A DNA stretch of 64,000 nt from Streptomyces uncialis (GTDB lineage Bacteria > Actinomycetota > Actinomycetes > Streptomycetales > Streptomycetaceae). Below, in pieces: positions 1-64,000 of this stretch. The notes below the pieces were generated by a model, which saw only the letters and a list, made by a program, of their open reading frames with translations, was not told the DNA's origin and did no database searches. How positions within the stretch are numbered: the stretch's first letter is position 1; each line of letters begins with the position of its first letter. The stretch is taken from contig NZ_LFBV01000008.1 of the NCBI RefSeq assembly GCF_001905345.1, forward strand, positions 186,001 through 250,000, read 5' to 3'. A program made the translations under genes and the position numbers.

Positions 1-121
1 CCTGGGTGACAACGCAGGGTCCGGCCTTGACCACGGTCACGGGGACGACACGGTTGTTCTCGTCCCAGACCTGGGTCATGCCGAGCTTCTCGCCCAGGAT
101 GCCCTTGATCTGCTTGGTCAT
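1..121 (-). CDS. rplC: 50S ribosomal protein L3 (5' part only)
   Basis: Second gene of the S10 operon; L3 binds 23S rRNA near the peptidyl-transferase centre. Only the first 40 codons are inside the window. The N-terminus reads [20 protein letters not shown] and continues [16 protein letters not shown], the typical L3 start. The ATG lies 17 bp after the rpsJ stop, so the two are co-transcribed. The rest of the gene lies beyond the window edge. Confidence 0.95.
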
Positions 122-138
122 CTCGTTACACCGACCCC

Positions 139-447
139 TCAGAGCTTGATCTCGATGTCGACACCGGCCGGGAGGTCGAGTCGCATCAGAGAGTCAACGG
201 TCTTGGGCGTCGGGTCGAGGATGTCGATCAGGCGCTTGTGCGTGCGCATCTCGAAGTGCTCGCGAGAATCCTTGTACTTGTGCGGCGACTTGATGACGCA
301 GTACACGTTCTTCTCAGTGGGCAGCGGCACCGGGCCCGCGACCGACGCACCAGTACGCGTCACCGTCTCGACGATCTTCTTCGCCGAGGAATCGATGACC
401 TCGTGGTCGTAGGCCTTGAGCCGGATGCGGATCTTCTGTCCCGCCAT
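139..447 (-). CDS. rpsJ: 30S ribosomal protein S10
   Basis: First gene of the S10 ribosomal operon. S10 sits in the 30S head and, as NusE, also joins the transcription antitermination complex with NusB and NusG. The 102-residue product has the full family length and the motifs [51 protein letters not shown] and the C-terminal [11 protein letters not shown]. The ATG start is the only sensible one. A leader of several hundred bases precedes it and carries a hairpin shared with the rpsL leader. rplC follows at once. Confidence 0.98.
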
Positions 448-946
448 GGCTACTTGGTAGTCCTGTCTCTAGTGAACGCTCTGGAACCCGGGGGGCTGTG
501 AAGCGGTCCTCTTCTCCGACCCACGCGGTCGGGTGTGTCGCGGTCTCACCAACATGAATCTCCCTGGAAAAGGGAGTCCCTGCGAGAGACACGCGGTCAC
601 GGACCGCGGGCCGGGGATGAAAACCACCCACCGGGCGCCTGGCCGGCACCTCACTGACACTTCCCGAAAGATTCCCGTACGTCCGCCCCAGCGCTGCCCG
701 AAAAGGCAGATAAAGGCGACGAGTACTGTGGGACTCGCTTCCGGTCCTCCCGGCGGGAGGCGCGCAGCATCGATACTCAACCGAGCAACCCGGATAGTCT
801 GCCACACGGGCCCTCGCCCTGGCCAATCGAGCCGTAGAGGGTACCCCAGGTCACAGACGGCTACGCACGAGGACGCACCGGGTCACCGCCGGACCCGCAC
901 GGACGGCCCCTGACCAGCCCCTGAGCCGTCCGGAAGCCCGCTCCGG
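448..946 (-). promoter_or_regulatory. S10 operon leader and promoter region, no gene
   Basis: About 500 bp lie between rpsJ and the end of the next minus-strand gene. I see no credible coding region here; open frames are antisense or overlapping shadows with arginine/proline-rich composition. It must hold the S10 operon promoter and 5' leader. Visible structure includes the 25-nt motif at 516-540 and a small hairpin around 561-580 (CTCCC pairing with GGGAG). I could not assign -35/-10 boxes with confidence. Confidence 0.6.
516..540 (-). promoter_or_regulatory. Conserved leader hairpin shared by rpsJ and rpsL
   Basis: This 25-nt sequence, beginning CCGACCCACGCGGTCGGG on the plus strand, is identical to one at 21437-21461. 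In the transcript it folds as CCGACC-GCGTG-GGTCGG, preceded by CGACACAC. It lies about 70 nt upstream of the rpsJ ATG. An identical structured element ahead of two ribosomal operons suggests a shared RNA-level signal, for example an autoregulatory leader or processing site; that function is inferred. Confidence 0.6.
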
Positions 947-1711
947 TCAGAACCGGTCGACCTTCTCCCCATCGGGCACCCGGTAGCAGCCGGAGACCAC
1001 GGTGACGGAGAGCGCGGGCGGCTCGTTCCTCGCCAGATGGACCACGTTCACGCTGAACTTCCGCTCGTCGTGGTCGGCGGTCAGATTCAGGTTCTTGTTG
1101 CGGCTGGTGTCCCGCTCGTACTGGACGATCTTCCAGCCCTGCTCGGGCAGCCGCTCCCGCAGCCGCTCCATGACCCCGTCGAGCTGCTTGCCCGACGCGG
1201 GGGTGAGGCTCCAGGGGTGCCGCATCTGGAAATGGGTCTCCCGGTCCTGGCCGTCCCCGCACTCACCGACCCGGGGCCCCGGCTCGGTGACCTTGCCCTT
1301 CACCCCGATGAGGTCCAGCAGATCGCTGGAGACCTTCCGGGTGTCGCGGGTGGCGTCCTCGACGCCGCTGGTCCCCGCGGAGGGGACGGGGGCGTCGGTC
1401 TTTCCGGAGTCGTCCATGCCGCATCCAGTGATCGTGGTGAGTGCGAGTGCGAGGGCGGGCGCGAGTGCTCGCGCCCGCGGGGACCGGCGGAGCCGCGGGG
1501 TGCCGCCGGGCCGTGGGGTGCCGCCGGGCCGTGGGGTGCCGCCCGACCGGGGGCCGCTGCCGGGCTCGGCACTGCCGGGCCGGCGGGTGCTGCCGGTCCA
1601 GGGGCTGCCGCCGGGCCGCGTGCCGCCGACGGCCCGGCGGAGGCTGTCGGTCCGGCGGATGCTGGCGGCCCGGCGGGTGGTGTCGGCCCGGCGGAGGCTG
1701 TCAGTCCTCAA
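947..1711 (-). CDS. Putative lipoprotein with arginine/proline-rich N-terminal extension
   Basis: Function unknown. Residues 80-96 form an Arg-led hydrophobic stretch (RALAPALALALTTITG) ending in a lipobox with the modified Cys at residue 97, so the mature protein should be membrane-anchored and extracellular. The roughly 155-residue mature part has two further cysteines (GECGDG and SGCYRVPDGE). The reading frame opens with TTG at 1711, overlapping the stop of the DUF1023 gene by 11 bp, which suggests translational coupling. No ATG or GTG exists between that TTG and the lipobox. The first 80 residues are low-complexity (RRADTTRR-like units, then GGTPRP repeated) and may be partly untranslated. 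Last gene of a three-gene operon. Confidence 0.65.
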   Translation of the reverse strand: MRTDSLRRADTTRRAASIRRTDSLRRAVGGTRPGGSPWTGSTRRPGSAEPGSGPRSGGTPRPGGTPRPGGTPRLRRSPRARALAPALALALTTITGCGMDDSGKTDAPVPSAGTSGVEDATRDTRKVSSDLLDLIGVKGKVTEPGPRVGECGDGQDRETHFQMRHPWSLTPASGKQLDGVMERLRERLPEQGWKIVQYERDTSRNKNLNLTADHDERKFSVNVVHLARNEPPALSVTVVSGCYRVPDGEKVDRF

Positions 1712-3488
1712 GCTTCACGTTCCCGTGTTGTCCGGCGACGACCTGGGCCTGGTTCCACAGGCTGGTGGTGCCGGATTTCCAGTAGTCGCTGTGCCCCTCG
1801 GTGTCGGTGGTCATCTGATTGGCGCCGAACGCCTCGTCGCTGGGGATGAGCCATACCCCGCCGCCGAGCCGCCACTCGCTGCCGCCGTGACCGTAACGGC
1901 CGATGTCCGGCACCACGTCCCCGGGCGCCTCCTGGTTCCACACCCGGCCCTCGGGCACGTCCATCCGTTCGGCGGAGCCCACCTGGACCCCCGGGCTGCC
2001 CGCGAAGACCACGTCGTCGGCGTTCAGCTCGCCCTGCCGGGCGGCCGAGCCGATCAGCGTCGTGCCGTACGAGTGGCCGATCGCCGTGGTGTGCCCGGGT
2101 CCGTCGGCGGTCCGGGAGGCGTCGAGGCCGTCCAGGAACTGATTGAACGCGGGTGCCCCGTCATCGGCGTAGTGCCCGAACGGGGCGTCCTTGACGATGT
2201 CCTGCGGGGCGTCGTACCCGAGCCAGGTGACGGTGGAGACGGAACCGCCCTGGGCGGCGGTGCTGGCGTCCTGCCAGAGGTTGGTCATCCGGCCGATGTC
2301 CCCGCCGATGCTCCCCAGGTTGGACGTGGTGCCCGGCACGAACACCGCCGTGTGGTCGGCCGTGTCGGGGTTGCCGTTGGCGACGATCGCCCGGCCGTTC
2401 TCCTCGGCGCTGAAGCCCAGCAGATACGCCTCCGGCAGTCCGCCCACCCCGGTCGACGCGAACCGGTCCTCGATGCTCTCCATGCCCTTGATGGACTGCT
2501 TGAGCTGCGCGTACTCGTCGCCGTACTTCTTCTCCCACGCCATGTACTCGTCCGTCTGCACCTTGACCGGCATCCGTCCGCCGTTGATCCAGGTGTACCG
2601 CTCGGACGGTGGCGGCGGGATGGCGCCGAACGCCACCTGGTACTGCCCGTGCTTCTGGGCGAGCACCGTACGGTTCGCCTCGTCCCGGACATCGGCGGGC
2701 AGCCCGTCCAGCGCGCCCACGCTCGCCGGGTTCATCGCGAGGTAGGCGTCCCGCTGCTCGTCGTCCAGCCCCTTCCACCAGCGCGCGTTGTCCTCCGGCG
2801 AACCGCCCTTGGGCGGGTCCTTCAGCGTGTCCAGATACGGATCGGCCGCGCTCCGCACCCCGCCGGCGTCCGAGGCGGTGTCCGACCAGTCCCGCGCGGA
2901 CACGGTCAGATCGTCGTCGGCCTTGAGCGCGCGCAGTTTGGGCGCCCACTTCTGGTCGGCGGCCGTCGCCTCCTTGAGCGCGGTGGAGATCCGGTCGGCG
3001 ATGTCCTGGGCGAGGGCGGCGTACGGGTTGCGGCTGAGGTTCGCTGCCTGCCGCCCGAGGGCCTGCGCCTGCGGGGAGGTGAACCCTGCGGTCGATCCCC
3101 CGTCGGGTGTCTTCCCGTCGACCTTGTCCGGCCCCGGCGGATACGTCACGGACCCGTCCGGGTTCACGGTGAGCTTGTTGGCCCCGGCGTCCGCGAGCGC
3201 GGCGTCCAGCTTCTGCTTGGCGGCGGCCATGTCGAAGGCGAAGCCGTTCAGCGCGGTGCTGATCACCGCGCACTGGTTCTGCGTGTACTGGAAGTTCCGC
3301 TCGACTTCCTGGAGTTCGCCCTGCGCGGCCTTCGCGGCGTCGCCTTCCAGGGCTTTGCGCATCCCGGCGGCGACGGTGTTCGCGATGTGGTCCTTCGAGG
3401 TCTGTGCCATGTCCGCGAGGGCCCGGTAGCCGTCGGCGGCACCCTCGTACTCGGCGGGCTTCAGCGTCTTCAGGGTCTGGAGGTCCAC
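1701..3488 (-). CDS. Alpha/beta hydrolase, DUF1023 family
   Basis: A 595-residue protein. The first 200 residues are helical and charge-rich, resembling WXG100-like four-helix regions. The C-terminal third is a DUF1023 alpha/beta hydrolase: VFVPGTTSNLGSIGGD near 384, then the nucleophile elbow AIGHSYGTT with Ser473, followed by VVFAGSPGVQV and a late aspartate-rich PGDVVPDIGRYGHGGSEW segment. The substrate is unknown; lipase/esterase activity is inferred. The start is GTG, 7 bp after the upstream helical gene, and the downstream lipoprotein overlaps its 3' end. This helical protein/hydrolase/lipoprotein grouping hints at an envelope-associated function. No signal peptide is visible. Confidence 0.8.
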   Translation of the reverse strand: MDLQTLKTLKPAEYEGAADGYRALADMAQTSKDHIANTVAAGMRKALEGDAAKAAQGELQEVERNFQYTQNQCAVISTALNGFAFDMAAAKQKLDAALADAGANKLTVNPDGSVTYPPGPDKVDGKTPDGGSTAGFTSPQAQALGRQAANLSRNPYAALAQDIADRISTALKEATAADQKWAPKLRALKADDDLTVSARDWSDTASDAGGVRSAADPYLDTLKDPPKGGSPEDNARWWKGLDDEQRDAYLAMNPASVGALDGLPADVRDEANRTVLAQKHGQYQVAFGAIPPPPSERYTWINGGRMPVKVQTDEYMAWEKKYGDEYAQLKQSIKGMESIEDRFASTGVGGLPEAYLLGFSAEENGRAIVANGNPDTADHTAVFVPGTTSNLGSIGGDIGRMTNLWQDASTAAQGGSVSTVTWLGYDAPQDIVKDAPFGHYADDGAPAFNQFLDGLDASRTADGPGHTTAIGHSYGTTLIGSAARQGELNADDVVFAGSPGVQVGSAERMDVPEGRVWNQEAPGDVVPDIGRYGHGGSEWRLGGGVWLIPSDEAFGANQMTTDTEGHSDYWKSGTTSLWNQAQVVAGQHGNVKLED

Positions 3489-3495
3489 TCCCCCG

Positions 3496-3954
3496 TCACC
3501 GTCCCTTCGCCGGGTCGCCGCCGACGGCCTCGGTGTCGGCGTGCGCCCGCTTCAGCGCGTCGACCTCGGACTTCACGCCCTGGTCGGTGGTGAGCTGGTC
3601 GTGCCCGACCTGCTCCATGATCTTCTGAAGGCTCGCGCAGCGTTCCCCGACGGCCTCGGCGTACTTCTTCCACGAGGCGTGCACGTCCTTCTGCACGGCG
3701 GCGGTGAGACATCCGTCGGTCGCCCCCAGCCCGCTCTGCCCGTCCTCCAGCTTGCCTACCGCGGTGCTGACGCTGGTCCGCAGCGACCCGACCCCGTCGC
3801 CCGCCGCGATCCACGCCTTCTTGCTGGACTTCAGCCCCCCGGTGACGGCGCTGGGCCCCTCACCGGGTTCGACGGGCACCCCGTTGAGCTGCGTCCCCGT
3901 GGACTGCCGCTCGGCGACCCCCGCCTTGATCCGGTCCCACTCGTCCCACGCCAC
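3496..3954 (-). CDS. Hypothetical helical protein, partner of DUF1023 hydrolase
   Basis: A product of about 152 residues, predicted mostly helical and soluble, with no signal peptide or membrane segment. I do not recognise the family; size and position resemble the small WXG100-like partners of DUF1023 hydrolases. I chose the GTG at 3954 (VAWDEWDRIKAGV) over an in-frame ATG 16 codons earlier because a strong GGAGGGGGAGGG ribosome-binding sequence lies just upstream of it. First gene of the operon. Two cysteines are present (DGCLTAA and ERCASLQ). Confidence 0.6.
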   Translation of the reverse strand: MAWDEWDRIKAGVAERQSTGTQLNGVPVEPGEGPSAVTGGLKSSKKAWIAAGDGVGSLRTSVSTAVGKLEDGQSGLGATDGCLTAAVQKDVHASWKKYAEAVGERCASLQKIMEQVGHDQLTTDQGVKSEVDALKRAHADTEAVGGDPAKGR

Positions 3955-4177
3955 GCGAGCCCTCCCCCTCCACGGCAACGCACCACGGCCCTCGGACAGC
4001 ACGTCGCCATGGCCGGTTCTTGCCCCCGGACCTTACCGGTGAGGTCAACTCTCGGTGCCCATGGGCTACTTAGTTCACTTGAGTACGGGTACTCATGCGG
4101 GGCCGCTGCGCTGGGCTTGTTCGGGGGTGGGTGGCGCGGTGCGGTGGGTGGCGCGGTGCGGTGCGCGCACGAGGAAG

Positions 4178-4197
4178 GCCCCGTCGGGGACGGGGCC
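4178..4197 (-). terminator. Hairpin terminator after the DUF397 cluster
   Basis: GGCCCCGTC pairs with GACGGGGCC across a two-base loop, 22 bp after the last DUF397 stop. It is a short G+C stem without a U tract, as is usual in this genus. Just beyond it are short tandem units of GCGGTGGGTGGC. Confidence 0.6.
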
Positions 4198-4218
4198 GTT
4201 CGGGTGGCGCGGGTACGT

Positions 4219-4476
4219 TCAGCGGGACGCGGCGTACGGGACGAAGTCGGCCCAGGCGGTGCGGGTGAACCCTAGGCGGGGGCCGGAGGTGTCCTTGGAG
4301 TCCCGGACGAGTACGGCGTGGGGGGTGTCTGCGATCTCTATGCAGTCCTCGCCGTTGCTGCTGTCGCTATAGCTGCTCTTGAACCAGTCCAGCCCCACCT
4401 CGACGCAGTCGTTGACGTCGCTACTGCTGCTGTAGCTGGACTTGAACCACACCGGCTCGTCCTGTCCGTGGATCAC
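4219..4476 (-). CDS. DUF397 protein with duplicated N-terminal half
   Basis: Small acidic DUF397 protein, the type of partner found beside WhiJ-like XRE regulators. The family core is present: [20 protein letters not shown], then [26 protein letters not shown]. Unusually, the first module occurs twice in tandem ([20 protein letters not shown], then [20 protein letters not shown]), making this 85-residue copy longer than its two neighbours (69 residues each). It is the last gene of the XRE-DUF397-DUF397-DUF397 operon. Some XRE/DUF397 pairs are reported to behave like toxin-antitoxin or regulator-modulator pairs; the function here is inferred. Confidence 0.85.
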
Positions 4477-4488
4477 GAACCCTCCCGA

Positions 4489-4698
4489 TCAGCCTTCGGC
4501 GGTGTACGAGACGAAGTCCGCCCAGGTGGTCGGCGCGAAGCCCAAGCGCGGGCCGGAAGTGTTCTTGGAGTCCCGGACCAGTACGCCCCCGGGCAAGTCA
4601 GCGACCTCGACACAGTCACTAGGGTTGCTGCTGTCGCTATAGCTGCTCTTGAACCACATCAGCTCGACGTCGTGCCTGGTGACGCGCCTGCGGCTCAT
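4489..4698 (-). CDS. DUF397 domain protein (middle copy)
   Basis: 69 residues, single DUF397 module: [20 protein letters not shown] followed by [20 protein letters not shown] and a TTWADFVSYTAEG end. Its ATG overlaps the stop of the preceding DUF397 gene by 4 bp, indicating coupling. It is highly similar to the flanking copies, so the cluster arose by tandem duplication. Probably binds or modulates the XRE regulator encoded upstream (family-level inference). Confidence 0.88.
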   Translation of the reverse strand: MSRRRVTRHDVELMWFKSSYSDSSNPSDCVEVADLPGGVLVRDSKNTSGPRLGFAPTTWADFVSYTAEG

Positions 4699-4904
4699 GA
4701 CTCGGAGGCGTGCGAGACGAAGTCGGCCCAGGCATTGGGAGCGAAACCCAGCCGGGGCCCGGCTATGTTCTTCGAGTCACGAACCAGAACGGCCCCGGGG
4801 GCGGCAGCGACCTCGACGCATTCGCTCCCGTCGCTGCTGTCGCTGTAGCTGCTCTTGAACCACGTCACCTCGGACGAGATCCTGTTGACGGACTGGCGGC
4901 TCAT
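4695..4904 (-). CDS. DUF397 domain protein (first copy)
   Basis: 69 residues with the canonical DUF397 layout: [52 protein letters not shown]. The ATG overlaps the XRE stop codon in an ATGA arrangement, so translation is coupled to the regulator, the usual organisation of WhiJ-type regulators with their DUF397 partner. First of three tandem copies. Confidence 0.88.
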   Translation of the reverse strand: MSRQSVNRISSEVTWFKSSYSDSSDGSECVEVAAAPGAVLVRDSKNIAGPRLGFAPNAWADFVSHASES

Positions 4905-5770
4905 GTCACTCCCAGCAGGTCGCGAATGTAGTCCATGGACTCCCGAGGCTTGAGAGCCTGGGATCGGATCATGCCATACCTCAATTCCAGGATTCTGAGC
5001 TGCTTCGGATCACTCACCGGGCGCCCGCTGTAGGCACCCTCCGAACGGCCAACAGCAGAACCATCCGGAAATTTGAGGACCTGGATACTCCCATCGACTC
5101 CTGCATGCTCCTCGGTCCCGGTCGGCATCACCTGGATCGATACGCTCCGCAACTCGCCAACTTCCAACAAGCGTTCGAGCTGCTGGCGCAGTACCAGTCT
5201 GCCCCCGAGCGGCCGCTTGAGCGTGACCTCTTCCAAGACAAAACTCAGCGTCGGCGCCGGGGAACGTCCGAAGATCGCATGCCGAGCCAAGCGCGCAGCC
5301 ACGCCCCGCTCCACCTCCTCATGGGGATACGCCGGCTGCCGCATAGCAATGAGAGCCCGCGCATACTGCTCCGTCTGCAAGGTTCCGTGCAGACCATGAC
5401 TCCCGTAGGACAGAAGCTCGACAGCTTGCGCCTCCAGCTTGGCGAGCTTGCGGATCTTCTTCGGGTATCGAGCCTCCGTGAGGTCCTTCTTCAGGGCCGA
5501 GATCTTGCCACCGGCTCCAAGAACGGCATCCGCCTTGTCCAGGTACTCGGGCCGGGGGATACGAGCACCGCGTTCGACCTTGCGTACCAGGTCCTCGCCG
5601 TAGCCGATCCGGGCACCGAAGTCAGCGGCTCGCAGCCCGGCACCCTCGCGCCATGCCCTCATCTGGTTGCCCGCCATCTCCACGACCGGCGCGATCTCGT
5701 CCTCCGGGTCGACCTCCCAGCCGTCCTCGTCGCCCGCCGCTTCCGCCGCATCCGTTGTCCCGCTGTCCAC
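4901..5770 (-). CDS. XRE-family regulator with DUF5753 domain (WhiJ-like)
   Basis: A cytoplasmic DNA-binding protein of 289 residues. The N-terminal helix-turn-helix covers MRAWREGAGLRAADFGARIGYGEDLVRKVERGARIPRPEYL; the rest is the DUF5753 domain (ARALIAMRQP, FVLEEVTLKRPLGGRLVLRQQL, SIQVMPTGTEEHAGVDGS, LRILELRYGMIRSQALKPRES). I chose the GTG at 5770 because GGAGG lies 7 bp upstream; an in-frame ATG 30 codons earlier has no family support. Followed by three overlapping DUF397 genes. WhiJ-type proteins repress or tune development and secondary metabolism in Streptomyces; the targets here are unknown. Confidence 0.88.
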   Translation of the reverse strand: MDSGTTDAAEAAGDEDGWEVDPEDEIAPVVEMAGNQMRAWREGAGLRAADFGARIGYGEDLVRKVERGARIPRPEYLDKADAVLGAGGKISALKKDLTEARYPKKIRKLAKLEAQAVELLSYGSHGLHGTLQTEQYARALIAMRQPAYPHEEVERGVAARLARHAIFGRSPAPTLSFVLEEVTLKRPLGGRLVLRQQLERLLEVGELRSVSIQVMPTGTEEHAGVDGSIQVLKFPDGSAVGRSEGAYSGRPVSDPKQLRILELRYGMIRSQALKPRESMDYIRDLLGVT

Positions 5771-5960
5771 CCAGGCACCTCCGCCCGTACAGGTCCCGCT
5801 TCTCAGCCAACACAGCACATCAATAGGCCAGTTACCGTGCGTGCGGCCAACGTCACGCACAGGCTAAACGCAACCACTGACACGAGGTGGCGTGAACGGA
5901 GAAAGCGCTGTCCTCCGAGCAATTCTCATCGCCGGGCACCGGCAGCGGGTGACGGCCGAC

Positions 5961-6815
5961 CTATCGGTGTTCGAGGGAGGTCAAGGCATTCCCGATGACA
6001 CGACGGGCAGCAGCTCCCCGTACCGCACTTCCCGCCAAGCGACCAAAGGCCCGTACGTAGAGTTCGGCTTGGCTCGGCTGGGTCAGGGTGTGCGCGGCGT
6101 CCAGCGTGTCCACGTGGACACGCTCATCGTCGAACACGGTGAACGTGGCCATCGGCCAGACAGTGCGCTCCGCATCGAACGGGATGATGCCCAGAGCGAC
6201 GCTGGGTAGAGCCATGACGGTCAGGAGATGGCCGAGCTGGGCGGCCATGGTTTCGGTGTCAGCGACCCGGTGCCGCAGGACCGACTCCTCCAGCACGATC
6301 GAGAGGCGGTGGTTGCCCTCCCTGATGACCCGGTTCCGTTCCATGCGGGCAGCAACCGCCTCGCTCACGTCGTCCGGGGTACCCCGGAACGTGGCGATCG
6401 AGGAGAGGAGAGCCGTGGCGTACCCGGGAGTTTGGAAGAAGCCGGGGACGACATCGGAACAGTAGACACGGAACAGGACGGTCTGTCCGTACAGCGCCGC
6501 ACCGGACTCCTGCAAACGACGCAGCCCGGTGCGCTGGAGCCGTCGCCACTCGACGTGGGCCCCGGCGGACTGGCGGTTGGCCGCTACAAGGTCGGGTCCG
6601 TGTTCGGGCGTGCCGCAGGCGGCGCACCAAGCCCGGATGTCGGCGTCCGACGGTGCAGTTCGGGCGTTCTCGACTCGCGACGTCTTCGACTCGTGCCAGC
6701 CGCACCGTGCGGCCAGCTCGCGCCCCGAGATGCCGGCGTCCAGCCGTAATTCACGCAGCCGCGCGGCCAGGGCTTCGCGAGCCTGCCGAACGCTGGACGA
6801 GGGGTGTTCGGGCAA
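5961..6815 (-). CDS. XRE-family regulator with DUF5753 domain (second module)
   Basis: 284 residues. The helix-turn-helix lies in the first 65 (LRLDAGISGRELAARCGWHESKTSRVENART), then the DUF5753 region (VLFRVYCSDVVPGFFQTPGYATALL, RLSIVLEESVLRHRVAD, VALGIIPFDAERTVWPMATFTVFDDERVHVDTLDA). The start appears to be TTG at 6815, 18 bp after the stop of the DUF6879 gene, with only a distant GGAG, so expression probably depends on coupling. Unlike the neighbouring XRE gene it lies last in its operon and is paired with DUF6879 and an 84-residue protein rather than DUF397. Confidence 0.85.
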   Translation of the reverse strand: MPEHPSSSVRQAREALAARLRELRLDAGISGRELAARCGWHESKTSRVENARTAPSDADIRAWCAACGTPEHGPDLVAANRQSAGAHVEWRRLQRTGLRRLQESGAALYGQTVLFRVYCSDVVPGFFQTPGYATALLSSIATFRGTPDDVSEAVAARMERNRVIREGNHRLSIVLEESVLRHRVADTETMAAQLGHLLTVMALPSVALGIIPFDAERTVWPMATFTVFDDERVHVDTLDAAHTLTQPSQAELYVRAFGRLAGSAVRGAAARRVIGNALTSLEHR

Positions 6816-6833
6816 CGAGCCGGCCGTTCTCCG

Positions 6834-7349
6834 TCAGAGCTTGAATTGTTCGTGTGGAGTCGCGAGTTCCCACACCTTCTCGAATGCCGTCGCACAGAGC
6901 TGTGCGACGGCGGGCTCATCCATCATCTCGTCCTCGACCACGGCCCCGTCACCCGAGAAGTGGTGAACCCGCAGCAGGGCGCCGTCGAACAGCCAGAAGT
7001 CGTTCCCCGGCAGCGAGAGGCCGGTCGCCGCCCTCCGAGGCAGCCAACGGACCTGCTCACCAGCGGTCACGTTGGCGTGGGTGACGTAGTGCTCCCATCG
7101 GATGTACTCGCTCACCGGCTCCGAGACGATCCGGGCACGTCGGACGGTCACACCTCGGGCGACCGTGTCGGCGATCAACTGGTCGTACGGGTGCCACCAC
7201 GACGCCTGGTTCGCCCAGTCGATGCGCTCTCCACGTCGCCACGCCTCGAACCGCTCGGTGGCCGCGTAGGAGTCACGCATCTCCAGATGAACGGCGGACC
7301 GCTGGGTCGCACCGAGCAGTTCACCGAAGCTGGGCGCGTTCGACGGCAT
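6834..7349 (-). CDS. DUF6879 family protein
   Basis: A soluble protein of about 171 residues. Features seen are SFGELLGATQRSAVHLEMRD, a WANQASWWHPYDQLI segment, VSEPVSEYIRWEH, VRWLPRRAATGLSLPGNDFWLFDG and a C-terminal AVAQLCATAFEKVW, matching the DUF6879 family often found next to XRE/DUF5753 regulators. The biochemical role is unknown. GTG at 7352 and ATG at 7349 are adjacent; GGAGG sits 6 bp before the ATG, so I use the ATG. The gene overlaps the preceding 84-residue gene by 29 bp. Confidence 0.8.
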   Translation of the reverse strand: MPSNAPSFGELLGATQRSAVHLEMRDSYAATERFEAWRRGERIDWANQASWWHPYDQLIADTVARGVTVRRARIVSEPVSEYIRWEHYVTHANVTAGEQVRWLPRRAATGLSLPGNDFWLFDGALLRVHHFSGDGAVVEDEMMDEPAVAQLCATAFEKVWELATPHEQFKL

Positions 7350-7575
7350 CACATGCCTCCCTGATCACGGGGATCATCCGGGCCGGAATTCGGATGATCG
7401 CTTCGCTGGGCGGCACCGGCCCGTTCGCCGGGCTGGTCGCCTCGCACCGGGCATGTGTCTCCGAATCGGGCTTCCAGCCTTGGAGCAGGACCTCCTGCGC
7501 CTCTGTGTCAGCCCACGCTGTCGGGCAGTGGTCACGGTCGGTTTGGGGGTCGATTCCAATGAACTCCACGGACAT
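7321..7575 (-). CDS. Small hypothetical protein leading the DUF6879-XRE operon
   Basis: 84 residues starting MSVEFIGIDPQTDRDHCPTA and ending IRIPARMIPVIREACDAVER AQLR. I recognise this layout (VEFIGIDP near the start, WKP in the middle, IRIPARM near the end) as a small protein that accompanies XRE/DUF397 or DUF6879 modules in Streptomyces; its function is not known to me. The ATG has a good GGGAGG five bases upstream. The end overlaps the DUF6879 gene by 29 bp in another frame. It sits inside a much longer meaningless open frame and is easily missed. Confidence 0.7.
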   Translation of the reverse strand: MSVEFIGIDPQTDRDHCPTAWADTEAQEVLLQGWKPDSETHARCEATSPANGPVPPSEAIIRIPARMIPVIREACDAVERAQLR

Positions 7576-7803
7576 GCCAGCCTCCCGGCTTGGGCTCCTG
7601 CTTGGACTTGCATGAGTCTGCTGACCTGCGCCGAGGGTGTCAACAGCACTTACTTTCAGCGGAGTTGCTGCGCAAACCGGTGCAAGGTTGCGGAGTCGCG
7701 GGAGCCACATCCTCCAGTGTTTCTGCATGACGACTCGACCGAGCGGGACGGGGCTGATGTGACGTCGCAGAGCCACCGGTCGGCAGGGCCCAGGGCTTAT
7801 CCG

Positions 7804-8298
7804 ATGACGCACACCGTCTCGGACGAGGTTGCCGGGAGCACTCTGCCCACCACCACCGTGTTCCTCTACGACCGCAGCACCAGTTCTCCCCCCTCGGTGG
7901 TGTGCCGGGCACGGCTGGAAGATGCCTGGGTGTACGCCGAAGGGCAGGGCTGGTCGGTGGCGGCAGAGTTCGTGGACGTGGGTGACCACGCCGTTGCTGA
8001 CGACAATCGACCGGCCTGGGGGCGACTGCTGCGCGCGGCCTGCGCCTACGAGGCACCCGAGGTGCGGCTGCTGTGCCTCGTCCACTCCTGGCAACGCCTC
8101 GCGACCCGGCCCCGGACACAGCAAGCCCTGGCCCGGGAGCTGATGATCGCCGGAGCGCGGTTGGTGACGGTCGAGACAGACCGCGACGCATCTGGCCGCG
8201 GCGCCGGGCACGGACCGAGCGACCCGCTTGCAGCCGTTCCACGTCACGACGACCGCCCCAGGCGTTTTGCCGACGGACGCCCGCTTCCGGAAGCATGA
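7804..8298 (+). CDS. Resolvase-fold (serine recombinase N-terminal) protein, probably inactive
   Basis: 164 residues. Residues 18-125 follow the serine-resolvase fold: VFLYDRSTS strand, a helix ending GQGWSVAAEFVDVGDHA, then RPAWGRLLRAAC, LVHSWQRLATRP and ELMIAGARLVTVE. The usual R-x-S at the first strand reads R-S-T, and the DRLaR motif reads WQRLATR, so catalysis is doubtful. No DNA-binding helix-turn-helix or zinc domain follows; the last 40 residues look disordered. The stop is 4 bp before the hisS-like ATG, suggesting coupled expression. The ATG start is my choice because upstream codons in frame are not protein-like. Confidence 0.55.
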   Translation: MTHTVSDEVAGSTLPTTTVFLYDRSTSSPPSVVCRARLEDAWVYAEGQGWSVAAEFVDVGDHAVADDNRPAWGRLLRAACAYEAPEVRLLCLVHSWQRLATRPRTQQALARELMIAGARLVTVETDRDASGRGAGHGPSDPLAAVPRHDDRPRRFADGRPLPEA

Positions 8299-8302
8299 CC
8301 AC

Positions 8303-9631
8303 ATGGCCTCCCCGAAGCAGTTCGAGCCCGCGTCCGGGACGCGTGATTTCCTCGCCGCCGAGTTCGAGCGGCGCGAGCACGCGTTCTCGACCATCCGCAC
8401 CGTCTTCTCCCGCTACGGCTTCCAGCCGCTCCAGACCCCGGCGTTCGAGCGGCTGGACGTCCTGACCGGCAAGTACGGCGACGAGGGCGACAAGCTCGTC
8501 TTCAAGATCCTGCGGCGCGGCGAGCATGAGGCCACCGGCGAGGCCGATCTCGCCCTCCGCTACGACCTCACGGTTCCCCTGGCCCGCGCGGCAGCGGCGT
8601 ACGGCAGTCAGCTCCCGTCCCCGTACAAGCGGTACGCCATCGCTCCCGTGTGGCGGGCGGACCGGCCGGGCAAGGGGAGGTTCCGCGAGTTCGTCCAGTG
8701 CGACCTGGACATCGTCGGCTCGTCGTCGCCGTTGTCGGACGCCGAGGTCGTGCTGGCACTGCACGACGCCCTCGAAGCACTCGGCGTTCCCGAGTTCCGT
8801 TTCCTGGTGAACTCCCGCCACGTGCTGTTCGGGCTGCTTGAGGCGTACGAGGTTCCGGACGAGCTCGGCCCCGGCGCACTGATCACGCTCGACAAGCTCG
8901 ACAAGCTGTCCCCCGAAGCGGTCGTCACCGAGCTGGTGACAGGCCGTGGCCTGTCCCCGGAGATGGCGCGGGGCCTGGTCGACGACCTCACCGCAGCCGA
9001 CTCCGTCGCACGTATCCGGGGCCGGCTGAAGGCAAGCGAAGGCGGGCAGGCCGGGCTGGACGAGGTGGACCGGTTGCTGGAGCTCACCGAGGGTGCGATC
9101 CCGGCCGAGCGCATCGGTTTCGCCCCCAACCTCGTGCGCGGGCTCGACTACTACACCGGGATCATCTTCGAGGTGGTCGCACCGGGCACGCCCGGGTCGA
9201 TCGCGTCCGGCGGCCGGTACGACGGCCTCATCGGCCGACTCGGCGGCAAGGACTCCCCCGCGTGCGGCGGCTCCCTGGGCATCGAACGCATCCTGCCCCT
9301 GATCGCACAGGCCGACGAAGCCGCCTACTCGCAGATCGACGTGGCCGTCACGATCATGGGCGAGGAACAGGCGGCCGACAGCTTCCGCCTCGCCGCCGAG
9401 ATCCGCCGCACCGGGGTCCGCACGGGCGTCTACCTGGGGTCGAGCGGGAAGTTCGCCAAACAGATGAAGTGGGCCGGTGAGCAGGGAGCCCGCTTCTGCG
9501 TGATCTACGGCGCCGCAGAGCGCGAAGCCGGAACGGTCACGCTGCGGGACATGGAAAGCGGCGAACAGGTCCAGGTCCCGTTCGATCAGAGCGCTGCGGA
9601 GCTTTCGCGGCGGTGCACACCATCCAGTTGA
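8303..9631 (+). CDS. hisS: Histidyl-tRNA synthetase, archaeal/eukaryotic-like type
   Basis: Class II aminoacyl-tRNA synthetase charging tRNA-His with histidine. 442 residues: motif 1 region around FEPASGTRDFL and YGFQPLQTPAFERLD, motif 2 RPGKGRFREFVQCDLDIVG, histidine signature GLDYYTG, motif 3 SPACGGSLGIERILP, then an anticodon-binding domain. The stretches LRYDLTVPLARA and REFVQCDLDIVG match the archaeal/eukaryotic subgroup; typical bacterial enzymes read LRPEGTA and HQ. Housekeeping hisS in Streptomyces normally lies near relA, so this is likely an accessory copy (inference). Start ATG MASPKQ follows the resolvase-like gene by 4 bp. Confidence 0.88.
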   Translation: MASPKQFEPASGTRDFLAAEFERREHAFSTIRTVFSRYGFQPLQTPAFERLDVLTGKYGDEGDKLVFKILRRGEHEATGEADLALRYDLTVPLARAAAAYGSQLPSPYKRYAIAPVWRADRPGKGRFREFVQCDLDIVGSSSPLSDAEVVLALHDALEALGVPEFRFLVNSRHVLFGLLEAYEVPDELGPGALITLDKLDKLSPEAVVTELVTGRGLSPEMARGLVDDLTAADSVARIRGRLKASEGGQAGLDEVDRLLELTEGAIPAERIGFAPNLVRGLDYYTGIIFEVVAPGTPGSIASGGRYDGLIGRLGGKDSPACGGSLGIERILPLIAQADEAAYSQIDVAVTIMGEEQAADSFRLAAEIRRTGVRTGVYLGSSGKFAKQMKWAGEQGARFCVIYGAAEREAGTVTLRDMESGEQVQVPFDQSAAELSRRCTPSS

Positions 9632-9678
9632 CGCGCAGCGGACCCATTCCGCTGTCGGCTCGTTCCGAGGAGGAGCGG

Positions 9679-10290
9679 ATGGGAACGCAAGGCGATCGCA
9701 TTTTCGAGGTCACCTCTGAGCGGGGGTTCCCGGACCCCTGGCTCAGCTTCGGAGACTCCCTCTGTGATGAGGCAGCTATCAGCACAGAACTGACCCGAGC
9801 CATCACAAATGCCCGCAAGGAGCCTGCGGACGGGCCACGCCGCGAGGTCGCCCGGGTCTTCACAGCGAAGAAGGCGAACCTGCGCCGCTGCGCGGGCATC
9901 CTCGACCAGGTACTCAGCGACTACGACGAGTCCGGTATGTGGGGTGTGCTGGACGAGCGGGCCGCCAAGCTCAACGTGCAGGACGTACTGGAGACCTGGG
10001 GTCGTACGCAGGCACTCCATCCGTTCCCTGTCGTGCTCCGGAGCCTTGAGTTCAACTGGGGCTACATGAAGGAACACGGCGTCCGCGCGTTCTACGAGAT
10101 GACGCGGATCTATGTCTCACGGCTCCAGGAGAACACCGAGCGATGGCATGTGGCGTGGCGAGGCGAAGTCTCGACCGGCGTGGTGGACCGCATCACGTCC
10201 ATCGAGTGCGACCTGGCCAGCATCGAAGCTCCGATGCACTGCGACGTGTGCAAGAAGACGATCACGGCGCTTCTGTACCTCGATGAGTAA
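9679..10290 (+). CDS. Hypothetical protein downstream of hisS-like gene
   Basis: 203 residues, soluble, no recognised family. It starts MGTQGDRIFEVTSERGFPD and ends IEAPMHCDVCKKTITALLYL; the terminal Cx2C could bind metal or be redox-active but has no partner pair. I chose the ATG at 9679 because AGGAGG lies five bases upstream; a GTG at 9613 overlapping hisS lacks a site. It may form an operon with the synthetase. The aromatic-rich middle (HPFPVVLRSLEFNWGYMKEHGVRAFYEMTRIYV) suggests a folded helical domain. Confidence 0.6.
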   Translation: MGTQGDRIFEVTSERGFPDPWLSFGDSLCDEAAISTELTRAITNARKEPADGPRREVARVFTAKKANLRRCAGILDQVLSDYDESGMWGVLDERAAKLNVQDVLETWGRTQALHPFPVVLRSLEFNWGYMKEHGVRAFYEMTRIYVSRLQENTERWHVAWRGEVSTGVVDRITSIECDLASIEAPMHCDVCKKTITALLYLDE

Positions 10291-10424
10291 CCCGAGCTGA
10301 TCCGGCGGGCCCGCCAAGGCCCCCGTCCCGGCACTCGCCCCGTCCAGGGGCGGACCCACCGGAACGGGGGCCTCTCCCGTACCGGCGGGGAGTTCGGCGG
10401 CGGACCCGCACAGGTACCCGCGGC

Positions 10425-10988
10425 TCAGCCAGCCGTTCCAGGTGCCGAAGTCCGCTTCGTCGCGTAGCGGCGGGCCTTGGTGCGGTTGCCGCAGACGCGC
10501 ATGGAGCACCAGCGGCGGCTGCGGTTCTTGGAGGAGTCCCAGAAGACCCAGGCGCAGGTGTGTTCGGCGCAGCGCTTGAGGCGTGCGGCCTCGCCGGTGA
10601 CCGTGAGCTCGGTCCAGGCGACGGCGAGGGCGGCCAGGGCGTGGCGGACCGGGGTGAGTCCGGGTGCCGGTTCCAGCGTGGCCCGGCTGCCGGGGCGCAG
10701 GGTGGCGACCAGAGGGAGGCGGCGGAGGACTTCGTCGGCGTCCCGGAGCAGGCCCGGGTCGGGGGTGTCGCCGGTGTGGACGCCGAGGTTCTCGCGGATG
10801 CCGTCCCGCAGCCGCAGGGCGAGCTGGTGTTCCTCGGTGGTGACCGGGGTGCCGGACGGGAGCAGTCCCCGCTCCGCCAGCCAGGCGGGGAGCTGGTCGG
10901 GCACGGCGAGGTCGTCGGTGCCGAGCTCCACATCGACGGTGTTGACGAAGGCTTCGACCAGCTGGGCCGAAGACGGTGCTTCGAGCAT
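10425..10988 (-). CDS. CGNR zinc-finger/ABATE-domain transcriptional regulator
   Basis: 187 residues. The N-terminal ABATE-type region (LVEAFVNTVDVELGTDDLAVPDQLPAWLAERGLL) is followed near residues 140-175 by the CGNR zinc finger: RCAEHTCAWVFWDSSKN, RRWCSMRVCGNRTKARRY. It is divergently transcribed from the MFS exporter gene, with a large dyad between the two starts, so the likely role is local control of that transporter. ATG start, GGAGG upstream. Confidence 0.87.
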   Translation of the reverse strand: MLEAPSSAQLVEAFVNTVDVELGTDDLAVPDQLPAWLAERGLLPSGTPVTTEEHQLALRLRDGIRENLGVHTGDTPDPGLLRDADEVLRRLPLVATLRPGSRATLEPAPGLTPVRHALAALAVAWTELTVTGEAARLKRCAEHTCAWVFWDSSKNRSRRWCSMRVCGNRTKARRYATKRTSAPGTAG

Positions 10989-11026
10989 GGGTGACCTTCA
11001 GGAGGGGGAACCGGACTCCCCAAGAG

Positions 11027-11106
11027 TAACCGTCTAACGGGTTGACTGGTGAAACCCCGGCTGGCAGGCTTCGCACAATTAACCAGTCAAACCACTTAGG
11101 CGGTTA
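11027..11106. promoter_or_regulatory. Nested dyad operator between CGNR regulator and MFS gene
   Basis: Two inverted repeats share nearly the same centre: inner arms TTGACTGGT (11042-11050) and ACCAGTCAA (11082-11090), outer arms TAACCGTCTAA (11027-11037) and TTAGGCGGTTA (11096-11106, one mismatch). The dyad fills the divergent promoter and ends 12 bp from the MFS ATG, an ideal place for the CGNR protein to bind both promoters. The binding role is inferred. Confidence 0.65.
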
Positions 11107-11117
11107 GGGCACATGAC

Positions 11118-12500
11118 ATGAGCACCCGGACCCGGCCCGTCAAAAAGACCGAAACCGCCCCCGCATCCGATCCACCCGATCCGCGCGGCGCACCCGGCGC
11201 ACCCGGCACACGGAACACCGTCGTCCTGCTCGCCCTCACCGCGGTCACCAACCTCGCGGACGGGATCATCAAGATCGCGCTGCCGGTACTGGCGACCGGG
11301 ATCACCGACTCCCCCGGCCAGGTCGCGGCGGTCGCGCTGGCCCTGACGCTGCCCTGGCTGCTCGTCTCGCTGCCCGCCGGAGTCCTCGCCGACCGCGCGG
11401 ACCGCCGCCGGCTGCTCTGGCTCGCAGGCGGGATACGGCTGCTGGCGATCGGCTGGCTGATACAGACCGTGACCAGCGACAGCACGACCATCGGGACGCT
11501 GGCGGCCGTCGGCGCGGTCCTCGGCACCGCGGAAGTGATCGCCCAGACCTCGGAGACCGCGCTGATCCCCGCACTCGTGCCGCGCGCGGAACGGGAACGC
11601 GCGAACGCGTGGATCGCCGGGGTCGAGACCGCCGCCAACGAGTTCTGCGGACCGATGATCGGCGGACTGCTCCTCACCGCCGGAACCGGTATCGCGCTCG
11701 GCTCCACCTGGGTCGCCTACCTCGCCGCGGCCCTCCTCCTGCTCCTGCTCACCGGCCGCTTCCGCGCCGTGCGCACCACCAAGGACGAGGCGCCCACGGA
11801 ACCCGGGACGGGGACCGGGACCGAGACGGGGACGGGGACGGGGACCGAGACAGGCACCGGGACCGGGACAGCACCGCGGACCGGCAGAGCACCCAGGGCC
11901 CGGGAGTTCACCGAAGGACTCCGCTACCTCTGGCACCACCGCCTGCTCCGCACAACGACCCTCATCCTGACCGTCCTCGGCGCGAGCTGGGGCGCGTGGC
12001 TGGCCCTGATGCCCCTGGTCGCGAAGGAGACGATGGGCCTGGACGCGCGGCAGTACGGCATCGTGCTCAGCGCGCTCGGCGTCGGCGGGCTGGCGGGCAC
12101 ACTCGCCGTCACCCGGATCAACCGGCTGCTCGGACGCCGCTGGGCGATGTTCGCCGACCTGCTCGGAACCCTGGCGATGATGGCCGTCCCCGTGCTCACC
12201 ACCCAGGTCTGGGCGGTCGCCACCGCGGCGTTCCTCGGCGGGATGGGCGGCACCCTCTGGACGGTCAACTCACGCCTCATCGCCCAGAACACCGTGCCCG
12301 ACGCCCTCATGGGCCGCTACAGCAGCGCCGCCCGGCTCATCGGCTGGGGCGGAATGCCGATAGGAGCGGGCCTGATCGGCGTCCTCGCCGAAGCGTTCGG
12401 GACCCGGGTCGCCTTCCTCGTCTTCGCCGCCGCGGTCGCCGCCACCATCCCCCCGTTCCTCCGGATCGTCACCACCGACGAACTACGCAAGTCCGCCTGA
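11118..12500 (+). CDS. MFS transporter (probable drug exporter)
   Basis: 460 residues with about 12 hydrophobic segments. The N-half reads VVLLALTAVTNLADGIIKIALPVLATGITDSPGQVAAVALALTLPWLLVSLPAGVLADRADRRRLLW, where ADRADRRR is the MFS loop 2-3 motif. The C-half holds VLSALGVGGLAGTLAVTRINRLLGRRW. It resembles the MFS_3/enterobactin-exporter-like group. The central cytoplasmic loop carries a Thr/Gly/Glu repeat from near residue 229 encoded by near-identical DNA units. Substrate unknown; control by the divergent CGNR protein is likely. ATG start follows the dyad. Confidence 0.88.
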   Translation: MSTRTRPVKKTETAPASDPPDPRGAPGAPGTRNTVVLLALTAVTNLADGIIKIALPVLATGITDSPGQVAAVALALTLPWLLVSLPAGVLADRADRRRLLWLAGGIRLLAIGWLIQTVTSDSTTIGTLAAVGAVLGTAEVIAQTSETALIPALVPRAERERANAWIAGVETAANEFCGPMIGGLLLTAGTGIALGSTWVAYLAAALLLLLLTGRFRAVRTTKDEAPTEPGTGTGTETGTGTGTETGTGTGTAPRTGRAPRAREFTEGLRYLWHHRLLRTTTLILTVLGASWGAWLALMPLVAKETMGLDARQYGIVLSALGVGGLAGTLAVTRINRLLGRRWAMFADLLGTLAMMAVPVLTTQVWAVATAAFLGGMGGTLWTVNSRLIAQNTVPDALMGRYSSAARLIGWGGMPIGAGLIGVLAEAFGTRVAFLVFAAAVAATIPPFLRIVTTDELRKSA

Positions 12501-12735
12501 CGCCACCGCCACCGCCTCGCTGCCCCATACCGCCCGCCCCGGACAGCCGGGACACCCCCGGACAAAGCCCGGACAGTCACCGTACGTAGTCCCCAAGTCG
12601 CTCAACAGGCCGAACGCGTACGGCGACATTGAGTGATGTGAACCAAGAACTCTCCGAACTCCCCACCCCCGCAACCGCCCCCACCCCCACCACACCCCCA
12701 CCCGCACGTTCGAGACCGAGCTGTCCTCGACCCGC

Positions 12736-13086
12736 GTGGGCGCCCGTCTCGCCCGGCTGCTCGCGGAATGCAGGCTGCGGGCCTGGGGGCTGCCCCTGGA
12801 CCCGGCGGCACTCGTCGTCGCGGAACTCGCCGCCAATGCCGCGCTCCACGGCAGCGACCGGCGTACGGGCTTCCGGCTCTCGCTCAGCGTCACGGACACG
12901 GCGCTCCGGATCGAGGTGAGCGACAGCGCCGGTGACCGGATGCCGGGCGCCGGGCTCCCGGCGGCGGACGCCGAGTCGGGACGCGGACTGCTGCTCGTGG
13001 GGGCCCTGGCGGAACGCTGGGGCGTCACACCCGGACCACCACCCGGGAAGACCGTCTGGGCGGAGGTGCCCCTGGCGGACCTCTGA
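12736..13086 (+). CDS. ATP-binding protein, anti-sigma/HATPase_c_2 type, possibly frameshifted at 5' end
   Basis: The frame encodes a GHKL ATPase of the RsbW-like regulatory group: LRAWGLPLDPAALVVAELAANAALHG (N box), LRIEVSDSAGDRMPGAG (G1) and AESGRGLLLVGALAERWGV (G2). The only usual in-frame start is GTG at 12736, but the family-typical RTFETELSSTR continues in the same frame upstream with no start codon before a TGA. A plausible N-terminus, VNQELSELPTPATAP from GTG 12639, is in another frame. One base lost or gained in the C-rich tract around 12675-12705 would join them. Either a real mutation or a sequencing error. These kinases usually partner with anti-sigma antagonists. Confidence 0.7.
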   Translation: MGARLARLLAECRLRAWGLPLDPAALVVAELAANAALHGSDRRTGFRLSLSVTDTALRIEVSDSAGDRMPGAGLPAADAESGRGLLLVGALAERWGVTPGPPPGKTVWAEVPLADL

Positions 13087-13207
13087 GGGAGGTCACCCAA
13101 GTCACCCCACTCATACCTGGGTCCGTACCCGCCCTCACCCCACCGGGGGAGGCGATCGGGACCGCGGGGCGACGCCCGGCGATCGCGGTCGATGGGACGT
13201 TCGGAGC

Positions 13208-14278
13208 ATGACGGATGTCGCGAGGACGAAGAGAGTGCCCCGCCCCACGGAGTGGGCCGGCCGGGCGGCGCTGTGCTGGGCGGTGGCGTACACCGCCCTC
13301 GGGCTGGCCGGTGCGCTGAGCGGGACCCCGCTGTTCCAACTGGGGCCGGACCCGGGCCCCCCGGCCCTGGGCTGGGCGGTCGCCGCGCTGGGCGCCCTGG
13401 CGACAGCGACCTGCGCGGCCGTCACCCGTCTCGGCCCCCGACGACCACTGGGCGCCGCGCTCCGGGCACTCGCCGGACTCACGGCGATCGCGGCGTTCAG
13501 CCTGCTGATGGACGTGATCACGCTGATGTTCGGCCAGGGCGTGGACAGTTGGCCCGCCGCCGCGAACCACGCGCTCGCGGCGGCCGGAGTACTCCTGCTC
13601 ACCGCCACCGCACGGGCCGGACGGCCTCCGACCGACGGGACGACCACCCCACCGCCCCCCGCCGCCGCACCACGCCCGCTCCAACTCACCGCCTGCGTGG
13701 GGACGGTGGCCTTCCTCCCCTACATCGCGATGAAACTCAACTGGGCACTCGGCGGCACCTTCGCCGGAATGACCGGCGCCGAGATGCGCGCCACCTCCGA
13801 ACGCAACGGCGTCCCGGACCTCTGGCTCACCCTGGAGTCCTGGGGCCTGGACGCCACCGTGCTGCTCGCCGCCCTGGGAGTGTTCCTGCTGTGGGGGCTG
13901 GTCCGCCCCTGGGGCCAGGTCTTCCCCCGCTGGACGACGTTCCTGCGCGGCCGCCGCGTCCCGCGCCCGCTCCCGCTGGCCCCGGCCCTGATCGGAGCGG
14001 CCACGCTCCTGCCGTACGGGATGCTCGGACTCGGGTACTGCGCCCTGGCGACGGCGGACGTGGTGACGATGCGCCGGGGCGACTTCCCCACCCCGGAGGA
14101 CACGCTGCTGGTCGCCTGGGTCGGCCTGTCCGCGTTCGCCGTGTACGGGGTGGCGCTGGCCCTCGCCGCCCGCTCGTACTGGCTCCGCACCCGCCCGGTC
14201 CCCGGGGGTTCCGCACCGGAGGCCGGGTCCCCGACCTTCGGAACCACAGGCGGTAACCCCCCCCGTAGTTCCCGGTAG
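13208..14278 (+). CDS. Multi-pass membrane protein of unknown function
   Basis: 356 residues with roughly eight hydrophobic segments, for example AALCWAVAYTALGLAGALSG, GWAVAALGALATATCAAVT, ALAGLTAIAAFSLLMDVITL, LIGAATLLPYGMLGLGYCAL and LLVAWVGLSAFAVYGVALAL. A hydrophilic Pro/Thr loop divides it near residue 145. No catalytic motif recognised; the MKLNWALGG segment after TM5 is notable. ATG at 13208 (MTDVARTKRVPRP) is preferred; the open frame extends upstream over the previous gene without protein-like composition. Confidence 0.65.
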   Translation: MTDVARTKRVPRPTEWAGRAALCWAVAYTALGLAGALSGTPLFQLGPDPGPPALGWAVAALGALATATCAAVTRLGPRRPLGAALRALAGLTAIAAFSLLMDVITLMFGQGVDSWPAAANHALAAAGVLLLTATARAGRPPTDGTTTPPPPAAAPRPLQLTACVGTVAFLPYIAMKLNWALGGTFAGMTGAEMRATSERNGVPDLWLTLESWGLDATVLLAALGVFLLWGLVRPWGQVFPRWTTFLRGRRVPRPLPLAPALIGAATLLPYGMLGLGYCALATADVVTMRRGDFPTPEDTLLVAWVGLSAFAVYGVALALAARSYWLRTRPVPGGSAPEAGSPTFGTTGGNPPRSSR

Positions 14279-14510
14279 TTGAAGGCGAATACCCCACCCC
14301 ACCTCACCCCACCGGACAGCAACCACCGCAGCGTTAGCCCGTTCGGGTGATTGCTTCAGGGAGAGTTCGCTCCCGGTCCGATTTTCGGAGAGAGTGCCAT
14401 CGCAAACGCATGACAACTCCCGCATGTGCACCGGTACATGCATCGGCCCCCGGCCGGGACTGGCATCCCGAACGAGGGCCTCACCAAGCAAAGAAGCTAA
14501 CCCTTCCCAC

Positions 14511-15494
14511 ATGGCTGACACGAAGCTTAACGCCCCCTCGCCCCGCCCATCCTGCGTTCCGGAAACCCCCCACGGAGTCATCCGGGTCACAGGCCCCCGC
14601 CCGGCCGACGAAACCGGCCCGCACCGGAACGCGAATTCGAACCCGGACCACACCCACCTGGGTCATCACCTCACCAGGCACCGCGCCCTGTCCTGCACGG
14701 CGATCGGCCTCGCCGCGTACATCCTCTCCGTGCCGGACGGCACCCCCGTCGACATCCGCAGCCTCGCCAGCCGCTTCCCGGAGGGCCGCGACCGGATCGC
14801 GGGAGCCCTGCGGGAACTGGAGAGGCACGGTTACATCGAACGGGTACGCAAGCACCTCCCGAACGGCACCTGGGTGACCCTCACGTACGCGTACGAGGAC
14901 CCGGCAACGTCCCGCACCCAGCCGGACCACGAAGCCCCGCCCCCCGCACCACGGCACGCCACCCCGCAGAGCACCACCCCGCAGAGCACCGCGCCCCGGA
15001 GCACCGGACCGCCGCCCCCGAAGAAACCGCAGCCCCCGTTCCCGTCCCCCACGGCCCATGCCCCGGAGCTGCACAGCAGAGCGGCCGACCTGCTCGCGTC
15101 GCTGCGCACCGCGGACCCCCGTCTGACCCTCGCGGAACGCGACGTACGACGGCTCGCCCCGGCCGTAGCGGCCTGGCTGGAGCGCGGCACGCACCCGGAC
15201 GCGGTCCGCGCGGCCCTGACCACGGGCCTCCCCCCGGACCGCCTGCACAGCCCCGCCGCGTTCCTCGCCTACCGCCTGACCACCCTTCTCCCCCCGCCCC
15301 TCCCCACCCAGCGCCAAGGCCCGCCGCCCCCGCCCCCACTCCAGACCTGCGACACCTGCGACCGAGCCTTCCGCTCCCGAACCCCGGGCCACTGCGGGGA
15401 CTGCCGCCCCGCCCTCACAATCGCCCCACACCCGGACAAAGGAACGACCACGTGGCTGACCGCCCGGCACCCCGCCCCGAATGCCCGTTGCTGA
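14511..15494 (+). CDS. Helix-turn-helix protein with C-terminal zinc ribbon
   Basis: 327 residues. The N-terminal third has a winged-helix-like domain: ALSCTAIGLAAYILSVPDGTPVDIRSLASRFPEGRDRIAGALRELERHGYIERVRKHL. A Pro-rich linker (PPPAPRHATPQ) follows, then a helical block (ADLLASLRTADPRLTLAERDV) and a C-terminal Cx2C...Cx2C zinc ribbon (QTCDTCDRAFRSRTPGHCGDC). This architecture fits small Streptomyces DNA-binding proteins; targets unknown. ATG at 14511 chosen because family-like sequence starts MADTKLNAP. The 3' end overlaps the next gene by 43 bp, so the pair is co-translated. Confidence 0.75.
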   Translation: MADTKLNAPSPRPSCVPETPHGVIRVTGPRPADETGPHRNANSNPDHTHLGHHLTRHRALSCTAIGLAAYILSVPDGTPVDIRSLASRFPEGRDRIAGALRELERHGYIERVRKHLPNGTWVTLTYAYEDPATSRTQPDHEAPPPAPRHATPQSTTPQSTAPRSTGPPPPKKPQPPFPSPTAHAPELHSRAADLLASLRTADPRLTLAERDVRRLAPAVAAWLERGTHPDAVRAALTTGLPPDRLHSPAAFLAYRLTTLLPPPLPTQRQGPPPPPPLQTCDTCDRAFRSRTPGHCGDCRPALTIAPHPDKGTTTWLTARHPAPNARC

Positions 15495-15784
15495 ACGCGG
15501 GCACCTACTTCCCCGGCCGGGGAACGATCGTCGAGCAGTCCTACCTGAGGGGCTACGCGGACGGATACAAGGAGATCCACGGAGCGGGCCACGAGCAAGG
15601 GCTGGCAGCCGCAGTCTTCTCCGTACTGGAGGCACGAGGTGTCGTCACATCGACGGAGGCCCGGACGCGAATCGCATCCGACATGAGCGCCGACACCTTC
15701 AGCCGGTGGCTCATCAAGTCACGCGCGGCCACCAGCGAGGCCGATCTGCTCACCGACGAGCCGCCCCCGCCGTACGAGAGCTGA
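15452..15784 (+). CDS. Small hypothetical protein overlapping the HTH gene
   Basis: 110 residues, GTG start with a weak GGA ribosome site. The sequence contains GRGTIVEQSYLRGYADGYKEIHGAGHEQGLAAAVFSVLEARGV and FSRWLIKSRAATSEADLL. It resembles a helical accessory protein; the GYADGYxxxxxxGxxxG pattern is common in small proteins of this genus but I know no function. It overlaps the preceding HTH gene by 43 bp in another frame, supporting co-expression. Confidence 0.6.
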   Translation: MADRPAPRPECPLLNAGTYFPGRGTIVEQSYLRGYADGYKEIHGAGHEQGLAAAVFSVLEARGVVTSTEARTRIASDMSADTFSRWLIKSRAATSEADLLTDEPPPPYES

Positions 15785-15908
15785 TGCCGGGAACGCCAGC
15801 GCGACTGTGCGGCACAACGGACCTGCGCCACGGACCGCGTTCCCGGCACGGTCGACGCCTAGCATGGGAACGACGATCCTCCACGCGCCCGGACAAGGAG
15901 CAAGAGAC

Positions 15909-16499
15909 ATGACCGTCGCACCGGACGAGGCACAGCGTGACGCTCTTCGCTTCGAGGCGATGCGCGACGTTGTCGACCAGATGCAGGGAAGCGTGCCCGG
16001 CAAGCTGGAGATCACCAAGGAAGGAATCGTCCACGACATGATGGCTCCGGGAAAACCCCACGAGCTGACAGCGGCCCAGGTCAGCAGGCGTCTCGAACGA
16101 AGGATGCCGGATTCACTGCTGGCCCATACCGGGACATCCGACGTGGAGAACACCGCAGAAGGCGTCATGCGCCAGCCTGACGTCATCGTCATCGCGCTTG
16201 CCGATATGGAGGGGGACGGTGCGTTCGACCCCCGCACCCTCCTCGCCGCCGTCGAGGTCGTCTCCCGTTCCAACCCCGACAACGACTGGGTGGGCAAGCT
16301 GCGCGACTACCCGTTGCTCGGTGTCCCCGTCTACGCGGTGTTCGACCCCCGTACGGGCTCCGGTGCCGTCTTCACGGACATCCACCCGACCCCGGAGGGC
16401 CCGCGCTACGCGACCCGCAAGGACTTCGTGTACGGCGAGGACGTGACGATCGCGGACTGGACCATCTCCACCGAGAACCTGCCGCTCTACGCCACCTGA
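15909..16499 (+). CDS. Uma2 family (DUF820) PD-(D/E)xK nuclease-like protein
   Basis: 196 residues with the Uma2 layout: SVPGKLEITKEGIVHDMMAPGKPHELTAAQVSRRLERRM, then MRQPDVIVI, LLAAVEVVSRSNPDNDWVGKLRDYPLLGVPVYAVFDP, RYATRKDFVYGEDVTI. The D(VIVI)...E(VVS)...K order fits a PD-(D/E)xK core. Uma2 genes are abundant in Streptomyces and of unclear role. GGAG lies eight bases before the ATG. A composite repeat starts directly after its stop. Confidence 0.9.
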   Translation: MTVAPDEAQRDALRFEAMRDVVDQMQGSVPGKLEITKEGIVHDMMAPGKPHELTAAQVSRRLERRMPDSLLAHTGTSDVENTAEGVMRQPDVIVIALADMEGDGAFDPRTLLAAVEVVSRSNPDNDWVGKLRDYPLLGVPVYAVFDPRTGSGAVFTDIHPTPEGPRYATRKDFVYGEDVTIADWTISTENLPLYAT

Positions 16500-16521
16500 G
16501 CCCACTCGCCCCTGTGCAGGC

Positions 16522-16951
16522 CGCCTTCGCTTGCGCCTCCGAGGTCTGTCCGGCTGAGCGCACTCGCCCCTGTGCGGGTCGCTCGTGGGATGCGCAGTTC
16601 CCCGCGCCCCTGAAGGGGCGCCCACCTGGGGCTGTTCTCAGTCTGCGGGCGGGGTCGGACTGCGGGCTGTCAGCAACCGGGGCCGGGGTTGCCCCCCTCC
16701 CCGTGCACTCGCCCGGCTACGGGAGGGGGTGGGCGGGAATCTCTGCCCGCAGACTCCGACGCCCCGGAACAGTCACAGGACGTTCGGCCGAGCGCGTTGG
16801 AGCGAGGACGGAGAATCCCGACCGGCACCGACCCGAAGAACAAACAGAACGCGCCTCAAAGGGGCGCGGGGAACTGCGCAAAAACGACGAGCGACGGCAC
16901 AGCAACGAAGTACCCCCACCCGGACAGACCTCAAAAGCGCAAGCGAAGGCG
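16522..16951 (+). repeat. Composite 3'-end repeat, copy R1
   Basis: Fills the gap between the converging ends of the Uma2 gene and tuf. Exact 15-bp terminal inverted repeats CGCCTTCGCTTGCGC / GCGCAAGCGAAGGCG bound it. Inside are one 19-bp module GCGCAGTTCCCCGCGCCCC (16592-16610), its reverse complement (16861-16879), the core TGGGCGGGAATCTCTGCC, and AGAATCCCGACCGGCACCGA. The two outer arms of about 100 bp are imperfect inverted copies. No coding frame here is credible. Copies R2-R5 lie elsewhere in the window. Confidence 0.8.
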
Positions 16952-16976
16952 ACCCGCCGACCCCCGGGAAAACAAA

Positions 16977-17009
16977 GGACCCGTACGACCACCTGGGTCG
17001 TACGGGTCC
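16977..17009 (-). terminator. tuf terminator hairpin
   Basis: GGACCCGTACGACC pairs exactly with GGTCGTACGGGTCC (14 bp, loop of 5) 29 bp after the tuf stop. It lies between the composite repeat R1 and tuf, and would end transcription of the str operon. Confidence 0.85.
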
Positions 17010-17037
17010 CACGTTGCGCCGCAGCGCGCGTGTCAGG

Positions 17038-18231
17038 TCACTTGTTGATCTTGACGACCTGGCCGGCGCCGACGGTCCGGCCACCCTCACGGATGGCGAA
17101 CTTCAGGCCCTCTTCCATGGCGACGGGCTGGATGAGCGTCACCGTCATCTGGGTGTTGTCACCCGGCATGACCATCTCCGTGCCCTCGGGGAGGGTCACG
17201 ACGCCGGTCACGTCAGTCGTACGGAAGTAGAACTGCGGGCGGTAGTTGTTGAAGAACGGAGTGTGACGGCCACCCTCGTCCTTCGACAGGATGTACGCCT
17301 GCGCCTCGAACTCGGTGTGCGGGGTGACCGAGCCCGGCTTGATGATGACCTGGCCGCGCTCGACGTCCTCGCGCTTGATGCCACGAAGAAGCAGACCGAC
17401 GTTCTCACCGGCCTGGCCCTCATCGAGCAGCTTGCGGAACATCTCGATGCCGGTGACCGTGGTGGTGGTCTTCTCGGTCTTGATACCGACGATGTCGACG
17501 GTCTCGTTGACCTTGAGGACGCCACGCTCGATACGGCCGGTGACGACCGTGCCACGACCGGTGATCGTGAAGACGTCCTCGATCGGCATCAGGAACGGCT
17601 TGTCGACGTCACGCTCGGGCTGCGGGATGAAATCGTCGACGGCCTTCATCAGGTCGAGGACGGTCTGGCCCCACTCCTTGTCGCCCTCAAGGGCCTTGAG
17701 CGCCGAGACCTTGACGACCGGAAGGTCGTCGCCCGGGAACTCGTACTCGGAGAGCAGCTCGCGGACCTCGAGCTCGACGAGCTCAAGGATCTCCTCGTCG
17801 TCCACCATGTCGGCCTTGTTCAGCGCGACGACGATGTACGGAACGCCGACCTGGCGGGCCAGGAGCACGTGCTCCTTGGTCTGCGGCATCGGGCCGTCGG
17901 TGGCGGCGACCACGAGGATCGCGCCATCCATCTGCGCGGCACCGGTGATCATGTTCTTGATGTAGTCCGCGTGACCGGGGCAGTCGACGTGGGCGTAGTG
18001 GCGCGTCTCCGTCTGGTACTCGACGTGCGCGATGGAGATCGTGATACCGCGCTGGCGCTCCTCGGGAGCCTTGTCGATCTGGTCGAAGGCCGAGGCCTCG
18101 TTCAGGTCCGGGTACGCGTCGTGCAGCACCTTGGTAATGGCGGCCGTGAGGGTCGTCTTACCGTGGTCGATGTGACCGATGGTGCCGATGTTGACGTGCG
18201 GCTTAGTCCGCTCGAACTTCGCCTTCGCCAC
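17038..18231 (-). CDS. tuf: Elongation factor Tu
   Basis: GTPase that delivers aminoacyl-tRNA to the ribosome; 397 residues as expected. G1 GHIDHGKTT (from 19), switch region [15 protein letters not shown]3 [13 protein letters not shown]4 NKADMVD, then domains 2 and 3 ending [16 protein letters not shown] start with AGGAGG upstream. Last gene of the rpsL-rpsG-fusA-tuf operon with a 151-bp gap to fusA, so a separate tuf promoter is likely, as known in Streptomyces. Confidence 0.98.
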
Positions 18232-18382
18232 TGGGGTCCTCCTGGGGAGTGGTTCTGTACGCCTTACTTCATCGGCGCCAGGTGATCTTTGCTGGATAGT
18301 CCGGGGCCGGGGGCGCCCGCCGTGGCTGCGGCGGACACCCTGGTGGCTCCGGAGTCAAGCCTAAAGCGTGTACTCGGTTGAG

Positions 18383-20503
18383 TTACTCGCCCTTGGCCTT
18401 CGCGATGATCTCCTCGGCGACGTTCCGGGGAACCTCGGCGTAGGAGTCGAACTGCATCGAGTAGCTCGCGCGACCCGATGTCTTGCTGCGGAGGTCGCCG
18501 ACGTAGCCGAACATCTCCGACAGCGGGACCAGGCCCGTGACGAGCTTGGCACCGTGACGGTCTTCCATGGACTGGATCTGACCGCGACGGGAGTTGATGT
18601 CACCGATGACGTCACCCATGTAGTCCTCGGGCGTCGTCACCTCGACCTTCATCATCGGCTCCAGCAGGGCCGGGCTGGCCTTGCGGGCGGCCTCCTTGAA
18701 GGCCATGGAACCGGCGATCTTGAAGGCCATCTCGGAGGAGTCGACCTCGTGGTAGGAACCGTCGAGGAGGAGCACCCGGACACCCGTGAGGGGGTAGCCG
18801 GCGAGCACGCCGAACTCCATGGCCTCCTGGCAGCCCGCGTCCACCGAGGGGATGTACTCCCGGGGGATACGGCCACCGGTGACCTTGTTGACGAACTCGT
18901 AGCCGTCACCCTCAAGCGGCTCCAGCGCGATCTGCACCTTCGCGAACTGACCGGAACCACCGGTCTGCTTCTTGTGGGTGTAGTCCAGCCGCTCGACACC
19001 CTTGCGGAGCGTCTCGCGGTAGGCCACCTGCGGCTTGCCGACGTTGGCCTCGACCTTGAACTCACGGCGCATACGGTCGACCAGCACGTCGAGGTGCAGC
19101 TCGCCCATACCCGCGATGATGGTCTGGCCCGTCTCCTCGTCGGTCTTGACGCGGAAGGACGGGTCCTCCTCGGCCAGGCGCTGGATGGCGACACCCAGCT
19201 TCTCCTGGTCGCCCTTGGACTTCGGCTCGATGGCGACCTCGATCACCGGGGCCGGGAAGTCCATGGACTCAAGGATGACCGGGTTCGCCGGGTCGGCGAG
19301 GGTCTCACCGGTGGTGGTCTGCTTCAGACCCATGACGGCGACGATGTCACCGGCACCCACCGACTCGATCTCCTCACGCTTGTTGGCGTGCATCCGGTAG
19401 ATCTTGCCGATGCGCTCCTTGCGGCCCTTCACCGAGTTCTGCACCTGAGAACCCGACTCCAGACGCCCGGAGTACACGCGGACGAACGTCAGCTTGCCGA
19501 GGTGCGGGTCGCTCGCGATCTTGAACGCGAGAGCGGCCAGCGGCTCGTCGACCGACGGCTTGCGGCGGATGATCTCGTCCGGGTCGTTCACCGAGTGGCC
19601 TTCGATGGCCTCGATGTCGAGCGGGGACGGGAGGTAGCGCACCACGGCGTCGAGCAGGGGCTGGACGCCCTTGTTCTTGAACGCGGTACCGCAGAACACG
19701 GGGGTGATGGTCGCGCCGTCACCCTTGCCGGAGGCGATCGTGATCCGGCGGATCGCCGCGTACAGCTGCTCCTCGGTGGGCTCGGTGCCCTCCAGGTACA
19801 GCTCCATCATGGCGTCGTCGTTCTCGGAAACGGTCTCCAGCAGCTTGCCGCGCCACTCGTCGGCCGTCTCGGTGTGCGTGGCCGGGATGTCCACGACGTC
19901 GTACGCCTCGCCGAGCGCGGTCTCGGCGGACCACACGAGCGCCTTCATGCGGACCAGGTCCACGACGCCCTGGAAGTCGGCCTCGGCGCCGATGGGGAGC
20001 TGCATGACGATCGGAACCGCACCGAGGCGGTCCACGATCATGTCGACGCAGCGGTGGAACTCGGCACCCGTGCGGTCCAGCTTGTTGACGAAGCAGATAC
20101 GCGGAACGCCGTAGCGGTCCGCCTGACGCCAAACCGTCTCGGACTGGGGCTCGACACCGGCGACACCGTCGAACACGGTGACAGCGCCGTCGAGGACGCG
20201 CAGCGAGCGCTCTACCTCGACGGTGAAGTCGACGTGACCCGGGGTGTCGATGATGTTGATGGTGTGATCGACGTCCTCAAGCGGCCAGTGACAGGTGGTG
20301 GCAGCAGAGGTGATCGTGATGCCACGCTCCTGCTCCTGCTCCATCCAGTCCATGGTGGCAGCACCGTCGTGGACCTCACCGATCTTGTACGAGACGCCGG
20401 TGTAGTACAGGATCCGCTCGGTGGTCGTCGTCTTGCCCGCGTCGATGTGAGCCATGATGCCGATGTTGCGCACCTTGGCCAGGTCAAGCGAAGTGGTAGC
20501 CAT
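18383..20503 (-). CDS. fusA: Elongation factor G
   Basis: Translocation GTPase, 706 residues. G1 [15 protein letters not shown] near the N-terminus, G3 [22 protein letters not shown]4 NKLDRTGA, domain IV with [11 protein letters not shown] and domain V with [12 protein letters not shown]-like segment and [16 protein letters not shown] at the end. ATG start. 39 bp downstream of rpsG, so part of the str operon. Confidence 0.98.
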
Positions 20504-20542
20504 AAGGCTCAGTCTTCTCTCGGTCTCTCGATGGGGTAGTGA

Positions 20543-21013
20543 CTACCAGCGGTAGTGAGCGAAGGCCTTGTTGGACTCGGCCATCTTGTGAGTGTCCTCA
20601 CGCTTCTTCACAGCGGCACCGAGGCCGTTGGAGGCGTCGAGGAGCTCGTTCAGCAGCCGCTCGGTCATCGTCTTCTCGCGACGGGCGCGGGAGTAACCGA
20701 CGAGCCAGCGCAGCGCCAGGGTGTTGGCGCGGCCGGGCTTGACCTCGATCGGAACCTGGTAGGTCGCTCCACCGACACGGCGGGACTTGACCTCAAGGGT
20801 GGGCTTGATGTTCTCCAGCGCGCGCTTGAGCGTGATGACCGGGTCGTTACCGGTCTTGTCGCGCAGGCCCTCCATGGCGCCGTACACGATGCGCTCGGCG
20901 GTGGAGCGCTTGCCGTTCAGCAGCACCTTGTTGATGAGGGAGGTCACCAGAGGAGAACCGTAGACCGGGTCGATGATGACCGGGCGCTTCGGGGCGGGGC
21001 CCTTACGAGGCAT
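20543..21013 (-). CDS. rpsG: 30S ribosomal protein S7
   Basis: Primary 16S rRNA-binding protein of the 30S head; 156 residues. Starts [20 protein letters not shown]; later [36 protein letters not shown] and a C-terminal NKAFAHYRW. Two bp separate it from rpsL, so translation is coupled. Confidence 0.98.
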
Positions 21014-21015
21014 TC

Positions 21016-21387
21016 TTACTTCTCCTTCTTGGCGCCGTAGCGGCTGCGGGCCTGCTTGCGGTTCTTGACACCCTGGGTGTCGAGGGAACCGCGGATGATC
21101 TTGTAGCGAACACCCGGCAGGTCCTTCACACGGCCGCCGCGCACGAGCACGATGGAGTGCTCCTGGAGGTTGTGTCCCTCACCCGGGATGTAGGCCGTGA
21201 CCTCGATGCCGGAGGTCAGACGCACACGCGCGACCTTACGCAGGGCCGAGTTCGGCTTCTTCGGGGTGGTCGTGAACACGCGCGTGCAGACGCCGCGGCG
21301 CTGGGGGGAACCGTCCAGTGCGGGCGTCTTGTTCTTCTCGACCTTGTCCTGCCGGCCCTTTCGGACCAGCTGCTGGATCGTAGGCAC
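21016..21387 (-). CDS. rpsL: 30S ribosomal protein S12
   Basis: Decoding-centre protein, 123 residues, GTG start. [18 protein letters not shown] at the start, [16 protein letters not shown] and [18 protein letters not shown]. Lys43 and Lys88, the classic positions of streptomycin-resistance mutations, are both wild type, so streptomycin sensitivity at this locus is predicted. First gene of the str operon; a promoter and a hairpin motif lie upstream. Confidence 0.98.
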
Positions 21388-21436
21388 TACTTCTCCGGTT
21401 TCTGTGTGCCGATCATGGAGCTAACCTGGAACATCG

Positions 21437-21461
21437 CCGACCCACGCGGTCGGGTGTGTCG
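21437..21461 (-). promoter_or_regulatory. Leader hairpin ahead of rpsL, identical to that ahead of rpsJ
   Basis: 25 of 25 bases are identical to the motif at 516-540. The stem CCGACC/GGTCGG forms in the transcript 50-75 nt before the rpsL GTG, downstream of the predicted promoter, so it is transcribed as part of the leader. Flanking bases differ on both sides, which argues for selection on this element itself. Confidence 0.6.
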
Positions 21462-21579
21462 AATGCGGCGGCCCCCGCCCTTGTGGCGGGAACTGCACGA
21501 ATTGCGGTGGCCGCTCACGGCACCTCGTACGGTTGAGGACACGCACAAGGGCCAGGGCACACCCCAGGCACAAGGTCTG

Positions 21580-21608
21580 AGCGTACCGACCGTACACAGC
21601 CCGGTCAA
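21580..21608 (-). promoter_or_regulatory. Predicted str operon promoter
   Basis: On the minus strand, TTGACC (21608-21603) is followed after exactly 17 bp by TACGCT (21585-21580), a good vegetative (HrdB-type) promoter about 190 bp upstream of rpsL. It gives a leader that contains the 21437-21461 hairpin. The rest of the gap up to rpoC shows no gene. Confidence 0.65.
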
Positions 21609-21822
21609 AATGATATTGGTCGGACCCCTTGTACTCGCACCCTGAGTCCCCGTGGCACCACCCTGTGTCCACTTCCGGGGCCCCCCGCCCAGCCGCACCC
21701 GAACGAGTACGGCCACAGGCCCCCGAAAGCGCACGGGCAACCGCGCACCCACGAGCGGCCCGCACCCGCACAGGTACAGGTACAGCCGCCGGGGAAGCAC
21801 CCAGGGCCCGGCAAAGGCGGAA

Positions 21823-21850
21823 GGGCGGCCACCCCAGGGGGTGACCGCCC
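21823..21850 (-). terminator. rpoBC operon terminator
   Basis: GGGCGGCCACCCC pairs with GGGGTGACCGCCC (one G-U) 44 bp after the rpoC stop. It lies between rpoC and the str promoter. Confidence 0.75.
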
Positions 21851-21893
21851 TCCGACGACCTACGCGCACACGTGAGCGCGTACGCGGGCCGGA

Positions 21894-25805
<3,912 letters not shown>

Positions 25806-25901
25806 TATGCGTCAATCCCTCTCAGGGTTGTGTCTCTCGTGGTCTGTACGGGGTCCGGGGCTGCGGCCGGGATCACCTGGAGGTGATCCCGGCCGGACCC
25901 G

Positions 25902-28900
25902 TCAGACCTCTTCGACGCTGCTCGGCTCGCGCCGGGACAGGTCGATGCCGAGCTCTTCCGCTGCGCGGAAGACGTCCTCGTCGGTGTCGCGCATCTCGAT
26001 GGACATACCGTCCGAGGACAGCACCTCCACGTTGAGGCACAGGGACTGCATCTCCTTGATGAGCACCTTGAAGGACTCGGGGATGCCGGGCTCGGGGATG
26101 TTCTCGCCCTTGACGATCGCCTCGTAGACCTTCACGCGGCCGGTCACGTCGTCGGACTTGATGGTGAGCAGCTCCTGGAGGGCGTAGGCGGCGCCGTATG
26201 CCTCCAGCGCCCACACCTCCATCTCTCCGAAGCGCTGGCCACCGAACTGGGCCTTACCACCCAGCGGCTGCTGGGTGATCATCGAGTACGGACCGGTCGA
26301 CCGGGCGTGAAGCTTGTCGTCGACCAGGTGGTGGAGCTTGAGGATGTACATGTAGCCGACCGAGACCGGCTCCGGGAACGGCTCGCCGGAGCGGCCGTCG
26401 TACAGGTTCGCCTTGCCGGTGGGCTGGACCATGCGGTCGCCGTCGCGGTTCGGGATGGTGTGCTCCAGCAGACCCGCCAGCTCGTCCTCGCGGGCGCCGT
26501 CGAAGACGGGCGTGGCGACGTTGGTGCGCGGGGCGACCTGGTCGGCCTCGATGGCCTGGAGGCGCTGCGCCCAGTCGTCGGCGAGACCGGAGACGTCCCA
26601 GCCCTGGCTGGCGAGCCAGCCGAGATGGATCTCCAGGACCTGTCCGGGGTTCATCCGGGACGGGACACCGAGCGGGTTGAGGATGATGTCGACCGGGGTG
26701 CCGTCCTCCATGAACGGCATGTCCTCGATCGGGAGGATCTTGGAGATGACGCCCTTGTTGCCGTGGCGTCCGGCGAGCTTGTCGCCGTCCGTGATCTTCC
26801 GCTTCTGGGCGACGTAGACCCGGACCAGCTGGTTGACGCCGGGCGGGAGCTCGTCGCCTTCCTCACGGTCGAAGACGCGGACGCCGATGACCTTGCCGAT
26901 CTCGCCGTGGGGCACCTTCAGCGAGGTGTCACGGACCTCACGGGCCTTCTCACCGAAGATCGCGCGCAGCAGCCGCTCCTCGGGGGTCAGCTCGGTCTCG
27001 CCCTTGGGCGTGACCTTGCCGACGAGGATGTCGCCGGCGACGACCTCGGCACCGATCCGGATGATGCCGCGCTCGTCGAGGTCGGCGAGGACCTCTTCGG
27101 AGACGTTCGGGATGTCCCGGGTGATCTCCTCGGGGCCCAGCTTGGTGTCACGGGCGTCGACCTCGTGCTCCTCGATGTGGATCGAGGAGAGGACGTCGTC
27201 CTGCACGAGGCGCTGCGACAGGATGATCGCGTCCTCGTAGTTGTGACCTTCCCAGGGCATGAACGCGACGAGCAGGTTCTTGCCCAGCGCCATCTCGCCG
27301 TTCTCCGTGGCGGGACCGTCGGCGAGGACCTGGCCCTCGATGACGCGGTCACCCTCGGAGACGACCACCTTCTGGTTGACGGAGGTGCCCTGGTTGGAGC
27401 GGGAGAACTTGGCGACGCGGTACGTGGTGTACGTGCCGTCGTCGTTGGTGACGGTGACGTAGTCGGCCGAGACCTCCTGGATGACACCGTCCTTCTCCGC
27501 CTTGATGACGTCGCCGGCGTCGGTGGCACAGCGGTACTCCATGCCGGTACCGACGAGCGGGGCCTCCGCCTTGATCAGCGGGACGGCCTGACGCATCATG
27601 TTCGCGCCCATGAGGGCACGGTTGGCGTCGTCGTGCTCCAGGAAGGGGATCATCGCGGTCGCGACGGACACCATCTGGCGCGGCGAGACGTCCATGTAGT
27701 CGACGTCCGTGCCGGGCACGTAGTCGACCTCTCCGCCACGGCGGCGGACCAGGACGCGGTTCTCGGCGAACAGCATGTCGTCGGTCAGCACGGCGTTGGC
27801 CTGCGCGATGACGAAGCGGTCCTCCTCGTCGGCGGTCAGGTAGTCGACGTCGTCGCTGACCCGGCCGTCGATGACCTTGCGGTACGGGGTCTCGACGAAA
27901 CCGAACGCGTTGACGCGGCCGTAGGAGGCGAGCGAGCCGATCAGACCGATGTTCGGGCCTTCGGGGGTCTCGATCGGGCACATGCGGCCGTAGTGCGAGG
28001 GGTGCACGTCACGGACCTCGAAGCCGGCCCGCTCACGCGAGAGACCACCCGGGCCGAGCGCCGACAGACGGCGCTTGTGGGTGAGCCCCGAGAGCGGGTT
28101 GTTCTGGTCCATGAACTGCGACAGCTGGCTGGTGCCGAAGAACTCCTTGATGGAGGCGACGACCGGCCGGATGTTGATCAGGGTCTGCGGCGTGATCGCC
28201 TCGACGTCCTGGGTGGTCATGCGCTCACGCACGACACGCTCCATACGGGCGAGACCCGTACGGACCTGGTTCTGGATGAGCTCGCCCACGTTACGCAGAC
28301 GACGGTTGCCGAAGTGGTCGATGTCGTCGGTCTCGACGACGATGGACCGGCCCGACTCGCCGATCGTCTCGGTCTCGCCGGCGTGCAGCTTGACCAGGTA
28401 CTTGATGGTCGCGATGACGTCGTCGTTGGTGAGCACGCCGGCGTCCAGCGGCTCGTCCGCGCCGAGCTTCTTGTTGACCTTGTAGCGGCCGACCTTCGCG
28501 AGGTCGTAACGCTTGGGGTTGAAGTAGAGGTTCTCCAGAAGGGTCTGGGCGGCCTCACGGGTGGGCGGCTCGCCCGGACGCAGCTTGCGGTAGATGTCGA
28601 GCAGCGCGTCGTCCTGGCCCTGGGTGTGGTCCTTCTCCAGGGTGGCGCGCATGGACTCGTACTCGCCGAACTCCTCCAGGATCTGCTCGGTGGTCCAGCC
28701 GAGAGCCTTCAGAAGGACGGTGACGGACTGCTTGCGCTTGCGGTCGATGCGGACACCGACCATGTCGCGCTTGTCGATCTCCATCTCCAGCCAGGCACCC
28801 CGGGACGGGATGATCTTGGCGGAGAAGATGTCCTTGTCGGACGTCTTGTCGATGGAGGAGTCGAAGTAGACACCGGGCGAACGGACGAGCTGCGACACGA

Positions 28901-29387
28901 CGACACGCTCGGTGCCGTTGATGACGAAGGTGCCCTTGTTGGTCATGAGCGGGAAATCGCCCATGAAGACCGTCTGGGACTTGATCTCGCCGGTCTCGTT
29001 GTTGGTGAACTCGGCGGTGACGAAGAGCGGCGCGGCGAACGTGAAGTCGCGCTCCTTGCACTCGTCGATGGAGTTCTTCGGAGGCTCGAAGCGGTGGTCG
29101 CGGAAGGTCAGCGACATCGACCCGGAGAAGTCCTCGATCGGGGAGATCTCCTCGAAGATCTCCTCCAGACCTGACTTCCTGGGGACGTCCTGTCCGCTTT
29201 CCAGAGCCGCCTCGACACGAGCCTTCCACGCGTCGTTGCCGAGCAGCCAGTCAAAGCTCTCGGTTTGCAGCGCAAGAAGGTTCGGAACCTCAAGGGGCTC
29301 CTTGATCTTTGCAAAGGAGATGCGCAGCGGGGCGGTGCTGGCGCCGTTGTTCGTATTCGCGGTCGAGGCAGTGCGCGAGGCGGCCAA
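25902..29387 (-). CDS. rpoB: RNA polymerase beta subunit
   Basis: 1161 residues from TTG at 29387 ([20 protein letters not shown]), matching the known Streptomyces N-terminus; the open frame continues 20 codons further without a ribosome site. The rifampicin region [32 protein letters not shown] is wild type, so rifampicin sensitivity is predicted. Also seen are [31 protein letters not shown] and the C-terminal [20 protein letters not shown]. Expression comes from a weak candidate promoter upstream and read-through from rplL. Confidence 0.98.
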
Positions 29388-29710
29388 GAGGGGGTCCTTC
29401 CGAGGGCTCGGACTCACTACGCGCGTACCGGTCCCCCGCCTGGACACAGAGACAGAAGACCCAGGTCAGGGCCGGGTATCGACTCGATGCTCAAGCATGG
29501 GCATGCCCCTGGTGACGGGCAGGAGGCAGCTAACAGGCAGCGCAAAGGGTCAGTGTAGCCACAAGGCTCACTGATGTCCAGCTCGGGTTCTGCGACACCC
29601 TCTGTGTTCTCAACACCTGCTGCCAGTCACGCCCTCAATGCACATCGATACTGCCCTCTTCGCCGTCGATCCATGCCTCGGATCGCGGATCGTTGTGACG
29701 ACGCGTCCTG

Positions 29711-29739
29711 AGAATTGCGCGCTGCGTGCGGTTCGTCAA
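29711..29739 (-). promoter_or_regulatory. Candidate rpoB promoter
   Basis: Minus strand TTGACG (29739-29734), 17 bp, AATTCT (29716-29711). The -35 is good, the -10 only fair. It would give an rpoB leader of about 320 nt. The surrounding 29388-29880 stretch contains no credible gene. Confidence 0.45.
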
Positions 29740-29886
29740 GGCCCCCACCCCCGAACCGGGTGCCGCGATCGTCACTGATCACCGTCGTCGCGCGCCGTCA
29801 CCGGGGCCGCCGGAGACACAACGAAGATCACCATACTCGTCAGCGCCCGGACCGCAAGCAGCCCTTCGGGCGACCCCCGGAACGCC

Positions 29887-29920
29887 GAACGGCGACCACC
29901 CACTTGGGTGATCGCCGTTC
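29887..29920 (-). terminator. Hairpin between rplL and rpoB (terminator/attenuator)
   Basis: GAACGGCGACCACCCA pairs with TGGGTGATCGCCGTTC (16 bp, one G-U) 87 bp after rplL. A partial terminator in this position is the usual way to lower rpoBC output relative to L7/L12. Confidence 0.8.
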
Positions 29921-30006
29921 AGGGTGTCCGCGTTACAGCGAACGGGTGCGAGGGGCGCCACAAGGGCGCCCGGCTCGCCGGGAAGCCGTACAGGCTCCCC
30001 TTCGGG

Positions 30007-30387
30007 TCACTTGACCTCGACGGAGGCGCCGGCGCCCTTGAGGGACTCGGCAGCCTTCTCGGCGGCCTCCTTGGCGACCTTCTCCAGGACGGGCTTCGGG
30101 GCGCCGTCGACGAGGTCCTTGGCCTCCTTCAGGCCGAGCGAGGTCAGCTCACGCACGACCTTGATGACCTGGATCTTCTTCTCGCCGGCACCGGTGAGGA
30201 TGACGTCGAACTCGTCCTGCTCCTCGGGGGCCTCGGCGACAGCGGCAGCGCCACCGGCGGCGACGGCGACCGGGGCGGCGGCCGTGACGTCGAACTTCTC
30301 CTCGAAGGCGGAGACGAACGCGGAGAGCTCAAGGAGGGTCATGTCCTCGAACTGGGCAAGCAGGTCATCCTGGCTGAGCTTCGCCAT
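30007..30387 (-). CDS. rplL: 50S ribosomal protein L7/L12
   Basis: Stalk protein that recruits translational GTPases; 126 residues. Starts [20 protein letters not shown], followed by an Ala-rich hinge and the C-terminal domain [30 protein letters not shown]. The start at 30387 matches the family; an in-frame upstream codon would add six residues. Downstream of rplJ in the same operon. Confidence 0.98.
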
Positions 30388-30516
30388 GACGGGCGATCCT
30401 TCCACTAATTCGGCGGGTGCCGGGTGTATATGTCAGGCGGGCGTACGTCGGGCCCGCTTCGACCTCCGCTGACGCGACCGGGGTCACGTCACGCGGGGAT
30501 CAAGGTGCGAGCCGAA

Positions 30517-31047
30517 TTACTCGGCACCGCCCTGCTCGGCCTTCTTGGCGCGAAGCGCTTCCGCGGTGCGGACGAACTTCGACGGGAGCGCCTGGAAGAG
30601 CGCGGCAGCCTGCGACTGCTTGCCCTTCATTGCGCCCGCCAGCTTGGCGAGCAGAACCTCGCGGGACTCAAGGTCCGCGAGCTTCTTGAACTCGTCGGCG
30701 GACATCGTCTTGCCGTCAAGGACTCCGCCCTTGATGACGAGATTCGGGTTGTCCTTGGCGAAGTCACGAAGACCCTTCGCCGACTCCACCGGGTCACCGG
30801 TGACGAAGGCGACCGCTGTCGGACCGTTGAAAAGGTCGTCCAGCGTCGAGATCCCGGCCTCATTGGCCGCGATCTTGGTCAGCGTGTTCTTCACCACGGC
30901 GTACTGGGCGTTCTCACCGAGCGAACGGCGCAGCTGCTTGAGCTGTGCCACGGTGAGACCGCGGTACTCGGTCAGCACGGCGGCGTTCGAGCTGCGGAAC
31001 TTGTCCGTCAGCTCGGCAACCGCGTCAGCCTTGTCGGGCCTCGCCAT
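30517..31047 (-). CDS. rplJ: 50S ribosomal protein L10
   Basis: Stalk base protein binding 23S rRNA and L12 dimers; 176 residues. [64 protein letters not shown] precedes the ATG. L10-L12 is known to bind its own leader and repress translation; the structured leader here fits that. Confidence 0.98.
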
Positions 31048-31305
31048 GAGTCTCGGCCTCCTTCCGGGTGATTCGGACCGCGCGGACCCGAAGGAGGAAA
31101 ACTGGGGAAAACGAAACGCCCCGGCACGGGTGCACGGGGCGTGGCTCTACCGGACGTGGTCCGGGAACGTTCCTCGGTCACCTGCGCGGGTCGTCCGCTC
31201 GTTCAGCGGAATCCTTCGGCCACCGCGGCTCGGACGAGCGCGCGGCAACGACCAGCGGTCTTTGGCTTCTCGCCGAGAGTACGGGAGGCTGGGGCCGCCG
31301 AGCAA
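31048..31305 (-). promoter_or_regulatory. rplJL promoter and leader
   Basis: Minus strand TTGCTC (31305-31300), 18 bp, TACTCT (31281-31276) is a plausible promoter. The leader that follows has a stem ACGCCCCG/CGGGGCGT (31116-31142) and GGAAGGAGG just before rplJ. It resembles the L10 leader that L10-L12 binds in other bacteria; autoregulation is inferred. Composite repeat R2 begins only about 8 bp upstream of the -35. Confidence 0.55.
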
Positions 31306-31312
31306 ATCGACC

Positions 31313-31837
31313 GGGTCGCCTGCGCTTGCGCTTCCGAGGTCCGTCCGGCTGGGCGTACTCGTCCCTGTGCGGGTCGCTCGGTGGGTGCGCAGTTCCCCGC
31401 GGGTCGCCTTCGCTTGCGCTTCCGAGGTCCGTCCGGCTGGGCGTACTCGTCCCTGTGCGGGTCGCTCGGTGGGTGCGCAGTTCCCCGCGCCCCTGGATGC
31501 TGCCCTCTTACGGTCGCTCTTCGGGCGCGGGCCGGTCCTCGTCTTTGCGCAGTTCCCCGCGCCCCTGAAGGGGCACCCCCTTCCTCGCGCAGTCGCAGGA
31601 CTCAGCGAAGGGGGTGGGCGGGAATCTCTGCTCGCAGACTCCGATGCTCTTCAGTCGGGCAAGGAAGCGTCGTACCGAGCGTGTCGGATCGAGGACGGAG
31701 AATCCCGACCGGCACCGACCCGAAGAACAAGCAGAACGCGCCCCAAAGGGGCGCGGGGAACTGCGCAAAAACGACGAACGACGGCACAGGACCGAAGTAC
31801 GCCCAGCCGGACAGACCCAGAAGCGCAAGCGAAGGCG
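31313..31837 (+). repeat. Composite 3'-end repeat, copy R2, with 88-bp tandem duplication
   Basis: Lies between the lipoprotein stop and the rplJ promoter. The right terminal repeat GCGCAAGCGAAGGCG (31823-31837) touches the lipoprotein TAG. The left arm occurs twice in tandem (31313-31400 and 31401-31488, 87 of 88 identical). Full 19-bp modules are at 31475, 31547 and 31748 (last inverted). Core TGGGCGGGAATCTCTGCT and the AGAATCCCGACCGGCACCGA segment are present in R1 order. Confidence 0.8.
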
Positions 31838-32746
31838 CTACGCGGGGTCTTCTTTGTCGAGCTTCTTGATCGTCTCAAGGAGGTCGAGGGTCTCGGACGC
31901 CTTCGGCACCTCGGCCTTCACCTCCGTGCCGTAGTCCGAGTACTTCGTGCTGATGTCGATGACACCCCGCTCGACCTGGGTCTTGACGTCCATCCGCACC
32001 GGGAGGTCGTCACCGTTGACCCAGGCCTCGATGTCGTACCCCTTGACCCCGGCCTTCTTCATGTTCTTGAGGAGCTCGTCCCGCTCCTCCTTGTCGAGGT
32101 CCGCGAGCGCGTCGTTCGTCTTGAGCATCTCGGCGACCGTGAGCTTGCCCTTGTAGTGCTCGGCCTCGGCGCCGTCGATCTTCTGCGTACCGACGTGCTT
32201 CAGGTTGGGCGACTCCAGGAGCAGCGCGAGCTGCTGGGCCGGGTCCTGGTTCGTGTTCTCCAGGCTGATGTCCAGCATGGTCCGCGGGGTGGGGTCCTTC
32301 GTCTCCTCCGCGTACTCCGCGACCGCCTTGGTGTCCATCTTCAGCCAGCGCTTGCCCTCCATCCCCGAGGCAGCGGTGGAGCCCATGTCCATGTACATGA
32401 CGCCGTCGCGCTGGACCGTACGCGACTTGTCCGGGGTGCCCGGCTCGTCGCCCAGCGAGGAGCCCGTGAGGGTGACGTCCATGACGGACGGTTCCCAGCC
32501 GACCACGCCGGACATGTCCATGTCGCCGCCGCCGTTGGCGAACGGCATTCTCATGGTCATGTCGACCTTGGCGGACTTGGCGTCGGTGGTCTTCTTGAAG
32601 GCGGCGGTCAGCGCCTTGGCCGGAGACGCCGACGAACCGTCACTCTTCGCGTCGGAGTCGCCGCCGCTGCACGCGACCCCCGTCGTACACAGCAGTGCCG
32701 TCGTGAGCACCGCGCCGATGATCCGCGGCTTCTTGTTGGTCTGCAT
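31838..32746 (-). CDS. Lipoprotein, LprG/LolA-like fold
   Basis: 302 residues. Signal peptide MQTNKKPRIIGAVLTTALLC followed by lipobox TGVAC-SGG. The mature domain (AAFKKTTDAKSAKVDMTMRMP, RDGVMYMDMGS, KRWLKMDTKAVAE, YDIEAWVNGDDLPVRMDVKTQ, ISTKYSDYGTEVKAEVPKAS) has the beta-rich layout of LprG/LppX-type lipid-binding lipoproteins. Start ATG at 32746 fits a normal signal peptide; the frame extends 11 codons upstream. It pairs with the next lipoprotein, inside the ribosomal cluster. Confidence 0.8.
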   Translation of the reverse strand: MQTNKKPRIIGAVLTTALLCTTGVACSGGDSDAKSDGSSASPAKALTAAFKKTTDAKSAKVDMTMRMPFANGGGDMDMSGVVGWEPSVMDVTLTGSSLGDEPGTPDKSRTVQRDGVMYMDMGSTAASGMEGKRWLKMDTKAVAEYAEETKDPTPRTMLDISLENTNQDPAQQLALLLESPNLKHVGTQKIDGAEAEHYKGKLTVAEMLKTNDALADLDKEERDELLKNMKKAGVKGYDIEAWVNGDDLPVRMDVKTQVERGVIDISTKYSDYGTEVKAEVPKASETLDLLETIKKLDKEDPA

Positions 32747-32847
32747 TGCCCCACCCCTGTACAAACATGACGATCTCACTGCGGATCAACGACCCTACCG
32801 GAGCTCATCGGCACCGCCCGGCCCACGACGTACCACCGGAAACAGGG

Positions 32848-33723
32848 CTATTGCCCGGCTCGGGAGGGCAAAAGCGCCGCGTAATCGACGGTGTCCGCGG
32901 GCGGGGGCGCGGTCACCGGGGCGACGCGCACGCCGAACTGGCGGTAATACGCCGTGCTGTGCAGCGTCCCGGCGGCGGTCTCGCTGCGTTCGGCGCGCTT
33001 GACGAGGCGGCCGGCCCCGTCGATCCATACGTCGACGCGTTCCTCGGTGACCCCGGCGGCCCGGAGCTGGTCGCGCAGTTCGGCGGACTCGTCGGCGGCG
33101 GGGCCCCGGGTGGGCAGGTCGGCGGGGCGCAGGGTGCCGGTGTACCGGGTGGCGGGGACGCCGCGTACCGTCTCGCGGCCGGTGCGGCGGGTGTCGGGGG
33201 CGGCGAGGAGGAGTTCCACGGACTGGTTGGGGGCGAAGTTCGCCGAGGAGTCGTGGGGGTGGCGGACCCAGTGCCGGCCGCCGGACTCCGCGGCGAACGC
33301 GTCGCTCATCCGCGCGTAGTACACACCGTCGACGAACCGGGCCTCGGTGGTGCCGATGTCCAGGCCGCGCAGCGTCCCGACGAGGGTGCCACCGGTGTAG
33401 CGGATGGTCAGGGCGCCGTTGAGGCCGTCGCGCCAGCCGAGGGTGCCGGTGGTCCGGGTGGAGACCCGGTCACCCATGGTCATGACGGCGGTGACCCGTG
33501 CGGAGCCCGCCTGGCGGGTGACGGTGGAGGCGGTGCGCAGGGCGCGCAGCACCTCGGCGGGGACGGTGGCCCGGGGCCGGGGGTCGTCGCGGTCGCCTGG
33601 GGCCTCACAGGCGGTCAGGGCGAGGAAGCCGCAGCCGGTGATGAGCAGGAGCGGTCCGAGCACGAGCGCGCACAGGGACAGCAGGGTGCTCCGGCGGGTG
33701 ACACCCGTACGCGCTGTGCCCAT
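32848..33723 (-). CDS. Lipoprotein, LprG-like
   Basis: 291 residues from ATG 33723 (MGTARTGVTRRSTLLSL). Hydrophobic segment LCALVLGPLLLITGC gives a lipobox; a second ALTAC follows eight residues on, so the modified Cys is either of two. Mature region: LRTASTVTRQAGSARVTAVM, GLNGALTIRYTGGTLVGTL, VDGVYYARMS, VDVWIDGAGRLVKRAER, the same pattern as the neighbouring lipoprotein. Likely an envelope lipid-binding pair; substrate unknown. Confidence 0.75.
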   Translation of the reverse strand: MGTARTGVTRRSTLLSLCALVLGPLLLITGCGFLALTACEAPGDRDDPRPRATVPAEVLRALRTASTVTRQAGSARVTAVMTMGDRVSTRTTGTLGWRDGLNGALTIRYTGGTLVGTLRGLDIGTTEARFVDGVYYARMSDAFAAESGGRHWVRHPHDSSANFAPNQSVELLLAAPDTRRTGRETVRGVPATRYTGTLRPADLPTRGPAADESAELRDQLRAAGVTEERVDVWIDGAGRLVKRAERSETAAGTLHSTAYYRQFGVRVAPVTAPPPADTVDYAALLPSRAGQ

Positions 33724-33815
33724 GTCCCGCAAGCCCCCGTCCCCCGCCGTGTGCGGCGCTGCCCGCACGCTAGCGCAGGTCAGGCCGAGCCGAGGGGGGA
33801 ACGGCGGGCAACGGG

Positions 33816-33860
33816 ACGGGCCCCGTGCCCTCCGGGGGAACCGGAGGGCACGGGGCCCGT
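33816..33860 (-). terminator. rplKA terminator
   Basis: A perfect 20-bp stem (ACGGGCCCCGTGCCCTCCGG with its complement) and a 5-nt loop, 28 bp after the rplA stop. It ends the rplK-rplA transcript and separates it from the lipoprotein pair. Confidence 0.9.
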
Positions 33861-33888
33861 GAGGTCACGCGCGCGTGGACCCGTTCGC

Positions 33889-34617
33889 TCAGACGGCGGC
33901 GGGGTCTTCCTCGGTGAGGAGGTTGCGGGTGCGGTTGGGGTCGACGGGCACACCGGGGCCGACCGTCGTGCTGATGACGGCCTTCTTGATGTAGCGGCCC
34001 TTCGCGGCGGACGGCTTGAGACGGAGGATCTCCTCCAGGGCCGCGCCGTAGTTCTCCACGAGCTTGGTGTCGTCGAAGGACACCTTGCCGATGATGAAGT
34101 GGAGGTTGGAGTGCTTGTCGACGCGGAACTCGATCTTGCCGCCCTTGATCTCGTTCACGGCCTTGACCACGTCCGGGGTCACCGTGCCGGTCTTCGGGTT
34201 CGGCATCAGACCACGCGGGCCGAGGACGCGGCCGAGGCGGCCGACCTTGCCCATGAGGTCCGGGGTGGCGACGACGGCGTCGAACTCGTTCAGGCGCTGG
34301 CCCTTGGAGATCTCGTCGATGAGCTCGTCGGAGCCGACGATGTCGGCGCCGGCGGCACGTGCGGCCTCGGCACGGTCACCGGTCGCGAAGACCAGGACCC
34401 GGGCGGTCTTGCCGGTGCCGTGCGGGAGGTTCACGGTGCCGCGGACCATCTGGTCGGCCTTGCGGGGGTCGACACCCAGCCGGAAGGCGATCTCGACGGT
34501 GCCGTCGTACTTGCTCGTGGAGGTCTCCTTGGCGAGACGCACGGCTTCGAGCGGGGCGTAGAGCTTGTCCCGGTCGATCTTGGCGTCAGCGGCGCGGAGA
34601 GACTTGCTGCGCTTCAC
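33889..34617 (-). CDS. rplA: 50S ribosomal protein L1
   Basis: L1 stalk protein, 242 residues, GTG start. [72 protein letters not shown], the L1 signature. The C-terminus is [16 protein letters not shown]. Follows rplK, with 157 bp between. L1 typically autoregulates the L11 operon. Confidence 0.98.
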
Positions 34618-34774
34618 TTCTGCTCCTGATTTGCAGATTTTCGTCTGGCGGCAAAGCAGCCACCGGACGGGGATGGAGTCGTGGTACGGGCCAGCGCTGG
34701 CCCTGCCACATCACTGAAGGTCGTACGGGGTCGTACACGCGCGTACGGGAGGTACGAGCGGGTACGGGAGGGGG

Positions 34775-35209
34775 TCAGCCCTCGACCGTGACACCCATGG
34801 ACCGGGCGGTACCCGCGATGATCTTCGCGGCGGCGTCCAGGTCGTTGGCGTTGAGGTCGGCCATCTTGGTGGTGGCGATCTCACGGACCTGCGCCTGGGT
34901 GATCTTGGCGACCTTGGTCTTGTGGGGCTCGCCGGAGCCCTTCTCGACACCGGCGGCCTTGAGGATCATCCGCGCGGCCGGCGGGGTCTTGGTGATGAAG
35001 GTGAAGGAACGGTCCTCGTAGACCGTGATCTCCACCGGGATGACCCAGCCACGCTGCGACTCGGTCGCCGCGTTGTAGGCCTTGCAGAACTCCATGATGT
35101 TGACGCCGTGCTGGCCCAGCGCGGGGCCGACCGGCGGAGCCGGGTTGGCCGCGCCGGCCTGGATCTGGAGCTTGATAAGCCCCGTGACCTTCTTCTTCTT
35201 GGGAGGCAT
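34775..35209 (-). CDS. rplK: 50S ribosomal protein L11
   Basis: GTPase-centre protein, 144 residues. [59 protein letters not shown]. The proline-rich N-terminal domain is the thiopeptide (thiostrepton) contact region. ATG start with GAGAG upstream. Confidence 0.98.
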
Positions 35210-35310
35210 TGCTCTCTCCGGGTCCTAGTGAGAGGTGTGAGCGCCCCAGCCGGTCATCCGGATGGAGGCATACCGCACAACGATAACGGGTATGGCCGTA
35301 CGGTGAAAAA

Positions 35311-35354
35311 CCGACAGGTCAGAACGGTCACGAGGACCGTTCCGACCTGGTCGG
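35311..35354 (-). terminator. secE-nusG terminator
   Basis: Near-perfect 19-20 bp stem (CCGACAGGTCAGAACGGTC with a one-base bulge and one mismatch) about 60 bp after the nusG stop and before rplK. Confidence 0.8.
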
Positions 35355-35411
35355 AAGCGGATGCTCCAGGAGATCCTGGCGCCGGGGGCCCGCTGGGGCG
35401 CCCCGGGCGGC

Positions 35412-36368
35412 TCAGTTCTTCTGGATCTGGTCGAAGCTCAGCTCGACCGGGGTCTCGCGGCCGAAGATCTCGACCAGACCCTTGACCTTCTTGGAGTCGG
35501 CGTTGATCTCGTTGATCGTGGCCTGGAGGGTCGCGAACGGACCATCGGTGACCGTGACCGAGTCGCCGACCTCGAAGTCGAGCACCTGGACCTCGATCTT
35601 GCGCTGCGGCACAGGACGGCCCTCGGCGTCGGCAGCCTCACGGGCTGCCTTGGCCTCGGCCTCCGGGGCGAGCATCTTGACGATCTCGTCCAGGGTCAGC
35701 GGGTACGGGTCGTAGGCGTTGCCGACGAAGCCGGTGACACCGGGGGTGTTGCGGACAACACCCCAGGACTCGTTGGTGAGGTCCATCCGGACCAGGACGT
35801 AACCGGGAAGCTTGTTCTGGCGGACGTTCTTACGCTCGCCGTTCTTGATCTGGACGATCTCTTCCTCGGGCACTTCGGCCTGGTAGATGAACTCCTCGAC
35901 GTTCAGCGAGACGGCACGCTGCTCCAGGTTCGCCTTCACGCGCTTCTCGTAGCCCGCGTAGGTGTGGATGACGTACCACTCGCCGGGGAGGGTGCGCAGT
36001 TCCTCGCGGAACGCGGCGGCGGGGTCGACCGGCTCGGCCTCTTCGGCCGCCTCGTCCTCGGTCTCGGTCCCGTCCGTGTCCTCGCCGGTGGCCTCGTCCG
36101 CGTCGGTGGCCTCGGCGTCGTCACCGTCGGTGTCGGCGTCGGCCTCTTCGGCGACGGCGGTGGCCTCGTCGGTGTCCGTGTCCTCGACGTCCTCGTCCTC
36201 GACGTGGAGCGCGGCTTCCTCGGCCGGCTCACCCGCGGCGATGTCGGCAGCCTCGGCCTGGTCCGGGTCCTCGGCGTCCGCGGCCTCCACGATGTCGAGC
36301 TCGTCCTCGATGGACTCCGCATCGACCTCAGCGGGCTCGACGGCGTCGTTCAGGTTCGGGTCAGACAC
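35412..36368 (-). CDS. nusG: Transcription termination/antitermination protein NusG
   Basis: 318 residues. The first ~140 are an acidic Glu/Asp/Ala extension ([20 protein letters not shown] onward), typical of Streptomyces NusG but absent from E. coli. The NGN domain follows ([45 protein letters not shown]) and ends with the KOW domain ([21 protein letters not shown]). GTG at 36368 matches the known family start; the frame reaches 17 codons further upstream. Couples RNA polymerase to Rho or the ribosome. Confidence 0.96.
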
Positions 36369-36458
36369 GGTGGCTGCTTCTTCCTGGATACAGAGGGGTG
36401 GAACACGCGAAAAGGACACCGGCGTCGGCGTCCTTCACTCGCGGCTGTGCTTCCGGCA

Positions 36459-36746
36459 TCAGCCGAAGACGTACTTCGCGACTCGGTCGAGACCCAAGTC
36501 AAGCACGGTCACGATGCCGATCATGATGACCACGAAGATGATCACGACGGTCGTGTACGTCGTCAGCTGGGAGCGCGTGGGCCAGACGACCTTGCGCAGC
36601 TCCGCGACGATCTGGCGGTAGAAGAGCGCGAGCCGACCGAACGGGCCCTTCTTGCCGCGCTTGCCGCCCTTGCGGCTCTTCTTCTCGGATTCAGGAGCTT
36701 CGTCCTGAGCATCAGGCATGTCGATGGAGCCCACGGCGTCCGTCAC
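36459..36746 (-). CDS. secE: Preprotein translocase subunit SecE
   Basis: 95 residues. Charged N-terminus with Lys/Arg cluster KKSRKGGKRGKKGPF, then the SecE motif ELRKVVWPTRSQLTTYTTVV and a single membrane helix IIFVVIMIGIVTVLDLGLD. GTG start with GAGGA upstream. Forms SecYEG with SecY/SecG. Co-transcribed with nusG. Confidence 0.96.
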   Translation of the reverse strand: MTDAVGSIDMPDAQDEAPESEKKSRKGGKRGKKGPFGRLALFYRQIVAELRKVVWPTRSQLTTYTTVVIIFVVIMIGIVTVLDLGLDRVAKYVFG

Positions 36747-36858
36747 TCGTCCTCACCTGATTCCCGGGTCGGCCGTGCCGCGCCCGGTTGAGCCGCACGA
36801 CGGTGCATTGCGGTACGTACAATCGCATCCACACATCCGGAGGAGGAAGTGTGCCTTG

Positions 36859-36931
36859 CAGGGCCGGAGGGACTTGAACCCCCAACCGCTGGTTTTGGAG
36901 ACCAGTGCTCTACCAATTGAGCTACGACCCT
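36859..36931 (-). tRNA. tRNA-Trp (CCA)
   Basis: 73-nt cloverleaf. Acceptor AGGGTCG/CGGCCCT, anticodon arm CTGGT-CTCCAAA-ACCAG with anticodon CCA, T arm GGGGGTTCAAGTCCC-like. No encoded CCA end. Upstream of secE as in other actinobacteria. Confidence 0.97.
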
Positions 36932-37156
36932 TTGGTTCGCCCCAACGTACCGCATCCACCCGACTCCGCGGAGTGGGTGCGACGGACGCGTCCGCTGATG
37001 GCCAACGAGGAATGAGTGTACGTGTTCCGGGGGCTGCCGTCGAACAGATCGCGTCCGGACGGGCGATGGCTGCGCCTTCATCCCGGGGCTGTGCCCGGTG
37101 ACCGCACTGTGAAACCCGTGTGTCCTGCTCCTTTCGGGTCTGAAAGCATGGGCTCC

Positions 37157-38383
37157 ATGAGCGCTGCAACCTCTCCGACCGAGCGCCGGGTCTCCGCCCG
37201 AGTCGGCGCGATCTCCGAATCCGCCACTCTCGCCGTGGACGCCAAGGCCAAGGCACTGAAGGCCGCCGGGCGTCCGGTGATCGGCTTCGGCGCCGGTGAA
37301 CCCGACTTCCCGACCCCGGACTACATCGTTCAAGCCGCCATCGAGGCGTGCAAGAACCCGAAGTTCCACCGCTACACCCCGGCAGGCGGTCTGCCGGAGC
37401 TGAAGGCGGCCATCGCCGCGAAGACGCTCCGCGACTCCGGCTACGAGGTCGAGGCGTCGCAGGTCCTGGTGACCAACGGCGGCAAGCAGGCCATCTACGA
37501 GGCGTTCGCCGCGATCCTCGACCCGGGCGACGAGGTCATCGTCCCGGCGCCCTACTGGACGACGTACCCCGAGTCGATCCGGCTCGCGGGCGGTGTCCCG
37601 GTGGACGTCGTCACCGACGAGACCAGCGGCTACCGCGTGAGCGTGGAGCAGCTGGAGGCCGCCCGTACCGAGAAGACGAAGGTGCTGCTGTTCGTCTCCC
37701 CCTCCAACCCGACCGGGGCCGTCTACAGCGCCGAGGACACCGAGGCGATCGGCCGCTGGGCCGTCGAGCACGGGCTGTGGGTGCTCACCGACGAGATCTA
37801 CGAGCACCTGGTCTACGGCGACACCGCCTTCACCTCGCTCCCGGCGGTCCTGCCCGAGCTGCGGGACAAGTGCATCGTCGTCAACGGGGTGGCGAAGACG
37901 TACGCCATGACCGGCTGGCGGGTCGGCTGGATGATCGGCCCGAAGGACGTCGTCAAGGCCGCGACCAACCTCCAGTCGCACGCCACGTCCAATGTCTCCA
38001 ACGTCGCCCAGGCCGCCGCGCTGGCGGCCGTCTCCGGTGATCTGGAGGCCGTGTCCGCGATGCGTGAGGCGTTCGACCGGCGCCGGCGGACCATCGTGCG
38101 GATGCTGAACGAGATCGACGGTGTCGTCTGCCCCGAGCCGGAGGGCGCGTTCTACGTGTACCCGTCGGTGAAGGCGCTGCTCGGCAAGGAGATCCGGGGC
38201 AAGCGGCCGAGCAGCAGTGTGGAGCTGGCCGCGCTGATCCTCGACGAGGTCGAGGTCGCGGTGGTGCCCGGCGAGGCGTTCGGTACGCCCGGCTATCTGC
38301 GGCTGTCGTACGCGCTCGGCGACGAGGACCTCGCGGAGGGCGTGGCCCGTATCCAGAAGCTCCTCGCGGAGGCGACGGACTGA
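37157..38383 (+). CDS. aspC: Aspartate aminotransferase (class I)
   Basis: PLP enzyme converting aspartate and 2-oxoglutarate to oxaloacetate and glutamate. 408 residues from ATG 37157 ([20 protein letters not shown]); an ATG three codons earlier is possible. [50 protein letters not shown], and the PLP lysine Lys247 in [16 protein letters not shown]. Near the secE/nusG cluster as in S. coelicolor. Confidence 0.93.
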
Positions 38384-38421
38384 CCGACCCTGCGGACCGC
38401 CGCGTGCGGTACGCCACAGAG

Positions 38422-38449
38422 GCGGGTTCCCACCCTGGTGGGGGCCCGC
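38422..38449 (+). terminator. aspC terminator
   Basis: GCGGGTTCCCACC pairs with GGTGGGGGCCCGC (with G-U pairs), followed by TTCTTCGTTCG, 38 bp after aspC. Confidence 0.7.
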
Positions 38450-38522
38450 TTCTTCGTTCGGGCAAGGACCCGAACGGGGAAAGCCGGTACCGGGCGCCCT
38501 CCGGGTGCGGCAAGATCCTGGG

Positions 38523-39542
38523 ATGGAGCACGTTCGAGACCTCGGCGCACTGCCGAAGGCGCATCTGCATCTGCACTTCACGGGTTCGATGCGGCCCGGC
38601 ACGCTGCTGGAGCTGGCCGACAAGTACGGGGTGCATCTGCCCGCCGCGCTGACCGGCGGTGAGCCGCCGGACCTGCGGGCCACCGACGAACGCGGCTGGT
38701 TCCGCTTCCAGCGGCTGTACGACATGGCCCGGTCCTGTCTGCGGGAGCCGGAGGACATCCAGCGGCTGGTGCGCGAGGCCGCGGAGGAGGACATCCGGGA
38801 CGGGTCCGGGTGGCTGGAGATCCAGGTGGATCCGACCTCGTACGCGCCGCGGCTCGGCGGGCTGATCCCCGCGCTGGAGATCATCCTGGACGCGGTGGAG
38901 ACGGCGTCCCGGGACACCGGGCTGGGGATACGGGTACTGGTCGCGGCGAACCGGATGAAGCATCCGCTGGACGCGCGGACCCTGGCGCGGCTCGCGGTGC
39001 GGTACACCGACCGGGGGGTCGTCGGGTTCGGGCTGTCCAACGACGAGCGGCGCGGGATGGCCCGCGACTTCGACCGGGCGTTCGCGATCGCGCGGGACGG
39101 CGGGCTGCTGTCGGCCCCGCACGGCGGTGAACTGACGGGACCCGCGTCGGTACGGGACTGCCTGGACGATCTGCACGCGGACCGGGTCGGGCACGGGGTG
39201 CGGGCCGCGGAGGACCCGCGGCTGCTGAAGCGGCTGGCGGACCGGCAGGTGACGTGCGAGGTGTGTCCGACGTCGAACGTCGCGCTGGGCGTCTACGACA
39301 AGCAGGAGGACGTGCCCCTGCGGAAGCTGTTCGACGCGGGGGTGCCGTTGGCGCTCGGGGCGGACGATCCGCTGCTGTTCGGGGCGCGGCTGAACGAGCA
39401 GTACGTGATCGCGCGGGACGTGCACGGGTTCTCCGATCCGGAGCTGGCGGAGCTGGCACGGCAGTCCGTACGGGCGTCCGCCGCGCCGCCGGGTACGAAG
39501 GAGTCCCTCCTCGCGGACATCGACACCTGGCTCACGTCCTGA
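38523..39542 (+). CDS. add: Adenosine deaminase
   Basis: Deaminates adenosine to inosine. 339 residues: metal-binding KAHLHLHFTGSM, substrate loop GFGLSNDE, SAPHGGELTGP (His/Glu), LHADRVGHGVRAAEDP, VCPTSNVALGVY and the final zinc-binding LGADDPLLFG. ATG 38523 chosen as MEHVRDLGALPKAHLHLH gives the normal short N-terminus. Composite repeat R3 follows directly. Confidence 0.9.
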   Translation: MEHVRDLGALPKAHLHLHFTGSMRPGTLLELADKYGVHLPAALTGGEPPDLRATDERGWFRFQRLYDMARSCLREPEDIQRLVREAAEEDIRDGSGWLEIQVDPTSYAPRLGGLIPALEIILDAVETASRDTGLGIRVLVAANRMKHPLDARTLARLAVRYTDRGVVGFGLSNDERRGMARDFDRAFAIARDGGLLSAPHGGELTGPASVRDCLDDLHADRVGHGVRAAEDPRLLKRLADRQVTCEVCPTSNVALGVYDKQEDVPLRKLFDAGVPLALGADDPLLFGARLNEQYVIARDVHGFSDPELAELARQSVRASAAPPGTKESLLADIDTWLTS

Positions 39543-39614
39543 GCCCCGGTGGAGCCCCGGCTGCGCCCCCCGGTTCCGGTTCCCGTACTCCCCGCGTACC
39601 CCGGGGTCTCCCCA

Positions 39615-40082
39615 CCTGACCGCACTTGTCCCGGTGCGGGTCGTCCGTGGGTGCGCAGTTCCCCGCGCCCCTGGATGCTGCCCCCTTGCGGTCGCTCTCC
39701 GGGTGCGGGTCGGCCCTCGTTTTTGCGCAGTTCCCCGCGCCCCTGAGGTTCCACACCTGGACGTACGTGTTCCCGTGCGGGCCGGGCGTGGGTGCGCAGT
39801 TCCCCGCGCCCCTTCGGGGGCGCCCCCTGAGGTTGTCTTTCACCCCTCTCCTCGCGGACTCGCTCGGCTGCGGGAGGGGGTGGGCGGGAATCTCTGCCCG
39901 CAGACTCCGATGCTCTTCAGTCCGGCAAGGGAACGTCGTACCGAGCGCGTTGGAGCGAGGACGGAGAATCCCGACCGGCACCGACCCGAAGACCGGCGGA
40001 AGGCGCCCCAAAGGGGCGCGGGGAACTGCGCACCCCATGGACGACCTGTGCGGGAACAAGTGCGTCCAGCCGGACAGACCTC
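39615..40082 (+). repeat. Composite 3'-end repeat, copy R3
   Basis: Occupies the gap between the converging ends of add and the tetR gene. Four 19-bp modules: 39653, 39725, 39794 direct and 40013 inverted. Core TGGGCGGGAATCTCTGCC, CAGACTCCGATGCTCTTCAG and AGAATCCCGACCGGCACCGA as in R2. It lacks the 15-bp terminal repeats, so both ends seem eroded. The right end stops at the tetR stop codon. Confidence 0.75.
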
Positions 40083-40085
40083 GGG

Positions 40086-40715
40086 CTAGCCGGGTGTGGG
40101 GGCGAGTCCGGTGAGGACGGTGCGGGCGGCGGTTCGGGCGAAGGTGTCGAGCGACTGGGGTGAGGCCCCGGACTCCGTCGCGTCGTACGCGAAGGCCCGC
40201 TGACAGCACGCCCCCATCAGCAGCGCCGCCGCGGTGTACGGGTCCGCGTCGGCCCGCACCCGCCCACCCCGCTGCTCGGCCAGCAGATACGCGGCGAGCC
40301 CGTCGATCGGGAGATGCGGCCCCGCCCCGACCTCCCGCAACGCGCTCTCGTGCCGCCGCTTCAGGTGGGTCTCCGCGTACAGCGACGCCGCGATCGGGAA
40401 GCTCTGCTCGTAGAACAGCGCGGCGGTCCGCACGATCCCGGTGAGGTTGTCCTCGACGCTGCCCACGCCCGGCTCCCGCGCCAGCTCCGCCATCAGCGGT
40501 CCGAGCCGGGGCAGCCGCTCCGCGAGGACGGCCACGAAGAGGTCTTCCTTGCCCGTGAAGTGCTTGTACAGCGCCGCCTCCGAGCAGTCCGCCGCCCGGG
40601 CGATCTCCTTGGTGGTGGTCCGGGCCATCCCGACACCCAGCATCAGCTCGTGTGCCGCGTCGAGGATGCGGGTCCTGGCCGGGGGCCGGGCGGGGGTATC
40701 TGCGGCTGCGGACAT
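40086..40715 (-). CDS. TetR family transcriptional regulator
   Basis: 209 residues. N-terminal HTH: RTRILDAAHELMLGVGMARTTTKEIARAADCSEAALYKHFTGKEDLFVAVL, the clear TetR signature, then a helical ligand domain. Divergent from the NAD(P)-binding oxidoreductase; two palindromic sites lie between them. It probably represses that gene and itself. Ligand unknown. Confidence 0.92.
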   Translation of the reverse strand: MSAAADTPARPPARTRILDAAHELMLGVGMARTTTKEIARAADCSEAALYKHFTGKEDLFVAVLAERLPRLGPLMAELAREPGVGSVEDNLTGIVRTAALFYEQSFPIAASLYAETHLKRRHESALREVGAGPHLPIDGLAAYLLAEQRGGRVRADADPYTAAALLMGACCQRAFAYDATESGASPQSLDTFARTAARTVLTGLAPTPG

Positions 40716-40740
40716 CGGGACCTCCCGGACCGGACTTGAC

Positions 40741-40788
40741 GGGTGAGTGAATGCTTACCCACCCTAGGGGGTGAGTGAACACTTACCC
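40741..40788. promoter_or_regulatory. Twin TetR operators
   Basis: Two near-identical 20-bp sites 28 bp apart: GGGTGAGTGAATGCTTACCC (40741-40760) and GGGTGAGTGAACACTTACCC (40769-40788). Each is an imperfect palindrome of the type bound by TetR dimers. They lie between the divergent starts; the second ends 15 bp from the downstream ATG. Confidence 0.75.
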
Positions 40789-40802
40789 CCTAGGAGGGTG
40801 TC

Positions 40803-41435
40803 ATGCGCATCACGGTGTTCGGGGCGACCGGCGGCGTCGGCCGGGAACTGGTGGGGCAGGGACTGGCGGCGGGCCACGAGGTCACCGCGGTGGTACGGGA
40901 CCCGGCACGGCTGACGGTGACGGGCGACGCCCTCCGGGTCGTCCGCGCCGATCTCACCGTCCCCGGTGAAGTGCGGTCGGCCGTCGCGGGGCAGGACGCC
41001 GTGCTCTCCGCGCTCGGCCCGCGCACCCGCAAGGACGCGGGGATCACCGCACCGCTGACCGCGGCGGTCCTCGCCGCGATGGCGGACGAGGGCGTACGGC
41101 GGCTGCTCGTGGTGAGCGCCACCCCGCTGGGCACTCCCCCGCCCGGTGAGCCGCGGCTCGACCGGATGATGAAGGCGGTGGTGGACCGGGTGTTCAAGGC
41201 CAACTACGACGATCTCCGGGAGATGGAGAAGGCGCTCGCGGCGAGCGGCGCCGACTGGACCGCCGTACGGCCCCCGCGGCTGCTGGACGGCCCGGTGACG
41301 GGTGCGTACCGCAGGGCGGTCGGCGGGAATCCGCCCTCCGCGCGGGCGATCCGGCGCGCGGACGTGGCCCATGCCATGCTGGCGGCGATCACCGACCCGG
41401 AGACGGTCCGCCGGCCGGTGGGGATCGCCGATTGA
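40803..41435 (+). CDS. NAD(P)-binding Rossmann oxidoreductase
   Basis: 210 residues. MRITVFGATGGVGRELVGQG is the dinucleotide-binding motif; RADLTVPGEVRSAVAGQDAVLSALG and RRLLVVSATPLG follow; the late part has ADWTAVRPPRLLDGPVTGAY. An atypical SDR/NmrA-like group often tied to TetR control. GGAGG lies 6 bp before the ATG. Converges on the sigma-recombinase gene with a 12-bp gap. Confidence 0.88.
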   Translation: MRITVFGATGGVGRELVGQGLAAGHEVTAVVRDPARLTVTGDALRVVRADLTVPGEVRSAVAGQDAVLSALGPRTRKDAGITAPLTAAVLAAMADEGVRRLLVVSATPLGTPPPGEPRLDRMMKAVVDRVFKANYDDLREMEKALAASGADWTAVRPPRLLDGPVTGAYRRAVGGNPPSARAIRRADVAHAMLAAITDPETVRRPVGIAD

Positions 41436-41447
41436 GTGCGGCGGGGA

Positions 41448-43676
41448 TCAGTCCCGGCGGGTTCTGAGCCGGGAGAGGGTCCAGCCCGTGCCCGCCGGGT
41501 CGAGGGGCCTGGTCGTCCGCTTGAAGAGGTGTTCGGCGCGTTCGTAGGAGAGCCGGGCCAGGCCCGTCACGGGGTCGAGGTCCGCTCCGGCCGCGCGGCG
41601 GGCGGGGCCCGGTCTGCGGTCGGTGAGGAACAGCGGGCCCCGGGTGCGGCCCTTGAGGTGGGCGGGGAGCAGCAGGGCGGTGCCCGCGCGCCAGCTCACC
41701 CAGGTGTCGCCGCTGCGGGCGCGGCGGTCGTCCAGGTCCAGCCGCTCGACGTCGAGGGCGAGCACCCGTTTCACCGGGGCCCCGGATTCGTGCAGCAGCC
41801 GCCACAGGAGCCGTTCGCGCGGCGGGACCCCGGGAAGGGCCCACAGGGCTTCGAGTCCGGCCGGGTCGAGCGACGGGGTGCGGGACGCGGTGGGGGTGCG
41901 GCGGGTCAGGCCCGCGGCGGGGTCGTCGTCGAGACCGGTCCAGGCGGCGAAGGAGCGCAGGGCGGAGCGGTGCCGGTTCCAGGTCGCCGGGCTCGCGTCG
42001 CCCCAGGCGGTGGTGAAGACGCGTTCGGCCCGCTCGGCGGTGAGTTCGGTGAGCGGCAGCCGGTCGCCGAGCGCGAGCCGCAGTCTGCGCAGTGTCTGGT
42101 GGTAGGAGCGGACGGTCGCGGGGTCGAGGTCGTCGCGGGCCAGGAACTCCTCGGCGGCCCGGCCGAGTGCGCGCGGGTCGGGCGGTGCGGGGGGCCCGGG
42201 GTGGGCGGCGGTCCAGGAGACGGCGGCGGCGAGGGCGTCGGCGCGGCGCAGGAGGAACGCCCGCTCGGCGGTGTTGCGGGTGAGGGAGGCGGCCCGTTCG
42301 AACTCGCGCCGGGCCTCGGTGTGCCGTCCGAGCCGGGACAGCAGGTCGCCGCGGACGCCGGGCAGCAGGTGGTAGTCCTTCAGCCGGGGGTCGGCGTCCA
42401 GTTCGTCGACGAGGGCGAGTCCGGCCTCCGGTCCGCGGGCGAAGCCGACGGCGACGGCCCGGTTGAGCCGCACCACGGGTGTCGGCAGCAGCCTGACCAG
42501 CGCTTCGTACAGGGCGGCGATCCCGGCCCAGTCGGTGTCCCCGGCGGTCCGGGCCTGGGCGTGGGTGACGGCGATCGCGGCCTGGAGGACGTACGGGCCG
42601 GGGGTGCGGCCGAGGTCCCGGGCGCGGAGCATCGACGCGAAGCCGCGGCGGATCAGCAGCGGGTCCCAGCGGCCCCGCTGCTGTTCGTGGAGCGGTACCG
42701 GTTCGCCGGTGGGGCCGGTACGGGCGGCCGACCGGGACTCCTGGATCTCCAGGAGGGCGGCCAGTCCGTGTGCCTCGGGTTCGTCGGGTGCGAGGGCGGC
42801 GAGCAGCCGGGCGAGCCGGAGTGCTTCGAGGGTGAGGCCGGGGCGCAGCAGGTCGTCGCCGGTGGTGGCCGAGTAGCCCTCGTTGAAGATGAGGTAGATC
42901 ACCTCCAGGACGGAGGAGAGCCGGGCGGCGAGTTCGTCGCCCTGGGGCAGTTCGAAGGGCACCCGGCGTTCGGCGAGGGTGCGTTTGGCGTCCGCGATCC
43001 GGCGGGCGGTCACGGTCCCGGTGACGAGGAACGCCCGCCCGATCTCCTCGGCGGTGAGCCCGCCGAGGAGACGCAGGGTGAGCGCGACCCGTTCCTCGGT
43101 GGGCAGCACGGGGTGGCAGGACAGGAACATCAGCCGCAGGACGTTGTCGTCGTCCCGGGCGTCGGTCTCCGGGCCTGTTGCGTGGCCTGTTGCGTGGCCC
43201 GTTTCGTGGCTTGTTCCGGGGTGGGTTCCCTGGTCGGTCTCCGGGTCGGTCCCGGGGGTGGCTCTGAGGTCGTTGCGGGGGTCGGGGCCGGGGGCGTCGT
43301 ACGGGTCGGAGGCGTCGTACGGGTTGGTTTCGTCGTACGGGTCGGGGGCTTCGAACCGGGCGGTGCGGAGCTGTTCCCGCTGGTCGTGGGCGAGGAGTTC
43401 CTGTCCGCGGGCGGCGCGCTGCTCGCGGCGGAGATGGTCGACGGCCCGGCGTTTGGCGACGGCCATCAGCCAGGCGCCCGGGTTGTCCGGGACGCCTGAC
43501 CGTGGCCACTGTTCGAGCGCCGACACGAGCGCGTCCTGGGCGAGTTCCTCGGCCAGGCCGATGTCCCGGGTCATCCGCGCCAGACCGGCGATGATCCGCG
43601 CGGACTCCAGCTTCCAGACCGCGTCGACCGCGCCGGCCGGGTCGGGATTGGACGGGACGCCGTCGTCCGTGTTCAT
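41448..43676 (-). CDS. ECF sigma factor (DUF6596/ECF42-like) fused to a degenerate tyrosine-recombinase-like domain
   Basis: 742 residues. Sigma2 covers about 15-90 (GLAEELAQDALVSALEQWP, AWLMAVAKRRAVDHLRREQ); a Pro/Asp/Thr-rich linker lies at 110-175; sigma4 at 180-240 (LTAEEIGRAFLVTGTVTARR); DUF6596 and a TPR-like tail to about 490 (YLIFNEGYSATTGDDLLRPG, YEALVRLLPTPVVRLNRAVA, DYHLLPGVRGDLLSRLGR). Residues 505-590 look like a phage-integrase core-binding domain (DPATVRSYHQTLRRLRLALG, TWNRHRSALRSFAAWTG), and 605-742 like the catalytic domain, but the first Arg reads Pro (SGAPVKRVLALDVERLDLD), the HxLRH box reads SRLRT, and the protein ends before the Tyr. Most ECF42 proteins stop near residue 490. 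Transcribed after the DGPF gene. Confidence 0.8.
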   Translation of the reverse strand: MNTDDGVPSNPDPAGAVDAVWKLESARIIAGLARMTRDIGLAEELAQDALVSALEQWPRSGVPDNPGAWLMAVAKRRAVDHLRREQRAARGQELLAHDQREQLRTARFEAPDPYDETNPYDASDPYDAPGPDPRNDLRATPGTDPETDQGTHPGTSHETGHATGHATGPETDARDDDNVLRLMFLSCHPVLPTEERVALTLRLLGGLTAEEIGRAFLVTGTVTARRIADAKRTLAERRVPFELPQGDELAARLSSVLEVIYLIFNEGYSATTGDDLLRPGLTLEALRLARLLAALAPDEPEAHGLAALLEIQESRSAARTGPTGEPVPLHEQQRGRWDPLLIRRGFASMLRARDLGRTPGPYVLQAAIAVTHAQARTAGDTDWAGIAALYEALVRLLPTPVVRLNRAVAVGFARGPEAGLALVDELDADPRLKDYHLLPGVRGDLLSRLGRHTEARREFERAASLTRNTAERAFLLRRADALAAAVSWTAAHPGPPAPPDPRALGRAAEEFLARDDLDPATVRSYHQTLRRLRLALGDRLPLTELTAERAERVFTTAWGDASPATWNRHRSALRSFAAWTGLDDDPAAGLTRRTPTASRTPSLDPAGLEALWALPGVPPRERLLWRLLHESGAPVKRVLALDVERLDLDDRRARSGDTWVSWRAGTALLLPAHLKGRTRGPLFLTDRRPGPARRAAGADLDPVTGLARLSYERAEHLFKRTTRPLDPAGTGWTLSRLRTRRD

Positions 43677-43689
43677 CGGCGGGCGGCCG

Positions 43690-44013
43690 TCACTGGCCGA
43701 AGACCTGCTGGATCACGCTCTCGCCGTCGCCGACGATCCGGCGGAAGCGGCGGCCCAGCTCCACGGCCTCCTCCTTGGTGCGGACCTCCACCAGCGCGAA
43801 GCCGGCCACCGCTTCCTTGGCCTCGGTGAAGGGGCCGTCCGTCACGGTGATCTCGTCGCCGGACGAGACGAGGCGGATGCCCTCGGGGGCGAGGCCGCCG
43901 GTCGCCAGCAGGGCACCGGAGGCGGTGAGCTCCTCGACGAACGCCGCCATCTCCTGGAACAGCTTCTCGTCGGGGACGGAGGAGGACGCCTTGGTGGTCA
44001 TCAGGTAGCGCAT
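43690..44013 (-). CDS. YCII/DGPF domain protein, partner of the ECF factor
   Basis: 107 residues: MRYLMTTKASSSVPDEKLFQ, LLATGGLAPEGIRLVSSGDEITVTDGPFTEAKEAVAGFALVEV. The DGPF motif (as TDGPFTEAKE) is the hallmark of proteins encoded next to ECF42-type sigma factors. Role unknown; possibly a co-regulator or enzyme. Start ATG 44013 fits the family; the frame extends further upstream. 13 bp before the sigma gene. Confidence 0.9.
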   Translation of the reverse strand: MRYLMTTKASSSVPDEKLFQEMAAFVEELTASGALLATGGLAPEGIRLVSSGDEITVTDGPFTEAKEAVAGFALVEVRTKEEAVELGRRFRRIVGDGESVIQQVFGQ

Positions 44014-44081
44014 GAGGATCTCTCTTCTCTGCTTGCCCCGGAGTCTGTTCCGGTTGCTCTGCCCACACGTCGTTCCGTCGA

Positions 44082-44113
44082 TGTGACAGGGAATGGCGGC
44101 GTTCCCTGTCACA
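44082..44113. promoter_or_regulatory. Perfect 12-bp palindrome in divergent promoter
   Basis: TGTGACAGGGAA and TTCCCTGTCACA face each other across 8 bp (44094-44101), midway between the DGPF-sigma operon and the DUF998 gene. Such a perfect operator-like dyad in a divergent region suggests a regulator binding site or overlapping promoters. The binding protein is unknown. Confidence 0.6.
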
Positions 44114-44213
44114 TTAGCGTTCGACGTGTCAGCGAGCCCACCCCGACGGCAGGCTCACCGGAACCCGGTCCACCGACCGGCGGCCCGGGTCCGAGAACCG
44201 AGAAGGGCACGTC

Positions 44214-44924
44214 ATGACCGCCACGCACATCCCCTCCGCCTCCACCGGCTCCGTTTCCTCCGCGTCCGGCCCGTCCGCCCCGGCCCGCCGGTACGCCGGT
44301 GCTTCCGTCGCCCGGCGGCTGCTGGTGGCGGGGGCGGTGTCCGCGCCGCTGTGGGCGGTCTCCGCCCTGACCCAGGCCGCTACCCGGGACGGCTTCGACA
44401 TCACCCGTCATCCGCTGAGCGTGCTGAGCAACGGCTCGCTCGGCTGGCTCCAGATCACGACGTTCGTCGTCGTGGGAGTGCTCGCCATGGCGGGTGCGCT
44501 GGGGATGCGCCGGGCGCTGCGGGGAACGCCCGGCGGGGTATGGGTGCCCCGGCTGCTGCTGGTCAACGGGATCGCCATGATCGCGGCGGGTGTGTTCGTC
44601 ATGGACCCGGCCGACGGATTCCCGGCCGGCACCCCGGAGGGAACGCCCGCGTCGCTGTCCGGGGCGAGCATCGGGCACATGGCCGCCGGGTCGGTCGCGT
44701 TCTTCTCGCTGATCGCGGCGAACTACGTCCTGGTGCGGCACTTCCGCCGGGCCGGCCGGTCCGCCGAGGCCGTGCTGTCGCTGGTCGCGGGGACGGCGCT
44801 GCTGCTCGGCAACGGCTGGGCGATGGCGGGCGGCACGGCCGGGACGCTGACGCTGGCGGTCGGGGCGCTCACCGCGATGCTGTGGGTGTCGGCGGTCGCG
44901 GCGAGGGCGTCGCGCGGCGTGTGA
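44214..44924 (+). CDS. DUF998 membrane protein
   Basis: 236 residues, about six membrane segments: LLVAGAVSAPLWAVSALTQAA, LQITTFVVVGVLAMAGALG, LLLVNGIAMIAAGVFVMDP, IGHMAAGSVAFFSLIAANYVLV, LSLVAGTALLLGNGW. DFITRHPLS-like TRDGFDITRHPLSVLSNGSLGW is typical of DUF998. Function unknown. Divergent from the ECF operon. Confidence 0.82.
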   Translation: MTATHIPSASTGSVSSASGPSAPARRYAGASVARRLLVAGAVSAPLWAVSALTQAATRDGFDITRHPLSVLSNGSLGWLQITTFVVVGVLAMAGALGMRRALRGTPGGVWVPRLLLVNGIAMIAAGVFVMDPADGFPAGTPEGTPASLSGASIGHMAAGSVAFFSLIAANYVLVRHFRRAGRSAEAVLSLVAGTALLLGNGWAMAGGTAGTLTLAVGALTAMLWVSAVAARASRGV

Positions 44925-44949
44925 GGACGGGGCGGGGGCCTGGGGCCCC

Positions 44950-45045
44950 GGGGGCGCGGGGGCGCGGGGGCGCGGGGGCGCGGGGGGCGCGGGGGGCGCG
45001 GGGGGCGCGGGGGGCGCGGGGGGCGCGGGGGGCGCGGGGGGCGCC
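44950..45045. repeat. GC-only tandem microsatellite
   Basis: About 96 bp of GGGGGCGC / GGGGGGCGC units, roughly 12 tandem copies with the unit lengthening from 7 to 9 bases, after the DUF998 gene. No gene. Likely slippage-prone. The rest of the gap to murB shows nothing recognisable. Confidence 0.75.
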
Positions 45046-45181
45046 GGGCGGTCCTCCTGGGCTCCGGCCCGGGGCGGGAGGGCTTTCGGCGGGGTGTGTG
45101 GCGGGGGGCGGGTCCTGTTCGGGGCCCGCCCCCCGGCTTGTCCGCCTGCTGTTCGGGCTGCCCTGGCTGTTCTGGCGGGTT

Positions 45182-46237
45182 CTACAGTTCGACGCCGACC
45201 ATGACGGGTTCGTTGACGAGGGTGACGCCGAACGCGTCCCGGACCCCGGTGACCACCTCGCGGGCCAGGGTCAGCAGGTCCTCGGTGGTCGCCGCGCCCC
45301 GGTTGGTGAGGGCGAGGGTGTGCTTGCCGGAGATACGGGCGGCCCCCGTGCCGTAGCCCTTGGTGAACCCGGCGCGGTCGATCAGCCAGGCGGCGGACGT
45401 CTTCGTCCGGCCCTCGCCCGCCGGGTACGCGGGCGGGACGGCGTCCGGACCGAGCCGGGCGGCGGCGCGCTCACGGAACGCGGCGAACTCCGGTTCGGTG
45501 AGGATCGGGTTGGTGAAGAACGATCCGGCGGACCAGGTGTCGTGGTCCTCGGGGTCGAGGACCATGCCCTTGCCCGCGCGGAGCTTCAGCACGGTGTCGC
45601 GGGCGCGGTCCAGGGGCACCCGGTCCCCCACCTCCACGCCGAGGACCCGGGCGGTCTCGGCGTACCGGACGGGCGCGGACAGGCCGTCCGCGTCCTCCAG
45701 CGCGAAGCGGACACGCAGGACGACGTACCGCTCGGGGTCGGCCTTGAACCGGCTGTGCCGGTAGGAGAAGGCGCACGCGGCGTTGTCGAGGACGACGGTC
45801 CCGCGGGCCCGGCGGTCGTACGCGACGACCTCGGTGACCGTCGTGGAGACCTCCTGGCCGTACGCGCCGACGTTCTGGATCGGGGTCGCGCCTGCGGAGC
45901 CGGGGATGCCGGCGAGGCATTCGATCCCGGCGAGGCCCGCGGCGGCGACCCGGGCGACGGCGTCCGTCCAGACCTCGCCCGCGGCGAGTTCCAGCCGGTC
46001 GCCGTCCAGGGCGAAGCCGGTGGTCGCGATCCGGACGGCGGTACCGGCGAAGCCCTTGTCCCCGATCACCAGGTTGCTGCCGCCGCCGATGAGCAGCAGG
46101 GGGGTGCCGGAGTCGTCGGCGGCGCGGACGGCTGCGATGAGCTCCGCGTCGGTGGTCGCGGTGATCAGCCGGTCGGCGGGGCCGCCGAGGCGGAACGTGG
46201 TCAGCGGGGCCAGGGGGGTGTCGTGGAGTTCGGGCAC
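45182..46237 (-). CDS. murB: UDP-N-acetylenolpyruvoylglucosamine reductase
   Basis: FAD enzyme making UDP-MurNAc for peptidoglycan. 351 residues from GTG 46237 (VPELHDTPLAPLTTFRLGGP). LLLIGGGSNLVIGDKGF, GIPGSAGATPIQNVGAYGQE, TWSAGSFFTNPIL (active Ser), AAWLIDRAGFTKG, C-terminal NEPVMVGVEL. The long open frame continues upstream into repeat R4, so the annotated start decides the boundary. Confidence 0.95.
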   Translation of the reverse strand: MPELHDTPLAPLTTFRLGGPADRLITATTDAELIAAVRAADDSGTPLLLIGGGSNLVIGDKGFAGTAVRIATTGFALDGDRLELAAGEVWTDAVARVAAAGLAGIECLAGIPGSAGATPIQNVGAYGQEVSTTVTEVVAYDRRARGTVVLDNAACAFSYRHSRFKADPERYVVLRVRFALEDADGLSAPVRYAETARVLGVEVGDRVPLDRARDTVLKLRAGKGMVLDPEDHDTWSAGSFFTNPILTEPEFAAFRERAAARLGPDAVPPAYPAGEGRTKTSAAWLIDRAGFTKGYGTGAARISGKHTLALTNRGAATTEDLLTLAREVVTGVRDAFGVTLVNEPVMVGVEL

Positions 46238-46383
46238 GGTTCCCAGCGTACGGTCCGCACCTGGGCGCCCTTGGCAGGGGCACCGGCCTGTGGCCCTGCC
46301 TTGCTTGCCCCCGCCTGGGTTTCCTGTGCTGGGCGCGCTTGATTCTGTGCCGTCGCTCGGTGGTTTTGCGGTTCCCCGCGGGT

Positions 46384-46977
46384 CGCCTTCGCTTGCGCTT
46401 CTGAGGTCTGTCCGGGTGGGCGTACTTCGGTCCTGTGCCGTCGCTCGTCGTTTTCGCGCAGTTCCCCGCGCCCCTTTGGGGCGCATCCGGTCGGTTCTTC
46501 GGGTCGGTGCCGGTCGGGATTCTCCGTCCTCGATCCGACACGCTCGGTACGACGTTCCGTGACTCGACTGAAGAGCATCGGAGTCTGCGGGCAGAGATTC
46601 CCGCCCACCCCCTCCCGCAGCCGTGCGAGTCCGCGAGGAGGGTGGTTTGAACCCCGACCCCGGGCTGATGACAGCCGCAGCCTGACCACACCCGCAGCTT
46701 GAGAACAGCCCCAGGTGGGCGCCCCTTCAGGGGCGCGGGGAACTGCGCGAAAACGAGGGCCAACCCGCACCCGAAGAGCGACCGCAAGAGGGCAGCATCC
46801 AGGGGCGCGGGGAACTGCGCACCCACGAACGACCCGCACAGGGACAAGTACGCCCACCCGGACAGACCCGGGAAGCGCGAGCGAAGGCGACCCGCGGGGA
46901 ACTGCGCACCCCACGTCCGCCCCGCACAGGAACAAGTACGGCCAGCCGGACGGACCTGGGAAGCGCGAGCGAAGGCG
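46384..46977 (-). repeat. Composite 3'-end repeat, copy R4
   Basis: Between murB and the end of the hadB-like gene, in reverse orientation to R1-R3. Left end CGCCTTCGCTTGCGC (46384-46398); right end GCGCGAGCGAAGGCG occurs twice, 88 bp apart (46875, 46963), the same duplication period as R2. 19-bp modules at 46456 (direct), 46730 and 46802 (inverted). Core AGAGATTCCCGCCCACCCCC present. Right end lies seven bases from the hadB stop. Confidence 0.8.
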
Positions 46978-46983
46978 GGTCGT

Positions 46984-47421
46984 TCAGGTGAGGCGGACGA
47001 CTGCGCGGGACATGCCGAGGACCTTCTGGCCGGCGGAGGTGGCCGTGAGGTCGACGCGGACCAGGTGGTCGTCCAGCTTGACGGCGACCTTCGCGGTCAC
47101 CTCGATCGTGGCGCCCTTGTCGTCGTCGGGGACCACGACCGGCCTGGTGAAGCGGACGCCGTACTCGACGACGGCAGCGGGGTCGCCGGTCCAGTCGGTG
47201 ACCACCCGGATCGCCTCGGCCATGGTGAACATGCCGTGCGCGATGACATCGGCGAGGCCGACACTCTTCGCGAAGCGCTCGTTCCAGTGGATCGGGTTGA
47301 AGTCGCCCGACGCGCCCGCGTAGCGGACGAGGGTGTCGCGGGTCACCCGGAAGGCCGCCGCGGGCAGTTCCGTACCGACCTCGACGTCGTCGTAGGCGGG
47401 TGCCTTGGTGCTGTTCGTCAT
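46984..47421 (-). CDS. MaoC-like (3R)-hydroxyacyl-ACP dehydratase, HadB type
   Basis: 145 residues. Hydratase-2 motif YAGASGDFNPIHWNERFAKS with the catalytic Asp and His, then GLADVIAHGMFTMAEAIRVV. HadB-like, pairing with the HadA-like protein upstream; the order rpmG-hadA-hadB is shared with mycobacteria, where these form a fatty-acid dehydratase. I chose ATG 47421 because AGGAGG lies 7 bp before it; a GTG 6 bp earlier overlaps the site. Substrate here unknown. Confidence 0.85.
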   Translation of the reverse strand: MTNSTKAPAYDDVEVGTELPAAAFRVTRDTLVRYAGASGDFNPIHWNERFAKSVGLADVIAHGMFTMAEAIRVVTDWTGDPAAVVEYGVRFTRPVVVPDDDKGATIEVTAKVAVKLDDHLVRVDLTATSAGQKVLGMSRAVVRLT

Positions 47422-47423
47422 GG

Positions 47424-47876
47424 TCACGCCTCCTGGGCCGCGCGGGACACGAGCTTCGTCCAGGCGGTGACGACATGCTCGCCGGCCGCGTCATGGACCT
47501 CGCCACGGATGTCCAGGATGTCATTGCCCGCGAGGGACTTGACGCCCTCGATGGTGCTGGTGACCGAGAGCCGGTCCCCGGCCCGTACCGGGCGCTTGTA
47601 CGCGAACTTCTGGTCGCCGTGCACGACCCGGCTGTAGTCGAGGCCGAGCTGCGGGTCCTGGATGACCTGCTCCGCGGCCTTGAAGGTGATCGCGAAGACG
47701 AAGGTCGGCGGGGCGATCACATCGGCGTGCCCGAGGGCCCTGGCGGCCGCCGGGTCGAGATACGCGGGGTTGGGGTCCCCGACCGCTTCGGCGAACTCCC
47801 GGATCTTCTCCCGGCCCACTTCGTACGGCTCGGTGGGCGGGTAACTCCGGCCGACGAAGGACTGGTCGAGCGCCAT
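47424..47876 (-). CDS. MaoC-like dehydratase subunit, HadA type
   Basis: 150 residues: MALDQSFVGRSYPPTEPYEV, REFAEAVGDPNPAYLDPAAARALGHADVIAPPTFVFAI, DYSRVVHGDQKFAYKRPVRAGDRL. Hot-dog fold but no catalytic His in the hydratase motif, as in HadA, which supplies substrate binding. Three bp before hadB, so a heterodimer is expected. AGGAGG upstream of ATG 47876. Confidence 0.83.
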   Translation of the reverse strand: MALDQSFVGRSYPPTEPYEVGREKIREFAEAVGDPNPAYLDPAAARALGHADVIAPPTFVFAITFKAAEQVIQDPQLGLDYSRVVHGDQKFAYKRPVRAGDRLSVTSTIEGVKSLAGNDILDIRGEVHDAAGEHVVTAWTKLVSRAAQEA

Positions 47877-47963
47877 GAGCCCGGCACCTCCTGGTTTCCC
47901 GTGCGGTACGCGCCGATGATCACCGCGGAGCCGCACTTGTCAGATTTCTGGTGGGCACAACGC

Positions 47964-48000
47964 CGCGAGGCCGCCCCCAGCGAGTGGGGACGGCCTCGCG
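47964..48000 (-). terminator. rpmG terminator
   Basis: CGCGAGGCCGCCCC pairs with GGGGACGGCCTCGCG (one bulge) 14 bp after rpmG. Confidence 0.75.
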
Positions 48001-48014
48001 AACGAGCCTTGGTG

Positions 48015-48179
48015 TTATCGCGTTTCGCGATGCGCGGTGTGCGCATTGCAACGCGGGCAGTGCTTCTTCATCTCCAGTCGATCCGGGTTGTTACGCCGGT
48101 TCTTCTTGGTGATGTAGTTCCGCTCCTTGCACTCCACGCAGGCCAGCGTGATCTTCGGGCGGACGTCGGTGGCAGCCAC
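48015..48179 (-). CDS. rpmG: 50S ribosomal protein L33, zinc-binding form
   Basis: 54 residues, GTG start with AAGGAG upstream. [41 protein letters not shown]. Four cysteines (14, 17, 41, 44) make the zinc ribbon of the C+ form, so it is a candidate for zinc-dependent exchange with a C- paralogue elsewhere. The frame runs upstream through 27 extra codons not part of the gene. Confidence 0.95.
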
Positions 48180-48274
48180 GTGAGTGCTCCTTGACGAACG
48201 GATTGAGACGAAATGAACTAACGCATGAAAGAGTAGCCGATCGAAGGACCGACCCCGCAATCGGCTACTTACAG

Positions 48275-48347
48275 TAGCGGTGACCGGACTTGAACCGGTG
48301 ACACAGCGATTATGAGCCGCTTGCTCTACCGACTGAGCTACACCGCT
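48275..48347 (-). tRNA. tRNA-Met (CAT), elongator
   Basis: 73 nt. Acceptor AGCGGTG/CACCGCT, anticodon loop CTCATAA (CAT), no CCA encoded. The A1-U72 pair and lack of the initiator features point to elongator Met. Neighbours tRNA-Thr and rpmG, as in mycobacteria. Confidence 0.95.
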
Positions 48348-48396
48348 GAGATGTGCTGCGGGGCCTCACCCGAGGGAGAGGAACCTCACACACCAG

Positions 48397-48469
48397 AGCC
48401 CCAAAACGGAATCGAACCGTTGACCTTCTCCTTACCATGGAGACGCTCTACCGACTGAGCTATTGGGGC
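48397..48469 (-). tRNA. tRNA-Thr (GGT)
   Basis: 73 nt. Acceptor GCCCCAA/TTGGGGC, anticodon stem TCTCC/GGAGA with loop ATGGTAA (GGT), discriminator T. Transcribed just ahead of tRNA-Met. Confidence 0.96.
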
Positions 48470-48806
48470 GAGCGATGAAGACATTACACGCTCGCCCACC
48501 GTTCGCCCAAATCCGTTTCACGCAGTGCGGCGAGGGGGATAGAAGGCCCTTTCCCCCAGGCCCTGCCGCGCCTCACGCGGCCCGCCCGTACCGCGCCCGG
48601 CCGCCCCGTTCCAGCTCCCGGAACCGGGTGCCCGCGCGACGCCCGCCGGGACGGGTGCGCAGGTCGGCGGCCCGGTCCGGGGAACGGGGACCCTGGCGCG
48701 CACCACAAGCAGTACGACTATTTCGCTCCTCCGTGAAGCGGCCCGGCCCTCGTCCTAGGCTCGACTCACGCTGTGTGATCAGGCAAGCCGAGCACCCAGG
48801 AGCGCG
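48470..48806. other. Intergenic, no gene recognised
   Basis: Between tRNA-Thr and the amidohydrolase. Only overlapping shadow frames are present. It must hold promoters for the tRNA pair (minus) and the amidohydrolase (plus); I could not assign boxes. Confidence 0.5.
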
Positions 48807-50081
48807 ATGTCCGACAGCCAGCCGCAGCAGCCGTCGTCCGGTTCCCACCGGCCCTCCGGCGGCGACGACGGCAAGGCGGCCGACAGCGCGGGACTGCTGC
48901 TGTGCGGCGCCCGCCTCGTGGACGGCAGGACCGTGGACGTACGGCTCGGCGGGGGCCGTATCGAGGCGGTGGGCACGACCGGCAGCCTGACCACCGGCGC
49001 CACCCGGGTCGATCTCGGCGGCTATCTGCTGCTCCCCGCGCCCGCGGAGCCCCACGCGCACAGCGACACCGCCCTGTCCGCGGACACGGACGGACCCGAG
49101 TCGTACGACGTGCAGGACATCCAGCGGCGGGCCACCGAGGCCGCGTTGCTCCAGCTCGGGCACGGGGCGACGGCGCTGCGCGCGCATGTGCGGATCGGGG
49201 ACGTGCCGGGGCTCGGGGCGCTGGAGGCGGTGCTCCAGGCGCGGCGGTCGCTGCGGGGGCTCGCCGATCTGTCGGTGGTGGCGATGCCCCGGCTGCTGAC
49301 CGGCGCCGCGGGCGCGGACGGGCTCGCCGGGCTGCGGGACGCGGTGAAGATGGGCGCGTCGGTGGTGGGCGGCTGCCCCGACCTCGACCCCGATCCGACG
49401 GGATACGTGGAAGCCGTGCTCGAACTGGCCGCGGAGCACGGTTGCGCGGTCGATCTGCACACCGACGGTGACGATCCGGCGCGGCTCGCGCGGCTGGCCG
49501 CGATGGCGGGCGGGCTGCGGCCCGGGGTGAGCGTCGGCCCCTGCGGCGGGCTGGCGCGGCTGCCCGAGCAGGCCGCGGGGCGGGTTGCGGACCGGCTCGC
49601 GGCGGCCGGGGTCACCGTGGTGTGTCTGCCGCAGGGGCGCTGCGGGGGCGCGCAGCGCGGGGAGACGGCGCCGGTGCGGTTGCTGCGGGCGGCGGGGGTG
49701 CGGGTGGCGGCGGGCAGCGGGGCGCTGCGGGACGTGGGGAACCCGGTGGGGCGGGGTGATCCGCTGGAGGCCGCGTATCTGCTGGCGTCGCGGCACGGGT
49801 TGCGGCCGGAGGAGGCGTACGACGCGGTGTGCTCGGCGGCGCGGGGGGCGATGGGGTTGCCGCGGGTGCGGGTGGAGGCGGGGTTTCCGGCGGAGTTGCT
49901 CGCGGTGCGGGGGGAGCGGTTGGCGGGGGTGCTGTCGTTGGCCTACAGCCGGATCGTGGTCCACCGGGGGCGGGTGGTGGCTCGGACCAGTGCGGTGCGG
50001 GAGTACTGCGACTCGGCTGCCGCCGTGGCGCTCGACCTCCCCCGCCAGGCCCGTACCGGGGACGCGCCACCACCACCCTGA
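48807..50081 (+). CDS. Amidohydrolase family protein (cytosine-deaminase-like)
   Basis: 424 residues, TIM-barrel amidohydrolase: LLCGARLVDGRTVDVRLGGGRIEAVG, VDLGGYLLLPAPAEPHAHSD (HxH metal site), GHGATALRAHVRIGD, GCAVDLHTDGDD (metal His), late part RPEEAYDAVCSAARGAMGL. It resembles cytosine deaminase/isocytosine deaminase-type proteins, but the late VAAGSGALRD segment where an Asp-bearing motif is expected is weak, so activity is uncertain. GGAG four bases before ATG. Repeat R5 follows. Confidence 0.8.
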   Translation: MSDSQPQQPSSGSHRPSGGDDGKAADSAGLLLCGARLVDGRTVDVRLGGGRIEAVGTTGSLTTGATRVDLGGYLLLPAPAEPHAHSDTALSADTDGPESYDVQDIQRRATEAALLQLGHGATALRAHVRIGDVPGLGALEAVLQARRSLRGLADLSVVAMPRLLTGAAGADGLAGLRDAVKMGASVVGGCPDLDPDPTGYVEAVLELAAEHGCAVDLHTDGDDPARLARLAAMAGGLRPGVSVGPCGGLARLPEQAAGRVADRLAAAGVTVVCLPQGRCGGAQRGETAPVRLLRAAGVRVAAGSGALRDVGNPVGRGDPLEAAYLLASRHGLRPEEAYDAVCSAARGAMGLPRVRVEAGFPAELLAVRGERLAGVLSLAYSRIVVHRGRVVARTSAVREYCDSAAAVALDLPRQARTGDAPPPP

Positions 50082-50117
50082 GGTCCGGCCCCCGCCCCTC
50101 GCCCGCTGGGTTTCGTG

Positions 50118-50784
50118 TGCCTGGCGGACTCCGTTCCTGTGCCGTCGCTCGTGGGGTGCGCAGTTCCCCGCGCCCCTTTGGGGCGCATCCGGCCGGTTCT
50201 TCGGGTCGGTGCCGGTCGGGATTCTCCGTCCTCGATCCGACACGCTCGGTACGACGTGACCTTGCCCGACTGAAGAGCATCGGAGTCTGCGAGCAGAGAT
50301 TCCCGCCCACCCCCTCCCGCAGCAGCGCGAGTGCAGGGGGAGGAGGGTTGAACCCCGACCCCGGTTGATGCAGCCCGCAGCCGGATCGCCAGCCCCAGTT
50401 GGGCGCCCCAAAGGGGCGCGGGGAACTGCGCGAGCAACCAAGGACCATCCGCACCCGAACGGGAACCGCAAGGGGCGCCCCCAAAGGGGCGCGGGGAACT
50501 GCGCGAAGACGAGGGCCAACCCGCACCCGAAGAGCGACCGCAAGAGGGCAGCATCCAGGGGCGCGGGGAACTGCGCACCCACGGACGGCCCGCGCAGGGA
50601 CAAGTACGACCAGGTGGGAAACCCCAGGGCGCGAGCAAAGGCGACCTGCGGGGAACTGCGCACCCCACGAGCGGCGGCACGGGAACGGAGTGCGTCCAGC
50701 ACAGGAGACCCAGGGCGCGCGGGAGGCGGCCCGGACAGGGACAGGTACGCCCAGGAGTGAAACCCGGAGGCGCGAGCGAAGGCG
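50118..50784 (-). repeat. Composite 3'-end repeat, copy R5
   Basis: Directly after the amidohydrolase stop, same orientation as R4. 19-bp modules at 50158 (direct) and 50413, 50486 and 50558 (inverted), the last three as a run of about 73-bp spaced copies. Core AGAGATTCCCGCCCACCCCC and GGATTCTCCGTCC-type segments present. Right end GCGCGAGCGAAGGCG (50770-50784) lies 38 bp from the next ATG. Open frames through it are not credible. Confidence 0.78.
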
Positions 50785-50822
50785 ACCTGCGGGAGGCCGG
50801 GCCGGAGGCGTACCGTCGGGGT

Positions 50823-51479
50823 ATGCGTACTGTCATCGCTGGAGGACACGGTCGGATCGCGCTGCGGCTGGAGCGTCTGCTCGCCGCCCGGGGGGACGAG
50901 GTCGCGGGCCTCGTCCGGCACCCCGGACAGGGCGACGACCTCCGTGCGGCCGGCGCCGAACCCCTCGTCTGCGACCTGGAGTCGGCACCCGTCGAGGAGG
51001 TCGCCGCACACCTGGCCGGCGCCGACGCCGCGGTCTTCGCCGCGGGCGCGGGCCCGGGCAGCGGAGCCGGCCGCAAGGACACCGTCGACCGCGCGGCGGC
51101 GGTCCTGTTCGCGGACGCCGCCGAGCGGGCCGGAGTACGCCGTTTCCTGGTCGTCTCGTCGATGGGCGCGGACCCCGGGCACCGGGGCGACGAGGTGTTC
51201 GACGTGTACCTGCGGGCGAAGGGCGCGGCGGACACCGATGTACTGGCCCGCGCGGGCCTGGACGTGACCGTGCTGCGCCCGGGCGCGCTCACGGACGACC
51301 CCGGCACCGGACGGGTGCGCCTGGAGGCGTCCACGGGCCGCGGCGGCGTCTCCCGTGACGATGTGGCCGCCGTACTGGCGGAGTTGCTGGACACTCCGGC
51401 GACCGCTGGGCTGACGCTGGAGCTCGTCGCGGGGCCGACACCGGTCGCCGTCGCCGTGAAGGCCGTGGCGGGCAACTGA
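50823..51479 (+). CDS. NAD(P)-binding Rossmann protein (atypical SDR)
   Basis: 218 residues. MRTVIAGGHGRIALRLERLLAARGDEVAGL is the cofactor motif (GGHGRIA, a GxxGxxA variant); EPLVCDLESAP, ADAAVFAAGAGPGS, RRFLVVSSMGAD, VTVLRPGALTDDPGTG. Close to the NAD(P)H-binding YwnB/HSCARG-like proteins. ATG at 50823 fits; the open frame extends back into R5. Confidence 0.87.
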   Translation: MRTVIAGGHGRIALRLERLLAARGDEVAGLVRHPGQGDDLRAAGAEPLVCDLESAPVEEVAAHLAGADAAVFAAGAGPGSGAGRKDTVDRAAAVLFADAAERAGVRRFLVVSSMGADPGHRGDEVFDVYLRAKGAADTDVLARAGLDVTVLRPGALTDDPGTGRVRLEASTGRGGVSRDDVAAVLAELLDTPATAGLTLELVAGPTPVAVAVKAVAGN

Positions 51480-51507
51480 CCGACGGCCCGTACCGGCCCG
51501 CGCGGGG

Positions 51508-51720
51508 TCAGAAGAGCGGGAGCTGACCGGGGAAGTCCGGGAGCACGTACCCGTCCAGATGGGGCTGGGTCGCACCGAGTTGGGCCTGTCTGCGCGAGCC
51601 GGGACACGACAGCAGGGAACCGGCGCCCCGCGCCCCGGGCGGGTCATGGCGCGCGAAGCGACCGGCCACGACGGCGATTTCGCGGCGGCACTCGGGGCAG
51701 ACTCTGCGGCGCGAGGACAT
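51508..51720 (-). CDS. Small zinc-ribbon-like protein
   Basis: 70 residues: MSSRRRVCPECRREIAVVAG, SLLSCPGSRRQAQLG, ending FPGQLPLF. One Cx2C plus a single Cys-Pro; metal binding is possible but incomplete. Unknown function. ATG 51720 chosen at the conserved-looking start; the long upstream frame is noise. Converges with the Rossmann gene. Confidence 0.5.
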   Translation of the reverse strand: MSSRRRVCPECRREIAVVAGRFARHDPPGARGAGSLLSCPGSRRQAQLGATQPHLDGYVLPDFPGQLPLF

Positions 51721-52116
51721 ACCCCCAGTGTGCCCCGGACCACTGACAACTCCGCCGGGCCGCCCCGTCCCCCGTGCGGGTGACACGCTACGGGCGGCTG
51801 CGCACTTCGGCCGGATTCCGCCCTTGCACCGGCCCCGGCGAACCGCACACACATTCACGTACGCGCAGCTCACGACCGTAGCCCTGAACCATGTTCAGCA
51901 GTTGACGCGTACACGCCTAAACGTTCTCTCACGTCCCTCATCGCCCTCCCATGCGCGCCGGGCATGCTGCGAGCCGCGGTGCCTGGCGGGACCGGGCCCG
52001 TTCGAGACCCGGCGGCCGCCCCCGCGTCCAGCGCGCGGAACGCCGCGATCCACCCCCCACCCGCATGGTGGCGCCCTGCCGCGCCGTCATGGGGCATGGC
52101 ATTGGACAGGAGAAAC
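51721..52116. other. Intergenic upstream of DUF4360 genes
   Basis: Divergent region between the small zinc-ribbon gene (minus) and the DUF4360 pair (plus). Nothing coding recognised. ACAGGAGAAAC just before 52117 is the ribosome site of the first DUF4360 gene. Confidence 0.5.
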
Positions 52117-52775
52117 ATGGTTCGTGCACTGCTCGCATCCGGCGCGGCGGTCGCCGCGCTGCTCGCGGCGGCGATGCCCGCGCAGGGCGCAGGCTCCTCC
52201 GTATCGACCATCAAGGCTCCCCGGACAAGATCGTGATCGAGGTCGCGACCGTCAACGGCTCCGGCTGTCCCACGGGGACCGCGGCGATCGCCGTGTCCCC
52301 CGACAACACGGCCTTCACCGTGACGTACAGCGACTATCTCGCCAAGGCGGGCGGCCCCTCGCTGCCGACCGACTTCCGCAAGAACTGCCAGCTCAACCTG
52401 ATCGTGCATGTCCCGAACGGGTTCACGTACGCGGTCATGGGCGTCGACTACCGCGGCTTCGCGTCGCTGGAGCGGGGCGCGTCCGGGGTCGAGAAGGCGT
52501 CGTACTACTTCCAGGGCTCCCCCGCCACCGCGTCCCGCAGCCATACCTTCAGCGGCCCGCTGGTCGACGACTGGCAGGCCACCGACACCACCGAGTGGGC
52601 CAACCTCGTGTGGGCGCCGTGCGGGGTCAAGCGCAACCTCAACATCAACACGGAGCTGCGCGTCAACGCCGGGACCTCGGACCGGACGAAGACCAGCTTC
52701 ATGACGATGGACTCCACGGACGGCAGCCTCGACACCGTCTACCACCTGGCATGGCAGCGGTGCCCCACGCCGTGA
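52117..52775 (+). pseudogene. Secreted DUF4360 protein, frameshifted (first tandem copy)
   Basis: ATG 52117 starts MVRALLASGAAVAALLAAAMPAQGAG, a signal peptide, but the frame stops at 52236. The DUF4360 domain continues in another frame (EVATVNGSGCPTGTAAIAVSP, FTVTYSDYLAKAGG, VEKASYYFQGS, SFMTMDSTDGSLDTVYHLAW). Aligned with the intact second copy, one base is missing in the C-run at 52219-52222 (four C where the second copy reads PPDK). Corrected length would be about 219 residues with four cysteines. Either a recent mutation, an error, or a phase-variable tract. Confidence 0.75.
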
Positions 52776-52994
52776 GCACCGGGAGCACCGGGACTCCGTC
52801 AGGGGCCGCCCCGGGACGCGGCGGCCACTGACGGACGACCGGAGCACCTGGGTGCCGACGGGTTTCCCGCGCCACCCGCACGTGCTCAAGGGCAGACCGG
52901 CCGCCCGCCTCCCGCGGGCGGCCACCCCGACCCCACCGCCCCCGGCATCCCGCCGGTGCTCAGGCGGACCGATGTAACACGGACAGGAGAACCC

Positions 52995-53636
52995 ATGGCT
53001 CGCGGACTGCTCGTCTCCAGCGCGGTCGCCGCACTTCTCGCGGCGGTCGTCCCGGCGCAGAGCGCAGGCGCTTCCAGCGCCGCGCCCCCGGACAAGGTCA
53101 CCGTCGACGTGGTGACCGTCAACGGCTCCGGCTGCCGCGCCGGAACGGCCGCTGTCGCCACCTCGCCGGACAACACGGCGTTCACCGTGACGTACAGCGA
53201 CTACCTCGCCACCGCGGGCGGCGCCTCGTCGCCGACCGCCTTCCGGAAGAGCTGTCAGCTCAGCCTGCTCGTGAACGTCCCGCACGGCTTCACGTACGCC
53301 ATCACCAGCGCCGACTACCGCGGCTTCGCGTCGCTCCAGCCGGGCGTCACGGCGGTCGAGAAGGCGTCGTACTACTTCCAGGGCTCGTCCAGCACCAACT
53401 CCCGGACCCACACGTTCACGGGTCCGATGTCGGAGGACTGGCAGGCCACCGACACCACCGACTGGGCGCAGCTCGTCTGGGCCCCCTGCGGTGCGCAGCG
53501 CAGCGTCAACACGGAGCTCCGGGTGCAGCTCGGCGCGTCCGACCGCTCGAAGACCAGCTTCATGACGATGGACTCCACCGACGGCAGCGTCAACACGGTC
53601 TACCACCTGGCATGGAAGCAGTGCCCGGCCGCCTGA
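52995..53636 (+). CDS. Secreted DUF4360 protein (intact second copy)
   Basis: 213 residues. Signal peptide MARGLLVSSAVAALLAAVVPAQSAGA; mature part VTVDVVTVNGSGCRAGTAAVATSPDN, FTVTYSDYLATAGG, FRKSCQLSLLVNVPHGFTYA, VEKASYYFQGS, WAPCGAQRSVN, MTMDSTDGSVNTVYHLAW. Four cysteines suggest two disulfides. Tandem paralogue of the preceding gene with a similar AGGAGA ribosome site. Exported; function unknown. Confidence 0.88.
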   Translation: MARGLLVSSAVAALLAAVVPAQSAGASSAAPPDKVTVDVVTVNGSGCRAGTAAVATSPDNTAFTVTYSDYLATAGGASSPTAFRKSCQLSLLVNVPHGFTYAITSADYRGFASLQPGVTAVEKASYYFQGSSSTNSRTHTFTGPMSEDWQATDTTDWAQLVWAPCGAQRSVNTELRVQLGASDRSKTSFMTMDSTDGSVNTVYHLAWKQCPAA

Positions 53637-53732
53637 CCGGGTGACCCGGGGGGCGGCCGTTCGGGCCGTCCGTCGGCCCGTCGGCCGTCGGTACGGCTCG
53701 CGGCGGGGTCATGACCGGGTCCTGGAAAACAA

Positions 53733-53774
53733 GTAACCCCCTTCCGACGCGTCTCCGCGTCGGAAGGGGGTTAC
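53733..53774 (-). terminator. tRNA-Tyr terminator
   Basis: A perfect 19-bp stem (GTAACCCCCTTCCGACGCG and complement) with loop TCTC, seven bases after the tRNA-Tyr 3' end; also faces the DUF4360 genes from the other side, so it may be bidirectional. Confidence 0.9.
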
Positions 53775-53780
53775 TCGATG

Positions 53781-53862
53781 TGGCGGCGCCAGGATTCGAA
53801 CCTGGGAAGGCTGAGCCGGCAGATTTACAGTCTGCTCCCTTTGGCCGCTCGGGCACACCGCC
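53781..53862 (-). tRNA. tRNA-Tyr (GTA)
   Basis: 82 nt, long variable arm. Acceptor GGCGGTG/GCGCCGCC-side pairing, anticodon arm GCAGA-CTGTAAA-TCTGC (GTA), discriminator A, no encoded CCA. Confidence 0.96.
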
Positions 53863-54050
53863 TGGGATGTCGCTGAGGAGCTGATCTTGCGGTCCGCTCC
53901 CTGGCAACGACGTAAACGATACCCGATGCCCGGGGGTGCTCCGCCACTCGATTGAGCGGCACCCGACGCGGGGGCGGTGGCTAGGCTTTACGGATGCGGT
54001 CCGCGTTCCACGGCCGCCTCTACGCACCCCGATACAAGGAGCCACAGGAC

Positions 54051-54539
54051 ATGGCCGACTCCAGTTTCGACATCGTCTCGAAGGTCGAGCGGCAGGAGGT
54101 CGACAACGCCCTCAACCAGGCCGCCAAGGAGATCTCGCAGCGCTACGACTTCCGCAACGTCGGGGCGTCGATCGCCTGGTCCGGCGACAAGATCCTGATG
54201 CAGGCCAATTCCGAGGACCGGGTGAACGCCGTCCTCGATGTCTTCCAGACCAAGCTGGTCAAGCGCGGGATCTCCCTGAAGTCGCTCGACCTCGGCGAGC
54301 CGCAGCTGTCCGGCAAGGAGTACAAGCTCTCCGCCTCGATCCAGGAGGGCATCTCCCAGGAGAACGCGAAGAAGGTCGCGAAGCTCATCCGTGACGAGGG
54401 CCCCAAGGGCATCAAGGCGCAGGTCCAGGGCGAAGAGCTGCGGGTCAGCTCGAAGAGCCGGGACGACCTCCAGACCGTCATCGCCCTGCTGAAGGGCCAG
54501 GAGTTCGACTTCGCGATCCAGTTCGTGAACTACCGGTAG
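54051..54539 (+). CDS. YajQ family cyclic-di-GMP-binding protein
   Basis: 162 residues, full YajQ length: [118 protein letters not shown]. YajQ proteins bind c-di-GMP in some bacteria, but activity here is not shown. GGAG nine bases before the ATG. Confidence 0.93.
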
Positions 54540-54703
54540 GCGGGGCGGCGGTCCGGAGGTCCTTGATCGGCGGGCCTCGTGCAGCGCCTGCCGGGTGGCG
54601 GGCGCCGCGCTGAGGTGGGCGACTACGGACTGGGCCGTGGGGCCGCGTAGCTCGGTGGTCGAGCCGGTGGTCCCCCGGGGCCGGGTCGGTGGTCCCCGGG
54701 GGC

Positions 54704-55291
54704 TCAGGGGCCCGCTGCGGGCTTCCCAGGGGTCGGTACGGTAGCTGCCGGGGACCTGACGCGGTGGGCGTAGTCCGGCCAGGCGGGGAGGTCCATGTCG
54801 CTCTCGTCCCCGTCGTACCAGCCGGTGCCGTCCAGCCAGTCCTGGAGCCAGCGGGCGAGGCTCGGGCTGTCGGAGAACCAGGCGTACTCCGGGTTGCCGC
54901 CGTTCGGCTCGTAGAGGAGGACGGGGGCGGCCTCGTCGGTGCAGTCGACGCAGGCGTACATGCCGCAGCCCCAGTGGGCGATCTGGAGTACCCCGGCGGG
55001 CCAGGGCCACTCGGGGTCGGCCCGCGCGGCGAGGTACTGGCCCACCGCAGGGGGCTCGCCTCCGGCGGAGCCCTCCAGCAGGGGCAGCAGACCGTACTCC
55101 GGGCCGAATCCCCCGTCGGCCACCCGGGTGTACAGGGCGGCCAGCAGGGGTGGCAGGGCGAAGCCGAGGGCTTCCTCCGCGCGCGCGAGCGTCCCCGGGT
55201 CGGCCGGGGCGGGCGGGGCGCTCCAGCCCCAGGGGGGATCGGTGCGCGCCCTGTCTGCGAGACGGGTCAGCAAGTCCTCGGTGTCGGGCAT
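54704..55291 (-). CDS. SMI1/KNR4 family protein
   Basis: 195 residues: RAEEALGFALPPLLAALYTRVADGGFGPEYGLLPL matches the SMI1/KNR4 start, then GVLQIAHWGCGMYACVDC, LLYEPNGGNPEYAWFSDSPSLARWLQDWLDG. SMI1/KNR4 proteins are frequently immunity proteins of polymorphic toxins; no toxin is adjacent here. Pro-rich end. ATG start. Confidence 0.83.
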   Translation of the reverse strand: MPDTEDLLTRLADRARTDPPWGWSAPPAPADPGTLARAEEALGFALPPLLAALYTRVADGGFGPEYGLLPLLEGSAGGEPPAVGQYLAARADPEWPWPAGVLQIAHWGCGMYACVDCTDEAAPVLLYEPNGGNPEYAWFSDSPSLARWLQDWLDGTGWYDGDESDMDLPAWPDYAHRVRSPAATVPTPGKPAAGP

Positions 55292-55346
55292 GACTTCATG
55301 CTGCCATCCGCCACTGACAACGCGGACGCGCCGGGTCCCGGGCGGG

Positions 55347-55742
55347 TCACCAGCGGCCGGCGAAGGGCTGGTCGGTGCTGACGATCTCCTTGCCGAGCGG
55401 CATCAGGGAAACCGGGATCAGCTTGAAGTTGGCGAGGCCCAGCGGGATGCCGATGATCGTGACGCACTGGATGACGCCCGTGACGATATGGGCCAGGGCC
55501 AGCCACCAGCCCGCGAGGATCAGCCACAGGACGTTGCCCACGAAGGACGCGGCGCCCGAGGTGGGCCGCTCGACCACGGTCTGGCCGAAGGGCCACAGGG
55601 CGTAGAAGCCGATCCGCCACGACGCCAGGGCGAAGGGGATGCCGATGATCGTGATGAACAGCAGCACACCGGCGAACATATAGCCGAGGAACAGCCAGAA
55701 GCCGCTGAATATGAGCCAGATGATGTTGAGGATTGTCTTCAC
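55347..55742 (-). CDS. YccF domain membrane protein
   Basis: 131 residues with four hydrophobic segments in two repeats: [91 protein letters not shown]. The doubled ITIIGIP motif is the YccF signature. The GTG start overlaps the htpX stop by 4 bp. Function unknown; possibly assists HtpX. Confidence 0.9.
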
Positions 55743-56602
55743 TGATGTCGACCTGCCATCTGTTCGAGCCGGGCGATGCGCTCGGCCATCGGCGGATGTG
55801 TGGAGAACATCTTGGAGAGGCCCCGGCCCGGCCGGAACGGGTTGGCGATCATCATATGACTCGCCGTCTCGATCCTGGGCTCGGGCGGCAGGGGCAGCTG
55901 CTTGGTGCCCGCGTCCAGCTTCCGCAGGGCGCTGGCGAGTGCCAGGGGGTCCCCGGTGAGCTGGGCGCCGGAGGCGTCGGCCTCGTACTCGCGGGAGCGG
56001 CTGATCGACAGCTGGATGACCGACGCTGCCAGCGGGCCGAGCAGCATGATCAGCAGCATGCCGAAGATGCCGGGGCCGTCGTCGTTGTCGGAGCGGCCGA
56101 ACGGGATCAGCCAGGCGAAGTTGACGAGGAACATGATCACGGAGGCGAGGGCGCCGGCGACCGAGGAGATGAGGATGTCGCGGTTGTAGACATGGCTCAG
56201 CTCATGCCCGATGACGCCGCGCAGCTCGCGTTCGTCGAGCAGCCGGAGGATGCCTTCCGTGCAGCAGACGGCGGCGTTGCGCGGGTTGCGGCCCGTCGCG
56301 AACGCGTTCGGCGCCTCGGTGGGTGAGATGTAGAGCCGGGGCATCGGCTGACGGGCCTGGGTGGAGAGCTCGCGCACCATGCGGTACAGCGCCGGGGCCT
56401 CGAACTCGCTGACCGGGCGGGCCCGCATCGCGCGCAGGGCCAGCTTGTCGCTGTTCCAGTACGCGTACGCGTTGGTGCCCAGGGCCACGACGACGGCGAC
56501 GATCAGGCCCGTACGCCCGAAGAGACTGCCGATGACGATGATGAGCGCCGACAGTCCTCCGAGAAGAACGGCGGTCTTCAGCCCGTTGTGCCGGCGGTGC
56601 AC
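55739..56602 (-). CDS. htpX: Zinc metalloprotease HtpX
   Basis: Membrane protease of M48 family, 287 residues. Two N-terminal helices ([37 protein letters not shown]), zinc motif HELSH at 133-137 in [14 protein letters not shown], third ligand [16 protein letters not shown], inner helix around 150-165 and a C-terminal [20 protein letters not shown] start. Acts on misfolded membrane proteins. Coupled to yccF. Confidence 0.94.
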
Positions 56603-56843
56603 AGTCAGCCCTCCTGGTGGTGCGGCAGGGGAACCCTCTGCTCCTTGGTGCTCCGCAGCGGTGGTGCCGCTGCCGGTACTTCTTCCTACGGTCCAGTGGA
56701 CCCTCCCGTACTGGTCAACGCCAGGCGGGCGGGACTAGTTCCCTTGTGCTCGCGCCCGCCGGGGTCGGCCGACCGGGTGACCCCGGCCCGGCGGCGGGTG
56801 CGGCCGGGGGGAGGGAAGCGCCGTCCCGCACTGTGGCTTCTTT

Positions 56844-56885
56844 AACTTTTGGCGATGTCAAATTTCTTTGACATCGCCAAAAGTT
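56844..56885. terminator. Perfect 19-bp AT-rich hairpin downstream of nuoN
   Basis: Arms AACTTTTGGCGATGTCAAA and TTTGACATCGCCAAAAGTT with loop TTTC, 57 bp past the nuoN stop and about 240 bp before htpX. Unusually AT-rich for this chromosome. Most likely the nuo operon terminator; an operator is possible. Confidence 0.7.
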
Positions 56886-56941
56886 GAAGAGAGAGCTCGG
56901 CCGCGGTGCGGGAGTGGCGCTTCCGCCCCCGGGTCGTGGGG

Positions 56942-58639
56942 TCAGAAGAGGACCGTGTCGGAGAACCTCAGGACGAGCTGCGGCGCGCCGGACAGGACGA
57001 CGGCCAGAACGGCCGCCAGGGCGATGGCCGCGGCGAGGGCGGGGGGGACGGGGAGCCCCGGCCGGGGGGCGGCACCCGCTCCCGGTGTCCCCGGGACCGT
57101 CGCCACGTCCGGGCTGACGGATGACCCGTCCGGTGCGGCCGGTACGGCCGGTGCGGTGCCAGCGGCGACCTTCCCGGCTCCCGCGGACCCCGCGGGCCCG
57201 GCGGCCTTCACCGTCTCCGTGCCCTCCGCGGTCTCCGGGGCGCGGAACAGGAGCGCGGTCCACTGGAGGTAGTAGTACAGGGCGATGACGACGTTGACGG
57301 CCATGATCACGGCGAGCCAGCCGAGGCCCGCGTCCACCGCCGACGAGAAGACGGTGACCTTCGCGAAGAGCCCGATGATGCCCGGCGGCAGCCCCGCGAG
57401 GCACAGCAGGAAGAACGCGAGGACCAGGGCGGCCAGCGGGCGCTCCGCGTACAGGCCCCGGTAATCGCTGAGCCGGTTGAGGGGCCGGGTCCGGGCGACC
57501 AGCGCGGCGACGGCGAAGGCGCCCAGGTTCACAGCGGCGTACATCAGGGCGTACGACACGGTGGAGCCGACCGCGCGTTCGCCGTCCTTCGCGTAGGCCG
57601 CCGCGGCGATCGGGACCAGGAGGTACCCGGCCTGGCCGACGGAGGACCAGGCGAGCAGGCGTACCGCGCTGTACGCGCGCGTGACGTTCTGCCGCAGCGC
57701 CGCCGCGTTGCCGATGGTCATGGTGAGGGCCGCCAGTACGGCGAGCGCGGGGCCCCATACGTCGGCGTACGAGGGGAACGCGACGACGGTGACGAGGATC
57801 AGCCCGGAGAAGCCGACGGCCTTGCCGATGACCGACAGATACGCGGCGATCGGCAGGGGCGCGCCGACATAGGTGTCGGGGACCCAGAAGTGGAACGGTA
57901 CGGCGGCCGTCTTGAAGGCGAAGCCGATGAGGGTGAGGACGACACCTGTCCGCGCGAGGGTGTCGAACTGTCCGTCCACGCGCGTGAGGCCGTCGGCGAT
58001 CTCCGTCAGATAGAGGCTGCCGGTGGTGGCGTAGACGAAGCTGACGCCCATCAGGGTGACGGCGGTGGCGGTGACCGAGGACAGGAAGAACTTGAGGGCG
58101 GCCTCGGAGGACATCCGGTCGCCGCGCTTCAGGCCGACCAGCGCGAACGCGGGCAGGGACGCCACCTCAAGGGCGACCACCAGGGTGGCGAGATCGCGGG
58201 AGGCGGGCAGCAGGGCGGCGCCCGCGGCGGAGGACAGCAGCAGGAACCAGTACTCGCCGCCGGGCACGGCACGCGCGCGGGGGGTGTCGGCGTGGTCGCG
58301 GGAGGCGGTCACCGACAGCAGCGCGGTGAGGAGCGCGCCGCCGAGGACGAGGAGCTGGACGGCGAGGGTGAACTGGTCGGCGGTGTAGCTGCACACGTCG
58401 TCGTCGGACAGCCGGCAGAACGTGGCGCGGTCGGCGTCCAGCAGCGGCAGCAGGGACAGCGTGGCGAGGGTGAGTCCCGCGACGGAGGCCCAGCCGAGGA
58501 GGTGCTTGCGGCCCTCGGGGACGAAGAGGTCGGCGACGAGGAGCAGCAGCCCGATGACCGCCGTGATGGCGGGGGGCGCGATCGCGATCCAGTCGACGGA
58601 CTGGACGACGTCGGGGACCTCCAGGGCGGCGAGGGTCAC
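56942..58639 (-). CDS. nuoN: NADH-quinone oxidoreductase subunit N
   Basis: 565 residues, antiporter-like proton channel subunit of complex I. DLATLVVALEVASLPAFALVGL, ALKFFLSSVTATAVTLMGVSF, GFAFKTAAVPFHFWVPDTYVGAP, AYSAVRLLAWSSVGQAGYLL, a Pro/Ala-rich loop near 480-530 and a last helix. GTG at 58639 overlaps the nuoM stop. Last gene of the nuo operon. Confidence 0.95.
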   Translation of the reverse strand: MTLAALEVPDVVQSVDWIAIAPPAITAVIGLLLLVADLFVPEGRKHLLGWASVAGLTLATLSLLPLLDADRATFCRLSDDDVCSYTADQFTLAVQLLVLGGALLTALLSVTASRDHADTPRARAVPGGEYWFLLLSSAAGAALLPASRDLATLVVALEVASLPAFALVGLKRGDRMSSEAALKFFLSSVTATAVTLMGVSFVYATTGSLYLTEIADGLTRVDGQFDTLARTGVVLTLIGFAFKTAAVPFHFWVPDTYVGAPLPIAAYLSVIGKAVGFSGLILVTVVAFPSYADVWGPALAVLAALTMTIGNAAALRQNVTRAYSAVRLLAWSSVGQAGYLLVPIAAAAYAKDGERAVGSTVSYALMYAAVNLGAFAVAALVARTRPLNRLSDYRGLYAERPLAALVLAFFLLCLAGLPPGIIGLFAKVTVFSSAVDAGLGWLAVIMAVNVVIALYYYLQWTALLFRAPETAEGTETVKAAGPAGSAGAGKVAAGTAPAVPAAPDGSSVSPDVATVPGTPGAGAAPRPGLPVPPALAAAIALAAVLAVVLSGAPQLVLRFSDTVLF

Positions 58640-60330
58640 GACTTGCCTCCTGAGAGGAGCTTCTGCACGGCCGGGTCGGTGAGGCCCAGCAGCAGGGCGG
58701 GCCAGAGTCCGGCGATGACGGTGAGGACGACGAGCGGGGACCAGGCGGCGTACTCGTAGCCGCGTACGTCGGGGAGCGTGAGGGGGGTACGGGTGGCGGC
58801 GGGTCCCGGTCCCGCGGCGGAGGTGTCCGGGGCGGGCGTGTCCGGGGCGGGCGTGTCCGGGGCGGAGGCGGCCGAAGTGGTGGCGGCCGGAGCGGTGGCG
58901 GCCGGAGCGGGTGCGGGGGCGCCCATGCAGACGCGGCGGACCACGATCAGCAGATACGCGGCGGTGAGCAGGGTGCCGAACCCGGCGAGGGCCATGAAGG
59001 TGAGGTACGCGGGCCGGTTGAGGCCGTCGGCGGGGTCGAACGCGCCGAACATCGCGAGCATCTCGCCCCAGAACCCGGCGAGGCCGGGCAGTCCGAGGGA
59101 CGCGACGGCGCCGAAGGCGAAGAGTCCGCCGAGCCGGGGCGCCTTGCCGTACAGGGCGGCGCCGGTGTCCTGGGCGAGGGAGTCCAGGTCGGTGGTACCG
59201 GTGCGGTCCTTGAGGGCGCCGACGAGGAAGAACAGCAGGCCGGTGATCAGACCGTGCGCGATGTTCGCGAAGAGGGCGCCGTTGACGCCGGTCGGGGTGA
59301 GGGTGGCGATCCCGAGGAGGACGAAGCCCATGTGCCCGACGGACGAGTAGGCGATGAGGCGCTTGAGGTCGCCCTTGGCGCCCGGCCGGGCGAGGGCGAG
59401 ACAGGCGAGTGAGCCGTAGATGATCCCGACGACGGCGAACGCGGCGAGGTACGGCGCGAAGAGGTGCATGCCGTCCGGGGCGACCGGCAGCAGGACACGG
59501 ACGAATCCGTAGGTGCCCATCTTCAGCAGGACCCCGGCCAGCAGGACCGATCCGACGGTCGGGGCGGCGGTGTGGGCGTCGGGCAGCCAGCTGTGGAAGG
59601 GCCACATCGGGGCCTTCACCGCGAGCCCGATCCCGATCGCCAGCACCGCGACGACCTGCACGGACGTACTGAGCGAGCGGCCGTTTTCAGTGGCGAGTGC
59701 CACCATGTCGAAGGTGCCCGCCCTGAGACCGATCAGGAGCAGGCCCAGCAGCATCACGACCGAGCCGAGCAGGGTGTAGAGGATGAACTTCCAGGCCGCC
59801 GCCTGCCTGCCCGCGCCGCCCCAGCGGGCGATCAGGAAGTACATCGGGATGAGGACCATCTCGAAGGCCAGGAAGAACAGGATCAGATCGAGGACGGCGA
59901 AGGTCGCGAGCGTGCCCGACTCCAGGACCAGGACAAGGGCGACGAACGCCTTCGGGGACGGGCCCGCGGGCGGGTGGTAGTAGCTGTACACGGCGCACAG
60001 GAAGGTCAGCAGCGCCGTGAGGACGAGCAGGGGGAGCGAGATGCCGTCGATGCCGAGGTGGAGGCGTACGTCCAGTGCCGCGATCCAGCTGACGTCGGTC
60101 GTGGCCTGCATCCGTGACGGCCGGTCATGGTCGAAGCCGAGGGTGAGGACGATCGCGGCGGCCAGCACCGCACCGGTCACGGTGACGCCGTGCCGCAGGA
60201 CCGCCTGGTCGGGCGAGCTGCCCCGCAGACCCGGCGGGGCCGGGAGCAGCGCGGCGGCGGCGCCCAGCAGCGGGGCGGCGACGACGAACGCCAGAAGGAA
60301 CTGCATCACGGTCTCGTTGATCTCGATCAC
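58636..60330 (-). CDS. nuoM: NADH-quinone oxidoreductase subunit M
   Basis: 564 residues, Mrp-like proton channel. LFFLAFEMVLIPMYFLIARWGG, AWKFILYTLLGSVVMLLGLLL, LAVKAPMWPFHSWLPDAHTAAPTVGSVLLAGVLLKMGTYGFVR, YSSVGHMGFVLLGIA with the key Lys/His. The loop near residues 480-520 carries APDTPAPDTPAPDTS repeats. GTG start six bp after nuoL. Confidence 0.95.
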   Translation of the reverse strand: MIEINETVMQFLLAFVVAAPLLGAAAALLPAPPGLRGSSPDQAVLRHGVTVTGAVLAAAIVLTLGFDHDRPSRMQATTDVSWIAALDVRLHLGIDGISLPLLVLTALLTFLCAVYSYYHPPAGPSPKAFVALVLVLESGTLATFAVLDLILFFLAFEMVLIPMYFLIARWGGAGRQAAAWKFILYTLLGSVVMLLGLLLIGLRAGTFDMVALATENGRSLSTSVQVVAVLAIGIGLAVKAPMWPFHSWLPDAHTAAPTVGSVLLAGVLLKMGTYGFVRVLLPVAPDGMHLFAPYLAAFAVVGIIYGSLACLALARPGAKGDLKRLIAYSSVGHMGFVLLGIATLTPTGVNGALFANIAHGLITGLLFFLVGALKDRTGTTDLDSLAQDTGAALYGKAPRLGGLFAFGAVASLGLPGLAGFWGEMLAMFGAFDPADGLNRPAYLTFMALAGFGTLLTAAYLLIVVRRVCMGAPAPAPAATAPAATTSAASAPDTPAPDTPAPDTSAAGPGPAATRTPLTLPDVRGYEYAAWSPLVVLTVIAGLWPALLLGLTDPAVQKLLSGGKS

Positions 60331-60336
60331 TGCGGT

Positions 60337-62331
60337 TCACGCTCCGGCGGTGGCGACGAGGACGGCGGCGACCGCCAGGAGGACGGTCCCCGCGAACAGC
60401 GCGCTCACATAGGTCTGCACATTGCCGGTCTGGGCCCGTCGTACGGCGGTGCCGAGCCAGCGGGGCAGCGCGCCCGCGCCGCGGACATAGGTGTCGACGA
60501 CCTCGCGGTCCAGGAAGCGGACGAGTTCGGCCGCCGCCTTCACAGGGCGGACGAACAGCACGGTGTACACGGCGTCGAGGTGGAAGCCGGAGGCGGCGTG
60601 CCGGTGCAGCGGACCGAGCAGCAGCCGTCCGGGGTCGGCGGGGTCGCACGCTCCGGCGATGTCGCCGTACGCGCGCGGGTGCAGGGCGATGGCCTCGGCC
60701 TCGACATGTCCGCCGTCCGCGTCGGGGTGGGCGACGACGGCGCCCATCGGGGTCCGGGCGGCGACCGCGGAGGTGTGCCGCCAGGCCCCGTACATCAGGA
60801 GGCCGCCGACGAGGGCGGCGCCCGTGCCGAGGACGGAGGTGGTGAGCGTCGGGGTGAGGGACTCGCCGCCGAACCACTCGGGCAGTACGCCCACGGCCAG
60901 ACCGAAGCCCAGGGAGGGGATCGCGAGGACCCACAGGACGGTGGTCATGGCGAGCGGCTGCCGGCCGTGGTCGGCGGCCTCAGGGCCGCGGCCCCGGAAG
61001 GCGAGCAGCCACAGCCGCGCGGCGTAGGCGGCGGTGAGCAGGGCGGTCAGCAGACCGGCGGTGAGGACGGTCCAGCCCGCGGCCGTGGGGACGCCCGCGA
61101 CATCGCCGTGGGCGGCGTGCTCGGCGCCGACGAGGACGGCTTCCTTGGAGAAGAAGCCGCTGAACGGGGGGATCGCGGCGAGCGCGAGCAGCGCCACGGT
61201 CATCGTCCAGTAGGCGTCGGGGATACGGGTGCGCAGGCCGCCCATCCGGGACATGGCGGCCAGCGAGTTGGTACCGGCGGCGTGGATGACGGCTCCGGCG
61301 GCGAGGAACAGCAGCGCCTTGAAGGCGCCGTGCGACAGGAGGTGGAAGACGGCCGCGCCGGGGTCGCCGACGGCGAGGGCGCCGGTCATGTAGCCGAGCT
61401 GGCCGATGGTGGAGTAGGCGAGGACGCGTTTGATGTCGTCCTGGGCGAGGGCGGCGAGCGCCGATCCGATCATCGTCACGGTCGCCATCACGGCGAGGAC
61501 GACAAGGGCGGCGCCGGATGCGGCGAAGACGGGCAGCAGCCGGGCGATGAAGTAGACCCCGGCGGTGACCATCGTCGCGGCGTGGATCAGCGCGGAGACG
61601 GGGGTGGGTCCCGCCATCGCGTCGGGCAGCCAGGTGTGCAGCGGGAACTGCGCCGACTTGCCCGCGACACCCGCGAGCAGCAGCAGCGCGATCACCGTGG
61701 GGTGGTCGAGCCCGCCGTCGGCGACGGTGTCGAGGACGGCGCTGATCCGGAACGACCCGGCGTCCGCGGCGAGCGCGAACAGTCCGATCAGGAAGGGGAC
61801 GTCACCGAGCTTGGTGACGAGGAACGCCTTGAGGGAGGCGGCGCGGGCCTCGGGGGTCTCCCAGTAGTGGCCGACCAGGAAGTACGAGCAGATGCCCATG
61901 ATCTCCCAGCCCACCAGCAGCACCATCAGATCGCCCGAGTAGACGACGAGGAACATCGCGGAGGTGAAGAGGGAGACGAGCGCCGCGTACGAGGGGTAGC
62001 GGGGGTCGTCGCGCAGATATCCGGTCGAGTAGAGCTGCACACAGGTCGCGACGGCACCGACGAGGACGGCGACGAGGACGGCGAAGCCGTCGAGGCGCAG
62101 CGCCAGTTCGATGGGGACGGAGCCGGTGGGGGTGAGCTGGGTCGCCGCCTCGATGGTCCGGTCGCCGCCCTGCCGTACGGCGACGAGGACGGCGAGGGCC
62201 AGCGCGGCGAGCGTCGGCAGGATCGCGAGCGGGCGGACGAAGCCGGGGGCGGTGCGGCCGAGGAGCAGCCCGGCGACGGCGCCGAGGAACGGCAGGAGGG
62301 GGACGAGTACGGCGAGGGTCGTGGTGGTCAC
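60337..62331 (-). CDS. nuoL: NADH-quinone oxidoreductase subunit L
   Basis: 664 residues from GTG 62331. [106 protein letters not shown] and an amphipathic C-terminal HL helix region. The long open frame runs further upstream and overlaps nuoK; the GTGA junction decides the start. Confidence 0.95.
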
Positions 62332-62711
62332 GCGGCGGCCTCTGTCCTGGGTGCCGTGGCGGTGGTGCCGTCGGGGTCGCCGGGCCCGTCGCCGTGCTCG
62401 GCGGTGTCGCGGAGCTTGTCGATGTCGGAGGTGCCGCGGTTGCGGTAGACGGTGAGGACGATCGCGAGGCCGATGCCGATCTCGGCGGCGGCGATGGCGA
62501 TGGTGAACAGCGTCAGGGCCTGGCCGGAGTGCAGGGTGTCGCGGGCGGCCTCGCTGAGCCATACGTCGAAGGCGACGAGGTTCAGGTTGACGGCGTTGAG
62601 CATCAGCTCGACGGACATCAGCACGAGGATCGCGTTCCGGCGGGCCAGCACGCCGTACAGGCCGGTGCAGAAGAGGAGGACGGACAGCACCGCGGGGTAG
62701 GCGAGATGCAT
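62328..62711 (-). CDS. nuoK: NADH-quinone oxidoreductase subunit K
   Basis: 127 residues, three helices: [39 protein letters not shown] with the conserved Glu, [22 protein letters not shown] with the second Glu. Acidic tail. ATG overlaps the nuoJ stop by one base. Confidence 0.95.
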
Positions 62712-63415
62712 CAGCCGGTCTCCGTCCGGTCGGCGGGCGGCTGGGCGCCGGGGCGGCCCGGGGTGCCACCAGTGGGCGGGGTGCCGCCGGGCCGGGTGGG
62801 GCCGGACGGGCTGCCGCGGCGTGCCGGGGCGGGCGGGGGGCCGTCGGAGCGGTCGGCGGCCCTCTTGCGGGACAGCACGATCGCGCCGACCAGGGCCGCC
62901 AGCAGCAGCACGGAAAGGGCCTCGAAGGGGAGCACCCAGTTCTGGAAGAGGCTCTCGCCCATGACGTCGGTGGAGCCCTGGACGGTGTCGAGGTCCATCC
63001 GGGTGGTGCGGAACGCGTCCACGACGACCCAGACCAGCGCGACGGCGGCGGTGACGGCGACCGCGAGGGCGACCCACCGGTTGCCCGAGTCGGCGTCCGG
63101 GGAGCGGCCGATGGGCGCCCGGGTGAGCATCAGCCCGAAGAGCAGCAGGACGACGACGGAACCGACGTAGATCAGGACCTGTACCCAGGCGATGAACTCG
63201 GCGGTGAGCAGCAGGTACTCCACGGCGATCCCGCCGAGCGCGACGACCAGCCACAGCGCGGCGTGCACGAGCTGCTTGGTGGTGACGGTGATGATCGCGG
63301 CGCCCAGGGTGACGACGCCGACGAGCAGGAACGCGATCTCGACGCCCGTCGGGGAGAGGAATCCGGAGCTCCCGGCGGCGAGGGGGGCCGCCAGGGTCGG
63401 GGACATGGGGATCAC
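62711..63415 (-). CDS. nuoJ: NADH-quinone oxidoreductase subunit J
   Basis: 234 residues, five helices: [61 protein letters not shown], then [19 protein letters not shown] and [18 protein letters not shown] Pro/Gly-rich tail of about 35 residues follows. GTG start overlapping nuoI by 4 bp; ATG three codons on is an alternative. Confidence 0.93.
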
Positions 63416-64000
63416 GGGGTTCCCTCCGGTCCGGGGGCCGTGTCGTCGGGGGCGGCCTTGCCGGACCCGGCCGGCGGCGCTTCGGGGGCGGCCGGTGGGG
63501 TGCCGGGGGCGGTCGGCGGGGCTTCGGGCGTGGCCTGGGCCGCTGCCGTCGCCGTCGCAGCCGCCTGCGCCTCCGCTTCGGCCTCCGCCGCGTACTTGTC
63601 GGCGGTCTTACGGGCGGCGACCAGTTCCTTGGGCTCCTCGGCGGCGGGGTCGAGGGCGGGCGGCGCGGGGACGGTCCACATCCACTCGCGGAGCTTGTCC
63701 CGCTCATGGGTCAGTTCGAGGATGTCCGTCTCGGCGTACTCGAACTCCGGCGACCAGAACAGCGCGTCGAACGGGCACACCTCGATGCAGATACCGCAGT
63801 ACATGCAGAGCGAGAAGTCGATGGCGAACCGGTCGAGCACATTGCGGCTGCGCTCGCGTCCGCCGGGGGCGGCGGCCGGCACCGTCTCCTTGTGGGAGTC
63901 GATGTAGATGCACCAGTCGGGGCATTCGCGGGCGCAGAGCATGCAGACCGTGCAGTTCTCCTCGAACAGCGCGATGACGCCCCGGGTGCGGGGCGGCAGT
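63412..64000 (-). CDS. nuoI: NADH-quinone oxidoreductase subunit I (5' end outside window)
   Basis: Iron-sulfur subunit. Visible: [14 protein letters not shown] and [16 protein letters not shown], two 4Fe-4S ligand sets, with [13 protein letters not shown] between. The C-terminal ~95 residues form an Ala/Pro/Glu-rich extension ([26 protein letters not shown]), long for NuoI. The start lies upstream of the window. Confidence 0.94.

Follow-up and report, generated by a model that had tools for sequence, protein, structure and literature searches.

Organization of the locus

In the window, that is, the whole stretch of 64,000 nucleotides that was analyzed, a DGPF/YCII-family gene and a gene for an ECF42-type sigma factor fused to a tyrosine-recombinase-like domain form an operon, from which a DUF998 gene diverges (Table 1). 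The DGPF partner upstream is intact, as the preliminary description of this DNA had stated. A perfect 13-8-13 inverted repeat of the half-site TTCCCTGTCACAT lies at 44081-44114, between the operon and the divergent gene. The preliminary description gave no strand and passed over this repeat.

Table 1. Features of the fused sigma factor locus (positions in the window)
Feature	Position	Strand	Basis
Fused ECF42-type sigma factor and tyrosine-recombinase-like domain, 742 aa	41448..43676	-	one open frame
Sigma region 2, residues 30-87	43416..43589	-	Pfam PF04542 (Sigma70_r2), E 1.4e-10, over cut-off
Disordered sigma2-sigma4 linker, residues 118-173	43158..43325	-	AlphaFold2 pLDDT < 50
Sigma region 4, residues 182-232	42981..43133	-	Pfam PF08281 (Sigma70_r4_2), below cut-off
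Residue 229 in sigma region 4, Asp here	codon 42990-42992	-	Arg in 72/72 non-fused rows
DUF6596, residues 252-352	42621..42923	-	Pfam PF20239, E 8e-34
TPR-like C-terminal ECF42 extension, residues 353-490	42207..42620	-	sub-threshold TPR matches at about 441-484; helices in model
Recombinase core-binding (SAM-like) domain and linker, residues 503-598, approximate limits	41883..42170	-	Pfam PF02899; AlphaFold2
Partial catalytic domain, residues 599-742, truncated at HxLRH box	41451..41882	-	residues, AlphaFold2, PDB matches
DGPF/YCII-family gene, 107 aa, first gene of operon	43690..44013	-	PF03795, E 3.5e-10
Putative -10-like CGACG for DGPF-sigma operon, 8 nt beyond half-site	44068..44072	-	consensus match
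Second CGACG, abutting half-site	44076-44080	-	consensus match
Half-site TTCCCTGTCACAT reading towards DGPF-sigma operon	44081..44093	-	exact match
Half-site TTCCCTGTCACAT reading towards DUF998	44102..44114	+	exact match; pairs with the former
Putative -10-like CGACG for DUF998, 7 nt beyond half-site	44122..44126	+	consensus match
Divergent DUF998 gene, proposed target	44214..44924	+	PF06197, E 1e-32

Residues 1-490 align with non-fused ECF42 sigma factors, and the Sigma70_r2 and DUF6596 matches bear out the earlier assignment of this part to the ECF42/DUF6596 type. The ECF42 feature set is present throughout (sigma2, sigma4, DUF6596, a weak TPR and the DGPF/YCII neighbor gene); the Sigma70_r4_2 match scored 20 against a cut-off of 25.7 (E 5e-4), and no sigma3 match was listed by Pfam in the fused protein.

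The single 742-residue frame continues, as had been described, into an integrase-like core-binding and catalytic part. The profile searches and structure prediction that had been suggested for this part returned integrases and related recombinases. Phage_int_SAM_1 (PF02899) matched residues 518-579 with 23.6 bits (cut-off 22.3), a domain profile of 59 rows found XerD at 1e-6, and NCBIfam XerA/XerC gave weak matches, far under their cut-offs, at residues 517-653. The AlphaFold2 model of residues 498-742, based on an alignment of 47 of the 52 fused rows (see below) and 12 stand-alone rows, reached a pLDDT of 94.9, and its closest PDB folds are tyrosine recombinases: XerH (Z 13.3), integron IntI, Tn1549 Int, lambda Int and Cre. 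In the TWNRH motif of the core-binding domain, T, W, N and H are invariant across the 59 fused and stand-alone rows. The full-length model (41 of the 52 fused and 9 non-fused rows aligned) had a pTM of 0.52, which leaves the recombinase domain without a defined arrangement relative to the sigma part.

At the first four of the catalytic positions R, K, H, R, H/W and Y, the window protein has P, G, S and R; it has no residue at the last two, so that five of the six catalytic residues are missing. The replaced first Arg (Pro), the altered HxLRH box (SRLRT) and the chain end before the Tyr had been noticed previously; the Lys is lost as well. At least one catalytic residue is missing from 51 of the 52 fused proteins, 37 of which stop before the second His and Tyr, while one homolog (L221) keeps all six. 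Because of these missing residues, the fused domain appears to no longer cut DNA. The final catalytic-domain helices, which aid binding and assembly in known recombinases, are absent from the truncated window domain, and this counts against a DNA-binding role.

Fused homologs and their conservation

The same fusion, sought in relatives as had been proposed, was found in Streptomyces, Kitasatospora and Streptosporangiaceae, and 52 loci were collected; at least 8 of 101 and at least 15 of 394 genomes bear it. The sigma and recombinase parts lie in one frame without a stop at all 52 loci, a count that is partly built in, since many rows were chosen because the match sat in a long open frame. The fused rows are diverged and come from two families of Actinomycetota, which excludes a local sequencing error, and chance read-through is likewise ruled out by the 52 diverged loci in one frame. 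Homologs in which the C-terminal part is a separate gene were also sought: among 35 stand-alone recombinase loci, none has an intact ECF42 operon or a separate intact sigma gene beside an unfused recombinase. At L226, a sigma fragment on the opposite strand borders a recombinase fragment, and at L179 an element lies within an ECF42 gene.

One further locus, L166 (G448), with a 715-aa frame, was first taken as a fusion and was left out because the frame has no sigma part; L134, L166 and L176 were excluded from the first alignment. The non-fused comparison set consists of 72 loci from several phyla, being the best matches listed. The DGPF gene was located at 49 of them; for the other 23, sequence lying a set distance from the start of the sigma gene was used instead. 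A previous control set comprised 97 loci; for 25 of these, the flanking sequence was short and may not reach as far as the promoter.

The fused domains group as one clade, on one side of a branch with support 99/91. The subclade of the window is designated type A (n = 32) and the other type B (n = 20); type A forms one clade. The recombinase domain is under purifying selection (dN/dS median 0.35, maximum 0.67, in 200 non-independent close pairs); L038 and L250 are identical in this domain. The DGPF gene stands upstream of the fused gene at 52/52 loci. With the DUF998 protein of the window as the only query, a divergent DUF998 neighbor was detected at 38/52 fused loci, compared with 0/72 non-fused loci, and was not found at the other 14 fused loci.

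Inverted repeat and promoter layout

The half-site occurs with at most one mismatch within 350 bp of the DGPF start at 51 of the 52 fused loci (45 exact). At this threshold it is absent from all 72 non-fused ECF42 operons, two of which have it at two mismatches, and this rules it out as an ordinary ECF42 element. Shuffled fused upstream regions (20 mononucleotide shuffles) contained none. Among the fused loci, L149 has no half-site beside the DGPF gene, L040 and L044 keep the arm facing DUF998 alone, and the operon-side arm of L038/L250 is degenerate. In a shuffle test of the 64 kb, two half-sites with up to two mismatches appeared in 11 of 100 shuffles and are thus not rare alone; unlike such pairs, both half-sites of the window are exact and paired.

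An exact half-site is present in 20 of the 394 class genomes, namely, in 14 of the fused-bearing ones (at least 15), where it sits at the fused locus, and in 6 of the other 379; the fused-bearing genome G274 has a version with one mismatch. In the genome of the window itself, the half-site combined with a -10 occurs at the fused locus only, once per direction, and no other targets with this combination were found there. Three single half-sites with one mismatch lie elsewhere in the same genome.

The ECF42 promoter consensus comprises a -35 box TGTCGA and a -10 box CG[AT]C. This pattern was found at 31 of 49 non-fused loci, the strict pattern being missing at 18. In the window, the -10 is present and the TGTCGA is absent, and in type A, including the window, the half-site takes up the position that the -35 box has in ECF42 promoters. 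The best TGTCGA match reaches 2/6 letters in 27/27 aligned type A promoters, compared with 6/6 in 30/49 non-fused ones, and Arg occupies residue 229 of sigma4 in 1/32 type A, 20/20 type B and 72/72 non-fused proteins; as type A is one clade, these two losses may be a coincidence on one branch, and Fisher tests, which count related loci as independent, are given no weight here. None of 39 conserved sigma2 positions was changed, while Arg229 of sigma4 was lost in type A. A mirrored CGTCG, which would be a -10 facing DUF998, lies 7-9 nt from the left arm at 27 of the 28 type A loci having that arm.

In type B, the half-sites are located upstream of a recognizable ECF42 promoter. Its -35, picked as the best match, is an exact TGTCGA in 9 of 20 rows and has 5/6 letters in 9 and 4/6 in 2. 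In 19/20 rows, the distance between it and the last half-site is 28-29, 39-42 or 52 bp, in steps of about one DNA turn.

Origin of the half-site

Stand-alone actinobacterial tyrosine recombinases of plasmids and other elements (L172, L216, H1 and relatives) have the same half-site upstream as the fused loci, and the window domain is 54% identical to L172. In these proteins, the R K H R H Y residues are mostly complete and the C-terminus is longer, whereas the window domain is truncated. Core sites of active tyrosine recombinases are inverted repeats with a 6-8 bp spacer; the spacer is 6-7 bp at 8 stand-alone loci, compared with 8-10 bp at 24 fused loci and 8 bp in the window. At four stand-alone loci, a third half-site is found 77-78 bp closer to the gene, and the arm letters of the stand-alone repeats differ by recombinase group. 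The CTGTCACA core was not found within 1.1 kb upstream at 13 of 29 stand-alone loci; at its measured background rate of 0.10 per kb, about 3 of the 29 would have one by chance. Since the closest stand-alone recombinases also have the half-site upstream, it is, on this comparison of sequences, most likely the recombinase's own core site.

Proposed mechanism

We consider it probable that an ECF42 sigma factor took over a now dead recombinase along with its site, and that the pair serves to target promoters, the domain being kept as a sequence-specific DNA-binding module. In this scenario, an in-frame junction linked an ECF42 operon (DGPF and sigma genes) to a tyrosine recombinase and placed the operon under the core site of this enzyme; the recombinase domain would then have lost catalysis and been retained for binding, and the core site would have been incorporated into the promoter of the sigma factor itself. 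In type A, the palindrome would serve the divergent DGPF-sigma and DUF998 promoters, with each arm 7-9 bp upstream of a CGACG -10 and covering the region of the missing -35 box; sigma2 would read the -10, and upstream anchoring by the recombinase domain would replace the contacts that sigma4 makes with TGTCGA. For type B, half-sites lying upstream of the ECF42 promoter may act as a built-in activator site. We infer that the domain, to judge by the distribution of its presumed site, binds to the half-site, that the effect is activation rather than repression, and that the operon is autoregulated with DUF998 as a co-target.

The domain might instead bind the half-sites as an autorepressor and, without an activating signal, block the promoter from the -35 region of type A. 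The overlap of the type A half-sites with this region would suit such a role, as would the repressor function of the recombinase-fold regulator MrpR (available portions of PMC10516654). However, the type B half-sites are in an activator position, upstream of the -35, and the type A promoters have no recognizable TGTCGA for an unaided sigma4, which has also lost Arg229; we regard autorepression as unlikely.

There is a still smaller chance that the C-terminal part is inert or makes protein contacts only, and that another protein binds the inverted repeat. This would accord with the loss of five of the six catalytic residues in the window protein and with L172, where the repeat lies not directly upstream of the recombinase but just upstream of a small gene without a Pfam family. 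That small gene, however, had no tblastn match (E <= 1e-3) at any of the 52 fused loci or at the remaining stand-alone loci searched; furthermore, the half-site occurs with the recombinase domain rather than with the sigma factor. The preliminary description had offered a choice between a DNA-binding relic and a DNA-targeting module. The distribution of the half-site argues for targeting, whereas a mere relic is unlikely because the domain is conserved across Streptomycetaceae and Streptosporangiaceae with dN/dS below 1 and a near-invariant half-site stands upstream of the fused operons and not of the non-fused ones.

It is very improbable that the half-site is an altered -35 box read by the fused factor's sigma4, with the recombinase domain incidental: the type A half-site does cover the -35 region and sigma4 has changed alongside, but in type B, which retains Arg229, the same half-sites precede an ECF42-like promoter, and they also accompany stand-alone recombinases at loci that lack a sigma gene. 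That the protein still works as a recombinase and uses the repeat to invert or excise DNA, for example as a promoter switch, is barely conceivable despite the complete residues of L221, given the catalytic losses in all other fused proteins and the spacers, which differ from the stand-alone ones.

Returning to the captured protein-site pair, we lean towards the further reading that recognition upstream of the -10 passed from sigma4 and the -35 box to the domesticated recombinase and its former recombination site, one polypeptide being both sigma factor and activator, and, jointly with this, that L221, L242, the Tyr-to-Phe group and the truncated groups are a preserved series from enzyme to regulator. 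Sigma factors generally locate promoters via two short boxes, and this lineage seems to have given up one of them, along with the part that reads it, in exchange for a protein-site pair that mobile DNA supplied ready-made. If true, this would offer a naturally occurring and testable example of a single-step change in promoter specificity whose intermediates still survive, reveal a route from mobile-element enzymes to regulators, and possibly provide actinomycete synthetic biology with an orthogonal sigma/promoter part made of the 13-bp half-site and the -10.

Comparison with known systems

Neither "integrase" nor "recombinase" is mentioned in the available portions of two ECF reviews and of the survey of DUF6596 sigma factors PMC11119718, and no report of a sigma factor-recombinase fusion was found in the open-licence literature, as judged by titles; the wider printed literature may differ.

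With the ECF42 group, the window protein shares sigma2, sigma4, the DUF6596/TPR extension and the DGPF partner, and type B also shares an ECF42-like promoter. The fused protein differs from this group by an additional tyrosine-recombinase domain of 245 residues, by the half-sites in the promoter and by the divergent DUF998 gene, and type A also by the absence of the -35 box and of the invariant sigma4 Arg. According to the available portions of PMC8999054, the TPR extension of ECF42 is essential and the conserved neighbor protein is likely regulatory. Other ECF sigma factors likewise carry a C-terminal extension added to sigma2-sigma4; in the same portions of PMC8999054, these extensions have sensory, inhibitory or protein-binding roles and are not described as modules that bind DNA at their own site.

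A parallel in function is MrpR, the master repressor of the SPbeta prophage (PDB 8A0A), in which, according to the available portions of PMC10516654, the recombinase fold serves as a DNA-binding regulator and catalysis is lost; the window protein has the same combination of a recombinase fold and lost catalytic residues. MrpR and SroF of phi3T, the latter known from PDB titles, are among the structural matches of the window domain (Z 8.5 and 9.4, respectively). Unlike the window protein, both are free-standing phage regulators, whereas here the recombinase fold is part of the sigma factor itself.

Architecture and catalytic residues of the fused protein

The preliminary description of the gene as an ECF42-type sigma factor continuous with a tyrosine-recombinase-like domain, and of its DGPF-family partner as intact, is supported by our analysis: the frame of 742 residues is uninterrupted (see the table), and the Pfam matches agree with those from AlphaFold2 and the PDB. 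Residues 1-490 correspond to the sigma factor, with Pfam matches to Sigma70_r2 and DUF6596 and sub-threshold matches to Sigma70_r4_2 and TPR. A long disordered linker, rich in repeats (DPYD.., HATG..), separates sigma2 from sigma4. The integrase-like reading of the C-terminal part was borne out by both profile and structure. Residues 498-742 matched the integrase core-binding family barely above the Pfam cut-off, and a profile of the recombinase domain (59 rows) retrieved XerD from the PDB at 1e-6. The AlphaFold2 model of these residues (mean pLDDT 94.9) had tyrosine recombinases as its PDB structural matches: XerH (Z 13.3), integron integrase (13.2) and Tn1549 integrase (13.2), and further lambda Int (13.1) and Cre (12.4).

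Coordinates of the features in the window and at three other loci (genome:contig)
Feature	Locus	Position	Strand	Remarks
Fused sigma-recombinase gene	window	43676 to 41448	minus	single frame, 742 residues
Disordered linker	window	43158-43325		
DGPF-family gene	window	43690-44013	minus	intact, upstream of the fused gene
Inverted repeat	window	44081-44093 and 44102-44114		perfect; 13-bp arms, 8-bp spacer; upstream of the DGPF gene
Divergent DUF998 gene	window	44214-44924		
Fused gene with six catalytic residues	L221 (G605:C62)	5533-7683		
Element interrupting a non-fused ECF42 gene	L179 (G409:C50)	~5137-10036		~4.9 kb
Recombinase fragment	L226 (G448:C1)	6237-6832		

The six catalytic positions are mostly R K H R H Y in 27 stand-alone (unfused) relatives of the domain (R-I 25, K 23, H 24, R-II 26, H-III 25, Y 24). 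The window protein reads P, G, S, R, absent, absent, and the replaced first Arg, the altered HxLRH box and the end before the Tyr were thus correctly described. All six residues are kept in only one of the 52 fused rows (L221), and 37 stop ahead of the second His and the Tyr. Fused L242 has T R R R H Y, and thirteen other fused rows keep the HxLRH region, with the Tyr changed to Phe (12) or Leu (1). Since truncated rows occupy two tree positions, namely type A (the subclade of the window) and the L245 group inside type B (the other fused subclade), at least two truncations are suggested, the joint dividing the two groups having a support of 78/70 only. Judging from the residues, catalysis was probably lost after the fusion. 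The L221 protein ends shortly past the Tyr and may possibly still cleave DNA.

Distribution and age of the fusion

The same fusion, for which a search in other Streptomyces had been proposed, occurs in at least 8 of 101 genomes of the genus (that of the window included) and in at least 15 of 394 genomes drawn from the class. Named bearers include Kitasatospora indigofera, Sphaerisporangium, Streptosporangium, Microtetraspora niveoalba, Streptomyces anulatus, Nonomuraea and Herbidospora. The fused gene is also carried by Streptomyces plasmids, and in S. anulatus NBC_01523 it is annotated merely as a sigma factor. On the linear plasmid unnamed2 of that strain (L255), a DUF998-repeat-DGPF-fused sigma unit lies close to cas1e/cas2e.

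Both parts share one stop-free frame in 52/52 fused loci collected with their flanks, many of which were selected for a match within a long frame. When 79 recombinase domains were placed in a tree, a single branch (support 99/91) separated the 52 fused rows from the others; two of the four rows meant as the outgroup were placed apart from it, and nesting among the stand-alone rows depends on rooting at L167/L177. A rapid tree built from the sigma parts likewise grouped the fused rows (99), with subclades of 32 rows (type A, 99) and 20 rows (type B, 98). For 200 close, non-independent pairs, a simple counting method gave a median dN/dS of 0.35 for the domain (maximum 0.67) and 0.23 for the sigma part. 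The fusion appears to be old and retained.

The half-site and its association with the recombinase

The repeat arm TTCCCTGTCACAT, with at most one mismatch and no more than 350 bp from the DGPF start, was found at 51 of the 52 fused loci (45 exact) and, with at most one mismatch, at none of the 72 non-fused ECF42 loci (two had 2 mismatches); mononucleotide-shuffled fused upstream regions had none. At the single exception, L149 (G004:C4), the repeat lies ~2.9 kb off the DGPF gene, as though something had been inserted. The exact arm is present in 20 of the 394 class genomes, 14 of them fused-bearing and always with the arm at the fused locus; in G274, the fifteenth fused genome, that locus has the arm with one letter changed. 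The six bearers among the other 379 genomes comprise four single sites and G409 and G401, whose sites have a common flank; the G409 site is part of the L179 element, which carries a truncated recombinase of this family. The reversed pattern, used as a control, matched in 5/394 genomes (counted from the listing).

Among the class genomes, the stand-alone recombinase nearest to the window domain is L172 (54% identity, full catalytic set). Upstream of it lies the exact repeat, its arms 7 bp apart; the small gene between this repeat and the recombinase recurs in no fused and no other examined stand-alone locus. At least one CTGTCACA core occurs within 1.1 kb upstream in 16 of 29 stand-alone loci (fused L255 not counted), with ~3 expected from a measured background of 0.10 per kb; it is absent from this interval in 13, including all six most distant rows. 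Eight of the 29 have an inverted core pair with a spacer of 6 (3) or 7 bp (5), which is shorter than at 24 fused loci, where it is 8 (18), 9 (5) or 10 (1). The arm letters vary by recombinase group, being TTCCC close to the fused clade and TTCTC and TTACC farther out. No sigma part was found in 35 stand-alone loci except for a fragment at L226. The site appears to belong to the recombinase.

At L216, L228, L230 and L169, which have 7-bp-spacer pairs, a third half-site lies 77-78 bp nearer the gene, resembling an attachment region. Another stand-alone relative (L256, Streptomyces longwoodensis plasmid unnamed2) comes directly after the merA/merR/merB mercury-resistance genes.

Promoter layouts and changes in the sigma factor

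The pattern TGTCG[AG]-N15-19-CG[AT]C, which we take to be the ECF42 promoter consensus, occurs upstream in 31 of the 49 non-fused loci with a located DGPF gene. The promoters given for the ECF42 factor RpoE10 of Sinorhizobium carry TGTCGG and CGTC (PMC6180224). Type B loci (20 rows) have direct-orientation half-sites followed by an ECF42-like promoter, whose -35 box, taken as the best match, equals TGTCGA in 9 rows and agrees with it at five of six positions in 9 and at four of six in 2. The last half-site lies 28-29 bp (5 rows), 39-42 bp (13), 52 bp (L242) or 21 bp (L240, a poor match) from the -35, the main steps approximating one DNA turn.

In the 27 alignable type A rows, CGACG follows 8-9 bp after the half-site end, and the best TGTCGA match at -35 spacing reaches 2 of 6 in 27/27. 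The five rows outside this alignment are L149; L038 and L250, whose operon-side arm is degenerate; and L040 and L044, which have the arm facing the divergent gene only. On the other side, 27 of the 28 type A loci with a left arm have a mirrored CGTCG at a distance of 7-9 bp from it, and in the window an additional CGACG adjoins the half-site. A divergent DUF998 gene is found within 700 bp in 24/32 type A and 14/20 type B loci (38/52 fused) and in 0/72 non-fused loci. The half-site with the -10 pattern occurs only twice in the window's own genome, both times at the 44081-44114 repeat, once per direction.

Residue 229 belongs to the second helix of the sigma4 helix-turn-helix. It is Arg in 72/72 non-fused and 20/20 type B rows and in 1/32 type A rows (L154). 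In a profile alignment its counterpart in the sigma-H factor of 6in7 is an Arg, and in related factors the residue at this position reads the -35. Of the conserved positions, type A has changes at 0/39 in sigma2, the reader of the -10, at 4/40 in sigma4 and at 2/130 in DUF6596/TPR. Type A being one clade, its changes count as one evolutionary event, not 32. The sigma factor appears to be altered where the DNA is altered.

Proposed origin and comparison with known systems

An economical account would be that a DGPF-sigma operon became flanked by a recombinase and its core site, that the recombinase gene then fused with the sigma gene downstream, and that the core site remained upstream as a promoter element. 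Through the recombinase domain, the sigma factor would at present be anchored to its own promoters. The main rival explanation is that the domain and half-sites act in autorepression. The fusion-to-promoter reading rests on sequence, fold, distribution and covariation, from which we infer binding of the domain to the site, activation and the regulon.

Present-day encounters between elements of this family and ECF42-type genes are seen at L179 and L226. The L179 element contains TetR-, MFS-, DsbA-, reductase- and SDR-like frames (by eye) and a truncated recombinase of the window domain's family, with a window-type inverted repeat at one end and a further half-site ahead of the recombinase. At L226, a second such junction, the recombinase fragment, which shares 89% identity with L172 over 119 residues, lies immediately next to a DUF6596-type sigma gene fragment on the opposite strand.

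The open-licence literature searched gave no report of a sigma factor with a fused recombinase, which does not establish its absence from print. Earlier work already describes ECF42 sigma factors, their TPR extensions and conserved partners (PMC8999054, PMC8103513). MrpR, described in PMC10516654 as a recombinase-fold protein turned DNA-binding regulator, is among the structural matches of the window's recombinase domain.
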